Positions 1 to 64,000 of a DNA stretch of 64,000 nucleotides are shown here, one piece after another. The translations under genes were made by a program, and so were the position numbers. The notes under the pieces were generated by a model that made no database searches, had not been told where the DNA came from, and saw only the letters and a program-made list of their open reading frames with translations. Every line of letters begins with the position of its first letter. The stretch's first letter is position 1. The stretch is from Schizochytrium sp. TIO01 (Eukaryota; Sar; Bigyra; Thraustochytrida; Thraustochytriidae). The DNA is taken from contig SMSO01000035.1 of assembly GCA_004764695.1 (NCBI GenBank), positions 4,097,040-4,161,039 of the forward strand, written 5' to 3'.

Positions 1-1
1 T

Positions 2-397
2 GCAGCCATCGAGGCCCCTAACTCTCGCACGGGCTTTGGTGCCAGCGCCACGGATAACGCCATCTCTGCTTTGCTCAAGTGCATCATCTTCAAGAACGCT
101 TCGAGCATCATCTCCAAGTTCCTCACATACCCGCCGTGCAAGTCCGATGCGCTCGAGTCCCGCATTGTTCACTACCGCTTGTACCGCACTCTCGCCACAC
201 AGAACGCGAACTTCATGCCGCATGCTGACCGCATCCGCCAGATCCTCCTTGAGGCCTGTACCGCTGACAACGGCCGCGACGAGAAAACCGGAGTCTACGA
301 TGAGGATGCATCCATTGTCTCCAACGAAACGAGGGCTTGGGTGCACGCCAACCTTGGCGGCCCCGCGCCTGTGCAACCCCCTGTGCCTCCCTCATAA
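2..397 (+). CDS. Importin-5 / karyopherin-beta-3-like protein, C-terminal end only
   Basis: The frame is open from the first bases of the window to a TAA at 395-397, giving about 131 C-terminal residues; the rest lies outside the window. The stretch ATDNAISALLKCI resembles the conserved C-terminal HEAT helix of importin-5/Kap121 proteins, and the following segment (a YPP turn, then an S-x-A-x-E-S-R helix, then NFMPHADRIRQILLEA) follows the same helix order that importin-5 shows in its last repeats. Members are nuclear import receptors built of HEAT repeats that bind Ran-GTP and cargo such as ribosomal proteins. The tail ends in a Pro/Ala-rich stretch. The assignment rests on recalled family similarity over a short fragment, so the subfamily (IPO5 rather than another beta-karyopherin) is likely but not certain. 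Confidence 0.65.
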   Translation, partial: AAIEAPNSRTGFGASATDNAISALLKCIIFKNASSIISKFLTYPPCKSDALESRIVHYRLYRTLATQNANFMPHADRIRQILLEACTADNGRDEKTGVYDEDASIVSNETRAWVHANLGGPAPVQPPVPPS

Positions 398-3254
398 ATT
401 TGTTTCCTGCACTTGTCACCTTCAAAAACAAAACAAAACAGATTTTGACGATAACACCATGTTATCAACAAAAACAATCGACTTATTGAGGAGCTCTATG
501 CTTTCGTTTTGTTCTTGTTGATAAATATTGTTTCTCGTTAAAACTCCGCCACCCGAGAGAGCATAGCTGAAGAAAACACTTCAGACCTAAGCACACGCTA
601 CACAACCCCTTACGTACAGCAATAGAGCAACGACCAATACTCTACTTTCTACAAACATACATCCTACTATTCACGATGAAGAAGGAGATTTATTCCGTGC
701 ATTCGATTGGTCTTTTTCTCCCAACCTGATCTATCTTTTCACATTTTACGTACTCGCTAAAATCAATTTTAGAGACACATACTACTACTACTGCTACTAT
801 TATTATCACCACTGGTATATAAGTATACTTTGGGGTATTAAGTTGTCGTTGTTGCTACCAAAGCTAATGCTTTGAGTTTGTTTTGGAGTTTTCTAGGACA
901 GATCATGATGTTTGTCTGTTTATATGCACTTTCTGTGTGGTATAACCCCCCCCAGATGCCCTAGTATGCAGGTCGTGTTACTCATCCTCATGATCACATT
1001 GCCGCTCTTTTGTAAGCTATCACCGCAGTTGTTATGACCATTTCTATTTTGTATTTTACTGGTTTTAACCCGAGCAACAGAACTAAACCTCGGTTCAGCC
1101 TAGTGCAGCATCACTCTAATGTCGATTGAATGGGTCAAATTGATTGTCATAATTCAGGTTCTTCAATAACTGTTTAACTCATTTGATCAGTCAGAGCAAG
1201 CCTGATAAATTTGACCATCGAATTATTAGATCGCTTGCCAAGTAATCTATCTTTAGAAACCTTAGTTTAATTTTGACCTCGTCCACGAAATGGTATTTTG
1301 TAAATTATATGGAACCCCTTCGTCATATTCATTCAACCGTCTCCATAAATCTTTGCCTTGATAACGCCAATCCTCTCCAAGACGATATGTACCCGCTGTC
1401 AAATTTCCAAACACTCTCGCAAGATGATTGGTCTTACAGGAGTGCATCCGTCACTCCGTATGATGTGTAATTTTTACAGACAAACAAAACTCAGCAGCAC
1501 GCACAAACACTTTGAACCGAGCTGCTTGAACCAAGCTGGTGTACAAATACTTCGCCCCAGCTGCTAGGTTTACATGGCCTACAGCTGATGCCCAGGTTCG
1601 CACGGGTTGGCATCTATGCCATCGCCCCTTCTCAAACCATTTGCCCCTGAATCTCACAGTAGTGTTAATAACATTTTTACACCACCCATTTTCATATCAA
1701 ATACATGGCAGGGGAAAAAAGCGCGGGGAACTTGGAAAGAGAAAAGCCAAGAGTGAAGAACGAAGAGTTGACCAGGACTAAGAAAGATCTCATCCCTTCG
1801 CAGAGCTCTGCGCCAGATCCTGCACCTCCGCTGTTTCCCAAGTCTGCCCAGCACAAGGGAAGCGGGTATGCGCATCCAGTCCCAAACAGCGACAGGTTTG
1901 GAGAATGCTGTTTGTTTGCGGTAAAGCCTAAACCAGAATCGTAGCACGCTCTCTGCCCCTACTAGTAGCTAGTTGCTCCTACCAGTAGGCCTGCCTAGGC
2001 CCCACTAGTAGTGCCATCGCATGGTCTGTTCATTGCCCGTCTAACGACGAGCTCTCCTCGAATAGATTAGTAACGGTTCTCATCACGCAGCAGCAAAAGC
2101 GGTGGGCAGACCGCAGAGCGGAGCGTTGACTGGTTTATCGCCTGTGACCTCGCGAAAATTGGCGTACGTGGCCGAAGCTTTGCTATGTGCTGATCTCAGG
2201 GCCTATTTCCAAGTTCATCATTTGTCATCATTCAAGTTTTATTTCTAAAGTTATAAAAAAGCTGTTTTATAAAAAATGATGTATATATTTTTATTTTTAA
2301 AAGGGGCGAAGCAGCCTATTCGTACATATAGAGAAAGGACTACATCCTACGGTAAAATATGATAGCAATAGTGTTAATATTTATCGAAAGAAAAGTCGCC
2401 TTGGACAGACCAGACCGCCTGAAGACTAGACACCACTTGCCAAGGCAGTTCCATCATTTATTGTGCCTAGTGAAATCATCAACAGCGGAGAGGGCCTTTC
2501 TTTCATCATTGGTGCTCGCTCACCCGATGCCCATTTCCCCATACTCTAATGCTTTTGGTTCTCTCGTTTCTTCATTATTTAATTAAATAGTATTTCTTAG
2601 TAATGTGATATATATTGATTTTAATTTTAACATTTTAAAGTTAAAAATCTAATACGGCGTAATATGGTGGAAATAGATCGATCGATAAGGGGCACCTAAA
2701 AGGAAGGAAGATAAAAAATAAATGAAGAACTTTGAGGGCTAACTACCGCCCTATTAGCTAAAACAATAGCAGTGAGGTAAGGTTGAGATAATAAAGAGGA
2801 ATGAGTGGAATTGTCATCCTACTATGATAGTACTATCATATCCTTTACTTTCAGAGTATCTATCATTCATTGAATTGTGCTGAGATTAACTAACCTATGA
2901 TCTGTGCTTATTATGCTTAGTTCATTTAGGTTGTAGTACCAAGCTAAACACTGTGTATATATAGGAGATCAAGTTAACCACGACAACGGTGGCGTCGCGA
3001 GCGTCCAGCAAACCGGAATCACAACGAGCTAGGAGTTGGCCGCAAGGTAGTTGGGGGTAGGCGCACTGGAGCCAAGAGTGGCCTTGCCAAGTGTCACTGA
3101 CCCTGGAGATTGATTGCACTTGCGGTGGGAAGAACGAGCGATCCTCAGTTGACTTCTTGCAAAGCGACGTGAAGAAAGTCTGCAAGGTTGTCCACAAGGA
3201 CAGCTGGAAAAGTTTACGGGGATAGAGGTTGAACAGAATAACCTTGACGAAAGG
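398..3254. other. Intergenic DNA, about 2.9 kb, no supportable gene
   Basis: Only short overlapping frames on both strands, none with recognisable domains or a composition resembling the neighbouring genes. It holds short ACT/TACTA trinucleotide-like stretches near 780-800, a run of eight C near 948-955, CTAGTAG-type near-palindromes at 1960-2010, and a very AT-rich stretch at 2240-2310 containing a TTATAAAA/TTTTATAA inverted pair. The downstream end carries TATA-like sequence at 2956-2963 and 3255-3262 and probably serves as the promoter of the gene starting at 3290. Confidence 0.5.
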
Positions 3255-3262
3255 TATATAAG
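3255..3262 (+). promoter_or_regulatory. TATA-box-like element upstream of the acidic-protein gene
   Basis: TATATAAG lies 28-35 bases before the ATG at 3290. If used as a TATA box it would place transcription start almost at the ATG, implying a very short leader. A second candidate, TATATATA at 2956-2963, would give a leader of about 300 bases. No experimental start is visible, so this is a motif match only. Confidence 0.35.
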
Positions 3263-3289
3263 CTCGCAACTTGCAGGAATCTCTAAACC

Positions 3290-4533
3290 ATGGAGGCGAT
3301 TGTTGGACTGATGACCAAGGTTGGCCCGGTGGTGCAGGCTGTGGTGATGGATGCTTCTGGCGAGTTCTCGGAGCAGACTATGGACATGACACCCGCCAAA
3401 GACGAGATTACCAAACTGCTTCAGGGCCAAGCAACCTTTATTGGCAAGTTCAGGGAGCAGGGTGTCGTGCTCATGCGCGTGCGTGAACCCGTAGAGGAAG
3501 TGCATTCCGTGAACAGCGGTGTGCTCCCGTACCCCTTCGACGCGATGGAAGACACTGTCCACGGATCTGTTCTGCTGCTCAAGATGAGTGATGATGCCGA
3601 GCCTGAAAGCTTTACTCTGGAAGGATTTTAAGATCCTTGAGGCTGCGCAAAAGGACAAGAAGGCCAACGGAATCGACGAAACAGCCATCGAAGAAAAACC
3701 CTGAAGATGACGCAGATGTTGCGCAGGAGGAAGATGACGCCGAAGAAGGCGAAGAAGAAGACGAAGATGGCGAAGACGAGGATGACGACGAGGATGATGA
3801 TGGCGAAGATGATGATGATGAGGATGACGATGGCGAAGATGACCAAGACGACCCCGCAGCCAACAACGAAGACGACAATGGTGATGACGAAGACGACGAC
3901 GAGGAAGATGAACCCTACAACGACGGCGATGATAATGAAGGCAACGATGATGACGTTGAAGGCGAAGGCAATGCCGAGGAAGAGGGCGAAGAAGAAGAAG
4001 ACGAAGGCGAAGATGAAGGCGAAGGCGAAGACGATGATCAAGAAGATGATCAGGAGGAGGGTGATGAAGAGGAAGAGGGTGACGAGGATCAAGATCAGGA
4101 TCAAGACGATGATGATCAAGAGGGAGAGGACGAGGAAGAGGAAGAAGTGGAAGGCGATGAAAACGCTGAAGGCGAATCTGACAATGGCGAGGGCAACGAC
4201 GGCGAAGATGACGCAGAAGACGACGACGACGACGAAGACGAAGACGACGAAGGCAACGATGATCAAGAGGAGGAGGGTGACGAAGAGGAGGAAGAGGAGG
4301 AAGAGGAGGGCGACCAGAGCCCCTCCGGTAAGCGAAAGTCAGAGGCCGAGGACATTCACATCACAAAAAAGACCAAAACGAACGACGATGACGATGACGA
4401 AGAACAGGTCGACGATGATGAAGAAGAAGGTGATGACCAAGACGAAAACGTTCAGGAGGGCGACGACGATGACGACGACGACGATGAACAAGTTAACGAT
4501 GATGATGATGATGATGATGAAGACGATGAGTAA
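3290..4533 (+). CDS. Unrecognised small domain plus extreme Asp/Glu-rich tail; frame apparently broken by two 1-base insertions
   Basis: The ATG at 3290 sits in AACCATGG. The first 113 codons encode a compact domain (starting MEAIVGLMTKVGP) and stop at 3629-3631. The sequence stays coding-like in the next frame (DFKILEAAQKDKK..., 3621-3699), then in the third frame up to TAA before 4534. Dropping one G in the GG at 3623-3624 and one A in the A5 run at 3694-3698 would give one frame of 413 residues. The last ~280 residues are mostly D and E, interrupted by a basic patch near 4330-4380 (GKRKSEAED...ITKKTK) that resembles a bipartite nuclear localisation signal. I infer a nuclear, histone-chaperone-like acidic protein, but the N-terminal domain is not one I can name. 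An intron is a less good explanation because the skipped segment itself looks coding. Confidence 0.6.
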
Positions 4534-4912
4534 GTACACTAAAATTACTGCTGAATGGAGATTCACTCCCATCATGTTTTCTAAATTAAATAGTCGAGGT
4601 AATGCATTGGCAAGCGGAGCTCCAAAGGTCTTTTTAAAACATCCATATTCCCTCTTTTTACAAATCAAATTATGCTAGTGCTGTGGACCAATATCGCTAG
4701 TATTCTTGTGTAACCAAAATACAATGTTTCTCGTGATCTATAAGTATACGTCCAGTCTTTCTATTCCTTTCTTTGGAGTAATTAATCGTTTATGCAGCTT
4801 CACAAAAACAATGAGCGCAACTTTAAAGTCGAAGACTTCCCATAATTAATTTTATCTTTTTCAAACTCGCTCTTTACTTTCCGCCAGCTTCTAGATAAGC
4901 TTGATGATACGT
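4534..4912. other. Spacer between convergent genes
   Basis: About 380 AT-rich bases between the end of the acidic-protein gene (+) and the end of the RED gene (-). It must hold both 3' UTRs and poly(A) sites; no distinctive element other than AT-rich runs is seen. Confidence 0.5.
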
Positions 4913-6586
4913 TTAGGGCAAGCTTGGCCCAACACTATCTGCTTCTGGGTATGTTTCAAGTCCATCGATCCCGTGACCGGGAGGCATGCTTGGTCCAATC
5001 GTATTTGCCTCGGGATAAGCTGAGCTGTAATCGCCGTGACCGGGAGGCATGTTTGGTCCAATCGTATCTACCTCGGGATACGCTGAGCTGTAATCACCGT
5101 GACCAGGGGGCATGCTTGGTCCAATCGAATCTGCCTCGGGATACACCGAGCCGTAATCACCCTGGCCAGAGGGCATACTTGGGCCTACATTATCTGCTTC
5201 AGGATAGGCTGAACTGTAGTGGATCTGATTCGAAGGTAGACTCGGACCAGTGGTATTTGCTTCTGGATAAGCAGAATCAGTATCATAACAGTGAGGTTGA
5301 ACACTAGGACCAACATAGTGTTGCCCATCTTCGGACTCGCTACCTCTCGTATTAGAAGTTGCTTCATAATGAGCCAAGTCACTAGACAAATGGCTTGTAT
5401 CCTCTTGTATACTACCATCATCCTCATCAAGAGCGAGTTGTTTGCGTTCACGCTCGAGGCGGACTTCTTCTTCCTCACGCTGCTTTGCGACGGCCTTTGC
5501 CTCCTCCTCGAACTGCTCGCGCTTAGCAAGAACAGCATTGAGATTCACTTGATAATCTTCCTCAATATCCGAGAAGATGTCATCGTCATCATCATCATTA
5601 TTACCGCCTTTGTCGATACTAGCGTCAATTTGGTTTGCGCTCACATCTTTTTGTCTTGATGATAGCTCAGTTCCAGTATTGCTACTATCAAAATTGGTTT
5701 TCGATCTCTTCGTAAGAGAAGCTTTTGATAAGGCTTTCGCAGATCTTAAATGTTTAGCACGGATGAGCTCCAGAGCTCGTTGCAAAGGTCCCGTTACAGA
5801 CGAGTGCCATCCCTGAAGCGTCATCATCGTTAACGGGGCGGCGGAATCCACAACACCCGAACTTGTGTCAGGCACTTTAGATTTAATTCTCGGAATACGG
5901 CCGTCGCCATCATAGATATATGCGAGCACGCCGGGCTGAAACAAATTGCTACGGTGCCTTTTTTTAATCACAATGCGCTGCTCTGTTTTGTTTCTTTCGA
6001 GGCAAGCTTTTACGACAGACTGCGCGACAGCTGAAACCGATGTGGTTGCCAGTTCCCCAGACCCTGCTGCAGTTTTGAGGTTGGCCTCGTGCTCGAGCCG
6101 GATTTCCTCCCGCCTACGCTGGACCTGTTCCAAATCAAGCCCTTTTTTTGCATGACCGAGATCTCCAAGAGCCCCATCCCCAGAACCTAGCACAGACGCA
6201 TACTCACTAGCAATATGCGCTGCATCCACAAGCCCTCCAGCGGATTTTCCTGAGCGACGTTCTGCTGCGCGATCTCTATACCCAAGACCTCCAGAAACCG
6301 CTGACACTTCATCCTCCGCATTTCGAGATTTATCCTTTGCATCGATTTCATTTCCAAAATCGTTTTTATACTCGTTATTGACCTCATTGTTGTCGCTTTT
6401 GTTGTCAAAGTCATTGTCATCGTCACCAAAGAGTCTGGCCTCATCGTCGTCATCATACTCTGCGCCACGGGAGTCTAAAGCCCGTTTTCGCTTGGCCTGG
6501 CGCCTACGAGCGTCATCCCTACGAACCTCTGAAAGCACCGCCGCATCCACCTTGCGGCCCATAACCTCCTCGGGAGCGCCCTTCAT
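4913..6586 (-). CDS. RED/IK-family spliceosomal protein
   Basis: A 557-residue product when started at the first in-frame ATG (6586); the open frame extends to a GTG at 6616 that I do not use. Residues 103-111 read YRDRAAERR, the hallmark of the RED N-terminal domain, followed by KKGLDLEQVQRRREEI, matching the conserved KGLD(F/L)-x-LLQKVR-x-EI segment of human RED, and by QPGVLAYIYDGDG...IPRIKSK, matching the PGRMAYV-D-D...PTTLIRSK segment. RED (IK) is a component of the spliceosomal B complex and partners SMU1 in the nucleus. An acidic DDDDDDIFSDIEEDY motif and a charged helix follow. The C-terminus is unusual: instead of the animal tail it ends in tandem 21-residue YPEA...GPSMPPG repeats. 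The 5' end faces the methyltransferase gene at 6942. Confidence 0.8.
   Translation of the reverse strand: MKGAPEEVMGRKVDAAVLSEVRRDDARRRQAKRKRALDSRGAEYDDDDEARLFGDDDNDFDNKSDNNEVNNEYKNDFGNEIDAKDKSRNAEDEVSAVSGGLGYRDRAAERRSGKSAGGLVDAAHIASEYASVLGSGDGALGDLGHAKKGLDLEQVQRRREEIRLEHEANLKTAAGSGELATTSVSAVAQSVVKACLERNKTEQRIVIKKRHRSNLFQPGVLAYIYDGDGRIPRIKSKVPDTSSGVVDSAAPLTMMTLQGWHSSVTGPLQRALELIRAKHLRSAKALSKASLTKRSKTNFDSSNTGTELSSRQKDVSANQIDASIDKGGNNDDDDDDIFSDIEEDYQVNLNAVLAKREQFEEEAKAVAKQREEEEVRLERERKQLALDEDDGSIQEDTSHLSSDLAHYEATSNTRGSESEDGQHYVGPSVQPHCYDTDSAYPEANTTGPSLPSNQIHYSSAYPEADNVGPSMPSGQGDYGSVYPEADSIGPSMPPGHGDYSSAYPEVDTIGPNMPPGHGDYSSAYPEANTIGPSMPPGHGIDGLETYPEADSVGPSLP
4916..5273 (-). repeat. 63-bp tandem repeat encoding the RED C-terminal tail
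   Basis: Six copies of a YPEA(D/N)x(I/V)GPS(M/L)P motif occur at about 21-residue (63-base) spacing; the last full unit is 23 residues and the final copy is cut off by the stop codon. The middle copies are almost identical at both DNA and protein level (GPSMPPGHGDYSS linker), indicating recent duplication by slippage or unequal exchange. Confidence 0.85.
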
Positions 6587-6941
6587 GGAGTAAAGTCTGC
6601 TAAATGATTGGCACACCCACCCACAATCAGGCTAGCTCAGTGGCGAGTTGAAGAGAATCACACTCTCGTTGCGTAAGCGCACTCGGTGACTTTACTGTCT
6701 CTGCGCAAGGGATCTCAAGTTCCAGATTTGTTTGGAGGCCGAACTCGTGGACTAGTACGAGTAGACTTTATCCTTTCTTTTCAAAGGCAATCTCATATTC
6801 CTCAAATCCTCAGGACCAAGCAAACCTACTTTGAAATAGATCGCTCCAGCAGCGCTCTCGCTTGGCTTCAGCGATTTCTTGTTGAACATTCCTGCGAGTT
6901 AGTCTCTCGCAGTCGGGTTTTTAGGCCCTTTCTTTGTCACG
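6587..6941. promoter_or_regulatory. Divergent promoter region shared by RED and the methyltransferase-like gene
   Basis: The two ATGs (6586 on the minus strand and 6942 on the plus strand) are only about 355 bases apart and point away from each other, so both promoters and both leaders must lie here. No clear TATA box is seen on either strand. A bidirectional promoter is inferred from the geometry alone. Confidence 0.5.
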
Positions 6942-8057
6942 ATGGCGGCTATGGCTGCAACATCCTCCGCGATGGAGGCAGAGCATGACCAAGATGAGGA
7001 CCTCATGGAGCTTTTGCAAGCGCTCGAGCCGCTCCCGCTATCAGTTCTGGACTCTGTACTGGGTGGTATGCTTTACCCAACCGGTACTATCGGTGACCTA
7101 AAGCAATGGCGTGGTAATACTGGTCTTGCGGAGTCTCTTCGCAGTATGTACCTCCGCAAGGCCTTTGGTCATGGTCAGGCATATGCGGAGCGCCTCGCGC
7201 TCATCTCCGATGCGGGATTCTTGCCGACGCGACAAGCCCTGATTGAGCTTTTTGGGCTGCAAAGACCCTCGGTGGAGGCATGGACACGTGCTGGCCCGAA
7301 GGACCACCTTGCGCGGAAACAAGAGCTCATGAAGCAGGCGCTCGAGGCGTCACCTCCGGGAAGCGTCGCCGCATGGACTTTAGAGGACAAACTCGAGGCT
7401 CTTGGATGTGCCATATGGGGCCGCAACACTTTTAACCTCATTGCGGAGGAGACTGGTCGATACGAGTTCTACACAGCCGAGTTTGTTGAGCAAATCGCCG
7501 CCTACCTCCATGGAAGACTTGAAGCACTTGGTGGCGGAAGTCTCGTCGAAGTAGGTGCGGGAAACGGCTCTCTCACATTTTTTATCAACGCTGCCCTTGA
7601 GCAACTTGGATCTAAACATAGGTGTGTGGCAACAGACCCCGATCTGCGGCCTGCGCCGCGCCAAAAGACTGGAGCTTCAGGAGAGTCGGGAGAGTATGAC
7701 ATCGAGGCACTCGATGTAACGCAAGCTCTGGAAAAGCATAAACCCACGATTGTACTATGCGCATGGATGCCGATGGATACAGACTGGAGCGCAGAATTCC
7801 GAGCATGCAGCTCCGTAAAGGAGTATGTGCTGGTAGGTGAAGCTGATTTTGGTGCCTGTGGTCATAATTGGCTCACGTGGGGCAACCCGGAGTATAAAGA
7901 GGATGGCCTTGCAGGAGCTGATTCAGGCACGCCACCTTCGGTAGCGGACGGATGGGAGCGATTAGACCTGCTTGAAATCTCCAAGTGGCAAATGCAGCGG
8001 TATGACAGCAACTACTACTCTGGAAACTCAGTCACGGTAGCTTTTCGTAGGCGTTAG
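6942..8057 (+). CDS. Class I SAM-dependent methyltransferase-like protein
   Basis: 371 residues from an ATG in CACGATGG. Residues about 200-211 read SLVEVGAGNGSL, a good motif I (E/D-x-G-x-G-x-G) of the Rossmann-fold SAM-binding site; TDPD about 25 residues later provides the acidic residue normally found at the end of strand 2; CAWMPMDTDW at about 273-282 sits where motif IV is expected. The N-terminal ~190 residues are helical and include hydrophobic repeats and a basic region but no named domain. The C-terminus contains NWLTWGNP and a conserved-looking SKWQMQRYDSNYYSGNSVTVAF segment. Substrate is unknown. It is divergently arranged with the RED gene. The methyltransferase fold is likely; catalytic activity is inferred. 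Confidence 0.65.
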   Translation: MAAMAATSSAMEAEHDQDEDLMELLQALEPLPLSVLDSVLGGMLYPTGTIGDLKQWRGNTGLAESLRSMYLRKAFGHGQAYAERLALISDAGFLPTRQALIELFGLQRPSVEAWTRAGPKDHLARKQELMKQALEASPPGSVAAWTLEDKLEALGCAIWGRNTFNLIAEETGRYEFYTAEFVEQIAAYLHGRLEALGGGSLVEVGAGNGSLTFFINAALEQLGSKHRCVATDPDLRPAPRQKTGASGESGEYDIEALDVTQALEKHKPTIVLCAWMPMDTDWSAEFRACSSVKEYVLVGEADFGACGHNWLTWGNPEYKEDGLAGADSGTPPSVADGWERLDLLEISKWQMQRYDSNYYSGNSVTVAFRRR

Positions 8058-8628
8058 TTTGATGCTCACTATTACACTACAAGTTTGCCAGATAAATGTA
8101 TGAATACACATACGAAAGCAACATACAGCATAGAATCATTCAATTTGAACAAATCTAGCTTGAATTTCGACTCACTATCACCACCCACGACTATAACTTA
8201 AATATATCGTTCACATTGTTCACCCTGTGTTGATTCCTGATTGATGTTCGGAGAAGAGAATTAGCAAGTAAGAAGACAAGCTATTTCCTTTCACTTCACA
8301 AGTACTGAATTTAACCATTGAATACTCATCTCCCCTTGTTCTGCAAGCTTTGATGCTGCAACTCTCCTTCATAAACCCTCATTTCTCTCTCTTATATACA
8401 TCAACAAATGTACATATCATGTTTCCTTATAGTTGCTGTTATCTTATGTAGGTATTCCCATGGGCCCAATAAAACGCAGGGTAAGGCCATAATCTGAACA
8501 TCTAATATACTAATAAAGGAATGAGATATTCCAGGAAACAAACAAGAATCGATAGCAAAGAGGCATTAGTGAATATCAAATGTTGAAATTTGTCTCGGTT
8601 CGAGTTTAGCAAGTGTACATGTTTTGAA
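8058..8628. other. Spacer between convergent genes
   Basis: About 570 AT-rich bases between the 3' end of the methyltransferase-like gene (+) and the 3' end of the ubiquitin-conjugating enzyme gene (-). No gene is supportable; the segment must contain two oppositely oriented 3' UTRs. Confidence 0.5.
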
Positions 8629-10974
8629 TCAGTCGACTAAACTTATGCAGTTCTCATCTTCATCTTTGTCAACAAGAGAGGTTGCGGTAGGCTCGGTGTC
8701 TAAGACAGAAGTTGGGAGGTCGTCTTCCTCAGTAATGGCAATTGCCGCAGTTGTCCCTGAGGAGCTAGACGAAGCTGAGTTGGCTCCCAACTTGTCCAGG
8801 GCGGCATTAATTTTCACGACAGAATCTTTCATGGGACCTAAAATGTGTGAAACGTCACCACATCCAACTACATGAAGATTTTTCGGATTTGAGTCAGCAG
8901 TCCTCTGGCCACTTTCGAGCCATTGGGAGCACTGGTCTTTGATATCTTGCTTTTTTAAGGAGAAATGTGCTTCAAGCACATCTTTGAAAAGATATGGAGG
9001 GTTATTTATCATATCAAGAATTCCCCAGCGCAATGTCCAGCTTCTTATACCAAAATTATAAGTTTCTGATGCCTGCTTACCTACTTCAGTTCCCATGGTG
9101 TTTTCGTATCCAGGCTCATTGAAGTAAGGCTCCTCCACCAAAATCAGAGCTTGAATTGAGATGAGAACTTGTAAAAGTGTACTCGTGCCAGGAATCCAAC
9201 CAGGGCCAGACCATGTTCCCAAAAGAGACAGGCATACCTTACCATCTGCATAGAGATTCGGATTGAAACGAACAGTTCCGCCTCCTGTAGTTTTAAAAAT
9301 GGCTAGTGGAGGTTTCGTAGGATAGTTACTTGGGAAATAAAAATCAAACAGAAATGCACCATTTGCGTATGGGGTGTCCGCTGGTCCAAGGATAAGAATA
9401 GATAAAACATCGTGGCGGTTCTCATCTACACGGGCAAACACACCACTCCCCCAACTTAAAGGTAAGCTCGTGCGTAGCGTTGAAACTTCTCGAGAGATCC
9501 GTAGCATGCGCTGACGGTTCGCAGCATTTGCCATACTCCATTGCAAAGCTTGAGGCAAAAAGTGGTATTTTACAGTTGGTTTTGGGCGGGTTTGAGCGAG
9601 ATCTAATATTGAAACACTTCGAAACTGAATGTCTTTGAGAATTTCCACATACAACTTTTTCCGTTTTTCATTATCAAGTTCAACTGCACCGTTGCGAAGT
9701 AGGTTTCGGCGTGTTGATTTTTTTACAGGGAGAATCTTGGCAACACTGGTCTTATAATACTTGTGTGATTGCAAGTGCTGTGAAATTTGATCAAAGGCGT
9801 TGCTTACATTTTCTAGAAGCGATAAAGATAAGTCATTTGTCTTTGTAGAAGTGTCGGTTGAAATCTCTCCGTTTCCGAGAGAAATATCTCCTTCAATCCT
9901 GGCAATGAATGCAGCAAGGTGTTCGAAGGTATTCACAGACGCCACACCCTGTTCTGCAAGTAAGAGTTTCCCTTGAGAGTTCAATTTTGAGATATGGGCT
10001 AAAATCATTGTTGAGAAGTCATGACCTTGACTCTCGCCGTCATCACTTTCATCGCTGCCAAGTTCGATAACATCATCGTCACCGATGGCACTGCCTTCTG
10101 CCTCCTTATCATCAGCTGACTGGGGCCGGGCCAAAAGCCCTGGTAACCCTGTATAGAGTGGTGCAAGGCCAATTTCCGTGGTCAGACCAAGCAAAGCATC
10201 ATAAAGATCTTGTCGAGCCAGCACGTCCATAGTGCTATCATTTAGCCAGAGTGTCCTCAAGAGACTTACGAGACTACCGCTGCTGGAGTCTTGCTGCGCC
10301 TCCTCCTCTGTCCGCTTTCTTTTTGTTCGTTTAGTCCCGCCATTTCTCCTTTGTGGCTGGCGTTCTTTTTTCTGTCTGCCATTCGCTGCACCCGCTGCTC
10401 CCGTATCTGAGTGGCCCTCAAGCGTGCTTGTCGCTCGAGCAAGAATCTCGCGTACCTGCGAAAGTGGCATAACCATGAGCCCTGCAAGCGCTAGAACATC
10501 GTGGCTGTCAAGTGTGGTCCCAACAGCAATCTTGAGAGAGGTGTGAAAGTCCTCGAGACCTTTCTGAAGCCTGGCATCAGCCTGGCGCTCGCCGGCGATG
10601 GCATTGTTGCGAGCGGCTGTGGTTTGTTTATCTGTAGAATTCGAGCCACCATAACCCGTGCCAGAGACAAAACCTCGGGCAGTTTTTTTTGTGGATGTTT
10701 TACGCTTCTTGGAACCCCGCTGACGACCACGACCAGGGTGCTCTTGAGCAATGGAGGCCTGCAACTCGAGCAGCAAAACCAGTGCAGCGGCGAATTCTCG
10801 CACAGATGATGACCCACAAAGGTTCTGCGCGGAGGTCTCGCAGAAGGCTTCAAAGGCATTGCGAGACAACACAACGTTCAGATGCCGCACAGGTTGGCGT
10901 TGGAGACGGTCTGCGTCGAAACCACCGCGAGCACCGCCGTCGCTGGCGGTCAGGTCGATGGCCACGTCCCCCAT
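8629..10974 (-). CDS. BIRC6 (BRUCE)-type ubiquitin-conjugating enzyme without a visible BIR domain
   Basis: 781 residues from the first in-frame ATG at 10974; the open frame runs further upstream only through a TTG. The C-terminal third is a UBC fold (about residues 485-655) closely resembling the BIRC6 E2 core: LILGPADTPYANGAF, YPTKPPL, RFNPNLYADGKVCLSLLGTW and EPYFNEPGYE. The expected active-site cysteine is Cys581 (codon at 9232-9234). BIRC6/UBE2O-type enzymes act as hybrid E2/E3 enzymes in the cytosol. Residues 2-8 read GDVAIDLT, which resembles a SUMO-interacting motif. The middle is Lys/Arg-rich and low in complexity (GGTKRTKRKRTEEE), with an acidic IGDDDVIELGSDESDDG segment that resembles a second such motif. 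At under 800 residues it is far smaller than animal BIRC6, and no BIR zinc-binding motif is seen. Confidence 0.8.
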   Translation of the reverse strand: MGDVAIDLTASDGGARGGFDADRLQRQPVRHLNVVLSRNAFEAFCETSAQNLCGSSSVREFAAALVLLLELQASIAQEHPGRGRQRGSKKRKTSTKKTARGFVSGTGYGGSNSTDKQTTAARNNAIAGERQADARLQKGLEDFHTSLKIAVGTTLDSHDVLALAGLMVMPLSQVREILARATSTLEGHSDTGAAGAANGRQKKERQPQRRNGGTKRTKRKRTEEEAQQDSSSGSLVSLLRTLWLNDSTMDVLARQDLYDALLGLTTEIGLAPLYTGLPGLLARPQSADDKEAEGSAIGDDDVIELGSDESDDGESQGHDFSTMILAHISKLNSQGKLLLAEQGVASVNTFEHLAAFIARIEGDISLGNGEISTDTSTKTNDLSLSLLENVSNAFDQISQHLQSHKYYKTSVAKILPVKKSTRRNLLRNGAVELDNEKRKKLYVEILKDIQFRSVSILDLAQTRPKPTVKYHFLPQALQWSMANAANRQRMLRISREVSTLRTSLPLSWGSGVFARVDENRHDVLSILILGPADTPYANGAFLFDFYFPSNYPTKPPLAIFKTTGGGTVRFNPNLYADGKVCLSLLGTWSGPGWIPGTSTLLQVLISIQALILVEEPYFNEPGYENTMGTEVGKQASETYNFGIRSWTLRWGILDMINNPPYLFKDVLEAHFSLKKQDIKDQCSQWLESGQRTADSNPKNLHVVGCGDVSHILGPMKDSVVKINAALDKLGANSASSSSSGTTAAIAITEEDDLPTSVLDTEPTATSLVDKDEDENCISLVD

Positions 10975-12757
10975 TGCCCAGGTAGACGAACGAAGAGCTA
11001 CACGCGAAGCAAAATGCCTAGGGACTAGCCGTGGCGTGAGGATCCTCTGATTCCTAGCTGAACAGACAAAGGTTTCGTCTCGCAATCCCGGGATCTTCGT
11101 CGCGCGGCTGTCTCGAAACGGCCTCAGAGTTGAGGATTTGGAGAGCTTTTGCTGTGCTTTGGAAAAGTTTAGAAAGCTTTGAGTTCTCCTAATAATAAAA
11201 AAATTATTAGGCTTTTCGTCCAAGTTGCTATTCAAGTTCAAGTTCAACTTACTAGTTCTTCTCTGAAATCACCACCAAATTTGTTGATAGCTAAGCTCTA
11301 CACCATGTTTTAAATGTGGCATCCACGACTGTCAGTTACCACGTCTGAAGCCTTCAATAAAGGCAGAGTCCATGACGTGAAATCTCGTCATGAACCTTGG
11401 AGTCATTGAGGACTTGAAGTACCAGCGCTCTCGGCTCCTTAGAACGTAGCTATGAGAATCGTTAATGGTTCCTTTCTTCTTCTTCTTGTGCCTATCTTTC
11501 TCTCTGTCGTCGTCTGGAAACGTTGAAAAGAAGAACCAAAGGCGACGACAGAAGAGTTGTTGCGAACGTGACAATTGTAGAGAGAAACACCACTACAATG
11601 TAGGGGTACCCGATAAAATTGTAAGGCGAGCTCCTACCGAGAAGCCTGATAATTAATATCTTTTGAAGGATCTAGCATTAATGCAGTGTTCATGAATGTG
11701 GGAATTGAGGAGCTAGAAAGTGAATGTATTGATAAGGATGATTTCTTATTTAAATAAATAATTTCCTCTACTTATGGAACAGCCTAACTAATATTACTTG
11801 CGTCCTATGGAACAGCTTCATATTACTTATGGGCTACATTCACTGTGAACAGAACAATATATGAACAGAATGCCTTTAAATTAATCACTGTTCTGTTGTA
11901 CACGAGAGACAATACACGTTACATCCAACTTACGGACTACGTTCACTAAGAAGGAACACTAAGGTTCTCTGTTATAATTACAGCTCAGGGGAGCTTTTCT
12001 ATTAAGTATTCTGATTACAGAGGAGCTTTCCTGTTAAGTAGGACTTGTTCACACGTTCCGTTTTTACTAAGGCTTTTCCTTTGTTCAATGGTCTTTTCTA
12101 CTTAAGGACTACGCAACCGTTCTGTTCAAAGTCAGGCGCTCTCAAATTCAACATTTAGACGAGCGAAGGTTATTCTCAACCGAATGCACGGCCACAGTAT
12201 CATGCAACGAGTGAGACTGTTTATTTATTGTTTTAGGCTTTCATTTGTTCATTTACCGTGAACGTGGTAGGAACAAAGCCTGGAAATTGAAGACGAAAAC
12301 GCGCACTTCTGACCGTGGGGTTGCCCCACCCGACTATCGCGAAATGATTTTTTTGAAGAAAATTGATGGCCACAGGGAAGATTAATAAAGAGATCTCCAA
12401 ATTGCTAAGCTGAAAAAATGAGATCAGTTGTGCATTATGCAACATCATTCTATTTTATTTTATTCTCGGATCAGGGATGCCGCGCATTCTAGGCTGAACG
12501 TTAACACGTGAAAAAGAGCAACCAAGCTTATCTGTTATGAATAGAACCATTGAAGCACATCACTCCTGCAATGAAAGCACGTGTTCCAGTTCTGCGAATT
12601 CAAAGAACAAGAAAAGTAACTATGAAACGCTCTCAACGATTCAGTGGCGAAACCTGCCACGTTTTTGACGTGGTGCCGCTGCTTTGGATCACTAGACACA
12701 ACTTTCAAGACTGAGAATTGAAAAGCACAGCAAACGGGATATTATGTGTTATTTATA
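10975..12757. other. Intergenic DNA between two minus-strand genes
   Basis: About 1.8 kb with no supportable gene. The part next to 10974 is open in the E2 frame to about 11247 but has no ATG, so it is treated as leader. The middle (11800-12130) has loosely repeated phrases such as TTCTGTT..., CTTATGGAACAGCCT/CCTATGGAACAGCTT and GAGCTTTTCTATTAAGTA/GAGCTTTCCTGTTAAGTA, suggesting decayed local duplications. Confidence 0.45.
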
Positions 12758-15316
12758 TTAGGTCTGAAAAATGTTCCCCTCTTTCATGTCTTCTTGAAGA
12801 CGATCACGCAGCTCTTCAGCGTTGAAAGCAAGGTTACGCTTAGCAAGTCGGCGATTGTATTGGAGCTCGACTGTGTGCAGAAAGTGAGTTTTTAAATCAT
12901 AGTGAAGAGTAATTCGGGGAGCAAAATAACCCCATAACTTCTTGTCCGGTTCTACCCATGAAACCGAGACCATCTCATTGGAGTCTTGAGTCACGCGCCG
13001 CTCTTCAGTGGTGATATTTGCACCTTTGCGCTGAAGGTATTTGTTGAAGTTCTGTATATCTAATTTGCGGTTGATAGTTTCACGCAAGGTAATGAGGCCT
13101 TGTGCATTGTATGTTACCGTGTGAAAGGCTCGTCGACAACCCACCATGAAAAGTGCAAACAGGGCAATATTGATGGCAAACCAGATCATTGGAGTGTTTT
13201 TCATCAAGGGCTCTGCTAGATTCTGCATCCATGGCGTGTTAACAACAGACCACTGACCAGTCAAACGATCCAATGTGTTGTACGCAAGTGTACCTGCGAG
13301 TACTAGTTGGATGATCTCAAGGGACTTGCTTGATTTCTCATTATGAACCTGCAAATCACAAAGTTGCCGCGTGTACTCTTGACAGCCATCGTTGATATTC
13401 ATACTCTTACGCTCGCGCAAAGTCTCAACCATGTTAGATAACAACTCCAAATGTCTTCGTGTAGCATTCACAGATTTGACCAAGTCTGCTGCTCGACGTA
13501 CAAGCTGATCTTTCATATCAGCGATCTGCAGACGCTCATACAAAGAGCGGCCGCTCTGCTCAGGTGGTTGGGGTGGAACGACAACCTCCTCGAGTGACTC
13601 ACGAATGAAGCCCAGAATCTCCTCCAAAAGGATAACTTGCTCTGTAAGCTTAGTGTGTTCCTTCAAACACCATGCATATGCACGAGGATCAGAGTCTGCG
13701 GAATCTATATGCTGACGAAGCTCTTTCATCTCATCCAGTAGCATATACAGACGATTGAAGAAGTTTTGCAGGAACAAGTCAGTACTTTGAAATTGTAAGT
13801 AGGCGCACAAAAGTGGTTCATGATGACGTGAGTTTGGACCTGCAACCAAAAGACCATGAGCACCGAATACCAGTGCATCATGTTCGCTGATATCATAAGC
13901 TGCACGTGTGTCACCTAAAACTTGCTTGAGCTCGTTTTCATATTCGCCCTGATCCATGAACTCTTCTGCAGTAAGATGAGGTGTAATTTCATTGGCTACA
14001 ATCAAATTTACTTTGTCTCGATACTCTGCATAGTTGTTGTACACAAGCTGCATGAGCTTTCGTTGATGCCCAGACACCACAGAGTCAATAATCTTGCTGC
14101 TATCCATGTGAACATCAACGAGCAATCGAGCTAGATGATCCAAACTAATGTTATCTTTGATGCGATCCATCACGGCTTCAATTTGCATTCCATAAAACAG
14201 CGTACCATCACTATTTACTGAAACACCAAAAGTTTCTACTTGAACCACGCCATCTTCATTGGGGTAGTGGATGTTTGCTTCAAAGTTAACATGGTCTGCT
14301 AGTGTGTAATCAAGAATACTGATACTTGTGAGCCCCGGAGAAACCTCAAGTTTAGTGCCTTGTGTGTCCTTGTCGACGCTTGCTGTGAAGAATCCTCCTT
14401 GCACACGCTCAGTACTGCCAATGTTGTTATTCAGCTGAACAATGTTATTAGTACCAAAAGGAATGTACTCACTCACAATCACAGACACAGAGTTAAGAGT
14501 GATAACCTCGTCAAGCTCATCTCGAATAGCATTGTCTCCTTGACCACATTCATGAGCACGATGAGCATTACTTAATGTGGGGCGGCCACCGTGCCGCAGA
14601 CATTGCGGAATATACGCGCTGCTTACGTATGAGACATCTTCAGTATTCATGACTGTGCTCTTTCGGTTGTAACCTGACGCGCTTACGAGATAGAAACACT
14701 CTTCTTCCTCGCGCCAACGAACTTTGAGGAGCTCTCGCGTGCCAGGAGCAAAAACCATTTCGTGAACAGCCTCACGATCCTGTTTTCCAAGTTTCTTTAG
14801 GATCTCCTCACCTTTTTCGCTCACTTGGTAACATGTCACCGGCTGATATTCCTTGCTGCTTAGTTTTAAGCCGTTCAACAGCTCTTCTTCACGCAAAAAG
14901 TCCAAGTCGGATTTACCTTCTTGAGATACATTGAAATAAGCTCGTCGAAGACCAATTAATTCACTTGATGGTGCATAATCGTAGTCGAAAACCTGAAGCA
15001 CAATTCCTTCGTATATGAGAACTTGGACAGCTTGTTTGCGAATCCATTCTTCTTTTTCTTCTTCGCTACGTGCTGCATGCGAGTATAGACTGATCATGTA
15101 CAGCAGACGATTTTGTGTTTCTGTAAGGCCAGTGTTTGAGGCAGACCCCGCGCTACCGCTATCGTCGTCATCATCGTCGCTATCAATATCAAGGCCAAGA
15201 CCTGCTGCAAGGGCATCTGTACCTGGCTTTTTGGTTTCCTCCCCGACTTTGTCCAGCTCTTCCTCCTCATCGTCATCTACAACTTCCTCGCCCTCATCAG
15301 GGACGACCTTCTTCAT
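12758..15316 (-). CDS. Unrecognised protein: acidic N-terminus, winged-helix-like segment, helical region, two TM segments
   Basis: 852 residues starting at an ATG (15314-15316). The N-terminus is strongly acidic to about residue 55. Residues about 60-190 (NRLLYMISLYSHAARSEEEKEEW; EKGEEILKKLGKQ) look like a compact alpha/beta or winged-helix module. Residues about 280-560 are mixed, followed by a long helical stretch (LEEILGFIRESLEEV; VRRAADLVKSVNATRRHLELLSNM). Two hydrophobic segments follow at about 667-690 and 707-727, then a soluble C-terminal domain of about 120 residues. The long-helix-plus-TM-hairpin order recalls CorA-like or Rmd1/DUF155-like membrane proteins, but there is no GMN motif and I would not assign it to either. 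I do not recognise the family. Good codon-level openness over 2.5 kb supports a real gene. Confidence 0.75.
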   Translation of the reverse strand: MKKVVPDEGEEVVDDDEEEELDKVGEETKKPGTDALAAGLGLDIDSDDDDDDSGSAGSASNTGLTETQNRLLYMISLYSHAARSEEEKEEWIRKQAVQVLIYEGIVLQVFDYDYAPSSELIGLRRAYFNVSQEGKSDLDFLREEELLNGLKLSSKEYQPVTCYQVSEKGEEILKKLGKQDREAVHEMVFAPGTRELLKVRWREEEECFYLVSASGYNRKSTVMNTEDVSYVSSAYIPQCLRHGGRPTLSNAHRAHECGQGDNAIRDELDEVITLNSVSVIVSEYIPFGTNNIVQLNNNIGSTERVQGGFFTASVDKDTQGTKLEVSPGLTSISILDYTLADHVNFEANIHYPNEDGVVQVETFGVSVNSDGTLFYGMQIEAVMDRIKDNISLDHLARLLVDVHMDSSKIIDSVVSGHQRKLMQLVYNNYAEYRDKVNLIVANEITPHLTAEEFMDQGEYENELKQVLGDTRAAYDISEHDALVFGAHGLLVAGPNSRHHEPLLCAYLQFQSTDLFLQNFFNRLYMLLDEMKELRQHIDSADSDPRAYAWCLKEHTKLTEQVILLEEILGFIRESLEEVVVPPQPPEQSGRSLYERLQIADMKDQLVRRAADLVKSVNATRRHLELLSNMVETLRERKSMNINDGCQEYTRQLCDLQVHNEKSSKSLEIIQLVLAGTLAYNTLDRLTGQWSVVNTPWMQNLAEPLMKNTPMIWFAINIALFALFMVGCRRAFHTVTYNAQGLITLRETINRKLDIQNFNKYLQRKGANITTEERRVTQDSNEMVSVSWVEPDKKLWGYFAPRITLHYDLKTHFLHTVELQYNRRLAKRNLAFNAEELRDRLQEDMKEGNIFQT

Positions 15317-16814
15317 GTTTTTATTCGAAAAAATTCTTCCTGTCTATTAAAACGGCCTTTGTAGAGCAGGCCGCCCTTCACTTGATTGTCAAAAAAGTAA
15401 GCAATTTGCAGAAGTTGCAGAAGAATAGCCAAGAAAAACAAGCCACGACTTGTTTATGAAAAAACCTGACGATCAGCCTTAGCAATGCCAGCCTCACAAA
15501 AGGCGTTTAGCACAATTGTACTCACGCGATTTGCTTCTACGTGCTCCTTGATTTAATTAGCAAGCGCACAAAGTACGTAACGCGCGAATGACGATAAGCT
15601 TTTCCGTGCTCCAGAAGGCCTTTGGTGCTCACTTGCTCGTTTTCCCGCACGCAAGAGAACTCCCAAAACCACGTGCTAGCGCGGAGTCTAAACCTTCTGT
15701 CGTCTTCACACGCGCAAGGTCCGCTGCAACACCAGCCTTCCTGATGTTAGTCAGCCTACTACGAAGTTGGTGTTGGCAAGGCTGCCGCGCTTGCGCTTGT
15801 CGCGATTATGGTTCCCTCTGCGAATACATGCAAACACGAACTTGGGTACTCTTAGCGATGACTTTGCTAACAATAAGGTAAACGTATGAAGGCCTTCTTT
15901 GTTATCTGTTTGTCTGACTGCTTACATATAATGCTGTTACTACTTTTGCCTTGTGTTTGTTGCTACGAGTGTAAGATTGGCTAGGAATTTGTCGATCGAA
16001 AATACTAGTAAAGAATCAAAGCAAGTGTAACAATAACACAACACCAACGATAAGAAAGAAAGTTTTGACTTGCAGTGCGCTACGCTGAGCTATCGATCTG
16101 AAAAATGGGAAGCAAAATGATCGTGAAGGAAGGTAGGTCTGCTGCAGTGCAGTGAAACTCCCTCTACCCTGACTACTCAGAAACAAAACCCAAGACACTA
16201 TTCTAGACTGAACGAAATGGGTCGTCTCAAATCAATGAGCCTTGATATGTAGATAAGTATCGTCGCAGATGGTTTGATGCTTTCTGTCTATACCTGCTGT
16301 GCTCTGGTGCTTACTTGCCCTTCAAGAGAAAGAAAAAAGAGACGCTAGAACCTAACGCCCCGTAACGGTAATATTATTCAACCAGCTAGGGGGTGCTTTA
16401 TAATATAATATGCTTATAATCACATAGCACTTTAATTAGCATATCAAAGCTTGGGGGGAACCTAAAAGTTCTTCCGCTTGAAAGCTGGGGGGGTACTTCC
16501 ATAATGAGGAAGGAGTGATTGATTAGTCAGCTTGTACTATACTTTAAGCTAGAGGGGGGGTTTAGTGCGCAACCCTTTTTCTCAGACGTTGAAGGGACAC
16601 GGAGCCCACGGAAGACAATGGAAGAAGCCCCTGTCAAGAATAGAATCTCGCATGAAATCAAGGCCAAGATAATTAAGGTGGTCTTGAGAAGGCTATCAAA
16701 CTCTCAGCCGGGCTGGAGCTTCACCTCAGCAGGTCTTGGGCAAGTTTGTGAGCCACAGAAGTGAGTCGTGCGAGCAGAATCTTGAGATCTGTCTGGCACT
16801 GTGACCTAGTGAAC
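15317..16814. other. Intergenic DNA between divergent genes
   Basis: About 1.5 kb between the minus-strand two-TM protein and the promoter of the giant surface-protein gene. Short frames exist (for example 15588-15881 and 16519-16764) but have no recognisable features. G-runs of five to eight bases recur at 16380-16560 (GGGGG, GGGGGG, GGGGGGG), the only distinctive composition. Confidence 0.45.
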
Positions 16815-16822
16815 TATAAAAG
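16815..16822 (+). promoter_or_regulatory. TATA box candidate for the giant surface-protein gene
   Basis: TATAAAAG, a textbook TATA sequence, lies about 360 bases upstream of the ATG at 17177. Used in the usual way it would start transcription near 16845-16850 and produce a leader of about 330 bases that contains the hairpin at 16946-16981. Confidence 0.45.
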
Positions 16823-16945
16823 ACGGGCTGCAGCAAAATAGTACTGAGCTTTGCTCCAGGAAATTGGAGGTCAATCTAGGTCAAGGGAATTGTGAGTGCC
16901 AGTGCATAAGGATTCAGGCTTAATCTGACCCTGTGTACTGGCAAA

Positions 16946-16981
16946 CCCGCTTGGCCTTAGTGAAAGGCTGGCCTAAGCGGG
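16946..16981 (+). other. Strong hairpin in the predicted leader of the giant gene
   Basis: Left arm CCCGCTTGGCC (16946-16956) pairs with GGCCTAAGCGGG (16970-16981), a perfect 11-bp match apart from one bulged T, with a 13-base loop. It lies between the TATA box candidate and the start codon, so it would be transcribed. Its function is unknown. Confidence 0.55.
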
Positions 16982-17176
16982 AGATCGCTGCGCTGCAGAC
17001 GATCTGCACAAAGTAAGCACATCTGAGCAGTGCCAGACTGCCCTTTCATAGTTGAAGAACAGCGGTGATTTAGAGCCTTTCAGGCAGGCTCATCAACAAT
17101 CCTTTGCAGGGAGAACATTAAATAGAGCAGGAGGTTTCGTTATCATCTTTGATCAGTAGCTCGTGGCAAGTGCAGG

Positions 17177-20100
17177 ATGCAAACTATTCGACGGGTCTCA
17201 AAAGCTGTCGTCCACAAAGTCAGCCCTGGACTCATACGTGCACACGCACAACAGGATTATAGGCAAAATCCAGATGATCAAGAGGTAGATGAATATTTGA
17301 AAAACCTAAGGCAGATACCTCGCGAAGCTGATGAAGAGCCTATAATCAAACCAATTGCCGTAAGGAGGCTCTCGCAAGAGCAACAGAGCTTACGTGCGAA
17401 GCTTCTGAAAGCATCCACCCCGGCGGCAATAGCTCGAATTCAAATCTTTGAAAGATGGACACACGCGTACTTAATGCTGCAACTGGCAGCCATTGCAGTT
17501 CTCGCTGTCGCCTTGTTATTAATTGGTTACTTTGGCAACAAAGCAGCTAGTGAAAACGACGTCGGGGCATTCCCATACAAGATCATGACAACATTTGGAG
17601 TATTGACGATACTTTCTTCCCTCATTGGGATTTATGGAGCTTCTCGTGTTAAGAGAGACCTACTCAAGGATGATGATGGGATGGGAACTCCCGGACAACA
17701 AATGCTTCAAGTCTTCTTTCACGTATGCTTTGCGTTTACAATGGTTGCTTTTCCAACGTCCCTTGCACTTTTAACAGACCGAGATGCGTTCCTTAAAGAA
17801 GGTGCTTTTGGAGAACTTGAAGGTCTGGCGACAGCTGGAGCATGTATTATTATAGTGATCTCGCTGACCATGTTTGGATCCATGCAGCGTACAATCCAAA
17901 TTGTTACCGTATATGAAATGACGCATAGCTTTCTAGAGTCATTTTCAACGTTGCTGGTAGGTCTTGGTATCATTGGGCTACTTGTGGCCTTTTCGCTACT
18001 AGACTTTGGCCAGTTCTTTGGAAATGACTCAAGCGATTCTAGTAGCACAGGTTTTCTGAAAGCACTCTATGTCTTTATATCTTTATGCGCAGCCCTGATA
18101 GTCCTCAGCGTTCTTGGTTACGGGTCTGCTTTGATCGAGCACCCAGGTATGCTCAAATTACACTTTGTTTCCCTTGGAATGCTCTCAATTTGTGTACTTG
18201 CTGTGATGATATCTTTTGCAGTGACGGACATGAACTCTCTCATTCTCAATAGCTGCAGAAGTATCCTGCAAGTCATGTCAGAAGATTGGTGGAACAGCAC
18301 TGTGAGCTGTGCCAAGTACGGAGGCGCAGCTATGGGTGCGCAAATTGAGATTTATGACGAAAGTTCGGATACATACAGTTATGTATCTAGTGGTGTTGGA
18401 ACCTCGGCAACTTGCCCTGACCTCTCTCAAAATGCATTTGCATGGGAGTATTATGATGCAGATTCTTCCAATGCCACTGTCCTAGAAGGTTGCTTGAATA
18501 CAGCATGCTGTCAGACGTTGGCCAATGATTTACAACAGCATCGCCTCATGATTATCTACGGGTCATTTGTTCTATTTTTCTGCTGCATCGTCGCTATGGT
18601 AGCTGATTGGTGGCTTGTGCGGAACAAACCTCCAAAGCGAGGTCGCGTCAAGCTTATATCGAAAAGGCGTGCTCAGTTACTTTTGGTTTGTATTTTGCTT
18701 ATGATTATCGGATTTGTTGTGGCGTTCACATTATACTTTAACAATATCGCTCAAACTACAAGCGCAAGTACAGTTTCACAACAGCTTCAAGATCAAGCAT
18801 TTGCAGATTCAAATTATACATACGCAGAGACAGCTGTGCACCTTTGTAGTAATGGGATCCGCGACGGAAACGAAACAGACGTAGACTGTGGAGGATCTAC
18901 CAAGAACGGTGGTTGTTCTTCTCGCTGTAAAGTGAGTAAGCAATGTTTGGTCAACTCTGATTGTACCACAGCCAAATGTGACAACAGCACTTTTCTGTGC
19001 CGAAAAGAGACTGCTTGGGAGAAGTGTAATAATGGATATCGCGATGGCTCAGAGACTGGTGTCGACTGCGGTGGCAGTGATTGTCGTACACTCTTGTTAG
19101 AATTAATTGAAGACGGCGACATTGACGAATCCTCGGAAGAGGCCGAGCTGAGTTTTCTCTGCTCTTTAAAAGAATCTTGTAGTGTTGACGGAGACTGCTC
19201 ATCAAAGTATTGTGACAATGGAAAATGCGCAAGTTGTCAGGATAATATCAAAAACTCAGATGAAGGAGATGTTGACTGTGGCTCGGCTCGTTGCGTTGAG
19301 TATTATGAGACCTATCCTGAAGAGTCACCATCAATGTATGCTCGAAACGGGACAACGCCAAAAGCTGATTCTGAGGGCCTGTGCATTGATGGAAGTACTT
19401 GTACAAGCGCCTCTCAGTGTGCAAGCGGGGTGTGCAATCAAGAATACGGTGTCTGCGTGTCATGCTCAAATGGTATTCAGGATGGAGATGAAACAGGTGT
19501 CGACTGTGGCGGTAAGATTTGTCAACGGCGCTGTGCTGTTGGAGATGGTTGCAGGCAACAGTACGACTGCCATACTCAACGTTGTACGTCAAATTGTTCG
19601 TCTGGTTTTTGCGGGACAGGAATCTGTGAAGCTCTTTTCACTGAAGATGATTTATTGGATCAAGATCTTCCTGATCTTGAGGCTTATTCTATGATCCAGG
19701 TTGAATGCACTGACGGAGAGCGAAGCTCTCATGAAACTGATGTGGATTGTGGAGGGTCTCTTTGCACATTAATTGGCCTCACCTGTGATGATGGTATGTC
19801 TTGTACGGAACACCGTGACTGTAGTTCTTCCATGTGCTATGGTGGATTTTGTGTTTCCTGTGACAATGATATCTTTGACGGACAAGAGACAGATGTTGAT
19901 TGTGGTGGATCTGTATGCTCAAAACGATGTTCGGTAAACCAAACCTGTTCTGAGGATAGTGATTGCCGAACTGGCATGTATTGTTGGACAAATGAAACCT
20001 TGCAGTTTGCCATTGAGTCTATGGAGAGCCAGAATCTTACTACAGAGTTTGATCTTTCGGATACCCCCTTGCTTAATACGTGCCAGCGCACTACAAACTT

Positions 20101-20500
20101 AACTTCAAGTTCGCAAAGTGGAGTCAGTATTTCTGGTAATTCGTCTATCAATGATGCTTTTGTCCCTCCATACTTGGATTCAGGCCCAGAACAGTCTGCT
20201 ACACCAGCAAATGAAAGCGCGTTAGACACTGAAATCTCAGATGATGAAAGTCAGACGGTGGGCACCGTCACAACACGGCGTCAACTACATCGAAAACTTC
20301 TAGATCGTCGTAAGCTTTGGAGCCACTCTTCAGCAAGGAGTAGTAAAAAGAAATCATCCTCTTCCAGTTCATCAGCTCTTCGTCATCATCATCCACAACT
20401 GTCTATTCTTCTTGGCCATATCTTTGTAGTGTTGTATCAACGTATACTTCCTCAGATGATCTGCGTTTTGAAGTTGGTGACACGAACTCTGCAAGTGTAG
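17177..20500 (+). CDS. Giant membrane-anchored surface protein, N-terminal part (nine TM segments, six Cys-rich repeats)
   Basis: Starts at an ATG and runs 1,107 codons to a stop at 20498-20500, but the last ~45 codons are probably out of frame (see the entry at 20350). Hydrophobic segments fall at about residues 97-120, 138-156, 179-199, 219-237, 260-278, 296-319, 331-350, 458-478 and 502-522. A loop of about 105 residues between TM7 and TM8 has several Cys (EGCLNTACCQ) and resembles a large extracellular tetraspanin-type loop. A basic cytosolic N-terminus of about 95 residues and nine TMs would place the C-terminal side outside the cell. From residue ~557 there are six CxNGxxDGxETDVDCGG repeats. 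The downstream frame continues this ectodomain. Together they encode about 4,070 residues. Function unknown; adhesion or cell-surface scaffold is an inference from architecture. Confidence 0.8.
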   Translation: MQTIRRVSKAVVHKVSPGLIRAHAQQDYRQNPDDQEVDEYLKNLRQIPREADEEPIIKPIAVRRLSQEQQSLRAKLLKASTPAAIARIQIFERWTHAYLMLQLAAIAVLAVALLLIGYFGNKAASENDVGAFPYKIMTTFGVLTILSSLIGIYGASRVKRDLLKDDDGMGTPGQQMLQVFFHVCFAFTMVAFPTSLALLTDRDAFLKEGAFGELEGLATAGACIIIVISLTMFGSMQRTIQIVTVYEMTHSFLESFSTLLVGLGIIGLLVAFSLLDFGQFFGNDSSDSSSTGFLKALYVFISLCAALIVLSVLGYGSALIEHPGMLKLHFVSLGMLSICVLAVMISFAVTDMNSLILNSCRSILQVMSEDWWNSTVSCAKYGGAAMGAQIEIYDESSDTYSYVSSGVGTSATCPDLSQNAFAWEYYDADSSNATVLEGCLNTACCQTLANDLQQHRLMIIYGSFVLFFCCIVAMVADWWLVRNKPPKRGRVKLISKRRAQLLLVCILLMIIGFVVAFTLYFNNIAQTTSASTVSQQLQDQAFADSNYTYAETAVHLCSNGIRDGNETDVDCGGSTKNGGCSSRCKVSKQCLVNSDCTTAKCDNSTFLCRKETAWEKCNNGYRDGSETGVDCGGSDCRTLLLELIEDGDIDESSEEAELSFLCSLKESCSVDGDCSSKYCDNGKCASCQDNIKNSDEGDVDCGSARCVEYYETYPEESPSMYARNGTTPKADSEGLCIDGSTCTSASQCASGVCNQEYGVCVSCSNGIQDGDETGVDCGGKICQRRCAVGDGCRQQYDCHTQRCTSNCSSGFCGTGICEALFTEDDLLDQDLPDLEAYSMIQVECTDGERSSHETDVDCGGSLCTLIGLTCDDGMSCTEHRDCSSSMCYGGFCVSCDNDIFDGQETDVDCGGSVCSKRCSVNQTCSEDSDCRTGMYCWTNETLQFAIESMESQNLTTEFDLSDTPLLNTCQRTTNLTSSSQSGVSISGNSSINDAFVPPYLDSGPEQSATPANESALDTEISDDESQTVGTVTTRRQLHRKLLDRRKLWSHSSARSSKKKSSSSSSSALRHHHPQLSILLGHIFVVLYQRILPQMICVLKLVTRTLQV
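18845..19990 (+). repeat. Six Cys-rich DVDCGG ectodomain repeats
   Basis: Copies start near residues 557, 617, 687, 763, 844 and 895 of the upstream frame. Each begins C(S/N/D)NGxxDGxET(D/G)VDCGG and is followed by a second Cys block of the form CxxxxDCxSxxCxxxxC. Copies 3 and 5 deviate most (SDEGDVDCGSARC; SSHETDVDCGG). The strong conservation of Cys and the DVDCGG core suggests a disulphide-bonded, possibly Ca2+-binding module; that function is inferred. Confidence 0.8.
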
Positions 20501-23500
20501 AGGAAGTGTCTGACACAAACATTGTTGTAACTCGAAATTATGGTTCTGGCACCCCAGTCATCAATATTTACGCATCCTCTTGTAGTTCCTCTTTAGCGAG
20601 TGGTGTGACTGTGACCCGCTCAGATTCGTTACATTGGTTGTGTAGCTGGCTGTGTCTTTCAAGCGTTTCTGTTGCTTCTTTAGAAGTGTCAACTACAACA
20701 ATTCTGCAAGGCTATGTCTTAGATAGTAGCGGTAGCGCTGTTGAGAACGCATATATTCGGTTTTGGTCTCAGCGCAGGGGATCTTGTTCTGATACCTCCG
20801 GGCGCTCCTCATCGTGTGATGATGTATCCTGCTCAGACTATGACAATGTATACTCTTCATGTACAACAGATAATGAAGACTGTTGCACATGGAGTGAAAC
20901 CGATGACATTTTGGTTACATCCTGTACCGATGGGGATGCATCAACTACATCACTCGTTGATACGACTGACTCCGAAGGCTATTTTTATGTTGCTATCCCA
21001 GAGATTGAAGATTCTTCAAGTGATGCATCCAAGTTCCGGCTGACGTATACCATTTCTCACGATGATTATACTACGAACCAAGGTAATGTTGCAACGGTCA
21101 CTGTCGGCTCTACTACAACACTTTCCAATGTTACATTGGTATCTAAGTCTCTGACTGCCTGCTCTTGTTCGTCCTACGATTCTGATGACGCTAGCGGAGA
21201 ACATAAATTATGTAAGAATCCAGTCTCGGGAGCATGTCGAAGAGTAGACAACAGCCGATCATGCGCGTCTTATTCAGATCGAGAAGCGTGTGACAATACT
21301 GTCACATCTGCCCCAACAATCGCGCCAACAAAGAGCCCGACTTCAGCATACCTCACACAAGGTAATCTTGCAGATAGTGCATTGGTGTTGAACAGCAATT
21401 ATATCCTCGAATTCAACATTTCACTCCATGAAGTGTTTTCAGATTGGAGAAGTGTTCTTCGGCGTGGAACTTCTGACAATATGCGCGCCCCTGCCATTTG
21501 GATTTACCCTGATACTCCAAAATTACATGTACGAGTTTCCACAAGTTACAGCTACAATGAAGGATGCGATCCTTCTGATATTCTTGAGTATGATACTGAA
21601 TACGCAGTTAGAGTAGATGTATACCTGAATACCCTTAAAGTGTATATCAACAATGAACTTTCCTGTAGTAAGGATCTCTGGGGCACTATTGCCTACATGG
21701 ACGTGGCTGAGCCGCTGTATATATCAGCGCCAGACTATAGCCCGGCTTCATGCTCTCTTCATGATGTAGTATGGTCGAATATAACTGATCGCCCGACTCC
21801 ATCACCTACTGCAGCAATCCCGTACACAACAGTGGGATACGTGGTTGATACAATTAACTTAGGCAAAAATTGGGCGTTCTCGATGACTTTGAGCGTTTGG
21901 AGTTCCACAACCTCATGGGTTAATATTCTCCATTATGGTAACAGCAGATGGGACGAGCGTCTTTGGGTTGTATGGGTGCTACCTGGGACGACCAAACTAG
22001 CTATACGTCTAAACACTGTGTCGAATAAAGACATTGGTTGTGATACAGCTGAAGCACTTACAATCGGCCAGGAATACAATATATACTTCGAAGTATTTGC
22101 AGAGAAACTCGAAGTGTATATCGATGACCAACTATCTTGCTCCAAAGAGCTTTACGACGAAAATTATGCGAGTAATGGAAAGGAAAATCTCTATATGAGT
22201 GGTCCTTGGTATGCTGCAGCGCCAGTAAAAGCCACAAACCTTGCATGGACAAATATTACAGACCGCCCTACCCCTGCGCCAACTAGCTACCCTCAGCTTA
22301 CTCAAGGAAATGTTGTTGATGTTGTGACATTAGGAAAAAGCTGGTTTATGGATTTTGACGTCACTCTGTACAAAAAAACATCTGTGTGGACTAACCTAAT
22401 TCAGGTTGGAAACCAAGATTCTTATCGAGGACCTGCAGTTTACTTTTACCCATCGTCGACACGTCTTCATGTTCGAACAGGAATTGTTGATGCTTACAAT
22501 GCGGGTTGTGACCCTCCAAACTACCTTGAGATTGGCCAAGAATACCATGTTCGACTTGAATTTATGATTGACTCCCTCGAGGTGTTTCTCGATGGCACAA
22601 GTGTTTGCCAAATAACATTTTTATCTTCGTTTCAGGTTAGAACAGATCAGAATGTTTATATCTCGAACCCCTGGACGGAACCAGCAAAAGCAACTGTATC
22701 TGCTATCTCATATGGAAATTTGACCAACACTGCAACACCAGCGCCAACGGCTCCTCGTCTCTCATCTGGCAATGAACTTTTCGGAGTTACGCTGAGCACA
22801 AGCTGGATAATGAGCTTTGACGTTATTGTGTACAAAAAGCAAACAGCAACTGCGACACTGATTCAAGTGGGAGAGAGTATTCAACAACGTGTCCCATTCG
22901 TTGGATTATTGCCCTATTCATCTTCACTTCAGGTGCGGCTTTCTACAACAGACTATTGGAACGATGGGTGTAGTGTCGATGCACAACTTGAACTTGATCA
23001 ATCATATCATGTAGAAATTCGACTGATCGCACAGATTTTGTCAGTCTATATCGATGGTCAGCTTGCATGCCAAGAAGCTCTTTCAGCACCTATGATTGAA
23101 TACGGATATCTGCCTGTGTACAGTGCTCCTTCGTGGGGTACCCCAGCCTACGCAGATGTCTCCAGTCTAACTTTTCAGAATATTGCATGCGAAGTATGCA
23201 GCTCTGCAACCCTGCAAGTTCGTTGTGACAATTACCTTCGATTTCGACAATATGAGATTGTTAATGGTGCATATGCGCTTACAACTGCAGAGCCTTCTTC
23301 AGGGTCTTATGATATGACAGACTGGCAAAGAACATGGAGTGAGACTATTTCTATTACCTCTACGACAAAGCTCGAATTCGAGTGTAAAGACGTCGGCGTG
23401 GTCGGAGCGTTTGCAGCAAAAGTTGAGGCGTGTGGAGAGACTTTCATTACTGGAACAGACACAACATTTGAGAATACGAAAACTCCGTTTCACTTTTTCA

Positions 23501-26500
23501 TTAATGAGAACAAGACGGACGCATCAGAAACAAGTCTTGTTTATTATGCCATGGGCACTGGAAGATGGGGAACAACAACCAAAGGCAGTAACACGTTGCT
23601 AGACGCTAGCATTATGTGGGTGTGGAATCATGAAACATGGAACACGATGACGTTCGGATTTAACATTGGATGCCAGTTTCCGCGAACCTTGTCGCCTACT
23701 GTGGCCCCCACTGTTCTCACAGATAATCCTACTTTAACACCAACCGAAAGTCCAACGCTATCACCAACTAATTTTCCTACAGTGAACCCCACGGTATTTC
23801 CTACACAGACACCTACGGGTTATCCCACACAGGCTCCTACAAGTGCACCAACTGAAAATCCGACCAACCATCCTACACTTGCGCCAACCCAGAATCCGAC
23901 GCCTCCAACTCTCAGCCCTACATTGTTTCCAACAGGAGGTCCCACAGATGCACCAACGCCTCCAACTCTAAGCCCAACGGATGCACCAACAGATGCACCA
24001 ACAGATGCACCAACACCTAAACCAACAGATGCGCCCACAGATGCACCAACAGATGCGCCCACGGTGTCACCGACAGATGCGCCTACAATGTCTCCTACAA
24101 ACGTTCCAACGTTAAAACCTACGAACTACCCGACCCTAGCTCCAACGCTGGCCCCTACACTTAACCCAACGGATGCTCCCACAGACTCTCCGACTTTGGC
24201 ACCTACCGAATCACCAACTCCAAAGCCGACAAACTTTCCAACGTTGTCCCCCACCGATGCACCAACTCTGTATCCGACAGATGCTCCCACGCTGAATCCT
24301 ACAAACTTTCCTACTCTGAGCCCGACACAGGCACCGACACTGTCACCAACAAACTCGCCTACACCTGCTCCAACGCCACCAACACCAAGCCCTACACAAG
24401 CGCCAACAGGAGATCCCACGTTAGCTCCAACACCACCAACTCCTAAACCAACGTTATCTCCGACAAATTCACCAACGGATTCACCAACAAGCGCTCCAAC
24501 AGACTTTCCTACTGTGTCACCGACTGTATCACCAACAAATTCGCCTACCCCCGAACCTACTCAGACTCCAACTGTAAGCCCGACAGATGCACCAACAGCT
24601 AGCCCAACTCAATTTCCGACCCCTGCTTGTGGTGGCACCAGTTCTCGATTTTTTGTCGTTGCTGACTTTAACGATGGCCCTGACCCTAATGGGACCATCC
24701 AAGTTTCTTCAGATGTGAACACAGTCCCTACGATCTACTCAGACCTGAGTAGCGGCACAATTTACTTTACTGCACCTAGTACAACATCTTCGAGCACCGG
24801 GGCGTACACCGAATACGTTCTTACATTCGACGAGATGGAAACTCAGAATTTGGCCAGGTACGACCAGCTTTTGGTGAAGATCTCGACTCAATGCATTAGC
24901 AGCACAAGTAGCTGCGCTAGTCAGTCTGCAGCAATTGTTGCCATAATTCTAAATGATGAGAATAATGGGGCTGTGACAGTTTACTCCGACGCTGTAGACG
25001 CTTCAGGGGAGACGTCTATAAAACTAGACGATATCAGCCCAATGTCTATTGCAAATATCAATCAATATACTTTTCGGGTCTACCATACGGTTGGTACTCA
25101 GACACTTACTACCCTGGATCAAGTAAGCCTTTATGGGTGCACCACATCTCGACCTACTGGAGCACCATCTATTGCTCCGACCATGGCCCCCATTGACTGG
25201 TCGATCGAACCTTTTGCAGAAGTTTACATCACTATCGTTTCTCTAGATTGGATTTCAGAAGCAATCAAGGCTGTGGAAGAGCGAGTCGAGGCGGCCTCGG
25301 TGAGTGTTACAGGGTGGACTGATTTTGCATTTGTAAATCAATTTACTGCCGTTTGGAGCGAGTCCTTCGATCTTGTTGTAAGCGATGTAGACGGATGTGG
25401 ATTTGACGAAGAGGTTATGGAGCGGACACTCGCTGAGGCGCGTTGCGGAAACCTTCGTAGAGGAACCTTCTCGTCATGTAATGCATCACTCTCCTTGAGT
25501 GGTAGCGTAATTTCAGTCGTGATTGACCTGCACATTGGCACAATCGGAGATGCGTATATACTTGACAGACGAGAAACAGCACCAAGTTACGATGCAGGTA
25601 CAGGATTGTTCTTGACAGAATTACAATCATCTGTCGAAGGATGCTGGGCGGCATACTCTCTCATTGACGGACCCAGTGAAATAGTTGTGGAGGGGACGTT
25701 GACTTTTGAAATCAGTGTTTATGATCATGTAAACACTGGGGATGAAACCACAAACGCGCAAGGGGTAGGCCAACGAATTTCCGAGCTTCTCGGTGGTTCA
25801 GCAATTACGGATGATATCGGTTTGATGAAAGACATTCCAGATGCATCTAATATCACAGTAGAAACATGTCCTTCAAGCCGATTGTGCTCTAACAATGGTG
25901 TATGTTGTAGCACAGAAACGCAATACAGTATTGATTGTTCTGATGATGAGATTGGTCTTTGCATCTGCAATACTGGATGGGAAGGATTTGATTGTTCTGT
26001 AAATATGACAGACCATGTGCCCACCGCTGCTCCAACAAATACTCAGTGCATTCCTCGAGAAGCCTTTGGTGGTGAAGCTGCCTCTGAGGAAATTCTTGCG
26101 CTATGCGCAGAAGAAGGAGCATGCCAATCTAGTCCATTGATTTGTACTTACTGGAAGAGCGTTGATTATGATTCCGCGAATATTACTGCATGCGAGGATG
26201 GCGAATGGTTTGAGGTGTTCCATCAATTTGATTGTCAAGTGACATTTAATCTTGGTCGAACCCTCATCAATGCATTGTTTGCTCTACGGAAGATGTGGCG
26301 CTATGATATTGGGTCTGAAACATACCTTTACTATAAGTATCTTGGCAGCAGCTTACCTTCCAACTACAGTGCATATGACATGATGCTCAATGACTGGTCA
26401 AGTATGAATGGGGGACACCTTATCAACAAGAACTTCACCATTTTCTCTACAGAAGCAGATCTTGTGAACGGAACGAGTGCGTGGCAATGGAGTAACTATG

Positions 26501-29397
26501 ATGACGATGTTGGTTTTCCCCGAGATGCTCGACCAATTGCCAAGCAGAGTGACTTTGATAACACAAACCAGACCTGGACCAGCTACGTGACAAGTTATTA
26601 TTATAAATGGGCCAAGGCCCACTGCACTGTTTCACAGCACAAAACCGCCGTGAAGGAATTTGCATTTTCTTTATGTATTCCTGAAAGTGATTCTGCCTAC
26701 GCCACAGTTGCAGTAGACAGTGCAAATGCAACAACTACGACCGTTGAGACATATTCTGTATCTGGTCAAGTTCGGGACATACAAACAGGTAGTGGTGTAG
26801 AGGCACGTGTGCGCCTCTACCGAGGTAGAGTTACGGTTTGGGAGGGTCTAACTCCTCTTGAAAACACTGCTGCAACATTCACAACAGTGAGTGCAGAGGA
26901 CGATGCAACTGATGGAACCGCAGGTTTCACTAGTTGCATTTCGGCTATGAGCAACTCTTCATCTAACGACTCCGATGGAGTCTATCTTCAAAACAGCACG
27001 TTTAGCTTCGATCAGCTTTCAGCAGGAACATATACAATTGTTGTGAGTTACGAGGATGGAATAGTTGGTGAAACAGTCTTGAATACTGGAGCCTTTACAT
27101 CACGAGTCAAAACGTTTGAAATCTCTGACGATGACATAAGCTTATCATTAGATGTTATACGGACGTTGTCGAACAGCACCATGCTTATATTGATGGAGTC
27201 CGCCCTTGTTGATATTGATATGATTGTGGAGTTTGACTCTGTCAATTCGTCTGACAGTAGCAATTCTGCAACTACTACATGTGTTGTGAGTTCCAAACTT
27301 CTCGCTGATGGTGCATGTAGTTGTGGAAATGCTTATTTGGTCCGAAGTGATGACGAACTTCAAGCCAATGGTAAGGCCATTACAGCTGTTTACCTAGACA
27401 AAATCTATCAAACCGAGTACCGTTTCTATTTGGCTCGAACCAAACCCGTGTCATCAACAACGTATAAGAAGCATCGAGACGATGGACGATGTGGACCGAA
27501 TTACCCATTGGATAGCGGCGAGGCTGCCCAATGCCCTCCAATAGCAGTCACATGGGATGACGGCATTTCAAGTTTGCGGCCGTGCTGTCATATTCTCAGT
27601 GGACAATGTGGCTCAGGAGAAGCTTACTGTCTCACTCGATGGTCCATTGACTATCGCATGTTCCTTGATGATGACTGGATGACCGAATATCGTGAGGATG
27701 GTTTATGTAATCGTCCGGATCGCATGTATACCAAGTCTGATGATACAACGGTGCTAGCTAAATGTCCTGAAGATGCACCTTGTTGTAGCCCAAGCGCCAA
27801 ATGCGGATCTGAAAGCTACCATTGTGAGTCACTTCGTTCTATCGATTACCGTGAATTTTATGAATCCAGCAATAGCTCCTCCTCAACCAGCGTAGCGCCA
27901 ATAGAAGAATCCGAGGCAGAAATCCACATCTACTCAGGAAGTGCCCTTGTGCAAACGTACACACTGCCTGATTCATCGGTGAAACTAAATTATTTTGACG
28001 GCCATGTATATGAGACTGGAGTAGCAAGTTCTTCATCAACTTACATGCGAGCTTTCTGCATTGATGGATCGCTGTCGTCGCCACAGCTAAATGAATACCC
28101 TGCACCGCGGTATTTTGAGTGGAAGGGTCAATTACAAAGCATGTCAAATTCTTGTCCGGCCACTTCTGACTGCAGCTTTGTTCGAATTACAGGCTTGCTA
28201 GCAGCTTTTGAGCGAGCGGATGAGGTTGAGGTTCCAAACCTAAATGGGGTTTATGTTCGACGTTACGAAGACCAAGGGGGATTCAAAGCTTATGTAAATG
28301 CAGCTATAGATTTTGACTCAAGTTGCCGAGCTTTGGTGACAAGTCCGTCAGACGGGAAGCAGCGTTGGTATATCACCTTTGATGAATGGGACCCAGAGAC
28401 TTGTATGGAGCTTTGTGAAGATGATGATGATTGCCAAGCCGTTGCTGTGCGCTCTTGGATTGACAGCACATCTCAGGAAGCTCGCTACCGATGCACTTTC
28501 CATAAGAATATCCATCTGTGCCAAGGAGTAAAGACTTACACGTCTACATCTTCGGCGCGATCTGCAATGGTATATCAAAAGCGATCCTCTCTGGCATCAT
28601 CCGGTGTATGGTACTCACAAGTTTCATCAATGTTTTATGATGCGAGTGAGCAGGTGCATCTCTACCGTGATGAATCTGCAAACACTTGGTACATGGATAG
28701 TGATCTTGTGCCAGGCAATGGCTACTATGCTTCTGCAGTACCAAGTACAGAAAGCGAAACGCCTCCGGAATCTCCCTGGCGTTACGTAACAGACTTTTCC
28801 GCTCAGACCTCGAGTGCTCATACTGGGATTGTGACAGCTTTAGCGTTTGAAGAGGACTGTTTGGTGGGGGGAAACTATCCGACGCTCAATGGAACAGCAA
28901 ACTCATCAGGTTGTGCATGCTATGGCTCACACTCTTATAATTGCTACAACTTTTCTTGCAGTGCTATGCGTTTGCGTGTACAAGACACAGATATTTGCAT
29001 TGAGGCTGACCCCATATCTGGAGAGCTTATGAGCAACAAATGCGATACAGGGGAAACTGGTCAATTCTTCATCTATGACAAAAACTCAAGGCATCTGGAA
29101 GTGAGAGCAACGAATAATACGGACGGCATCACATACCATTATGTTGTGAGCACTGACTTCGCTTTGACACGTGTGACAAGTGCATCACAAGAAGTTACTG
29201 ATGCTTTGGAATTTGATTTAACCACGGATGGGTTTATATGCTTATATCAGGGAGATTCTGTTGCCACTTCATACACGGAAGCATCGACAGAGTATGAAAA
29301 TCAGGTTTGCGTCTTTCTAGCCTCTGCACCAGGTGATACTCCCCTGTGGGTGACTTATGATCGCCGTAGCGAATGGTCATATTTCACAGTCGTATAA
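20350..29397 (+). CDS. Giant surface protein, C-terminal ectodomain (LamG-like x4, Pro-Thr stalk, EGF-like, Cys-rich modules)
   Basis: This frame has no ATG at its start and continues the upstream protein: it opens within the poly-Ser codons (TCG TCA TCA TCA TCC near 20380-20394) that the upstream frame reads as Leu-Arg-His-His-His. A single missing base in that tract would join the two. Order of modules: CNA-B/carboxypeptidase-regulatory-like fold (20695-21150, QGYVLDSSG...TDSEGYF); four concanavalin/LamG-like repeats (21349-23187); a Cys-containing domain (23197-23670); PT stalk (23689-24627); beta-rich domains (24628-25860); an EGF-like unit (25866-26000, CICNTGWEGFDC); a second CNA-B-like unit (26755-27200, VSGQVRDIQTGSG); two hevein-like Cys clusters (27480-27640, 27690-27850; PCCS...CGSESYHC); a PAN/apple-like segment (28250-28580); and a possible ricin-like end. 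Many N-x-S/T sites. No C-terminal TM or GPI-type tail. Confidence 0.8.
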   Translation, partial: EIILFQFISSSSSSSTTVYSSWPYLCSVVSTYTSSDDLRFEVGDTNSASVEEVSDTNIVVTRNYGSGTPVINIYASSCSSSLASGVTVTRSDSLHWLCSWLCLSSVSVASLEVSTTTILQGYVLDSSGSAVENAYIRFWSQRRGSCSDTSGRSSSCDDVSCSDYDNVYSSCTTDNEDCCTWSETDDILVTSCTDGDASTTSLVDTTDSEGYFYVAIPEIEDSSSDASKFRLTYTISHDDYTTNQGNVATVTVGSTTTLSNVTLVSKSLTACSCSSYDSDDASGEHKLCKNPVSGACRRVDNSRSCASYSDREACDNTVTSAPTIAPTKSPTSAYLTQGNLADSALVLNSNYILEFNISLHEVFSDWRSVLRRGTSDNMRAPAIWIYPDTPKLHVRVSTSYSYNEGCDPSDILEYDTEYAVRVDVYLNTLKVYINNELSCSKDLWGTIAYMDVAEPLYISAPDYSPASCSLHDVVWSNITDRPTPSPTAAIPYTTVGYVVDTINLGKNWAFSMTLSVWSSTTSWVNILHYGNSRWDERLWVVWVLPGTTKLAIRLNTVSNKDIGCDTAEALTIGQEYNIYFEVFAEKLEVYIDDQLSCSKELYDENYASNGKENLYMSGPWYAAAPVKATNLAWTNITDRPTPAPTSYPQLTQGNVVDVVTLGKSWFMDFDVTLYKKTSVWTNLIQVGNQDSYRGPAVYFYPSSTRLHVRTGIVDAYNAGCDPPNYLEIGQEYHVRLEFMIDSLEVFLDGTSVCQITFLSSFQVRTDQNVYISNPWTEPAKATVSAISYGNLTNTATPAPTAPRLSSGNELFGVTLSTSWIMSFDVIVYKKQTATATLIQVGESIQQRVPFVGLLPYSSSLQVRLSTTDYWNDGCSVDAQLELDQSYHVEIRLIAQILSVYIDGQLACQEALSAPMIEYGYLPVYSAPSWGTPAYADVSSLTFQNIACEVCSSATLQVRCDNYLRFRQYEIVNGAYALTTAEPSSGSYDMTDWQRTWSETISITSTTKLEFECKDVGVVGAFAAKVEACGETFITGTDTTFENTKTPFHFFINENKTDASETSLVYYAMGTGRWGTTTKGSNTLLDASIMWVWNHETWNTMTFGFNIGCQFPRTLSPTVAPTVLTDNPTLTPTESPTLSPTNFPTVNPTVFPTQTPTGYPTQAPTSAPTENPTNHPTLAPTQNPTPPTLSPTLFPTGGPTDAPTPPTLSPTDAPTDAPTDAPTPKPTDAPTDAPTDAPTVSPTDAPTMSPTNVPTLKPTNYPTLAPTLAPTLNPTDAPTDSPTLAPTESPTPKPTNFPTLSPTDAPTLYPTDAPTLNPTNFPTLSPTQAPTLSPTNSPTPAPTPPTPSPTQAPTGDPTLAPTPPTPKPTLSPTNSPTDSPTSAPTDFPTVSPTVSPTNSPTPEPTQTPTVSPTDAPTASPTQFPTPACGGTSSRFFVVADFNDGPDPNGTIQVSSDVNTVPTIYSDLSSGTIYFTAPSTTSSSTGAYTEYVLTFDEMETQNLARYDQLLVKISTQCISSTSSCASQSAAIVAIILNDENNGAVTVYSDAVDASGETSIKLDDISPMSIANINQYTFRVYHTVGTQTLTTLDQVSLYGCTTSRPTGAPSIAPTMAPIDWSIEPFAEVYITIVSLDWISEAIKAVEERVEAASVSVTGWTDFAFVNQFTAVWSESFDLVVSDVDGCGFDEEVMERTLAEARCGNLRRGTFSSCNASLSLSGSVISVVIDLHIGTIGDAYILDRRETAPSYDAGTGLFLTELQSSVEGCWAAYSLIDGPSEIVVEGTLTFEISVYDHVNTGDETTNAQGVGQRISELLGGSAITDDIGLMKDIPDASNITVETCPSSRLCSNNGVCCSTETQYSIDCSDDEIGLCICNTGWEGFDCSVNMTDHVPTAAPTNTQCIPREAFGGEAASEEILALCAEEGACQSSPLICTYWKSVDYDSANITACEDGEWFEVFHQFDCQVTFNLGRTLINALFALRKMWRYDIGSETYLYYKYLGSSLPSNYSAYDMMLNDWSSMNGGHLINKNFTIFSTEADLVNGTSAWQWSNYDDDVGFPRDARPIAKQSDFDNTNQTWTSYVTSYYYKWAKAHCTVSQHKTAVKEFAFSLCIPESDSAYATVAVDSANATTTTVETYSVSGQVRDIQTGSGVEARVRLYRGRVTVWEGLTPLENTAATFTTVSAEDDATDGTAGFTSCISAMSNSSSNDSDGVYLQNSTFSFDQLSAGTYTIVVSYEDGIVGETVLNTGAFTSRVKTFEISDDDISLSLDVIRTLSNSTMLILMESALVDIDMIVEFDSVNSSDSSNSATTTCVVSSKLLADGACSCGNAYLVRSDDELQANGKAITAVYLDKIYQTEYRFYLARTKPVSSTTYKKHRDDGRCGPNYPLDSGEAAQCPPIAVTWDDGISSLRPCCHILSGQCGSGEAYCLTRWSIDYRMFLDDDWMTEYREDGLCNRPDRMYTKSDDTTVLAKCPEDAPCCSPSAKCGSESYHCESLRSIDYREFYESSNSSSSTSVAPIEESEAEIHIYSGSALVQTYTLPDSSVKLNYFDGHVYETGVASSSSTYMRAFCIDGSLSSPQLNEYPAPRYFEWKGQLQSMSNSCPATSDCSFVRITGLLAAFERADEVEVPNLNGVYVRRYEDQGGFKAYVNAAIDFDSSCRALVTSPSDGKQRWYITFDEWDPETCMELCEDDDDCQAVAVRSWIDSTSQEARYRCTFHKNIHLCQGVKTYTSTSSARSAMVYQKRSSLASSGVWYSQVSSMFYDASEQVHLYRDESANTWYMDSDLVPGNGYYASAVPSTESETPPESPWRYVTDFSAQTSSAHTGIVTALAFEEDCLVGGNYPTLNGTANSSGCACYGSHSYNCYNFSCSAMRLRVQDTDICIEADPISGELMSNKCDTGETGQFFIYDKNSRHLEVRATNNTDGITYHYVVSTDFALTRVTSASQEVTDALEFDLTTDGFICLYQGDSVATSYTEASTEYENQVCVFLASAPGDTPLWVTYDRRSEWSYFTVV
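21349..23187 (+). repeat. Four LamG/concanavalin-like repeats, about 155 residues each
   Basis: Units begin near 21349, 21823, 22291 and 22753. Each starts with a QGN or similar turn, then LGKSWxMxFDV, an RxPxVxxYP strand, LHVRxST, a GCDxxxxLExGQEYHV strand and finally LxVYIDGQLSC. The unit order and the 'sugar-binding sandwich' strand pattern match LamG/ConA-type lectin folds, an assignment made from pattern alone. Units are separated by short PTPAPT linkers. Confidence 0.75.
23689..24627 (+). repeat. Pro-Thr stalk: about 300 residues of xxPT repeats
   Basis: Nearly every fourth or fifth residue pair is PT, in units such as PTDAPTDAPTDAPT, NFPTLSPT and PPTPKPT. Such stalks are typical of heavily O-glycosylated, extended linkers in secreted protist proteins. 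The DNA is correspondingly repetitive (CCAACAGATGCA units around 23980-24060). The minus strand of this region reads as a GASVG repeat, which is only the complement. Confidence 0.9.
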
Positions 29398-30200
29398 GGT
29401 TGCATGTACCCCAAAAATACTGCTCATATTATTGCTCATTAAACCAGACCAGAAAGTTGCCCTGCTGCACTCTTTTTTAAATTCAAGTATATTAACGTTT
29501 CGGAAAGTTGCTTATACCGGGAAACACGAGTTAGACATTCGTTTCCAATAGACAGAATTTTCAAGATAGAGTAGCATTCTTGGCTAAACTTATAAATTAC
29601 TAAAGAGAATTCATAGTGATAATCATGAGAAATTTAATTTATAAAATCGAGTCAAGCTGACTTCTAACTTAGCAATGTAAATTTGAGTTTGCAGGAAAGT
29701 ACAGAATCTTTTCTACACAATTTGGTTCTTCAAAATGTGATATTCTGGACGGGGGAACTTTAAATTTATCAGGTCTAGTAGATGATGATATGATGAAAAG
29801 GAACGAAAAGGAGGTAAAACAAAGGCAAAAGAAAAAGTAGGGAATACCATTCAGCGATTGGCTTTGGAGTGAAGGATACGGTTGGAAGAAAGTTGTTGGT
29901 ATGTATAATTGAAGGCATGGTGATGACTGTTATTGAAAAGTGAAAAGGGATCATAAAGATATAAAGAGGAGTGGAAGGGCGGAGGTTGAGAAAGTTGCCA
30001 CTGTCTAACAGAAGTTGGATGAGGCTTTATAAGCAATACGTATACCTTTTCAATCAGTCTAGATTTGCACTCATCATGACGAATATTCTCTAATTCAATG
30101 CTATCAGCCGAAACACAGAGCTGAGAAGTGAAAGATTAAATCGTCATGTGCAGACAGACAAAGAGACAGAGTGAGATAGACAGACTGGTTGCCACGGTCA
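29398..30200. other. Spacer between convergent genes
   Basis: About 800 AT-rich bases between the stop of the giant gene (+) and the stop of GSK3 (-). A purine-rich, A-rich stretch occupies 29785-29850. No gene is supportable. Confidence 0.5.
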
Positions 30201-31364
30201 TCATCGCGGCTTGTAACCTTCCCCAGTGGTAGATGCTGATGAAGTCGCTCCCATCTCCTCAGCAGCCGCCATTGCTTCTTCATTTGCCGCAGCAATTTGT
30301 GCTTCCTCTTCGGGAGAAAATTGTAAGAGTGCTTTGGGCAGTGGGTGTCCATCTGGAAGGGTGGTCGAAGGGTCCTTGATCTCGTCAAAGAAGGGGTGTG
30401 CAAGTGCAGCCAATGGTTTCACACGACTGTTTGGTTTGTAGGCCAACATTTGGGAAACCAGTTCGATTCCCTCTGGGGGTGTTGAGGACCGGAAGAGTTT
30501 TGACCAAGGGTGCGCCTGGATTTGCGGGAACTTGAATTCAGTATAGTAGCGATTCATGGCCTCAATTTCATCGCGCGATGGGGTGCCAAGAACCTTGATG
30601 ATCTCAACAAGCTGATCGACACCGCTGCCACCAGGGAAGAGGGGTTGACCAAGCATGAGTTCACCGAAGACACAACCGAGAGACCAGATGTCAATGGCTG
30701 TTGTGTACTCTGTAGAGCCAAAGATGAGCTCCGGCGCGCGGTAAAAGCGCGAACAAATATATGACACATTAGGCTCACCTTGCACGAGCATCTTTGCACT
30801 TCCAAAGTCACAAAGTTTCAGGGTATGGTCGACTGGGTTGAGCAAGAGGTTTTGCGGCTTGATGTCTCGGTGACATATTCCAAGGCTGTGGATGTAGCCA
30901 AGAGCCCTGCATAGCTGGAAGACATAGAGCTTGGTGTATAGCACCGGAACAATCTCCTTGCTCTTCTGGTAAGATCGGATTACACGGTAGACCGTTTCAG
31001 GAACAAACTCAAGCACCAGGTTAAGGTACAATTCATCTGCAGAATCGCCGTTGCTGTAGAAGCAGTGTTTGAGTTGCACAATGTTTGGGTGATCAAGCTG
31101 ACGCATCACTTGAAGCTCCCGGTTCTTAAAGCGTTTGTCTTGCAGGACCTTCTTGATGGCCACCACTTCTCCCGTTTGGACCACGGTTGCACGGAATACA
31201 ACACCAAAAGACCCATTTCCGATAACCTTTTCAGCACTGTAACTAATTGTCTGCGGCTGATCTGCCCCATTGCCTCGTGATTTAGACTCGTCAAGGTGCT
31301 GGCCCATGGTGTGCCCTTGGGCACCGCTGCTGCTAGCACCTGCTGCATTCATGCTACGATCCAT
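30201..31364 (-). CDS. Glycogen synthase kinase 3 (GSK3/shaggy family Ser/Thr kinase)
   Basis: 387 residues from the ATG at 31362-31364. The kinase domain covers about residues 42-326 with GNGSFGVV glycine loop, VAIK lysine (Lys71), CHRDIKPQN catalytic loop (Asp167), DFG (Asp186) and the GSK3-specific activation loop [14 protein letters not shown], with Tyr202 as the usual activating phosphotyrosine. The phosphate-binding pocket residues that select primed substrates are present (Arg in KRFKNREL, Arg of HRD, Lys in DFGSAK). GSK3 is a CMGC-family kinase that acts in the cytosol and nucleus. The reading frame stays open for another ~105 codons upstream with coding-like content ([17 protein letters not shown]) but no ATG; see the entry at 31365. 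No N-terminal inhibitory Ser motif of the animal type is visible. Confidence 0.92.
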
Positions 31365-31690
31365 GGTCTCAGAGGTGAATGAAGACAGTTGGCCTCCTTG
31401 GTGTGTGGTAGAAGTTTCTTGTGCAAGGCTAAGTTGATGTTTTTCAAACTCTTGTCGCTTCCGGGCAGCTCTGTTCACGCCGCCGCAGAGCGTTGAGCAA
31501 ACACTCTTCTTCTGTTTAGAAAACGGTTTTTTCCAGCCCGAATGAGGATCCGCTTCGATTTCTTCAGAGTGCACGTCCCCTTTTACAACAACCGCGCCGC
31601 TGGGGCGAGATCTTCGTGAAGATGCACGAGACGTTTCGAAAACCAGTATGTGAGCTAGCGAGCTAGCCGCGTAGCCCTTGATCTAAACCC
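31365..31690 (-). other. ATG-less open extension upstream of GSK3: leader or part of a spliced first exon
   Basis: In the GSK3 frame the sequence is open from 31364 back to a TAG near 31682 and includes a Lys/Cys-rich, plausible peptide ([20 protein letters not shown]) but no ATG. It could be plain leader, or coding sequence joined by splicing to a start codon further upstream. The sequence alone does not decide it. Confidence 0.35.
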
Positions 31691-32111
31691 TCGACTATCG
31701 TCACCTAAAAATGTCGACTGCTGGTCCCCCAAAACTGAGCTAAGGGGCAACCTTCAAATGAGTACGTGGATTGGTCGGCACAATCAGAGCAACCTGAATA
31801 AGAAGACGGACCCCCCCACTACCACTGCGAAACGGCCAGGCCTAACAATCTTTACCCTCACTCAGAAGATCAAACAGTTGCTCACTGCAAAAGTCAACAG
31901 ATCAAAAAGGCAATCTAATCTGTTGGACCTCAATTGATGCAATTTCAGAGGCCAAACTAGCCTGATATTTGCAGCCTTTACTAGCGAACAGATCTAACTC
32001 GTACGAAATCCACACTTGCTGATCGAACCCTGTCTTTCTACTGTAGACTTCAAACCAGGAAACCAAATTTACCGGTTGTGTAGATGTTTGTCCTAAATCC
32101 CCTTCAATCTC

Positions 32112-32147
32112 AGCCAGCCAGCCAGCGAGCCAGCCAGCTAGCTAGCT
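32112..32147. repeat. GCCA tetranucleotide repeat grading into GCTA
   Basis: Imperfect (GCCA)n with one GCGA unit, ending in GCTAGCTAGC. Microsatellite. Confidence 0.85.
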
Positions 32148-32512
32148 CCTCCTAAAGAAGTTTCCGGTATCGTGTAGGTGTAGGAATCCACGCGAGTATG
32201 ATTGACGAGCAGCCTTCGTCTATCCAACGTGAACTTCAAGAAAGAAATCAATATTATATATATATATATGAACAGTATGAGCACCAATCTCGCGCAGGTG
32301 CTCGCTCGGTCAGGATGTCGCGGCTCGCTCCTCGCGCGGCGGTTCGCGGCCTTCGCTTCGGGTCGACTCCTGGTGCCCGGTGTCCTCCGGCGATCGTTTC
32401 GCGGCGGCGTCTGTGTCAGCGTCGGCGTGCGCGTCGCGTCGAGCTCGAGGCGGCGGAGTAGTTGGCAGTCTGCCTTTTTCTCTTCTGTCTCTTCACCGCT
32501 TTCTCTCTCTCA

Positions 32513-32553
32513 ACCACTTTCACTTTCACTTTCACTTTCGCTTTCACTTTCGT
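32513..32553. repeat. CACTTT hexanucleotide repeat
   Basis: About six to seven copies of CACTTT, some CGCTTT. It gives a repetitive Ser-Leu peptide in one frame, which I regard as incidental. Confidence 0.8.
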
Positions 32554-32719
32554 TTGTTTTTACCTCCTCGTTTAAAAAAGAATAGTTTTCATTTTAAAAA
32601 AAAACTAGAAAAGCCACCATCGTATACTATTCTGCACTGTATCGCCTTTATTTAACACCATAAGACCACTTTTAGTCAGTAAAAGACCATTTATCTTTGA
32701 AAACAGCATTTAAACCATA

Positions 32720-32826
32720 GACAGACAGAGAGACAGAGAGAGAGAGACAGACAGGCACTCCCTTCAAAGTTTTTATTTTTAAAAGAGAAAGAGAAAAGAA
32801 AGAGAAAAGAAAGAGAAAGAAAGAGA
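32720..32826. repeat. GACA/GAGA repeat followed by a polypurine tract
   Basis: GACAGACAGAGAGA-type repeat at 32720-32756, then after about 20 bases a nearly pure purine tract of AAAGAG/GAAA units at 32779-32826. Confidence 0.8.
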
Positions 32827-33128
32827 TCGCTGCGCTTCCATAGTAAGTACGGTATAGGCGGGTCGTACTAAAAGCTATCATCAATAGCATGAACGTCTTT
32901 CAATGCCACAGTCGCTAGTCAGCCTCTAGATAGGCCTACGCCCGAAGTTGCGTATCCAGCTAAACAGACGCTAATAAAATACCGATGCTGTCCGCATGTA
33001 GCTTAAGGGTTCCTAATCAACTGCTAAGAGGGCGGCCGTATTTTAATATCGCGAGGATTGATCGACGGTAGGACACAGCTAAGCGCCGCTAGGGTACAAC
33101 GAATTGAATGCCTCCGCCTCTTTACGCG

Positions 33129-33271
33129 CCTATCTATCTCTATCTATCTCTATTCTATCTCTCTCTATCTCTATCTATCTATCTCTATCTCTATCCTATC
33201 TATCTTTGTGTCTGTCTATATCTTTCTATATCTTTCTATCTCTCTCTATCTCTATCTATTTCTATCTATCT
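33129..33271. repeat. CTAT/CTATCT microsatellite
   Basis: About 140 bases of TATC/TCTCTATC units, almost entirely pyrimidine plus A, with interruptions near 33208-33220. Confidence 0.9.
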
Positions 33272-33376
33272 GCTCCAAAGATCTCTGATTTCCTCTGCTT
33301 TCAACGAAGACCTGAAAAGGTACGCTACAAGATGCGAAAGGCGTGATTTCTGTTTGGTTTTGCTGACAACGAGTCC

Positions 33377-33600
33377 GTTCGTCCGTCCGTCAGTGAGTCA
33401 GTGAGTCAGTGAGTCAATCGATCGATCAATCCACCGGCCAATCAATCGATGCGTCGATAGATGGACGAACGAACGATCAATCAATCAACCAATCGATCGA
33501 TCACCGTCATTGCTCATTCACTCATCTGTTTATTTATCCATTTATCTATTATGTATCTATTTATTGACTTACTTACTTATCATCAGACTAAGATAAACAA
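33377..33600. repeat. Mosaic of GTCC, GTCA/GTGA, ATCGATCA and TTAT/TTAC tetranucleotide repeats
   Basis: Successive short runs change unit every 15-40 bases: GTCCGTTC, then AGTGAGTC, then ATCGATCA/ATCAATCG, GAACGAAC, then TTTATCCATTTATC and TTACTTAC. The units differ from their neighbours by one base. Confidence 0.8.
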
Positions 33601-33647
33601 CGACACACCGACGGCAATAATGACAGTAATATAACGAAGCATCGTAT

Positions 33648-33772
33648 GTGTATATATACATATGCATATATGTATATATACGTATGTATGTATGTATGTA
33701 TGTATGTGTATATTTACGTATGTATATATGTATATCTGTGTATGTATGTATGTCCGTGTGTATGTAAGTTAT
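33648..33772. repeat. GTAT/TATA microsatellite
   Basis: GTATATATAC, then repeated GTATGTAT to about 33772, with several self-complementary TATATA cores. Confidence 0.9.
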
Positions 33773-33792
33773 GGTACCTTCTTCGCATGTGA

Positions 33793-33870
33793 ATAAGTAA
33801 GTAAGTAATAATTAACTCATTCATTCATTCATTCATTCATTCCCTCATTGACTCATTGACTCATTAAGCC
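33793..33870. repeat. AAGT then CATT tetranucleotide repeats
   Basis: AAGTAAGTAAGT followed by six or more CATT units and CATTGACT units. Confidence 0.85.
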
Positions 33871-34030
33871 ATTAAGTCACTCCTTAATTTGTTCGTTCAC
33901 CCAAATGAATAAATCAATCAATCTCAGTCTTTGAGGTGTTCGTTACCGTCGATGATCGTTTCCACAGCCTCGAGAAGCGAGAGGACTCCTGAACGGGGCA
34001 CTCACCATCGCGGCAGGAGCTGCACCGCCG

Positions 34031-34205
34031 TCCTTCCTTCCTTCCTTCCTTCCTTCCTTCCTTCCTCGAGTCATTCGGCAGGCAGTCCAGGCGGCGCGAA
34101 GCCCTGTGATCCTCTTCCTCGAAGAAGAAGAAGCAGAAGAGCTCGAATGGTCTTCTTCGCCGCTGTCGTTGTCGTTGTCGTTGTCGTTGTCGCTGTCGTT
34201 GTCTG
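34031..34205. repeat. TTCC run and GTCGTT run
   Basis: A clean (CTTC)n run at 34031-34065 and a (GTCGTT)n hexanucleotide run at 34158-34201, separated by about 90 bases of complex sequence. Confidence 0.85.
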
Positions 34206-34221
34206 TGCTCAGAACCCATTT

Positions 34222-34372
34222 TTGCTCTCTTTCTTTCTTTCTTTCTTTCTAAATTTCTAAATTTCTTTCTTTCTTTCTTTCTAAATTTCTAAATTTCTTT
34301 CTTTCTAAATTTCTTTTCTTTCTTTCTAAATTTCTTTCTAAATTTCTTTCTAAATTTCTTTCTTTCTTCTTT
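34222..34372. repeat. TTTC repeat with regular TTTCTAAA interruptions
   Basis: TTTC units regularly interrupted by TAAATTTC blocks, forming a higher-order repeat of about 8-12 bases. Confidence 0.85.
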
Positions 34373-34427
34373 GTTGGTCTGTTTAAGCTCTGAAGATGTT
34401 TCAAGAAAGCGCAAATTAATATCAGTG

Positions 34428-34540
34428 AACGAACGAACGAATGAATGAATGAATGAATGAACGAATGAATGAATGAATCTAATTAAAATTAAATGAACGA
34501 ATGAGTGAGTGAGTGAATGAAAGAATGAATGAACGAAGTT
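34428..34540. repeat. GAAC/GAAT repeat
   Basis: GAACGAACGAATGAATGAAT..., later GAGTGAGTGAGT; units interconvert by single changes. Confidence 0.85.
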
Positions 34541-35558
34541 TTACGAGGTTCTCGTCAACGCTTCAGTTTTAATGAGTTTCGATTTCAATCTTTGAGCTGA
34601 AGGAGAGAGAAGAACCTGAAAGAGGAAAAATATTCGCGAGAGGACTCTTAGGGAAAGTATTGGCTGCACCATTAGGCGCCGCCTCGTGCTCTGCGAAAGA
34701 AGAGAGACGGTCGCGGGGCTGGAAAAGAGAGAGGGGCTGTGGGAGGAGAGCCTTGAAGGATGGGTCGGGGATAGGCGAAGTGAGGGATGATTTTTATTTG
34801 GTGTGGTTACACGGGGAAATAGGTAACACTGGAAGGGGTGGAGGATAAAGGGACCGTGGCTGTGGATGGAGGTTAAGAGGTAGAAGCTCCGCAGCCAGCG
34901 CGGGGTGCTCAGCCTGCGGAAGCTGAAAGACGCAGTGATGATGAGAGGAGACCACTGTTCACATTGACTAGGACTGTTATCCCCACAGAGGAAAGTTGAA
35001 TTAAAAATGGCAATTTACCCGAGAGAAGGAAAACCTTCTGCACGTGTCAGTGTTAACACATCAAACGATATGCTAGTGGAGGATAAACTGGTGCCTCCAG
35101 TTAATTAGCCGAAGCCTCTTTCTATTTTTCTTAATTTTTTGTAAGCGAGGGTCTGTGTATGAGCCATATCTCTAGTTGTGGTTTATATTCCAGTGCGTCA
35201 ATCTCTTGCCCTGGTTCCCGAAATATGCCCTTTTTGGACCCATGAGTTCTCTTCATGGACGCAAATAACCTCTCCAAGTTTGGTGCAAGCGAGTCGCTTA
35301 GGTCTTTTTATATGATCCCAAAGCGGCCGTGACCCATATTACGCCTATGTAAGGTAGGCGATGATCTTCGGGTTGTCAAAGAAAGAAGGAAAAGGAAGGA
35401 GGTAGGAGCTACTAGTCTTAATAGTATGACTAGTAGTAGTGAGATGGAGCTAACAAGAGGATATACTTCTATTAGGCGAATAAGTGACTTTGGAGAAGTA
35501 ACGTACAGTAAACAAAATGTTCCACAAGTGAGCTATAGACATTGACTATAGTGACCTA

Positions 35559-35580
35559 TTCATATAGTTCACTATATGAA
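35559..35580. other. Perfect 9-bp inverted repeat upstream of coatomer zeta
   Basis: TTCATATAG, a 4-base TTCA loop, then CTATATGAA. The core ATAGTTCACTAT recurs at 35585-35596. It lies about 400 bases before the ATG of the zeta-COP gene, so a protein-binding site is possible but unproven. Confidence 0.5.
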
Positions 35581-35982
35581 TGAATAGTTCACTATGAGGA
35601 GGAAAGGAGGCAAGAGGTAAATGAATAAAGTAAAGGAAAAGGGTCGATGGGTAAAGCTTTGATCGATCCATTGCAGCAGTTCACGATATCGTATACGTGT
35701 TGAGCGACGGTCGAGGGCTCTCGTCGCTGGCAGGGAGTAGATTTTATCCTGGCGTGCTTGCCTGGACGTGAAGCTTTTGGGTGGAGTGGCAGACGTGCGA
35801 ACCAGCTTCGGTTTGGGCGAGATCGGACACCGTTGCCAGTTTGGAGCGGCCTCTGTTGAAGAGGATAACAAAGGTGACGTGGACTGTAAGCTCTGAGCAG
35901 TGGCCCACTGTAGATTCTTGTGGAAACTTGACACAGCCTATCATAGGAATCTGGGAGATTTCTTGAAGGTTTGAAAGGGAAG

Positions 35983-36516
35983 ATGTCTACTCCTAGCGTG
36001 AAGGGTGTCGTCATTCTCGACAGCACCGATGGCTCTCGGATGCATGCCAAGTATTTTGCCAAGTCCCTGAGAGACCAGAAAGCGCAGCTGGAATTCGAGC
36101 GCTCCCTATTCCAAAAGACCCGTGGACAGAATGCCAGATCAGAGGCTGAGATCGTGATGCTCGACAACACCGTTGTGGTATACCGTGCAGGAATTGATGT
36201 TGTGTTTTACATTTGTGGTGAGCCTGATGAGAACGAACTCATCCTGGTTAGCGTACTGGACGCTATGTATGAGGCTCTGAGTGGTATTCTCCGCAGCCAC
36301 TTGGAGAAGAGGACGCTATTGGATAACCTTGATCTTGTCCTCCTCACTGTGGACGAGCTCGTGGATGGAGGCCTTATCCTTGAGACCGACCCCGTAGCCA
36401 TTGCTAACCGCGTACTCATGAAGGGTGCCACCGGTGAAACCCCTATGAACGAACTTACTATTTCTCAGGCATTGCAGAGTGCAAGAGATCAGCTCGCTAA
36501 GTCATTCCGCCAGTAA
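35983..36516 (+). CDS. Coatomer subunit zeta (COPI coat)
   Basis: 177 residues from the ATG at 35983 (the frame extends 12 bases upstream only to a TTG). The protein has the full sigma/zeta longin fold of clathrin-adaptor small chains: VKGVVILDSTDGSRMHAKYF at the N-terminus, then LEFERSLFQKT, an ARSEAEIVMLDNTVVVYRAG strand, ENELILVSVLDAMYEALSGIL and DELVDGGLILETDP, the last being the signature of zeta-COP. Zeta binds gamma-COP in the F-subcomplex of COPI and works in retrograde Golgi-to-ER vesicle traffic. Length matches the family. The overlapping minus-strand frame is a shadow. Confidence 0.92.
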   Translation: MSTPSVKGVVILDSTDGSRMHAKYFAKSLRDQKAQLEFERSLFQKTRGQNARSEAEIVMLDNTVVVYRAGIDVVFYICGEPDENELILVSVLDAMYEALSGILRSHLEKRTLLDNLDLVLLTVDELVDGGLILETDPVAIANRVLMKGATGETPMNELTISQALQSARDQLAKSFRQ

Positions 36517-37436
36517 GTATTACGCAACTTGTGCTCATCTGACCACGTACATCAGATCAGTGTTTGCTTCTGTGCGACCGACTAAGCTCTAGACTCGTGG
36601 GACCTTAGCTGGCAAGCGCCTTGTAGCAAGCCGCTGCTTTCTCGCCTTCTATTGTTTTTTAAAGCCCGCAATCATCTCTGCTCCCCTCTTGCTTGTGCGT
36701 TGCATTGGAAGAGCGAGGCTGGCATAAATACACAATTCACATCTTTCCGACCAAACAAATACAATGAGATGTCGCTGGTCTCACATCGTTTGTTGCTCAC
36801 TTGTTTGCCAGCATTCACCATGAATAGCTGATGATTCCCTCTGGGCCTGGCATAGTAAACCTGGCCCTGCGTATATATCGGGCACGTTTTCAGTCTCATA
36901 GCCACCACTTCAGACCACAGCCACTCTTTTGTTCGATTTTCCTTTTCGTTTTTCCGTCTCAGAGAAGATAAACCAGAAGTTGATGAGAATCAAAAGTCAA
37001 AGTTTAACATTAAAGAAAGAAAATCTAAACATTGCATAGCTATTCTCAAACATTGTTACAAATAGTTTGTTTCCCTCTTGCTGTCGTAGTGTCCTTTGTA
37101 TGTTCCCATCCAAAGCCAAGATCAAAGTGTTACAAAGTAGAAGATGTAACCAAAGACAAACCTTGTTTCTCCCAGTCTGCATGTCCTTCCTTACCTTTTT
37201 GTCTGCATGTTTTTATTTACAGTTCTTAAGAGCTGTACTCCACGCAAATGATCTCTTAGCATCTATTTACCTGGCTTGCTTTCAAGTCACGGACTCAATG
37301 ATTTGTAGCACATGTACATATGCAAATACAACATCATTTGATATGAAAAAATGTAGAGGATAATAATTTGATGTCTTAGTGCACAGCCTGCGTTTTTAAC
37401 TTTAATGGGATTATCATCTCAGGATCACCTTGTTCA
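36517..37436. other. Spacer between convergent genes
   Basis: About 920 AT-rich bases between the stop of coatomer zeta (+) and the stop of the coiled-coil protein (-). Short frames only; no supportable gene. Confidence 0.5.
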
Positions 37437-40406
37437 TCATTCATTCGTAGCTTCTGATTTACTATGCTGCAAGGAACCAAAGCAGCCTGCTTGTATTAAA
37501 AGCATCGATATATCGTCAATATTGATCATTGGGTTGGGCCGGCCTTCCATGTAACAACCAAACTCATCGAGGGTAAGCTTCAACATTTGCCACTCATCAT
37601 TCGAGTTTACACGGAGAATGTCGTCTTCTTCTTCCTCGTCATCAAGGTCATCGTCGTTACGGTCACTCTCATCCCCATCGTGTTCTGCTGAGCCAGCTTC
37701 ATCAGCTTTATATAGTGTTGTATGTAGTCTACCCGAAGCGCGCTCTTGTTGCAATGCAAGGGCGTGTTTCCGGCGCTCAGCTAGGGAGTTTCTAAGGGCT
37801 GATTCAGCAGATACTTGAGCTAGCTCCAAATCAACCCAAACCGTATAGTCAACCCCGCCTTGTTGCAAATAAGGACCTAATGGGTCCAAAAAAGTGTAGA
37901 ATTTGTCAACAAAATCCGAAGGCGCTTCGCATAAGGTACGAAACACCTTAGGGCCAACCTTTGTTGATTTGTAACGTAACAATGTCAGGTGGAAGTTTAC
38001 CAATGCACAGTCTGCTAAATCGGAGTGCCCGTACTCCTCGTGAAAAAGGTCAGACATGTCTCGAGCCAAAACACCTGGCGTATAGTTAGGTCTTTTTCGT
38101 AATTTAAGAACCCACAAATGAGTCCGAAAGATAACTTCATACAAATTTCGAAGAGACCATAGAGCGCGGCCTCCGCCACGCTCAAAGAGAGAATCGTCTA
38201 CAGGAGAACGCAGGAATGTCCACACAGAAGAAGGAATGTCAAAGCGAGTGAGGGATCCATTACCCTTCTTTGTTGCACGTGGTTGCCCACCTTGGTCGCT
38301 TGGTTTTCCTCCTCCCGCTAGCCTCTTCCCACGTCCACCGCGTTTTGCTGGACTTGATTTACCTCCAATATGTGGTTTCCGGGAAGAAGCTCCTTTAGTT
38401 GGAGAGACACTAGAGCTATGTTTAGTTTTTTGAGGACCGGGTGACTTCAATCTTTTGCCTTTGGCTGGGTCATCCCCTGATTCTAGAGACATTTCCCAGC
38501 TTGTATGGTGAGCTACAAATTCGTGTTTTCCCACTAAGCTATTTTCTACATATGCACGCTCAAATCTTAGAGTGAGCCTTTCAATGTCTGCGTAGAGCTC
38601 AATCAGTGAATCCAGATCCTTCACTTTGATCATTTGCTTTCGTCGACGAACTTCTCGCTCCTTCGCTCGGGCCTCTCGCTGGCGTTCGGCTTCGCGCTCT
38701 ACATGAGCAATCTCTTGGTTAAGCCTCGATAGTTCTTGCTCAATGGCCCGTTCTTCTGCTGCATCCAAGTCTTCGCCAAATCCATCACTTTCGTCAGACG
38801 TTGACGAAGAGGACGATGACGCACTTCCAGGTGAAGCTCTTCCACTTTGTGCTGGAATGCCTGGGCCCAGAATTTCAGCAACGCAAATTCCACCCTCTTC
38901 AGATGTAATACTGGCAAGGGAACTCGCATTTGATCGTCGTGTATTAATTCCTGACTTCGACTTCATTTTGTACCCTTCGTCAGTGTTACTAGCCTGAGAT
39001 GAGCTAGATCTCATCCCAAATGAACTTCTTGATAAAGTATGCTTCTTTCCGCGACCAGTAGCGTCGTCTTCGCCGTTTTCCTGGTCACCCGTTTCTACCC
39101 CCTCCTCATTGCCTTGGGCCTTAGCCTGCGCGCTTTCTGACAGACTTTGTTCGTGCTCCAGTTCCTGCCTTGCAACTGTAACGACGTGCTCTAAATCCTG
39201 TTCGATACCCAGTAGTCTACGTTCTTGCTCAAGCAGAACAACGAGGGCTTCCTCCTTAGTGGATAAGCGCCTCTGAATATCACGTTGCTGTTTGCACAAA
39301 GCTTCGATCTCTTGTGAGGCTTTAGCTAAAAGCTGGCGATTGGACTCATAACGCGTTGTTAGGCGTCGAATATTTTTTAAGAGCTGATTAATTTCGTCAT
39401 CTGGCCGCATATCGGCTCTGCATTTTGCTACAATCACCATCAAAAGCTCAAGATGAGCTTTCCACACGTGCAAAAGTGCAGTTGCTAACATTGGCTTGGA
39501 TGGACTCAACCTCTCAGCTACTGATTCGAATGTCTTTGAATACATTGGAATAACCTCCACAACTCCCTTCAAGCTTGTGGAGCATTGCTTTACGCGTTCC
39601 CAGTCAATAGAAACACCTTGAATGTACGATGTATACTCTTGAATAGACTGAGTTGTACTGATCAGCTTTCGCCCAACCAGCCGTCGTGAGCGAAGATTTG
39701 GCGAATCTTTTGATCGCAATCGATCATGTTGTCTCGGTAGCGAAGGTTGGTGATGGTCGTGTGGACTTGAAAGGTTTCTAGCTTCAAGCGTCTTCTTTTT
39801 CTCGGGTGTGCTTTGAACCTCTGTTCTTGGATCTTCCTCTGTCTTCTGCAATATCCTGGAAGCGTCGTTGGTGGATTTAGTTGGCAATATGAATGTCAAT
39901 TCATCATCTAGTTGACCTTGGGCCAGAAAATGATCATATTGCTCACGGATTCCTCGAAGAAGATTGCCACAGCCATGGAGCTCTCGAGCGAGGAGCTCAA
40001 ACACCTCCTCGTCTGTGAGCTCACTTAAAATTTCTGGATTAAGTCGCAACGTGATTTCAGGTTTGCCTGTTTTGGGCTCAGCCTCCGTGAGAGCTCCTTG
40101 TGAATGGCCTAGGTCTGGATGCAGTATGAATTGTTGTTGCTGTTGTTGTTGTTGATCATAGTCACCTTGAGTATTTGCATCATTTGCTGGTGTTATTAGA
40201 CTTAACTGTCTTTCTACATCAGTCAAAGAAACAGCACGTGTCTCTGTATTTTGCCCCGCCGCTTCCTTAGTTACAGTATCTTGCTTCTCATCGCTTCTCT
40301 TGGCCAATTGACATTGTGTCGATAGATTTGACCTTGTATCTATCCCGCTATCATAGTCTGCTGCTGGTACTAGGAATGCGTTGAGTTTGTGGAGTGCCTC
40401 TTCCAT
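37437..40406 (-). CDS. Unrecognised coiled-coil protein with acidic C-terminal region
   Basis: 989 residues from the first in-frame ATG (40404-40406); upstream the frame opens only on a TTG. An N-terminal low-complexity part includes an eight-Gln run (near residue 85-95). A short globular stretch (ILSELTDEEVFELLARELHGCG) follows. Long coiled coils with KNIRRLTTRYESNRQLLAKASQEIEALCKQQRDIQRR and a second RLNQEIAHVEREAERQREA segment make up the middle, separated by Ser/Lys-rich disorder (GGRGKRLAGGGK). Residues from about 735 form a conserved-looking globular domain (PSSVWTFLRSP, SLRNLYEVIFRTHLWVLKLRKR, DLADCALVNFHL), then an acidic stretch. It lies 417 bases downstream of the IQ-motif coiled-coil gene in the same orientation. 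A cytoskeletal or flagellar role is only suggested by composition. Confidence 0.75.
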   Translation of the reverse strand: MEEALHKLNAFLVPAADYDSGIDTRSNLSTQCQLAKRSDEKQDTVTKEAAGQNTETRAVSLTDVERQLSLITPANDANTQGDYDQQQQQQQQFILHPDLGHSQGALTEAEPKTGKPEITLRLNPEILSELTDEEVFELLARELHGCGNLLRGIREQYDHFLAQGQLDDELTFILPTKSTNDASRILQKTEEDPRTEVQSTPEKKKTLEARNLSSPHDHHQPSLPRQHDRLRSKDSPNLRSRRLVGRKLISTTQSIQEYTSYIQGVSIDWERVKQCSTSLKGVVEVIPMYSKTFESVAERLSPSKPMLATALLHVWKAHLELLMVIVAKCRADMRPDDEINQLLKNIRRLTTRYESNRQLLAKASQEIEALCKQQRDIQRRLSTKEEALVVLLEQERRLLGIEQDLEHVVTVARQELEHEQSLSESAQAKAQGNEEGVETGDQENGEDDATGRGKKHTLSRSSFGMRSSSSQASNTDEGYKMKSKSGINTRRSNASSLASITSEEGGICVAEILGPGIPAQSGRASPGSASSSSSSTSDESDGFGEDLDAAEERAIEQELSRLNQEIAHVEREAERQREARAKEREVRRRKQMIKVKDLDSLIELYADIERLTLRFERAYVENSLVGKHEFVAHHTSWEMSLESGDDPAKGKRLKSPGPQKTKHSSSVSPTKGASSRKPHIGGKSSPAKRGGRGKRLAGGGKPSDQGGQPRATKKGNGSLTRFDIPSSVWTFLRSPVDDSLFERGGGRALWSLRNLYEVIFRTHLWVLKLRKRPNYTPGVLARDMSDLFHEEYGHSDLADCALVNFHLTLLRYKSTKVGPKVFRTLCEAPSDFVDKFYTFLDPLGPYLQQGGVDYTVWVDLELAQVSAESALRNSLAERRKHALALQQERASGRLHTTLYKADEAGSAEHDGDESDRNDDDLDDEEEEDDILRVNSNDEWQMLKLTLDEFGCYMEGRPNPMINIDDISMLLIQAGCFGSLQHSKSEATNE

Positions 40407-40823
40407 TGCCTTGGTGAGACGACTACTCAATGCAAGGTTACCTCAACGAGATGGCCTCCTCGTCCTCAGATCAGCCAAACCGTCCCACTGCCATGGGTAT
40501 TGTTAATGGTGAAATTCCATCCCAATTCATGTTTCCCATGTAGTGAGAGCAAAAGCTCAAGGGGGTTTAGTAGAAGCCAACTATGGTGATATATTCGTTA
40601 CAAACTAGGTACACACGTTTGTTTGGGTCTAGAATGACCATAATAATTTTCCCTTATATATTGTGGGATAATCGAAAGAGATTATTATCTATACAGCTTG
40701 TCAACATAGTGACCCAGGAATGCCTTGGTCAAACCTAAGAACTGGTATATTCCCACTGGTATAAAACCTTCAGTCTAAAAATGGTAACGTGCTATTTCAT
40801 TAAAATTGAGATAATTAATGCAA
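40407..40823. other. Short spacer between two same-strand coiled-coil genes
   Basis: About 417 bases between the stop of the gene at 40824-47663 and the start of the next minus-strand gene. It must hold one 3' UTR and one promoter. AT-rich; no clear element. Confidence 0.45.
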
Positions 40824-43800
40824 TCAAAAGTTAGCTGGGGGCTCTGGATCAAAAAACTCGTCAACTGGGTCTGGCTTTGGTGATTTGGTGGCGCGTAAAA
40901 TCCGTCGTGCATTGTAAATAATCCTTTGAAAAGGGTTGTGACGGAAAAACTCCTCCTCCTCCTCTTTTGCCTCTGCTGCACGAATTGCAGCAATGAACTC
41001 GGCAAGTTCGAGACGACGATCCTCGGCAATTTTCCGAGCTTGGAAACCGCGAAAAACACGTTGTAAAGCAATAGCAGCAGCTCGACGAAGGTTCTCGTAG
41101 GCAATAAGCTCCAGGCGTGTTGCAGCCCATACAACCGCTGCGCGCCTGCCCAAGTGGCCACGAACTACACTTTGAATTTTCACAGCTGCCGTTGCCTCAC
41201 GCCGTGCGCGTTGCACTCTTTTGCGAAGTTTTTCCTTGTCCTCGTTTAGTTTCTTCTCTACCCTTTCGTATCTTGTTTTGGCTCCGGCAGCTGCCTTTCC
41301 TAAAGCGAAATCCATAGCACGTTTTCGCCCGTTGACACGAGCTGCAGTTGATTGCATACGTTGCCGCTCCGCAGCCACTGCTGCAGCATCAACGCCAATT
41401 GCGCTTCCTTGACGACGGCGATGCCCTCCTGGACCCTGGCGACTCTCGAATCGTGATTTTCGCAAAAGTGTCATGGCTCGGAAGTACATGAGAGTCATCG
41501 TAAAGATTCCAAAACGAAGCACATTCTCAGTCTCATCTAACTGATGCTTCACATCATCTTTAAGATCGACAGCTTTCTGTCTGCGCTGACGACGCGCAAT
41601 ATCACGAGAAATACTGGTCCATTTATCTGCAGGTGCTATACGATCTTCTTTGGTATCATTACCTTCGCCGTTGTCACCTGATTTTGAGGACAAAACGAAA
41701 TTCTCTGTTTCGCGTTCACCAAAGATCCAACCCTCAAGCATAAAATCTAAGACCCCATCAAGCAGTTCTTCTACAACTTCGGCACCTAAAAGACGCGCCC
41801 GCTCTCCTTCAAGTGCTATGATAACATTTTGAGTCCATTGAACTTGCTTGTAACCATGCAGAGCTTTCGTTTCCATGAAGGGACTCTTGGAAGCATAGGC
41901 CAAGTGTAATTCCTCATCTACAATCACAAGACGAGCTTTGCGCTCAAGGGAGGTTATTTCTGCAACGAGTTCACGAATCAGGTCAGTTCTTAACATCCTG
42001 GACTTTCCTCCTTGCTTAACACTCTTGGGAACTTGACTGTCAACAAACTTAACAGTTTCATCAATACGCCTCGCAGTCTCGAGTTCTTTGCGAAGTTCTG
42101 ACATTCTTTCTTCAAGCTCCACAAGGTCTACAGGAGGCGTGTATTCACAAGGGCTGGTGTTACATGCTTGACAATGTGCTCTTTCTGCTTGTGCTTTCTC
42201 CAGAGCTGCGTTAATTCTAGCAGCAGTGCCACCAGGATCCTCGTCATCCTCGCTCTCAGCATTTTCATCTTCTCCATTAGCTTTCTTGCCGGTGCCGTCT
42301 CCTTCATCCTCTTCATCCTCTTCATCAGATGAACTCATCAGCCCATCAAGATCGTCAGAATTCTTTACCTGTGCCAAGATATAAGAGTCACGCTCTTTTC
42401 TGCGAATATCCTTCAGAATGAAGGTCTCCTGCTCTTTCACTTGTAACAGTAATAGTCTGTCGAGCTCTCGATTGAGTTCCTTACGAAGGATTTTAATTGG
42501 AAACCGCTGTTCTGATGAATGCAGAATTGAAGAGTCTACAAAGTCCTCTGAGCTGGCATTAGCACGCTCGAGCTCTGCCAAAACTAGTCGACATCTGCGA
42601 TCAATATCTGTAACTTGCTCAGTAGCCTTAACTACAAAGTTGAGACGCTCTTGGCGCTTCATTCGAGGCTCTTGTAGCATTGGTTCTTGAATACAGCGAC
42701 GTTCTAGAGGATGGGCTCTTTCTCGTAAAAGATGATGAAGGATGATTGCTTTTGGTCCCTCGAGAACCTCTGTTCTAGCAAACATAAGTGCCATGAGCTC
42801 CTCGCGACTGCAAGTTTCAGGAGACTTTTGCATTGCTGGATCCGCACCACCTGCTCGTACGACGCTTTCAGGGTGAAAGACCTGGTACGCATCACTCCAG
42901 CATGCGTCTGCATGGCTCTGCTCCGCTAATATATTTTCAATTTCTTGTTCTACTCTTAAGCGATCTTGATTGGCAGCATCAGCCATACTTGCCTCTCGTG
43001 CTTGAATGACTGCCTCGATTTCTTCATCAGAAACAATTCCTGTACGTTTCAATGCAGCAAGTCGATCTTGTTTTGCTTTTTTCTCTTCACGAAGCTCCCG
43101 CTTCATATTGGCCATGTCGGCTGTGCCTTTTCGACAATCTACAAGCTCCATCCTGCGCGATGCAGCGAGCTGGACCCATTTATTGAATTCGCGCTCAAGC
43201 TTAGCTAGATACTTTGAGTTGTATTTCTTCGCTGTAGCTTCGTCAACTCCTAAATCGTCTTCATCATCCGCCGCAGTAAACGCTCCGCCCATCTCAATGC
43301 GCTCTCGACGGCGTTGGATGACTCTGTTTACAGTTGCCATCTCTATCTCTAGATTTTCACATCGAACTTCGGCATCCTGAACCAGTGCTTTCACTAAACT
43401 GAATTTGCGCTCCGAAAGATACAAACTTACAGTGAGGTGCTCAATATCATCATCGATTGCTTTGACACGATCAAACATCTCAACTGCTTCACCTTTGGCA
43501 TCCGATTCAACGCTCTGTATCGGCCGGCAAGTCTCGGCCATAATTGTGATAGAATATTGAGTTAAAGAAGCAGCACCAACTACGATTTGGTAGCGCCCGT
43601 GTGATAAAGGAATGCCAGCTTCTTCAGGATCATGTATAAGTGTAAACCGTCCAAGGGCATCACTTGAGTTCAAAGACACCTCATGGTTGAGGGAGCAGTA
43701 TCCGATTGGAGTAGTCTCATTCAAGTACATTGCGGCGGAAAGCCTTCCATTCACGTAACCACGTTCGTCAAAGCCTCCCTTGTAAACGATGTGCACCACA

Positions 43801-46800
43801 AGCTGCAGAACAGCAACATTATGCATTATAAAGAAGGAGTGAACTCGTCCTTGTCGAAATTCCAAGGACTGGTTCTCAATATGATACAGCTGCATCCACT
43901 CGTCACGAAGAAGAACACTTGATTTATCATCATCCGACTCCAACCTATCTTCTTCTTGAAGGGTGAGACGATAGTGCTCTGAGGAATTAAATACGCGATA
44001 AATTTTATTTCCTTTACGGCGCTGCTTTGCTTCGAAACGATCGAGACGTACTAAATCTTCCGGATCGTTGCCGAATGAGTAGCGCTGAATGAGTTTGTAT
44101 GCACGCATTTGAGCTAAGCTTCTTATAAATGGCAGTGCTAAGTTCAACTCTTCTGGAAGTTCATATAGAACATCAATAACCTCGTCGGTGAGCTCCGTAG
44201 GGCGATAATGTCTGTAGTTATGGACCTGCTCTGGTGTATACAGGTCGCCAAATCGATTAATGGCCATGTCAAGAGCAATCCATTCTCTCTCTTCTTGATT
44301 TCTAGCAGCTGAGGGCTTACGGCGGACTTCACTGGCTAGATCTTGGACACTACTTCGACGTGTCCAAGCGGACAACGATGTGCTGGTTTGTGCTAAGGAG
44401 TTCGCTGCTGTTGTAGTAGTACTATTAGTACGTTCCAATTTGCCTTGCACAATATCTGAATTGTTCGTTGTCTCTCCGTCATTTTCTTGTTGCTGTTTAA
44501 AGTCAGCCATAGCCTTTCGCTTGATTTCTCCGGATCGATAAAGATCAAGAGCACCGGAGATAAGTTTACGTTGAGCTAATAAATTCGATTTGTCCTTTTG
44601 CATTTGTGCCAAACGACTATCAATTCTTTGAATCATGTCCTCTTGAGTTTGTATCTCTTCTTGCATGTACTCTAGTCGAGATGCAAAGTTTACGCGCTCC
44701 GAGGATAGGTAGTTTATAAGATCTGAAGTTCGGATACGTTGCATGACACCAGCTTGCCAAATAGAGCTATCACAAAATTTAGTTCGCAAGTTCCCACACC
44801 GGTCTAGCTCTTCTTTAATGGCCTCAAATCTGCTGTTTGCTACTGTATGCATTCTTGTCACGGACTGCAATTGTTGTACAGTAGCTTTACGTTTTGCCAT
44901 GAGTTTTTCAGTCTCACGCTCTAATTCCTCTAAATGGTTTGACAATCTCTCAATCATGTCGTCCATTTCTGCACCTCGCCGCTGAAGAATGATGCTATCG
45001 GTTTGAATGCTGCTATTGATTTTCCCAATGTCTGCTTGCAAGTCTTTCAGTTGTAGATTGAGGCCCTGAACAAGGGACTGTGACTCCTTATGACTTTGCA
45101 GCATGTCCCCAAGTTCTTCTTTTGCTTGCTCAGCTCTTCGCATTCGCTGTCGACTGACTTGTCCACGCATCTGAACATTTGCAGAAGCACGAAGCATGCT
45201 AATTGCCCTTTCAAGCTCTGCAACACGTTTCATGGCTGCATCACGTCTTCCTTGTGTGCCGCGAATCAGCTCAAGGGAACTTTGAGAACGTTCAATATTG
45301 ATGGCTTGACGCTGAGCAATTTTTATAAAGTCTAAGCGAATTTTTGAAGCCCCAGAGACAGAGCTTCCGAGAACTGTGACAGTATGAAGGTCATCTTGTA
45401 GTCCTCCAAGTGCTGCAGCAGCATCATCATCCATGAGTGTAATTTGGGTTAAATAGTCATTGGCCTCTTCGCGCTGCTTTCTCTTTTTTGCATGCTCTTG
45501 CTCTCGAGCCTTATCAACTTCTCTTGCGCGGTGAAGCTCCTCAATTCGCTCTTTGACCAAAGCCTGCTGTTTTTGCCAACGAAGTTCTTCGTTATACGTA
45601 CGTCGTAAATCTTTAGAGAAACTATCAGCATCCATCATCATAGATCTCTCTTCCGCTTCTGTAGGCCGGTTTTTCCAAAAAAGCTCCATACGGAGTCGTT
45701 GCTCTTCGCGCCGCCTCAATTCCTCCCGTTCTGCCCTTTCCTGCTCGATTACATCTCGATTTCTGGTTTGCTTGCGTTTTGATTTAGAGCTGTCGTCATC
45801 TTCGGCGTCACCAGGGTCGCTATCACTGTCACTCGTGCCGTTCTGTTCTTTGATTTGTCCAAACTTTCGCGATTTTGACTTTCGACCAGACTTTAGATTT
45901 CTTAAAGAGCGTCCAGATTTTTTTGGTGAATGTCGGTCGTCCGCCTCTTTAGTTTCTTTATCACCATTTCCGGCTTCTTGTCCTGGACCTTCAGACTGAG
46001 GGTCAAAAACATCGGTCTCAGGAGTTGACTCTTCTGTGTTACCGAGAGTTGACTTTTCACTCATCAACTGGATATTATTGAGAGCTCGAATCAATGCGTA
46101 AAGCTGGTGTACAAGATTTTCCATAAATTCAGTGCGAGATGCCCAAATATTATGATCTGCTTTAAGCCACATGACGTGGTTCCGAACTTGATCTTGGTGT
46201 CGAATGCAGTCCCGGAGCGTATTAGATACAGTTTTTGGTGCCCCTCGAGCATTTATAATGGCTTCTACATGCATTGAAAGAACATGCCGACTCTGAGTGC
46301 CTTGGACAACCACCATGGGGGTCTTAATCAATGGTAGACCACTGCGAAGATCAAGAAATTCGTTTCGCATGTGAGATAAAATACGACTAGCTTCTGGATG
46401 GAGGGTTTCAGAAATTGAGCTAATTGCCCTCAGCATTGGGCGGTCTACATAGGAAAATCCGTTTACCGAAATGATAGCCTGTAGCATTGGACATTTGCGA
46501 TATGCTGCCATATGCATCGCCACATTCGCTCCAACACCAATACCCATAAGTATCCATGGACGAGCCTTTACTGCTCCAGCACCAATCTCCAAATGCTCTA
46601 TCAAACGGTGAAGCCAGTTTGACAGTAAAACATTACTTGCAGGCAATGCAGCAGGGCGCGTGTCTTTGTATAAGTTGACAAGGATCACACGAAGGCCATC
46701 CTTCGCACAGGATGCAGCAAATTGATGCAATTCAGATATTGGCTCAAAACAGTCATTGACCACCACCAGGCTAGCAAGCTCTCTCTGCGTCGCACTAAAA

Positions 46801-47663
46801 CTTTCTGCATAATCCTCAAAGTTGAGGTCAAGCCCATGGTTTAAACTTGCGGGTTCGTTTGTTGATGCGTGTCTCCGTGTTTTATCACCTTCACTTTCAC
46901 TTCGAGGCGGAGTCGAGGCAATTGCAACACTTCGAATACATTTACCAAAAGTAACCCTTTCCGCGAAGCAAAGAGTTGGAAGCTCTAGGCTTGGCTCCTC
47001 GTTCAAAGTTTTAGATAATGGACCACGCCGCCGCCGCGGAGACCCTCCATTGGAAATGGGAGTTTTATGGCCAAGCGTTGGGAGTGCAAATCTTGCTATG
47101 AGATGTTTGATTGTGTGCTGCGGTGACCAAGTATTTAAAAAAACCACAAGGCGGTCAAGCATGGCAATCAGGTTGGAATCGCTTGAAAGAGAGAAGTGAG
47201 GGAAATCTAAAGGCACAAGTTTTGACTTCCCTTGGTAACCTTGAACACAGACAATTTGCTGTTGCCATTCAAGGCTGCTAAATACCTCGAATAGTCTAGT
47301 CACTGGAAGTTCTTCGCATGAGCCCGAAGAATACCATAAAAGACAACTGTGATAAGCTGTGCTCATTTTAAGGACAATGTCAAGGAGAACTTTAGGGTCA
47401 TCCATCGCCAAGGTACGAAACTCTCCTTTCCCAGAGTCTATGTCAGCACGCATAAACCGCTTGGGTACGCCCGATTCGTATAGGAGGGTGTCAGGCAGGG
47501 CACACGGAAATGAATTCCTGCTCACTTTTATGAGATCATCATCCGCTAAGTCTTTGCGCGATGCCTCCCGAAGTTGCTGTGTACGATCCCACTTTTCCCC
47601 AGCCACAAAAATAGTTCTCAAAAGCCAAAGGCTAGCGTCGTTGTCGTGCAAAGTACGATCCAT
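40824..47663 (-). CDS. Alpha/beta-hydrolase-like plus long coiled-coil protein with C-terminal IQ motifs
   Basis: 2,279 residues from an ATG in ACCATGG (47661-47663). An N-terminal domain looks like an alpha/beta hydrolase of the KANSL3 type: PWILMGIGVGANVAMHMAAY is the nucleophile elbow position, but reads G-I-G-V-G, so the Ser is replaced by Gly376; LIKTPMVVVQGTQSR and VMWLKADHN are the later strands that usually carry the Asp and His. Then Lys/Glu-rich disorder, very long coiled coils, a beta-rich module around the middle (MHNVAVLQLVVHIVYKGGFDERG...GRYQIVVGAASLTQYSITIMAE) resembling a PPC-like domain, more coiled coil, an acidic hinge, and two IQ motifs near the C-terminus (VKIQSVVRGHLGRR; ALQRVFRGFQARK) that should bind calmodulin-like proteins. 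A ciliary/axonemal role is an inference from this layout. Confidence 0.8.
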   Translation of the reverse strand: MDRTLHDNDASLWLLRTIFVAGEKWDRTQQLREASRKDLADDDLIKVSRNSFPCALPDTLLYESGVPKRFMRADIDSGKGEFRTLAMDDPKVLLDIVLKMSTAYHSCLLWYSSGSCEELPVTRLFEVFSSLEWQQQIVCVQGYQGKSKLVPLDFPHFSLSSDSNLIAMLDRLVVFLNTWSPQHTIKHLIARFALPTLGHKTPISNGGSPRRRRGPLSKTLNEEPSLELPTLCFAERVTFGKCIRSVAIASTPPRSESEGDKTRRHASTNEPASLNHGLDLNFEDYAESFSATQRELASLVVVNDCFEPISELHQFAASCAKDGLRVILVNLYKDTRPAALPASNVLLSNWLHRLIEHLEIGAGAVKARPWILMGIGVGANVAMHMAAYRKCPMLQAIISVNGFSYVDRPMLRAISSISETLHPEASRILSHMRNEFLDLRSGLPLIKTPMVVVQGTQSRHVLSMHVEAIINARGAPKTVSNTLRDCIRHQDQVRNHVMWLKADHNIWASRTEFMENLVHQLYALIRALNNIQLMSEKSTLGNTEESTPETDVFDPQSEGPGQEAGNGDKETKEADDRHSPKKSGRSLRNLKSGRKSKSRKFGQIKEQNGTSDSDSDPGDAEDDDSSKSKRKQTRNRDVIEQERAEREELRRREEQRLRMELFWKNRPTEAEERSMMMDADSFSKDLRRTYNEELRWQKQQALVKERIEELHRAREVDKAREQEHAKKRKQREEANDYLTQITLMDDDAAAALGGLQDDLHTVTVLGSSVSGASKIRLDFIKIAQRQAINIERSQSSLELIRGTQGRRDAAMKRVAELERAISMLRASANVQMRGQVSRQRMRRAEQAKEELGDMLQSHKESQSLVQGLNLQLKDLQADIGKINSSIQTDSIILQRRGAEMDDMIERLSNHLEELERETEKLMAKRKATVQQLQSVTRMHTVANSRFEAIKEELDRCGNLRTKFCDSSIWQAGVMQRIRTSDLINYLSSERVNFASRLEYMQEEIQTQEDMIQRIDSRLAQMQKDKSNLLAQRKLISGALDLYRSGEIKRKAMADFKQQQENDGETTNNSDIVQGKLERTNSTTTTAANSLAQTSTSLSAWTRRSSVQDLASEVRRKPSAARNQEEREWIALDMAINRFGDLYTPEQVHNYRHYRPTELTDEVIDVLYELPEELNLALPFIRSLAQMRAYKLIQRYSFGNDPEDLVRLDRFEAKQRRKGNKIYRVFNSSEHYRLTLQEEDRLESDDDKSSVLLRDEWMQLYHIENQSLEFRQGRVHSFFIMHNVAVLQLVVHIVYKGGFDERGYVNGRLSAAMYLNETTPIGYCSLNHEVSLNSSDALGRFTLIHDPEEAGIPLSHGRYQIVVGAASLTQYSITIMAETCRPIQSVESDAKGEAVEMFDRVKAIDDDIEHLTVSLYLSERKFSLVKALVQDAEVRCENLEIEMATVNRVIQRRRERIEMGGAFTAADDEDDLGVDEATAKKYNSKYLAKLEREFNKWVQLAASRRMELVDCRKGTADMANMKRELREEKKAKQDRLAALKRTGIVSDEEIEAVIQAREASMADAANQDRLRVEQEIENILAEQSHADACWSDAYQVFHPESVVRAGGADPAMQKSPETCSREELMALMFARTEVLEGPKAIILHHLLRERAHPLERRCIQEPMLQEPRMKRQERLNFVVKATEQVTDIDRRCRLVLAELERANASSEDFVDSSILHSSEQRFPIKILRKELNRELDRLLLLQVKEQETFILKDIRRKERDSYILAQVKNSDDLDGLMSSSDEEDEEDEGDGTGKKANGEDENAESEDDEDPGGTAARINAALEKAQAERAHCQACNTSPCEYTPPVDLVELEERMSELRKELETARRIDETVKFVDSQVPKSVKQGGKSRMLRTDLIRELVAEITSLERKARLVIVDEELHLAYASKSPFMETKALHGYKQVQWTQNVIIALEGERARLLGAEVVEELLDGVLDFMLEGWIFGERETENFVLSSKSGDNGEGNDTKEDRIAPADKWTSISRDIARRQRRQKAVDLKDDVKHQLDETENVLRFGIFTMTLMYFRAMTLLRKSRFESRQGPGGHRRRQGSAIGVDAAAVAAERQRMQSTAARVNGRKRAMDFALGKAAAGAKTRYERVEKKLNEDKEKLRKRVQRARREATAAVKIQSVVRGHLGRRAAVVWAATRLELIAYENLRRAAAIALQRVFRGFQARKIAEDRRLELAEFIAAIRAAEAKEEEEEFFRHNPFQRIIYNARRILRATKSPKPDPVDEFFDPEPPANF

Positions 47664-50491
47664 GGTTTTCTTATTGTGAGAATTGCTTCCCCGTCCTGCT
47701 ATCTTTCCTTTCTTTGACACGCTTGTTGACGTTGACGATCTTGTTGTTGAGTCGTTGTTGCCGTCGTCGATATAGCAGCAGCAGCAACAGCTCGACAGAA
47801 ACGGTACCTACTTGCACAGCGCCGTCTAAATTATGAAGAGGCTGTGACTACATTCCAACTCAGGCCAACACGTTGATTCTGTGAAAACCCAGGACACTGC
47901 TGCCCGAGGTTTCCATCCAGCGAGAGTCCTGAGTCTTCGTGACGCAGCTCAACGAACCACAGCAAAATTTTCTTGCACTCACTGATGAATTCATGAGACG
48001 AGTCCCAGACTCCATCTACAAAGTGGTCTAACAGACCTTTTAAACAGGTTTATTTATAGTGTGTCGCGCGCGAGCGACCCTTAAAACCCTCATTGCCAAG
48101 CCTCCTTAACTCCCCTCCACGCATACATGAATTCTGCAAAGCACCAGCTACTTCAATCGTAGCTTGGAAGACTGCTACTGCTCTTATAAAATCTCTTTGC
48201 GCTGACAGACTGTCCTAACCTTTAATCTCAGGTCAAGGCTGTTGAGAGTGAAGACTAAAATCGCTCACGAAAGAGAGGTCTTTCAGGGGTCCCCATGTCC
48301 CCACAGTGCGCTCCAGGTGTGTACCAGGGTTTCGAGGTTCGAGTGCAACCGATATATTGAGATGGAATTGTTATCAATCGAGGCGTCGAATAGCTTTTCG
48401 AAGATATAAGTGGGACCTGGAGCGAAGAAGATATCCCTGCTTGGCCCAGGTTCAGTTTGGGGCCGCCGCTGCGAGCGTCCTTTGCACTGGAGATCACCGG
48501 CGGACGGTAAAGTTACGCAGTCGAAGTTCGACTTGGAGGCGTGCGATTCTTCGATATGGCCTTTTCGGAAGGGAGTGTGTGATGGTGACAGTTTCGAGAG
48601 TTCGAAGTCACCATTGAACAGGGTAGAGTTGAGGCGGTATGTACCTATAGCTAGCTATCTGCCTGAGTATAAAGTCGTTGGTGGCGCGGAATGAGGCGCG
48701 AGCTTGTTTTTTTTAATTATTTTTTTTAATGGATTCGAGATAGTTTGATTGTCCTTGTCGGACTGTGTTACCTCTCCCCACTCGACAGCTGCAGGACGGG
48801 CGTGCGGATGGTCTTGCCATGAAATTGTCCTCGACCACGATGCAAAGTAATGTGGCCTCGGTTTTAAGTTAGGGCTTGGGTCGCTACCAAACTTGGAACA
48901 AAACGAAACTTGGGGTGAATCCAAACAACAGAACTAGACTAGACGGAAACTAGACTTGAGCAGAAAGTAACCGAGCAAGTGCTGGTTGAGGTCATCGGCA
49001 TGGAAGTTGGTTTTCAGTGTATACGAAGTTAGCATGCCTAGTGTTTGATTTCTTCAATCTGTAGGAAATGTGCTTCATCCAGACATTTGGCAGTCTCTGT
49101 GAGAGTTTTGCTCCACGAAGCCGCCTTGTAGGGGGGCAAGCTGAGTCTACTGCAACTACGCGAAGATGTTGTGGGGGGTGAGGGCATCGTCCTTCATCTC
49201 GTTGGATCCATAAACCAGGATGATTAAAATCGGAAATCTAGATGTTGCTCTGAGAAAGACACTCCTTTTTTTCTTTAGTGTTTTTTTTAAGATTAAAAAT
49301 TAGAAATAATACAAATGATTAAAAAATGCTAATTGTAATTGCGACTCTAAAACTCCTCACGCGACGAAACCTATGATAAAGAGACTCAGGTTACTTACAT
49401 ACGAAAGATTGAAAATCACACTCGTACGTCTGGATCCAGCGCACATACTTGGCATACCTTGTGGCCGCGACCCCGAGTCCATTGTCGCTTCGCTTCTCTG
49501 TAGTCCACCTACACACTATTTTAGAGACTACAGACAGGCAGGCGACTAGATGGAAGATCAAATGCGCCTAGACTTCCCTCGGCGCGGAGGCGAGGCCTGT
49601 AGACATCCGCACAAAGCACCATTTCTCTTTTAGAAAGAATGTGTGTACTTTAGCAACTCTGCATAATATTAGAATGTGAGAGTTCGCATTTAATAGGTCT
49701 CTTGTTTTATGAAGATCAAGAGAAACAAGCAGAGCTCAGCCATAGGTGGAGCCTATAGAGCATCTGCAGCTACCTGTTCTTGCCAGTGCATGTACGTATC
49801 AAGCAAAACATTTTCTTTTATATCTGTGTGTGGAAGAGATCAACTGAAGTCGCAGTCTTAACCTCTCTAGGTCTCTCTTATTTTGAGTTGTGTCCTCATT
49901 ATCTCGCATTGTAATATCTGCCTGCATGTCTTTTACATGCTGACTCACAGAGCTGAGCTGTAAGGTAAACATCTACCGTACGGAGATTCGCGTTGCCGGA
50001 TCGCGCTGCTCTGGCGCAGGTGAGGTGGCGTCTCGCTAGAGACGCGCTTCTTTGCTTCATTGGCTCAACGGACGAGCGGCAACGTGGGTAGCAGGGTCTG
50101 TATTGAACTGCGGCGGCATTGAATTTCTCTCTCTGTTCACTCGTGCAAAGGCGCGGAGAACACAAGGAGATCGAGGACAAGCAAAGCCTCGAGAGGTCAC
50201 TTTCTGCGGAGCGAGTGCGCAAAGGTAGAAGAGAATCTATCCTTCTGTGCAGCTCGTTTTAGCGCAGGCTATAATCTTTTGGCTGAAAGCAGCGTACGAC
50301 ATTTGAGTATCGCGAAGAACACGCTTTGCGTAAGCTTGACAGCGTGTACGCTTAGCACTATTTTAAATTGATTTATTATTGCGCTTGCACACGAACACCA
50401 GGGCGCAATACTCTTTCCTCTCTAAAAAAAAACTCGGCGCTGGCTGTAAACTTAGGTATCTCCAGAATAGATAAACCTTCTTTTCACCAAA
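47664..50491. other. Intergenic DNA between divergent genes (2.8 kb)
   Basis: Separates the minus-strand coiled-coil gene from the plus-strand phosphatase/CNB gene. Short frames (for example 48306-48694 on both strands) have no recognisable content. GCAGCAGCAACAG-type codon-like repeat at 47780-47795 belongs to the leader side of the minus gene. A B-box-like GGTTCGAGT at about 48339 was checked for a tRNA and rejected. Confidence 0.5.
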
Positions 50492-53400
50492 ATGGGTTGC
50501 AGTGCATCGGTGCAGTCAGTACCAAGCGCAGCGACATTGGAAAAAAACTCCCCAACAGCAGCTTCAAAGCGTGCTTTAGCGCAAATCCGAAAGATTGACA
50601 AAACTGCTCCTCGTAAAAGGCTTGAAGACAAGGGTTCTTTTCAACTTCGTGTGCAGAACACCAAAGTAAATCTTCCTTTTGCATATGTTTCGCAAACAGG
50701 TTACTATCCAGATGAGCTAGACAAGGCAAATCAAGATTCACTTGTGGTAAGAGAAAACTTGGGTTCAAAGAATAATGAGCTTGCGTTTTTCGGTGTATTC
50801 GATGGGCACGGGAAAACCGGAGATCTGTGCTCAAACTTTGTTCGCATGGAGCTTTGGGAAAATCTTGAGAATGACGAGAAATTTCGGGAGGGAGAGTACT
50901 ATCAGGCTTTGGTTAATGCACATGTCAGAACAAATGAGGAGATGCACGAACAGGAGCGTATGCAAACATTTTCTGATATGATGAGTGGCACAACTGCTAT
51001 TTCCGCACTCTTTGAAGGGGACAAACTCTTTGTTTCAAATGTGGGTGATTCACGGGCAATTGCCATTGTCGAGCATGACGATCGTCTAGTGTCGGTCCCG
51101 TTGTCAATTGATCAAACACCCTTCCGTAAGGATGAGCGCGAGCGTGTGAAGGAATGCGGCGCACGGGTGCTGACCATGGCGCAGATTGAAGGACTGCAAG
51201 ATCCAGAAATGGACGATTATGGTGACGAAGAAGACAATGATGGCGATCCACCTCGTTTATGGTGCCACCAAGGAAATTATCCAGGTACTGCTTTCACAAG
51301 ATCCTTGGGCGATCGTGTAGCCGAATCAATTGGTGTGCATGCTATCCCAGAGATTCTAGAGCGTCAGCTAACAACTTCAGACCAGTACATTCTTCTGGCA
51401 TCTGACGGTGTATTCGAATTTATTACATCTCAGGGTGTGGTAGATATTTTCAGTCGTTTTGAGCACGATCTCCTCAATGCAGCGCGCGCAATTGTAGCTG
51501 AGGCATATCGTCAGTGGTTGCAATTTGAGACACGTACAGATGATATTACGTGTATTATTATTGATGTGCGTGGAATAGGCCGTGACCAAGTCAAGATTGA
51601 CGAGCTGCTTAAGCGCAAAGGAAGTTTTGGTGTGGAGTTCTTGGCTCAGGAGATTCGCTCTCAGCTTCACAAGCATGTTTCTGGCGAAGATATCCATGGT
51701 TTGCAGGATCCAAAGTACCTCAGCAAAATTTCCGAGAACCCAGATCCATCCAAGCTCGTCCACCTTGCATCATTCAGGCTGGACCAAGCTACCTCATTGG
51801 AACCCAAGGCTGTCACCGAGACTGCACGCAGCGAGCAAGAGGCAACTTCACATTTTACACAGAGCTTTATGTCAATGGAGTTACGGCCTGTGCGTAGAAA
51901 GGTCGCGAACAATGTTGGAGTTCTGCACTTTGACCCAAGTGAGCTGGAGGGCTATGAAATGCCTATATATGAGAAGAGCAGCGATGAACGTGAAGACCTT
52001 GAAGAAGCACTGCGTACGAACTACATGTTTGCCCACCTCAGCGATGAACAACGTAGCAAGGCTGTGTCCGCAATGGAGAAGATTGAAGTCACAGCAGGGC
52101 AGGTGGTTATCAAGCAGTTTGATAAGGGTGACAAATTTTATGTCGCAGCAAGTGGCCGATATGCTGTTGAAGTATCTGTAAATAAGATGACAGAGGATAT
52201 GACAGGCAAGATGGTCCCGATTGAAGGCGAGTACGAAGAGCCCCGCGAGATTATGGAGTACAACTGCGATGGAGATGGCTTCTTCCAAAGCTTCGGTGAG
52301 CTTGCACTTATGTACAACAAACCTCGTGCAGCAACAATTACGGCTCGCACCGATGGTGTACTTTGGGCTTTGGAGCGTAAGGCATTTCACTCAGTACTTA
52401 TGCGCGATTCTGCACATCGCCTTGTCAAGGTACTGCGAAAGGTTCAAGCCTTCAAGTCGCTTACATACAATGAGGTTGCTCGTTTGACTGATCTGCTCAC
52501 AGAACTTAGATTTAAGGAGGGTGAATACATCGTTCGCCAGGGTGATTTGGGCGATTCATTCTATGTGATCAAGAAGGGTCGAGCGAAGGTAACGATTGAC
52601 TCCGAAGATGGCGAGGAGAAGGAGGTCATGCGCCTGGCCGAATACGAGTACTTTGGAGAGCGTGCTCTCATTAACAAGGCTCCGCGTGCTGCAAACGTTG
52701 TTGCAACTGAGGATGTTGTGTGCTTGATGATTCGCAAAGAACTCTTTGATGAGGTTTTGGGGCGACTTCAGAATGTTCTCGCTGATGATGCTCGCCAGCG
52801 CGAAGCCGCCGCAGAGCGGTATCACAATGTTAGTTCCCTCAAGGACCTTAAAGTCTTTCCAGGTAGCTTCCCGATTCATTACAGCACAATATTCCGCGCT
52901 GCTGTTCGAGCCACAGTTGGAGAACGTGCTAATAAGGTTCAGTTTGTTTCTTTACGCCGCATTGTGGTACCTAAAACAGATGAGGAGGAAGATGCCAAGG
53001 CACAACTCGCTAATGAGCTTGAACTGCTTAGCAAAGTGGCCAAGCCAACGTTGCTGGCTCAATTTTGCAACGAGGAAAATCCTGACATCACATACCATGT
53101 CTACCAGCAAGAGTTTGTTGCAGACTTGGCCTCGGTTGTAGCTGAGAGATCGTTTGACTCGACATCAGCAATGCTAAGGTTTTCAATCAAGAGCATTGCC
53201 ATGGGTCTAGTGCAACTTCAACAGCATCGTGGCATTTTAAGCCGAGGTATTACACCCGAGGGTATCTTGATGGATGTGAATGGTCAACTTGTTATTTCTG
53301 ATTTCCGATATGCCAAACTCACAGCAGGTTCACGAACATTTTCTGCTTGTGGTACACCCGAGTACATGGCACCCGAGGTTATTTTAGGTTCAGGCCACGG

Positions 53401-53779
53401 ATTTGCCGCTGATTGGTGGTCTCTGGGTATTCTTTTGATTGAGTTATGCACTGGAACGACACCATTTGCAGACATGAACGAACCCACAATGTATGCTTCA
53501 ATTACTTCAAGTGAGTTTGTGGAGAAAACGCTCCTTGCTATGAGCTCTGTTATGGAGCCGCCTTGCTTGAAATTATTGAAGTCACTACTCGTCAAAGATC
53601 CAGAGAGTCGTCTCATTTTCGGACATGAGGATGAACTGGACAAGGTATCTTTCTTGGGGCGAACAAAGCTTCGGGAATCTCCATTTGAAACGCAAGCACG
53701 GAAAATTGCTGCAAATCTAATGGGTGCTGTAGAATCATCATTTTCGTCATCTGATTCAAATGAACAGAAGGAAAGGTAA
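50492..53779 (+). CDS. Protein phosphatase 2C fused to two cyclic-nucleotide-binding domains and a degenerate kinase domain
   Basis: 1,095 residues. MGCSAS is an N-myristoylation/palmitoylation type N-terminus. PP2C domain (about 55-360) keeps the metal motifs: VFDGHG (Asp104), SGTTAISALF, FTRSLGDR, LLASDGVFEF and TDDIT. Two CNB domains follow: FGELALMYNKPRAAT (about 602-616) and FGERALINKAPRAAN (about 721-735), both with the phosphate-binding Arg. The residue after that Arg is Ala, as in PKA regulatory subunits, not the Thr/Ser usual in PKG, hinting at a non-cGMP ligand. The C-terminal domain aligns with AGC/PKG kinases (ACGTPEYMAPEV, DWWSLGILLIEL) but lacks the VAIK Lys (Arg822), HRD Asp (S-R-G-I-T-P-E-G; Gly919), its Lys and Asn, and has DFR (937-939) for DFG. 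So phosphatase active, kinase probably not. The layout resembles plant PP2C-CNB-kinase proteins (the rice/Arabidopsis 'PKG'). Confidence 0.92.
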   Translation: MGCSASVQSVPSAATLEKNSPTAASKRALAQIRKIDKTAPRKRLEDKGSFQLRVQNTKVNLPFAYVSQTGYYPDELDKANQDSLVVRENLGSKNNELAFFGVFDGHGKTGDLCSNFVRMELWENLENDEKFREGEYYQALVNAHVRTNEEMHEQERMQTFSDMMSGTTAISALFEGDKLFVSNVGDSRAIAIVEHDDRLVSVPLSIDQTPFRKDERERVKECGARVLTMAQIEGLQDPEMDDYGDEEDNDGDPPRLWCHQGNYPGTAFTRSLGDRVAESIGVHAIPEILERQLTTSDQYILLASDGVFEFITSQGVVDIFSRFEHDLLNAARAIVAEAYRQWLQFETRTDDITCIIIDVRGIGRDQVKIDELLKRKGSFGVEFLAQEIRSQLHKHVSGEDIHGLQDPKYLSKISENPDPSKLVHLASFRLDQATSLEPKAVTETARSEQEATSHFTQSFMSMELRPVRRKVANNVGVLHFDPSELEGYEMPIYEKSSDEREDLEEALRTNYMFAHLSDEQRSKAVSAMEKIEVTAGQVVIKQFDKGDKFYVAASGRYAVEVSVNKMTEDMTGKMVPIEGEYEEPREIMEYNCDGDGFFQSFGELALMYNKPRAATITARTDGVLWALERKAFHSVLMRDSAHRLVKVLRKVQAFKSLTYNEVARLTDLLTELRFKEGEYIVRQGDLGDSFYVIKKGRAKVTIDSEDGEEKEVMRLAEYEYFGERALINKAPRAANVVATEDVVCLMIRKELFDEVLGRLQNVLADDARQREAAAERYHNVSSLKDLKVFPGSFPIHYSTIFRAAVRATVGERANKVQFVSLRRIVVPKTDEEEDAKAQLANELELLSKVAKPTLLAQFCNEENPDITYHVYQQEFVADLASVVAERSFDSTSAMLRFSIKSIAMGLVQLQQHRGILSRGITPEGILMDVNGQLVISDFRYAKLTAGSRTFSACGTPEYMAPEVILGSGHGFAADWWSLGILLIELCTGTTPFADMNEPTMYASITSSEFVEKTLLAMSSVMEPPCLKLLKSLLVKDPESRLIFGHEDELDKVSFLGRTKLRESPFETQARKIAANLMGAVESSFSSSDSNEQKER

Positions 53780-53910
53780 TTTCTCAAGCTTTGTTTCAAC
53801 TTTGTGCATCTCCCCAAGTTTCATTTCTTCATGCTATTGTTTTAATCAACATGACGTCATGAGAACGGTGATACAGAAAAAAAAAAAAAATCAATTTAAT
53901 GCTTCATGCA

Positions 53911-53916
53911 AATAAA
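53911..53916 (+). terminator. AATAAA polyadenylation-signal candidate
   Basis: AATAAA lies about 130 bases after the stop of the phosphatase/CNB gene, just after an A13 run at 53877-53889. Placement is right for a poly(A) signal, but protist signals vary and no cleavage site is visible. Confidence 0.35.
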
Positions 53917-56655
53917 CTTTTGATAAAGTAGGTAAATATAAATATTTCTAATATAGTTTTGCTTTCAAGATGCACTGGAGGGTTGGCTCTTACGAACTGT
54001 ATGGCTTCCTTCAGTTTAAAAACAAGAGCTCGCCATGGTAGTCCTCTTTGATCCGACTACTTACTAGTAGGTAGGTATAGCTACCTAGATATTCATTTTG
54101 CTTTGTACTTTTCAGAGAGATCTCCGTTTGTTTCTTCTTTGCTTTCTGAGACAACCATTACCCACTTTAAAAATCGCACTATACATCACAAGAACTAATA
54201 TTGTTAACCTATTTCATCTGGCACATACGGAGTTTTGATAGTACTTTCTTCCTCTCTATATAGGGCAAGTGAGACCGTTCTGTGGCTTTCTGCTAATGTG
54301 TCTTTCGCTTCTCTTTTTTGCCATCTCCAAGGTAGTGTCGCTTGTCCCATCCTCCATAGCCCCCCCCCTCTTGTCATGCTCCTCGCAGTCTCACTAACGT
54401 AGTGCCTCTTCCCACTTATTCTTAAAGTATCACATTTACGCTACTGCGCGAACACACGAAAACGATTTATATTGTCCACATTACTACTACCCGTCAACGA
54501 TAACTGCCAGAGCTTCTTGTTCCTCTTCATCTCGCTCTTGCTATTGTTGTTGTTGTTGTTGTTGTCAAGCTAGACTGCCACTCCTACTACCCGTCACTTG
54601 CTTGTCGCACGCAGCCAGCCTTCAACGATGGTTCCGAATGTAATTTCCTGTCGCTGTGGTTGTTCCTTTGCTGCCTGCATAATTTACAGAAAAGGCCCAT
54701 GGTTCGCGGTCATCGTCGCTGGACTTTCTTAGGTGTTGTCTCCGCTTCTTTCGCATCCTTTTGCACTACGATTAAGGCAGCCATGTTGGCTAGCATGCAC
54801 CCAAACCGCTGAGTACGAGAGTTGACTTTGCCTGCCTTTAGCGAATTGTGGAGCCACACCATACATTCTTAGGGTATCCAAACAAGGCAAGATGACAAGC
54901 ACGCAAGCAAGACTTCCAACACAGCAATCGCCGGGTCCTTCAGAGGGTGTCACTCAAGGTTGCTAGATGCCTGGCAAACGTGCTGATTCTTGCGCTTTGG
55001 CCACGGACTCTCATTGTTTCCTACAGGAGAGAAGAAGCTCAATCGAGGCCTTCTAAGGAAGACCCAATGCTCTGCAAATTGAATTTGGTTGCTGGATACT
55101 GGCACCGTCGCAAAGTCCCTCGACGAAGGGCTTATTATCAACGATCATCTGCGATATCATGAGCTTACCTAGCTCATTTCCAGAGAACTACTCGATGATA
55201 ACACATTTCAACGCTGCTAATCTTCGATGACGTTGATCCGGACGTTGACGCCAGTCCACCGCATTGTTGACGCAGCAGTTTCAATCGCTATTGGGTGAGC
55301 CGCAACATGCTCAGTTGCAAGGCAACGTTTGTTTGGCGCTCTACGATGCGTTCGAGAGCGGTCTCAGTGAATATCCTCAGTATAATAGCTGTACTAAAGG
55401 CGGAGAAGCGCCGCGTTTCTTCTGCCTTCAGGCAGGCACACGCTAGAATAGAGTTCTTCCTCCTCGTCGAGCTCGCCGGACCGGACAAGCTGGAAGCCTG
55501 ACCCAAGGCCAAGGCTGCTCGCAGGCGATAGGCCAACGCGACCACGCGGCCGATGAGCGTGTCTACTGCAGCGTTCGCACGGATTTGCAGACGGAGGATT
55601 CCAGTTCTAGGCACTGCTTTAGTTCTCGATTCACATTTTCTTTTTATTTAGACTTTTTAGCATAACGAGAAAAGAACTCGAAGAGCAGAAAAAGCGAAAA
55701 GGCGAAAAAGAAAAAAAGGTTTTCCGAATGTTGGAAAATACTGAGCAAAAGTATCGCATTTGTACGATGCAAAACTTTATTTAATGCCGTTTTTCCAAAG
55801 TTCTGGTAGCACTAATGCTATGTATTTATTGCGGTTGGCGCTGTGTATCTCACTCTCTGAGCTCTGACCAGGAGCAAGTTAAGCCGTTCCATTACTTTTT
55901 GTGATTTGTATCTTATATGTTTTGTTTTATATAAAACACGCAGAACTTTTCAAGTTGATTAATCTTTAATGGTAAAAAAGGAAAGCAAAAGCCGTGTATC
56001 ATTCATAAAAGAAATCTTTAAACTAGTAGGAGTAGTTATGCCCTTCCTACTTCCTTTCTCCTCCCACAGAAAGTGACAGTGCTCTTTTATAGGCAGAGAA
56101 ACAATAAAAGACCTTTCGAGATATGGTGGTATTCGGAAAAGCCAAAATGAAGCAGCAGGTATTTAGCAGAGCGTCAAAATAACCCATCAAAGCAGTTCTA
56201 TGAGCATTTGGGAGAAAGCAGAGTCGTTGTCTTCTTCTGTTAATGCGTCTCTAATTTCCGGTTCGTGAGAATGTTTTCGTAGCTAGTTATCCCTTGAACT
56301 TACTGTGCCTTATTTACTCACCTAAAATTTATTTGTTCATAAAATCATTTGAAAAGTTGGTTATTCATACATGACATGATAACTTTAACCACAACTACAA
56401 AAAGACGAACAAAAATCATACGTAGTGCCAAGGATAGAGCAGCCTTGTTTAGCTCACGATGGAGGAGGTTCCTGATTGTATAATCGCCATGATATCTGCA
56501 TAGCATGACAGCATACAGGGCCTTACTATAATGATTGTGCCTTCTTCTTCGCGAGCTGACCTTTCCGCAGATCCTGCGTAACAAACTGAGGGAAGAAAAC
56601 CTCATTGACAACAGAACAAACAACCACCCCCCCTTTTTATAATAAATATACATAT

Positions 56656-56712
56656 TCTTTAAAAAAAAAAAAAAAATTAAGTTATATATATATATTTTTT
56701 TTTTAATTAAAA
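56656..56712. repeat. A-run, TATATA and T-run
   Basis: A15, then TTAAGTTATATATATATAT, then T10, nearly self-complementary across 57 bases; likely easily melted DNA. Confidence 0.75.
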
Positions 56713-57492
56713 ATAATGTTTAAAATAACTTTTTGATGGAAAGAAATAAGGAAAAGAAAAACAAGCTGTGCATCAAAGCAAATGATGCATACAGGCACGT
56801 CAAATCTGGCGTTGATATCCATCGCTTCGGCCCATACCCGCCTCAAATACGTCGCAGGAAATAGGCAAATCAACAGAGGCCCACTCCTTTCCCTTCCTCG
56901 TATTTCCTTGAGCTCGTCCTCGATCTCCAGCCCGCAATAAATTCCTGGATCCCTTGTGAATTCTTCGAGCGCTCACGATTTCGATCCCGGCGTTTTTCTT
57001 TTACCTTCTCACTTGTTCGCTACTCCTAGTCCGCTCTTAGACGTTTACCGTAGCACCCCCAATTCCCACCGCGGCGAGCCTGCCACGTGCCCTGCTCCCG
57101 CAAAAGAGAACGACTCCGCGCGATAGTATGGAGGAACACCGGCGCTGGGGAAGAACAGGAATGAACGTTCTGGTCCTCACAGGAGAACCTACATCCCCTC
57201 CTTTTCAAGCTGCCCCTCCTCTCCCCACTGGGGTTTCCGGATTCAGTGGCGCTGGGTGGGGAGCGCGATCCCCGGTGCACGAATTTATCGATAGAGCCTC
57301 CCTGTTTTCCCGCAGAAGGCCTCTCGCTCCCTCACGCTGCCACTGAGAGGCGCCCGGCAGGAGACCACGCGCATGGGTCCACTCGAGGACCCTCGCGGGG
57401 TTTGCCAAAAACGCAGTTCGCTCCCCGCGGTAGGGGCTCTTAGCCGCTCGATAGGAGTTCCCGGAGCCCAGAGACGGCGAGGAAATCAGTCG

Positions 57493-57547
57493 ATTGTAAA
57501 AGAAAAAGAAAAAGAAAAAAGAAAAAGAAGGAAAAAAGAAGAAAGAG
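57493..57547. repeat. Polypurine AAAGA tract
   Basis: About 55 bases of AAAGAAAAAG/GAAGAAAG, purine throughout. A similar GAAAGA/GAGAGA tract lies at 58418-58481. Confidence 0.75.
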
Positions 57548-58026
57548 CTGTCTTTGTGGAAACGCCGCTTCGGAGGCGCTAAATCGTCTCTTTTAAGCGT
57601 GGGCCCTTCGCCTCTTCGGCCCTTTTAGCCTCTCTTTGGCGCCTATCGCCCTTACTCTCCGGCGTTAATAGGGGTCCTGAGACCCTTCTCTCTCCTGAGC
57701 AGAAAGAAGCACGGCGACCTTGTTTTCTTGTTTTGCGACCTGGTCCTCGGGGCGGGCCGATACACCAGGTTTGATGCGAATGGCACCAAAGGTGTGTTGC
57801 TAAGGATTATTTGAAAGAGGTTGAACTCATTAATAACGGAGCAGGGGTTATGCAGATGTGTGAAATGGTGTTTCTTTAGCAAGCACGCAAGCAAGCAGTT
57901 TGTGAATGTGGATTAGATACGAGTTTAAGCAGGAGATTGCAGTGCGGTGCGAGTGAGGAAGAAAGGAATACGGGAAGAAAGGAGAAAGGAAAGAGTCTAA
58001 ATAAATGAATATGTAATGAGTATATA

Positions 58027-58109
58027 AACAAACAAACAGACAAAGACAAAGAAACAAACAAAGAAACAAACAAAGAAACAAACAAAGAAACAAACAAATA
58101 AACAAAGAA
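58027..58109. repeat. 12-bp AAACAAACAAAG repeat
   Basis: Several copies of AAACAAACAAAG and near variants, preceded by ACAGACAAAGACAAAG. Its complement appears as repeated Leu-Phe-Val-Ser-Leu peptides, not a gene. Confidence 0.8.
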
Positions 58110-60530
58110 GAAAAAAAAAAAAACAAAAAAAAAAACATCAATTATTCTACAAATGAATTAGACGACCAATCGAAGAATCGAAGAAAGAAAGAACGAAGAC
58201 AGATAAATAAACTACACTTGAAGCAAGCGAGCAAACACCAACGCAGGCTGCCTCCCCCTCCAGGCCGGCCGGAATCCCCATGGATTAAAGAGGAGGCCAC
58301 GCGTAGCCAATAACCATTTCTGGGCTGCGAGCGCTGTGCTCAAAGCCTTTGTTTGTGACAATGCGCTGCGTTCACTCTTTTTTTTCTTCTTCTTCTTTTT
58401 CGATCAAAAGCTCAAAAAGCAAAGAGAAAGAAAGTAAACAGAGAAAGAAATAAAAGAAAAGAGAAAGAGAGAGAGAGAGAGTTGAACCCACTATTATGTT
58501 CCATTTGTTCACTTCGGTAGAACAGGTAGTACCCACTTATTGCCCAGTAGACACTGCGCGCTGTGGCGTTCTATGGCGTTCTGTGGCGTTCTGTTCTGCC
58601 GGACTTTGGATTCTTTCTTTCAAGACTAAAAGAAAGTGCTCGAAGGGAAAAGTGCGACGACTCCTACGAACTCTGAGCGCACCTGCGGAGAGGCCGTTGA
58701 TTGAGCGTGGCGTGGCTTAGGTTGCGGCGGAGATGGCTGCGAAGGTCGCCGAAGTGGATGCTCTGAGGAAGGCAGCTAATTTCAGGCGATGTGCTGCGTT
58801 GGCTCAAGCTTGCATTGCACAAAGCACAAGTGACTGCAAGCTAGCGAAAGCATTTCATTTTCGCTCTTTCCTGCTGAATTGATTTATTATTATTATTTAA
58901 TTATTATTATAAAGTAATAAAATAAGTATGAAATTGAAAATAATGGAGATTAGCAGGTACTAGAAGGCTTAATTTCTTGTGCAGGATCTTTGTCGTTTCC
59001 AAGAAGCGGCTGTAATTCATTGAGATGTTTGTGGGAAGGCATGTCCGGACCTTAAGTTTGGCGTCTCCGAGAACTCTCTTGAAGCCAACGAGACTGGGGC
59101 GTTCTGCTTTAGCTTAGCTTAGCAGGTTTTCAGAGGCTCAAGCCGGATTTGCCATAAGCTTTGTTCAGTAATCAAAGATCTTAGCACACACATGCATACA
59201 CCAGTAGGTGGCCAGGTACACACTTGAAGAGAATACCATTGAAAACAATATCACGTTCATAGCTGTATTGCGATATTGCCGTATTCAATTTGTGGTACAT
59301 CAGTAACCGCTTTCCAATTGATCCTAAGGTGGTAATTCATTTAACATCATGGTAGCTTCGCCCTGTTTCAAGTCAGAAATGATTGAATTTGTTAACTATT
59401 GATGTGTTTAGTGTACTACTGTAAAACTGAGATTGCCAGTAGCACATTCAAGTACACCACTATCTTTCGATTAATTTCAAGGTGGGTGCTAAACCGTGTT
59501 GCTATCTGGACTATAATGGCTGCCACATGGATGCCTCTCTCCTGGAGTGCACTATGAGTTTTAATCGGCACTAAAATAGTCATTCGCAGGGATCACACTG
59601 CACAACAATGATTAATCACGTGCATGCATACTCAAATATTATTGCGACAGCCGAGATTACGCCTGTGTTAATTTTATAAAGACATTTGACTTGTACTCTA
59701 TAATTCTTTAATATCATTTTTACAAGCCGATCGTTTCTGAGTTTTCATAGGTGGTCGCTTGGCCATCATTACGAGGATGATGATGGCGGTAATATTGCTT
59801 GTTGATTCCCACAATTTTAAGATTATGGCCAATTACTCTAGCAGGAGTCTATATCAGGGGAGCAGCAAGTTTCTAACCTGCATATAGCATACAACACATG
59901 CTTCAAATACAAGAAAGAAGAGACTAATTTCAATATCCCATACAGACTTCATAACATATCTTGAGCCTGTAAGATGCATCTCATTCCTGCAGTTTCGCCT
60001 TCGAAACTGTTCAAAAATGAGGCCACAGCTTGATTATATATAAACCTTTCGATACTCTTGGCTTGCTACGTACATTACAACGATCCCTACTTAATTTTTC
60101 AACGTACCAACAAAAATGAATTTAGAAGCTTAATCTCTTCGCCTTCGTCGCATCTGAGGCCTCTTTGAGTCAGGTCCAGTGAGACGGAGAATATGAATTG
60201 CAAATGCTACTACCGCTATCAACAGGGCACAGCACCATAAAAGACTTCGCCATTCGAGGAAGTAAATCAATTAAAAAAAATACAAATATTAATTGTAAAG
60301 TCATATTAATCGATGAATCGAAGAAATGGACTCCACATAATAAACTCGCGCTCTTGATTCTGTGCATGGAGGGTGGTCCAGAAGAGGTACGCGGGCTGCT
60401 TCGGGTTACTGCCGGACTAAGCGAGCACACACCGTTTCGACCCGTGAGCCTGCTCAGGCTGGGCTAGTTGGACTGGATGGATCCTTTTCTTGGATCAATT
60501 TCATCTTTTGCTGCTGTATATATAATATAT

Positions 60531-60560
60531 AAACTTTTGTTAAAATTAAAACAAAAGTTT
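60531..60560. other. 11-bp perfect inverted repeat
   Basis: AAACTTTTGTT (60531-60541) and AACAAAAGTTT (60550-60560) with an 8-base AAAATTAA loop. Could form a hairpin or bind a dimeric protein; nothing else marks it. Confidence 0.5.
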
Positions 60561-60907
60561 TTGGTATGAATATGAATGCGACAAAGTACTATTTGCTCAT
60601 AAAATCTTCATCTAACCAATGAAAGCAACCATTTGTATAAGATTGTGCAGCGGGTACCTAGAAGGCGAATCAAAATGAGAAAGATTGCAGCTAGGCTGGC
60701 TTCCTTCGAGCTGGTGTTTAAGTTGCACCCGACCATCATTTTCACTCGCAGATGGCTCTTGTCAAAATGCGACAGCACAAATTCTGGGAGGATATGCTCA
60801 ACAATGCTGCAAGACATATGTTATTTTGAGGGGATTGCAACGTCGTATTTGCAAAACTTGATGTGCATTTTGTTGGGGTCTTTGGTGCTTCTCTAGAGTT
60901 TCAACTT

Positions 60908-60990
60908 TTGCAGCTTTTGCAGTATTTGCAGCTCTTACATTATTTGCAGTATTTGCAGTATTTGCAGCTTTTGCAGCTTTTGCAGCGTTT
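60908..60990 (+). repeat. 9-bp TTGCAGYWT minisatellite
   Basis: About nine copies of TTGCAG(C/T)(A/T)T at exact 9-base spacing. In one frame it encodes FAA/FAV tripeptides, and that frame stays open to a TGA near 61163, but it has no ATG before the repeat, so I do not call a gene. Confidence 0.8.
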
Positions 60991-63211
60991 CTTGAGATTG
61001 ACCAGAAGCTTTCAATTGGTCAAAAAAAACATCAAATGATCCATGAAGACAGCACCTATGCTGAGGGTAATACGTTGATTTTCCTGCCAATATTCCATTC
61101 AAGCTACGCAAGTTCTGGAGTGAAAAGCAGTAGCGGAAGGAGGGGTTTTACTCCCATGGACTGACTCGTATTCACCCAGTAATCGCAAGCAAGCGCGCAA
61201 TAAAAGGAAGAAGCGCATTGTTTGTTCTACCAGTTGCAGACCGCCCATCTACTATGAGCTATACGTGCTCACACTATGGAGTATACATACGTAAAGTAGA
61301 ACAAATGGCATACGCACTATGAGTCGGTAAAAACTGCTCGTCGTGTTTTTTGTTTTTGTTTTTGTTTTTGTTTCTGTATTTAAATAGAATAATAATAATG
61401 AATCATTATAAGCAAATTAATAATATTTTCAGATGTGTTATATGTTCACATTGATAATTTATATATTTTACCTTTTTGCTCTTTATTTTAAAATTGAAAA
61501 GTATCTAGTACTTTTATTTGCCAGCGGTGAAAGTAAAATATAACAAATGGAAAGAAAAGGAAAGGAAAGAAGAGAATGTTCGTACCGTATTTCAGATATC
61601 GATCAGCTAAGAAGCAGAAGAAAAGAAAGAATAGGAAGGGAGGAACATACCTTGGATTGGACTCTCCTTTCGTTTCTTCTTTATATTTATTTATATATTC
61701 ATTTATATGTTTATTGAGAATGTTTATACCAAATTCAATTAAAAAAATAAAAAATTAGAATAGATATAATAATGTTTCTAAGCCTTCGCAGCAGTATCAG
61801 TTGCAGGTCTTCTTTTCTGAAAGACGTCAAAGCGCGCATTGCAGTTGGGAGCTTACGAATTGATCAATATCTGTATAGATTTGCGAAAACTGGCTGCGCC
61901 AGGAGAGGCAGCCAACGGCAACTACCCAGCCTCCTTCAACCGAGATTAACTGAAGGCAGACAGCGAATTCACGCCATAAAGGAGGACGACTCTGGGCATT
62001 CTTGCTGTTATTTTCGAGCTATCTGCCAGTACATACAAACAAACACCTATTAAGACGAGCTTTCGCAATCAATGACAAATCGCAGAGACTGGTAGATTGA
62101 GGGACCACGTGGAGAAATGAAAATGAAACACCAGCAGAAATTGACTCGTTTTGATTCGATCTCGTTGGTTAAAGCTGCCAAAATGCTTTAGCTTCTCGTC
62201 AAGACACATGCATGCCTTCGCTTAGCTTGAATGCGCCGGTATTCCTTGTCAAGTTGCCGATTTGCAAGAATTTAAGGAAACCTCAATTCACATGCAGCGA
62301 TGTAAGAAACTGACTTTGAAGAAGCTCCACATGAACGGTAGAAGACATCTCGAGCGTGCAGGTTTTGACATCTATGCAAGATCTGATGAAAAACCTTGAG
62401 CATCTTGCAATTGAATACCTGTGTTTGTAGGGTGATTACATTCGAGCTAAGCTATTACGAAATAGAAATGGTTATCAAATTTGCATTGAGAGCGGTCCCT
62501 TTTCAAAGAGCAGGGAGATATGAGAGATCGCAAGCAAATTCGCTGCCTGGTGAAAATAAATGTCAGTTGGTCAGCGATAGGAGCCACTCGGGCTTGACTT
62601 TCCAAAAGGCAATCAATTGCATCTAACTCGCTAGCCAGCTGGCACTTTTCGAGCAGCTTGAAGTTGGGCTTGGCGTCATCTTCTCGCCTCATTTGTGCCT
62701 GAAGATGACAGGTTTCACCCAACGAAATTGGGTTCGAGGTTTAAGAAAAAAGCCCTTTAATTTTTTATAATTTATTTTTTAATCTTCCCAAGAATTTCGA
62801 TTAAAACTTGCAAATTATAAGAAATAGAATCCTAAACAGCGCCAAACAAAGGGTTTTTAATGTAGGTACGTACGATGTCTAAGCTTGAGAACACCCGAGC
62901 AGCGACCAGGTTTCACAACTGGACTGCCCTCAAAGCCCCTGCTTTCGGCTGGAAAGTAGTACTTACTACCCTCAATTGCCGTCGCTGTGCCTGGCACAGA
63001 GCAATCAGGTTGTGCAGAAAGCTTTTTATGTTTCGTAGGCATCACAGAAGTAGAAGAAACTTGATTTCTTTCTCGATCGTATTACTTCTGCAAAGTCTTC
63101 ACAAGAAGAGGCTCTTCTGTAGCGCTGCGTAGGTAAGGCGTAGAGAGGTAAAGTGATTGAATTACTTAGTTAGTGTTCTCTCAATTTCATAATTCGTGTA
63201 TATGGATGAAT

Positions 63212-63297
63212 AGATTTCTTTCTTTCTTTCTTTCTTTCTTTCTTTCATTCATTCATTCATTCTTCTTTAATTCGCTCGCTCGCTCGCTCATTCGTTC
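63212..63297. repeat. TTTC-ATTC-GCTC tetranucleotide mosaic
   Basis: (TTTC)n about 40 bases, then (ATTC)n, a short gap, then (GCTC)n and CATTCGTTCG. Units differ by one or two bases, the same style as the 33.1-34.5 kb region. Confidence 0.85.
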
Positions 63298-63523
63298 GCC
63301 TGAAGCAAAAATCCACTTCCGTCGACCTCGAGGCTGAGGAGAGCACGTATGGGGAAACGATGGCTCTCGAGGTCTTCAAAGCGGCCTCCGCTCGTGCGTT
63401 CATGGCTGAGCGTTATTAGTTCACAGGAACGCGCGAAAGAATCAATCTGAGGCGAGATCGAAACGAAGTCGGAAAGTTGAATCAAATGAAATGATTCCAA
63501 GTTGTTAAAAAATAAAAATAAAA

Positions 63524-63562
63524 AAAAATAACAACAATTATTTACTGATTGTTGTTATTTTT
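63524..63562. other. 15-bp perfect inverted repeat
   Basis: AAAAATAACAACAAT (63524-63538) and its exact reverse complement (63548-63562) with a 9-base TATTTACTG loop. Confidence 0.6.
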
Positions 63563-64000
63563 AATCTGTTTACTACTACAGAAGGCGAGAGAGGAAGAGA
63601 GTTTTGCAAGAGGTATTTTAAAGTGAATCAAATCAAAAGTGAACAGCGTGCAAATCCACTATAGACTTTGCTTGCAATGTGGCAGTGCTCGTGTGAACGA
63701 ACACCAAATGGAGCATTCCCTTGCATGGCAGTCGAAAATGAAAATACGTACGCATATGCTGGGAACAGACTCAGATATCTGCACAATCTTAACTAACGCA
63801 ACTCAAGATGGGTCTTAGGTGTGCGAAGCTTGGTTCTTTCAAAAGTCAAGAAAAGGAAAAACATGTTATTTCAACTTTAATTTAATTTTAAAGCAAACAT
63901 TGATCATTGCGTGCATGTTAAAGAGATAGTGAAAAAGATAAGAAGTTGAAAATGAAGTACATCTAAGCACGAAGAACCTTCCATAGAAAAAATACTTAAG

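Follow-up and report, generated by a model that had tools for sequence, protein, structure and literature searches.

The window, i.e., the whole stretch of 64,000 nts that was analysed, contains an uninterrupted open reading frame of 1095 codons, which starts at an ATG and needs no intron, and each of the remaining five frames across 50492-53779 is interrupted by 30 to 84 stops. In Pfam, the encoded protein (the window protein) matches PP2C (9.5e-39), cNMP_binding in two stretches (2.1e-37) and Pkinase (residues 819-1041, 3.6e-30), which bears out the preliminary description of this locus as encoding, in one polypeptide, a PP2C phosphatase followed by a pair of cyclic-nucleotide-binding (CNB) domains and then by a kinase-like domain (Table 1). 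The first residues are presumably a motif of the N-myristoylation/palmitoylation type, and predicted starts with MG are shared by five CNB-kinase open frames (L010-L014) out of the nine compared from the same genome (L010-L018).

Genome-wide counts and relatives refer to the 64-Mb, 37-contig assembly (G000) that contains the window. Comparison by eye of 45 PP2C with 113 CNB matches, which intron-split genes would escape, revealed two open frames holding both domains, the window gene and a paralogue on contig C3 (L009). Elsewhere in the window (20506-29397), an ORF of 2963 aa carries long PTxAPTxxPT-like repeat runs and perhaps encodes an extracellular repeat protein. In the same assembly, ten tandem acyl-carrier-protein matches lie within one 2172-aa frame (G000:C4:611495-614707); such tandem domains are a hallmark of thraustochytrid polyunsaturated-fatty-acid synthases, and the assembly is probably that of a labyrinthulomycete (thraustochytrid).

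Table 1. Features of the open frame and of its predicted product.
Feature	Position in window	Strand	Residues	Remarks
ORF PP2C - CNB-A - CNB-B - putative pseudokinase	50492..53779	+	1095 aa	open frame and Pfam
MGCSAS N-terminus	50492..50509	+		N-myristoylation/palmitoylation-like, judged by eye
PP2C domain	50723..51511	+	78-340	bounds from Pfam
CNB-A	51983..52411	+	498-640	bounds estimated
CNB-A phosphate-binding motif		+	601-615	FGELALMYNKPRAAT
CNB-B	52412..52786	+	641-765	bounds estimated; Pfam stretch 672-756
CNB-B phosphate-binding motif		+	721-735	FGERALINKAPRAAN
Decayed kinase N-lobe	52844..53143	+	785-884	without Gly-rich loop and VAIK Lys
Retained kinase C-lobe	53144..53659	+	885-1056	CGTPEYMAPE and DWWSLG intact
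Dead catalytic loop	53240..53263	+	S917-R-G-I-T-P-E-G924	HRD Asp, Lys and Asn gone
DFR replacing DFG	53300..53308	+	D937-F-R939	read directly

Phosphatase and cyclic-nucleotide-binding domains

The metal-binding Asp residues and the DGH(G) motif that characterize PP2C (PPM) phosphatases are present in the window protein, and the signature residues are N80-Q81-D82, D104-G105-H106-G107, D305-G306 and T349-D350-D351, the last of these just outside the Pfam stretch. Among solved structures, the closest PP2Cs by sequence are PPM1K (3.2e-20), then the plant PP2Cs 77, 56 and 16. The two alignments to solved PP2Cs span D104 and D305, which align with their counterparts, PPM1K included; D82 and D350 fall outside them, and D82 and D350/D351 are assigned by motif only. 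With all signature residues in place, the phosphatase is predicted to be active, in agreement with the initial assessment. A further PP2C of this genome, 35% identical to that of the window, lies within a 608-aa open frame (L022, G000:C13:2481000-2485500), the N-terminal part of which resembles a CAP-Gly domain by eye.

Both CNB domains retain the Glu and Arg of the phosphate-binding motif (FGELAL..PRAAT in CNB-A, FGERAL..PRAAN in CNB-B). In each, this Arg is followed by Ala, which is more a cAMP-type than a cGMP-type choice, hence cGMP should not be assumed to be the ligand. The genome contains 20 matches to Guanylate_cyc (PF00211) domains. In the CNB-kinases L010-L015, where 12 phosphate-binding motifs were found by pattern, Ala follows the Arg in 6/12 and Ser in 2/12; therefore, some of these proteins may be wrongly named PKG.

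The two lobes of the kinase-like domain

The Gly-rich loop, VAIK Lys, HRD Asp and DFG expected of a PKG kinase are not found in the window protein. Where (H/Y)RDLKPEN is expected, Gly919 stands for the HRD Asp, Thr921 for the Lys and Gly924 for the Asn, and Arg939 turns DFG into DFR. These losses had all been noted before and were confirmed by reading the residues directly. The VAIK Lys had also been described as lost, with Arg822 in its place. Its loss stands, but Arg822 is the counterpart in one of two registers: Pfam numbering, with the profile position of the Lys as we take it to be, gives R822 and MAFFT gives V819, neither of them Lys. Since the N-lobe alignment is unreliable, R822 as a conservative replacement of the VAIK Lys was dropped.

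To score the lobes separately, leave-one-out profiles were built on eight intact-motif kinases of this genome, chosen by hand among 52 matches. Intact is here a residue criterion, i.e., the HRD Asp, the Lys and Asn of the catalytic loop, DFG and the VAIK Lys are present by alignment. L019, which carries no CNB, entered the lobe profiles only, leaving seven kinases for identities; L017 (another kinase group) and L018 (C-lobe unreadable in frame) were kept in the alignment and excluded from lobe profiles and identities. The N-lobe of the window protein scores 4.5 bits, versus 58-113 for the eight intact kinases, and its C-lobe 118.8 bits, versus 167-210. With wider bounds, the N-lobe scores 3.8 bits; of 300 shuffles, 286 were scored, and 3 of these scored as high. 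Because the N-lobe is near the shuffled level and the C-lobe still scores, the ATP lobe is a faint trace at best and the substrate lobe has been kept. This amends the preliminary description, since the N-lobe, to judge from these scores, is decayed as a whole, beyond single residues. By its residues, the kinase domain is dead, more so than had been held, and the loss of catalytic and ATP-binding features supports its prediction as a pseudokinase well. An AlphaFold2 model of residues 770-1095, aligned with four viral-contig kinases, was of low confidence (mean pLDDT 42.2, pTM 0.39).

The paralogue L009, on the minus strand of C3, encodes a protein of 1110 aa (counted from its first Met) that repeats the domain order of the window protein. 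Its catalytic loop reads A922-R-S-I-N-P-Q-T929 and DLG occupies the DFG place; at the VAIK place, LK appears in one alignment and is absent from another. As in the window protein, the HRD Asp, Lys and Asn are all lost, and both domains would qualify as inactive kinases. The lobes are split in the same way (N-lobe 0.4 bits, C-lobe 139.8 bits), and with wider bounds the N-lobe scores 0.6 bits, reached by 7 of 196 scored shuffles (300 made). L009 ends in WFKDF and so resembles several PKG-like frames, which terminate in W..(D/E)F; the window protein lacks such an end.

Between the two paralogues, identity amounts to 148/295 (50%) in the PP2C domain, 55/129 (43%) in CNB-A, 57/123 (46%) in CNB-B, 19/87 (22%; 15% in the multiple alignment) in the N-lobe and 54/163 (33%; range 33-34%) in the C-lobe. 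Among the seven intact-motif PKG-like proteins (21 pairs), the mean is 29% for the last CNB, 41% for the N-lobe and 42% for the C-lobe (C-lobe minimum 35%). Thus the C-lobes of the paralogues are less alike than those of the PKG-like kinases, whereas the opposite holds for the last CNB (44% versus 29%). This pattern of C-lobe conservation is compatible both with a weakened constraint and with a role in docking.

In a tree of CNB-B and the C-lobe from nine proteins, the window protein pairs with L009 with support 96/96, on a longer branch (1.19 versus 0.69 for L009); when labels were shuffled, 46/500 clustered equally well, as expected for two of nine rows. The best PDB match of the CNB and kinase region of the window protein is PKG 5dyk (3.7e-70), presumably the Plasmodium PKG, and that of the L009 kinase region is PKG1 (6bdl, 6e-32). 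The CNB domains and the C-lobe are hence related to PKG-type kinases. PKG shares this part with the window protein and differs in having its catalytic residues in place and no phosphatase.

Relatives in plants and oomycetes

The order PP2C, two CNB and kinase-like domain in one chain, found in the window protein and in L009, places both in a family known from plants and water moulds, though still poorly understood. In the 2010 kinome of Phytophthora infestans, PITG_08304 and PITG_09375 are described as combining phosphatase, cNMP-binding and inactive kinase domains (PMC3019232), and by this description they are like the window protein in domains. The same orientation was said to occur in plants, where the kinase was called inactive too, and the authors suggested that the kinase-like domain may help substrate binding (PMC3019232). 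P. infestans and plant examples being in print, the domain combination is not new in kind; the novelty lies in a probable thraustochytrid pair and in the lobe-specific decay established with controls. Among the literature matches listed, limited to open-licence papers, no thraustochytrid member appeared in titles or the starts of abstracts.

Arabidopsis PP2C19 (At2g20050), a plasma membrane protein of 1094 aa, has the same domain order, with the last domain treated as a protein kinase domain (PMC11775391). At2g20050 was formerly annotated PDK1;3, and a later paper reports no similarity to PDK1. Complementation is retained by PP2C19 without its kinase domain, by a form from which the two CNB domains are deleted as well, and by variants with a point mutation in one or the other CNB domain; for phototropism, the PP2C domain by itself is enough (PMC11775391). 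The complementation by truncated forms is a warning that the tail can be dispensable; the point variants were driven by the 35S promoter (PMC11775391), the strength of which may conceal regulatory effects. In the same report, the “catalytic D923” and the activation-loop T937 are 14 residues apart. In the window protein, 14 residues separate D937 of DFR from S951, and 32 separate G919 from S951. Because the D923-T937 spacing equals that of D937-S951, and an HRD Asp would be about 30 residues away, we infer that D923 occupies the DFG position, which would agree with loss of the HRD Asp in the plant members as well.

Other reports are at odds with the inactive kinase of the 2010 kinome. The rice PKG of Shen et al. 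2019, which joins PP2C and PKG-like parts as here, differs in being reported as an active kinase: according to a digest (PMC11638329), cGMP inhibits its phosphatase and stimulates its kinase activity. Similarly, five STKc-CAP PPM proteins of P. sojae, with PPM/PP2C, cNMP-binding and kinase-like domains as in the window protein, are presented as dual-activity enzymes, for which concurrent kinase and phosphatase activities are asserted (PMC10925823). In the TriTryp “kinatases”, a phosphatase is fused to pseudokinases without the HRD Asp (PMC2175518). Unlike in the window protein, this is a dual-specificity phosphatase with LRRs, and a cyclic-nucleotide domain is mentioned 0 times in the main text (PMC2175518), hence the likeness is taken as convergent.

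Scans of the viral_contigs and genome_contigs collections gave no PP2C-CNB-CNB-kinase protein; they matched one bacterial piece with the PP2C query (L023) and four kinase loci (L024-L027). In the match-holding open frames of these four loci, one of which (L026) ends at a contig edge, no PP2C or CNB was seen by eye.

Proposed function and competing explanations

The window protein may be regarded as a PP2C joined to the tandem sensor of a PKG and to the remains of that PKG's kinase. We favour, at a probability of roughly 0.55, a membrane-anchored PP2C (PPM) Ser/Thr phosphatase responsive to cyclic nucleotides, in which the dead, PKG-derived C-lobe would act as a docking or regulatory module. 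If lipidated, the N-terminus would hold the phosphatase at the membrane. The CNB tandem, lying between the phosphatase and the dead kinase, would be the obvious regulator: nucleotide binding could change its packing on the PP2C domain and on the C-lobe, and the changed packing could turn phosphatase output or substrate access up or down. In active AGC kinases, the substrate is held by the C-lobe, and here the C-lobe may offer a docking or allosteric surface, dephosphorylation being the only catalysis. The domains and residues, the selective retention of the C-lobe, the same split in the paralogue, the 96/96 pairing, the PF00211 domains of the genome and the reported cGMP inhibition in rice are consistent with such a regulated phosphatase. 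The dispensable tail of PP2C19, the kinase activity reported in rice, the mean pLDDT of 42.2 and the low C-lobe conservation argue against it. Gating of the phosphatase by cyclic nucleotides, as originally proposed, is plausible, given the Glu and Arg kept in both CNB domains and the cGMP-inhibited rice relative.

Alternatively, the kinase remnant, perhaps together with the CNB tandem, could be vestigial, and the protein a plain membrane PP2C with an eroding tail. Its near-chance N-lobe, a C-lobe conserved below the level of intact-motif kinases and the missing aromatic C-terminus all fit such erosion; the lower C-lobe conservation and the sufficiency of truncated PP2C19 (PMC11775391) keep this explanation in consideration, although we regard it as rather unlikely. 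Erosion would not predict intact CNB motifs in the two paralogues, a last CNB more alike between them than in PKG-like proteins, C-lobes that still score 119-140 bits or a frame that stays open throughout, and the complete arrangement, inactive kinase included, is reported to persist in P. infestans and plants (PMC3019232).

Returning to a regulated phosphatase, a more specific and doubtful version is that the C-lobe of the ancestral PKG became a receptor that captures the targets of active cyclic-nucleotide kinases, the CNB tandem timing their erasure by the PP2C domain. If true, a single second messenger would direct both the kinases that write the marks and the phosphatase that erases them to common sites.

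It is still less probable that kinase activity persists in an unconventional form, which would make the protein a bifunctional kinase-phosphatase, as claimed for the rice PKG (Shen et al. 2019, digest PMC11638329) and the five P. sojae proteins (PMC10925823). Here, the HRD Asp, the Lys and Asn of the catalytic loop, the VAIK Lys and the glycine-rich loop are all gone, and the oomycete and plant forms were termed inactive (PMC3019232). Hence, a “kinase domain” in such proteins should not be read as kinase activity, and dual-activity claims such as those of PMC10925823 need residue checks. A member with neither a recognisable ATP lobe nor the catalytic Asp would leave no such ambiguity: whatever effect cyclic nucleotides have must be exerted on the phosphatase. 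Finally, a prediction artefact or a mis-joined or decaying gene, to which nothing beyond the odd residues points, is hardly credible in view of the single 1095-codon open frame and a paralogue with the same domain order.

A different arrangement occurs on contig C31, where the minus-strand locus L017 (G000:C31:4472500-4477500) is a frame of the order CNB-CNB-kinase in which HRD and DFG are intact. Its 3′ end runs directly into a 519-aa PP2C open frame in a different frame, and the junction may represent overlapping genes, an unrecognised intron or an assembly frame change. If the two form one gene, its order would be the reverse, CNB-CNB-kinase-PP2C.
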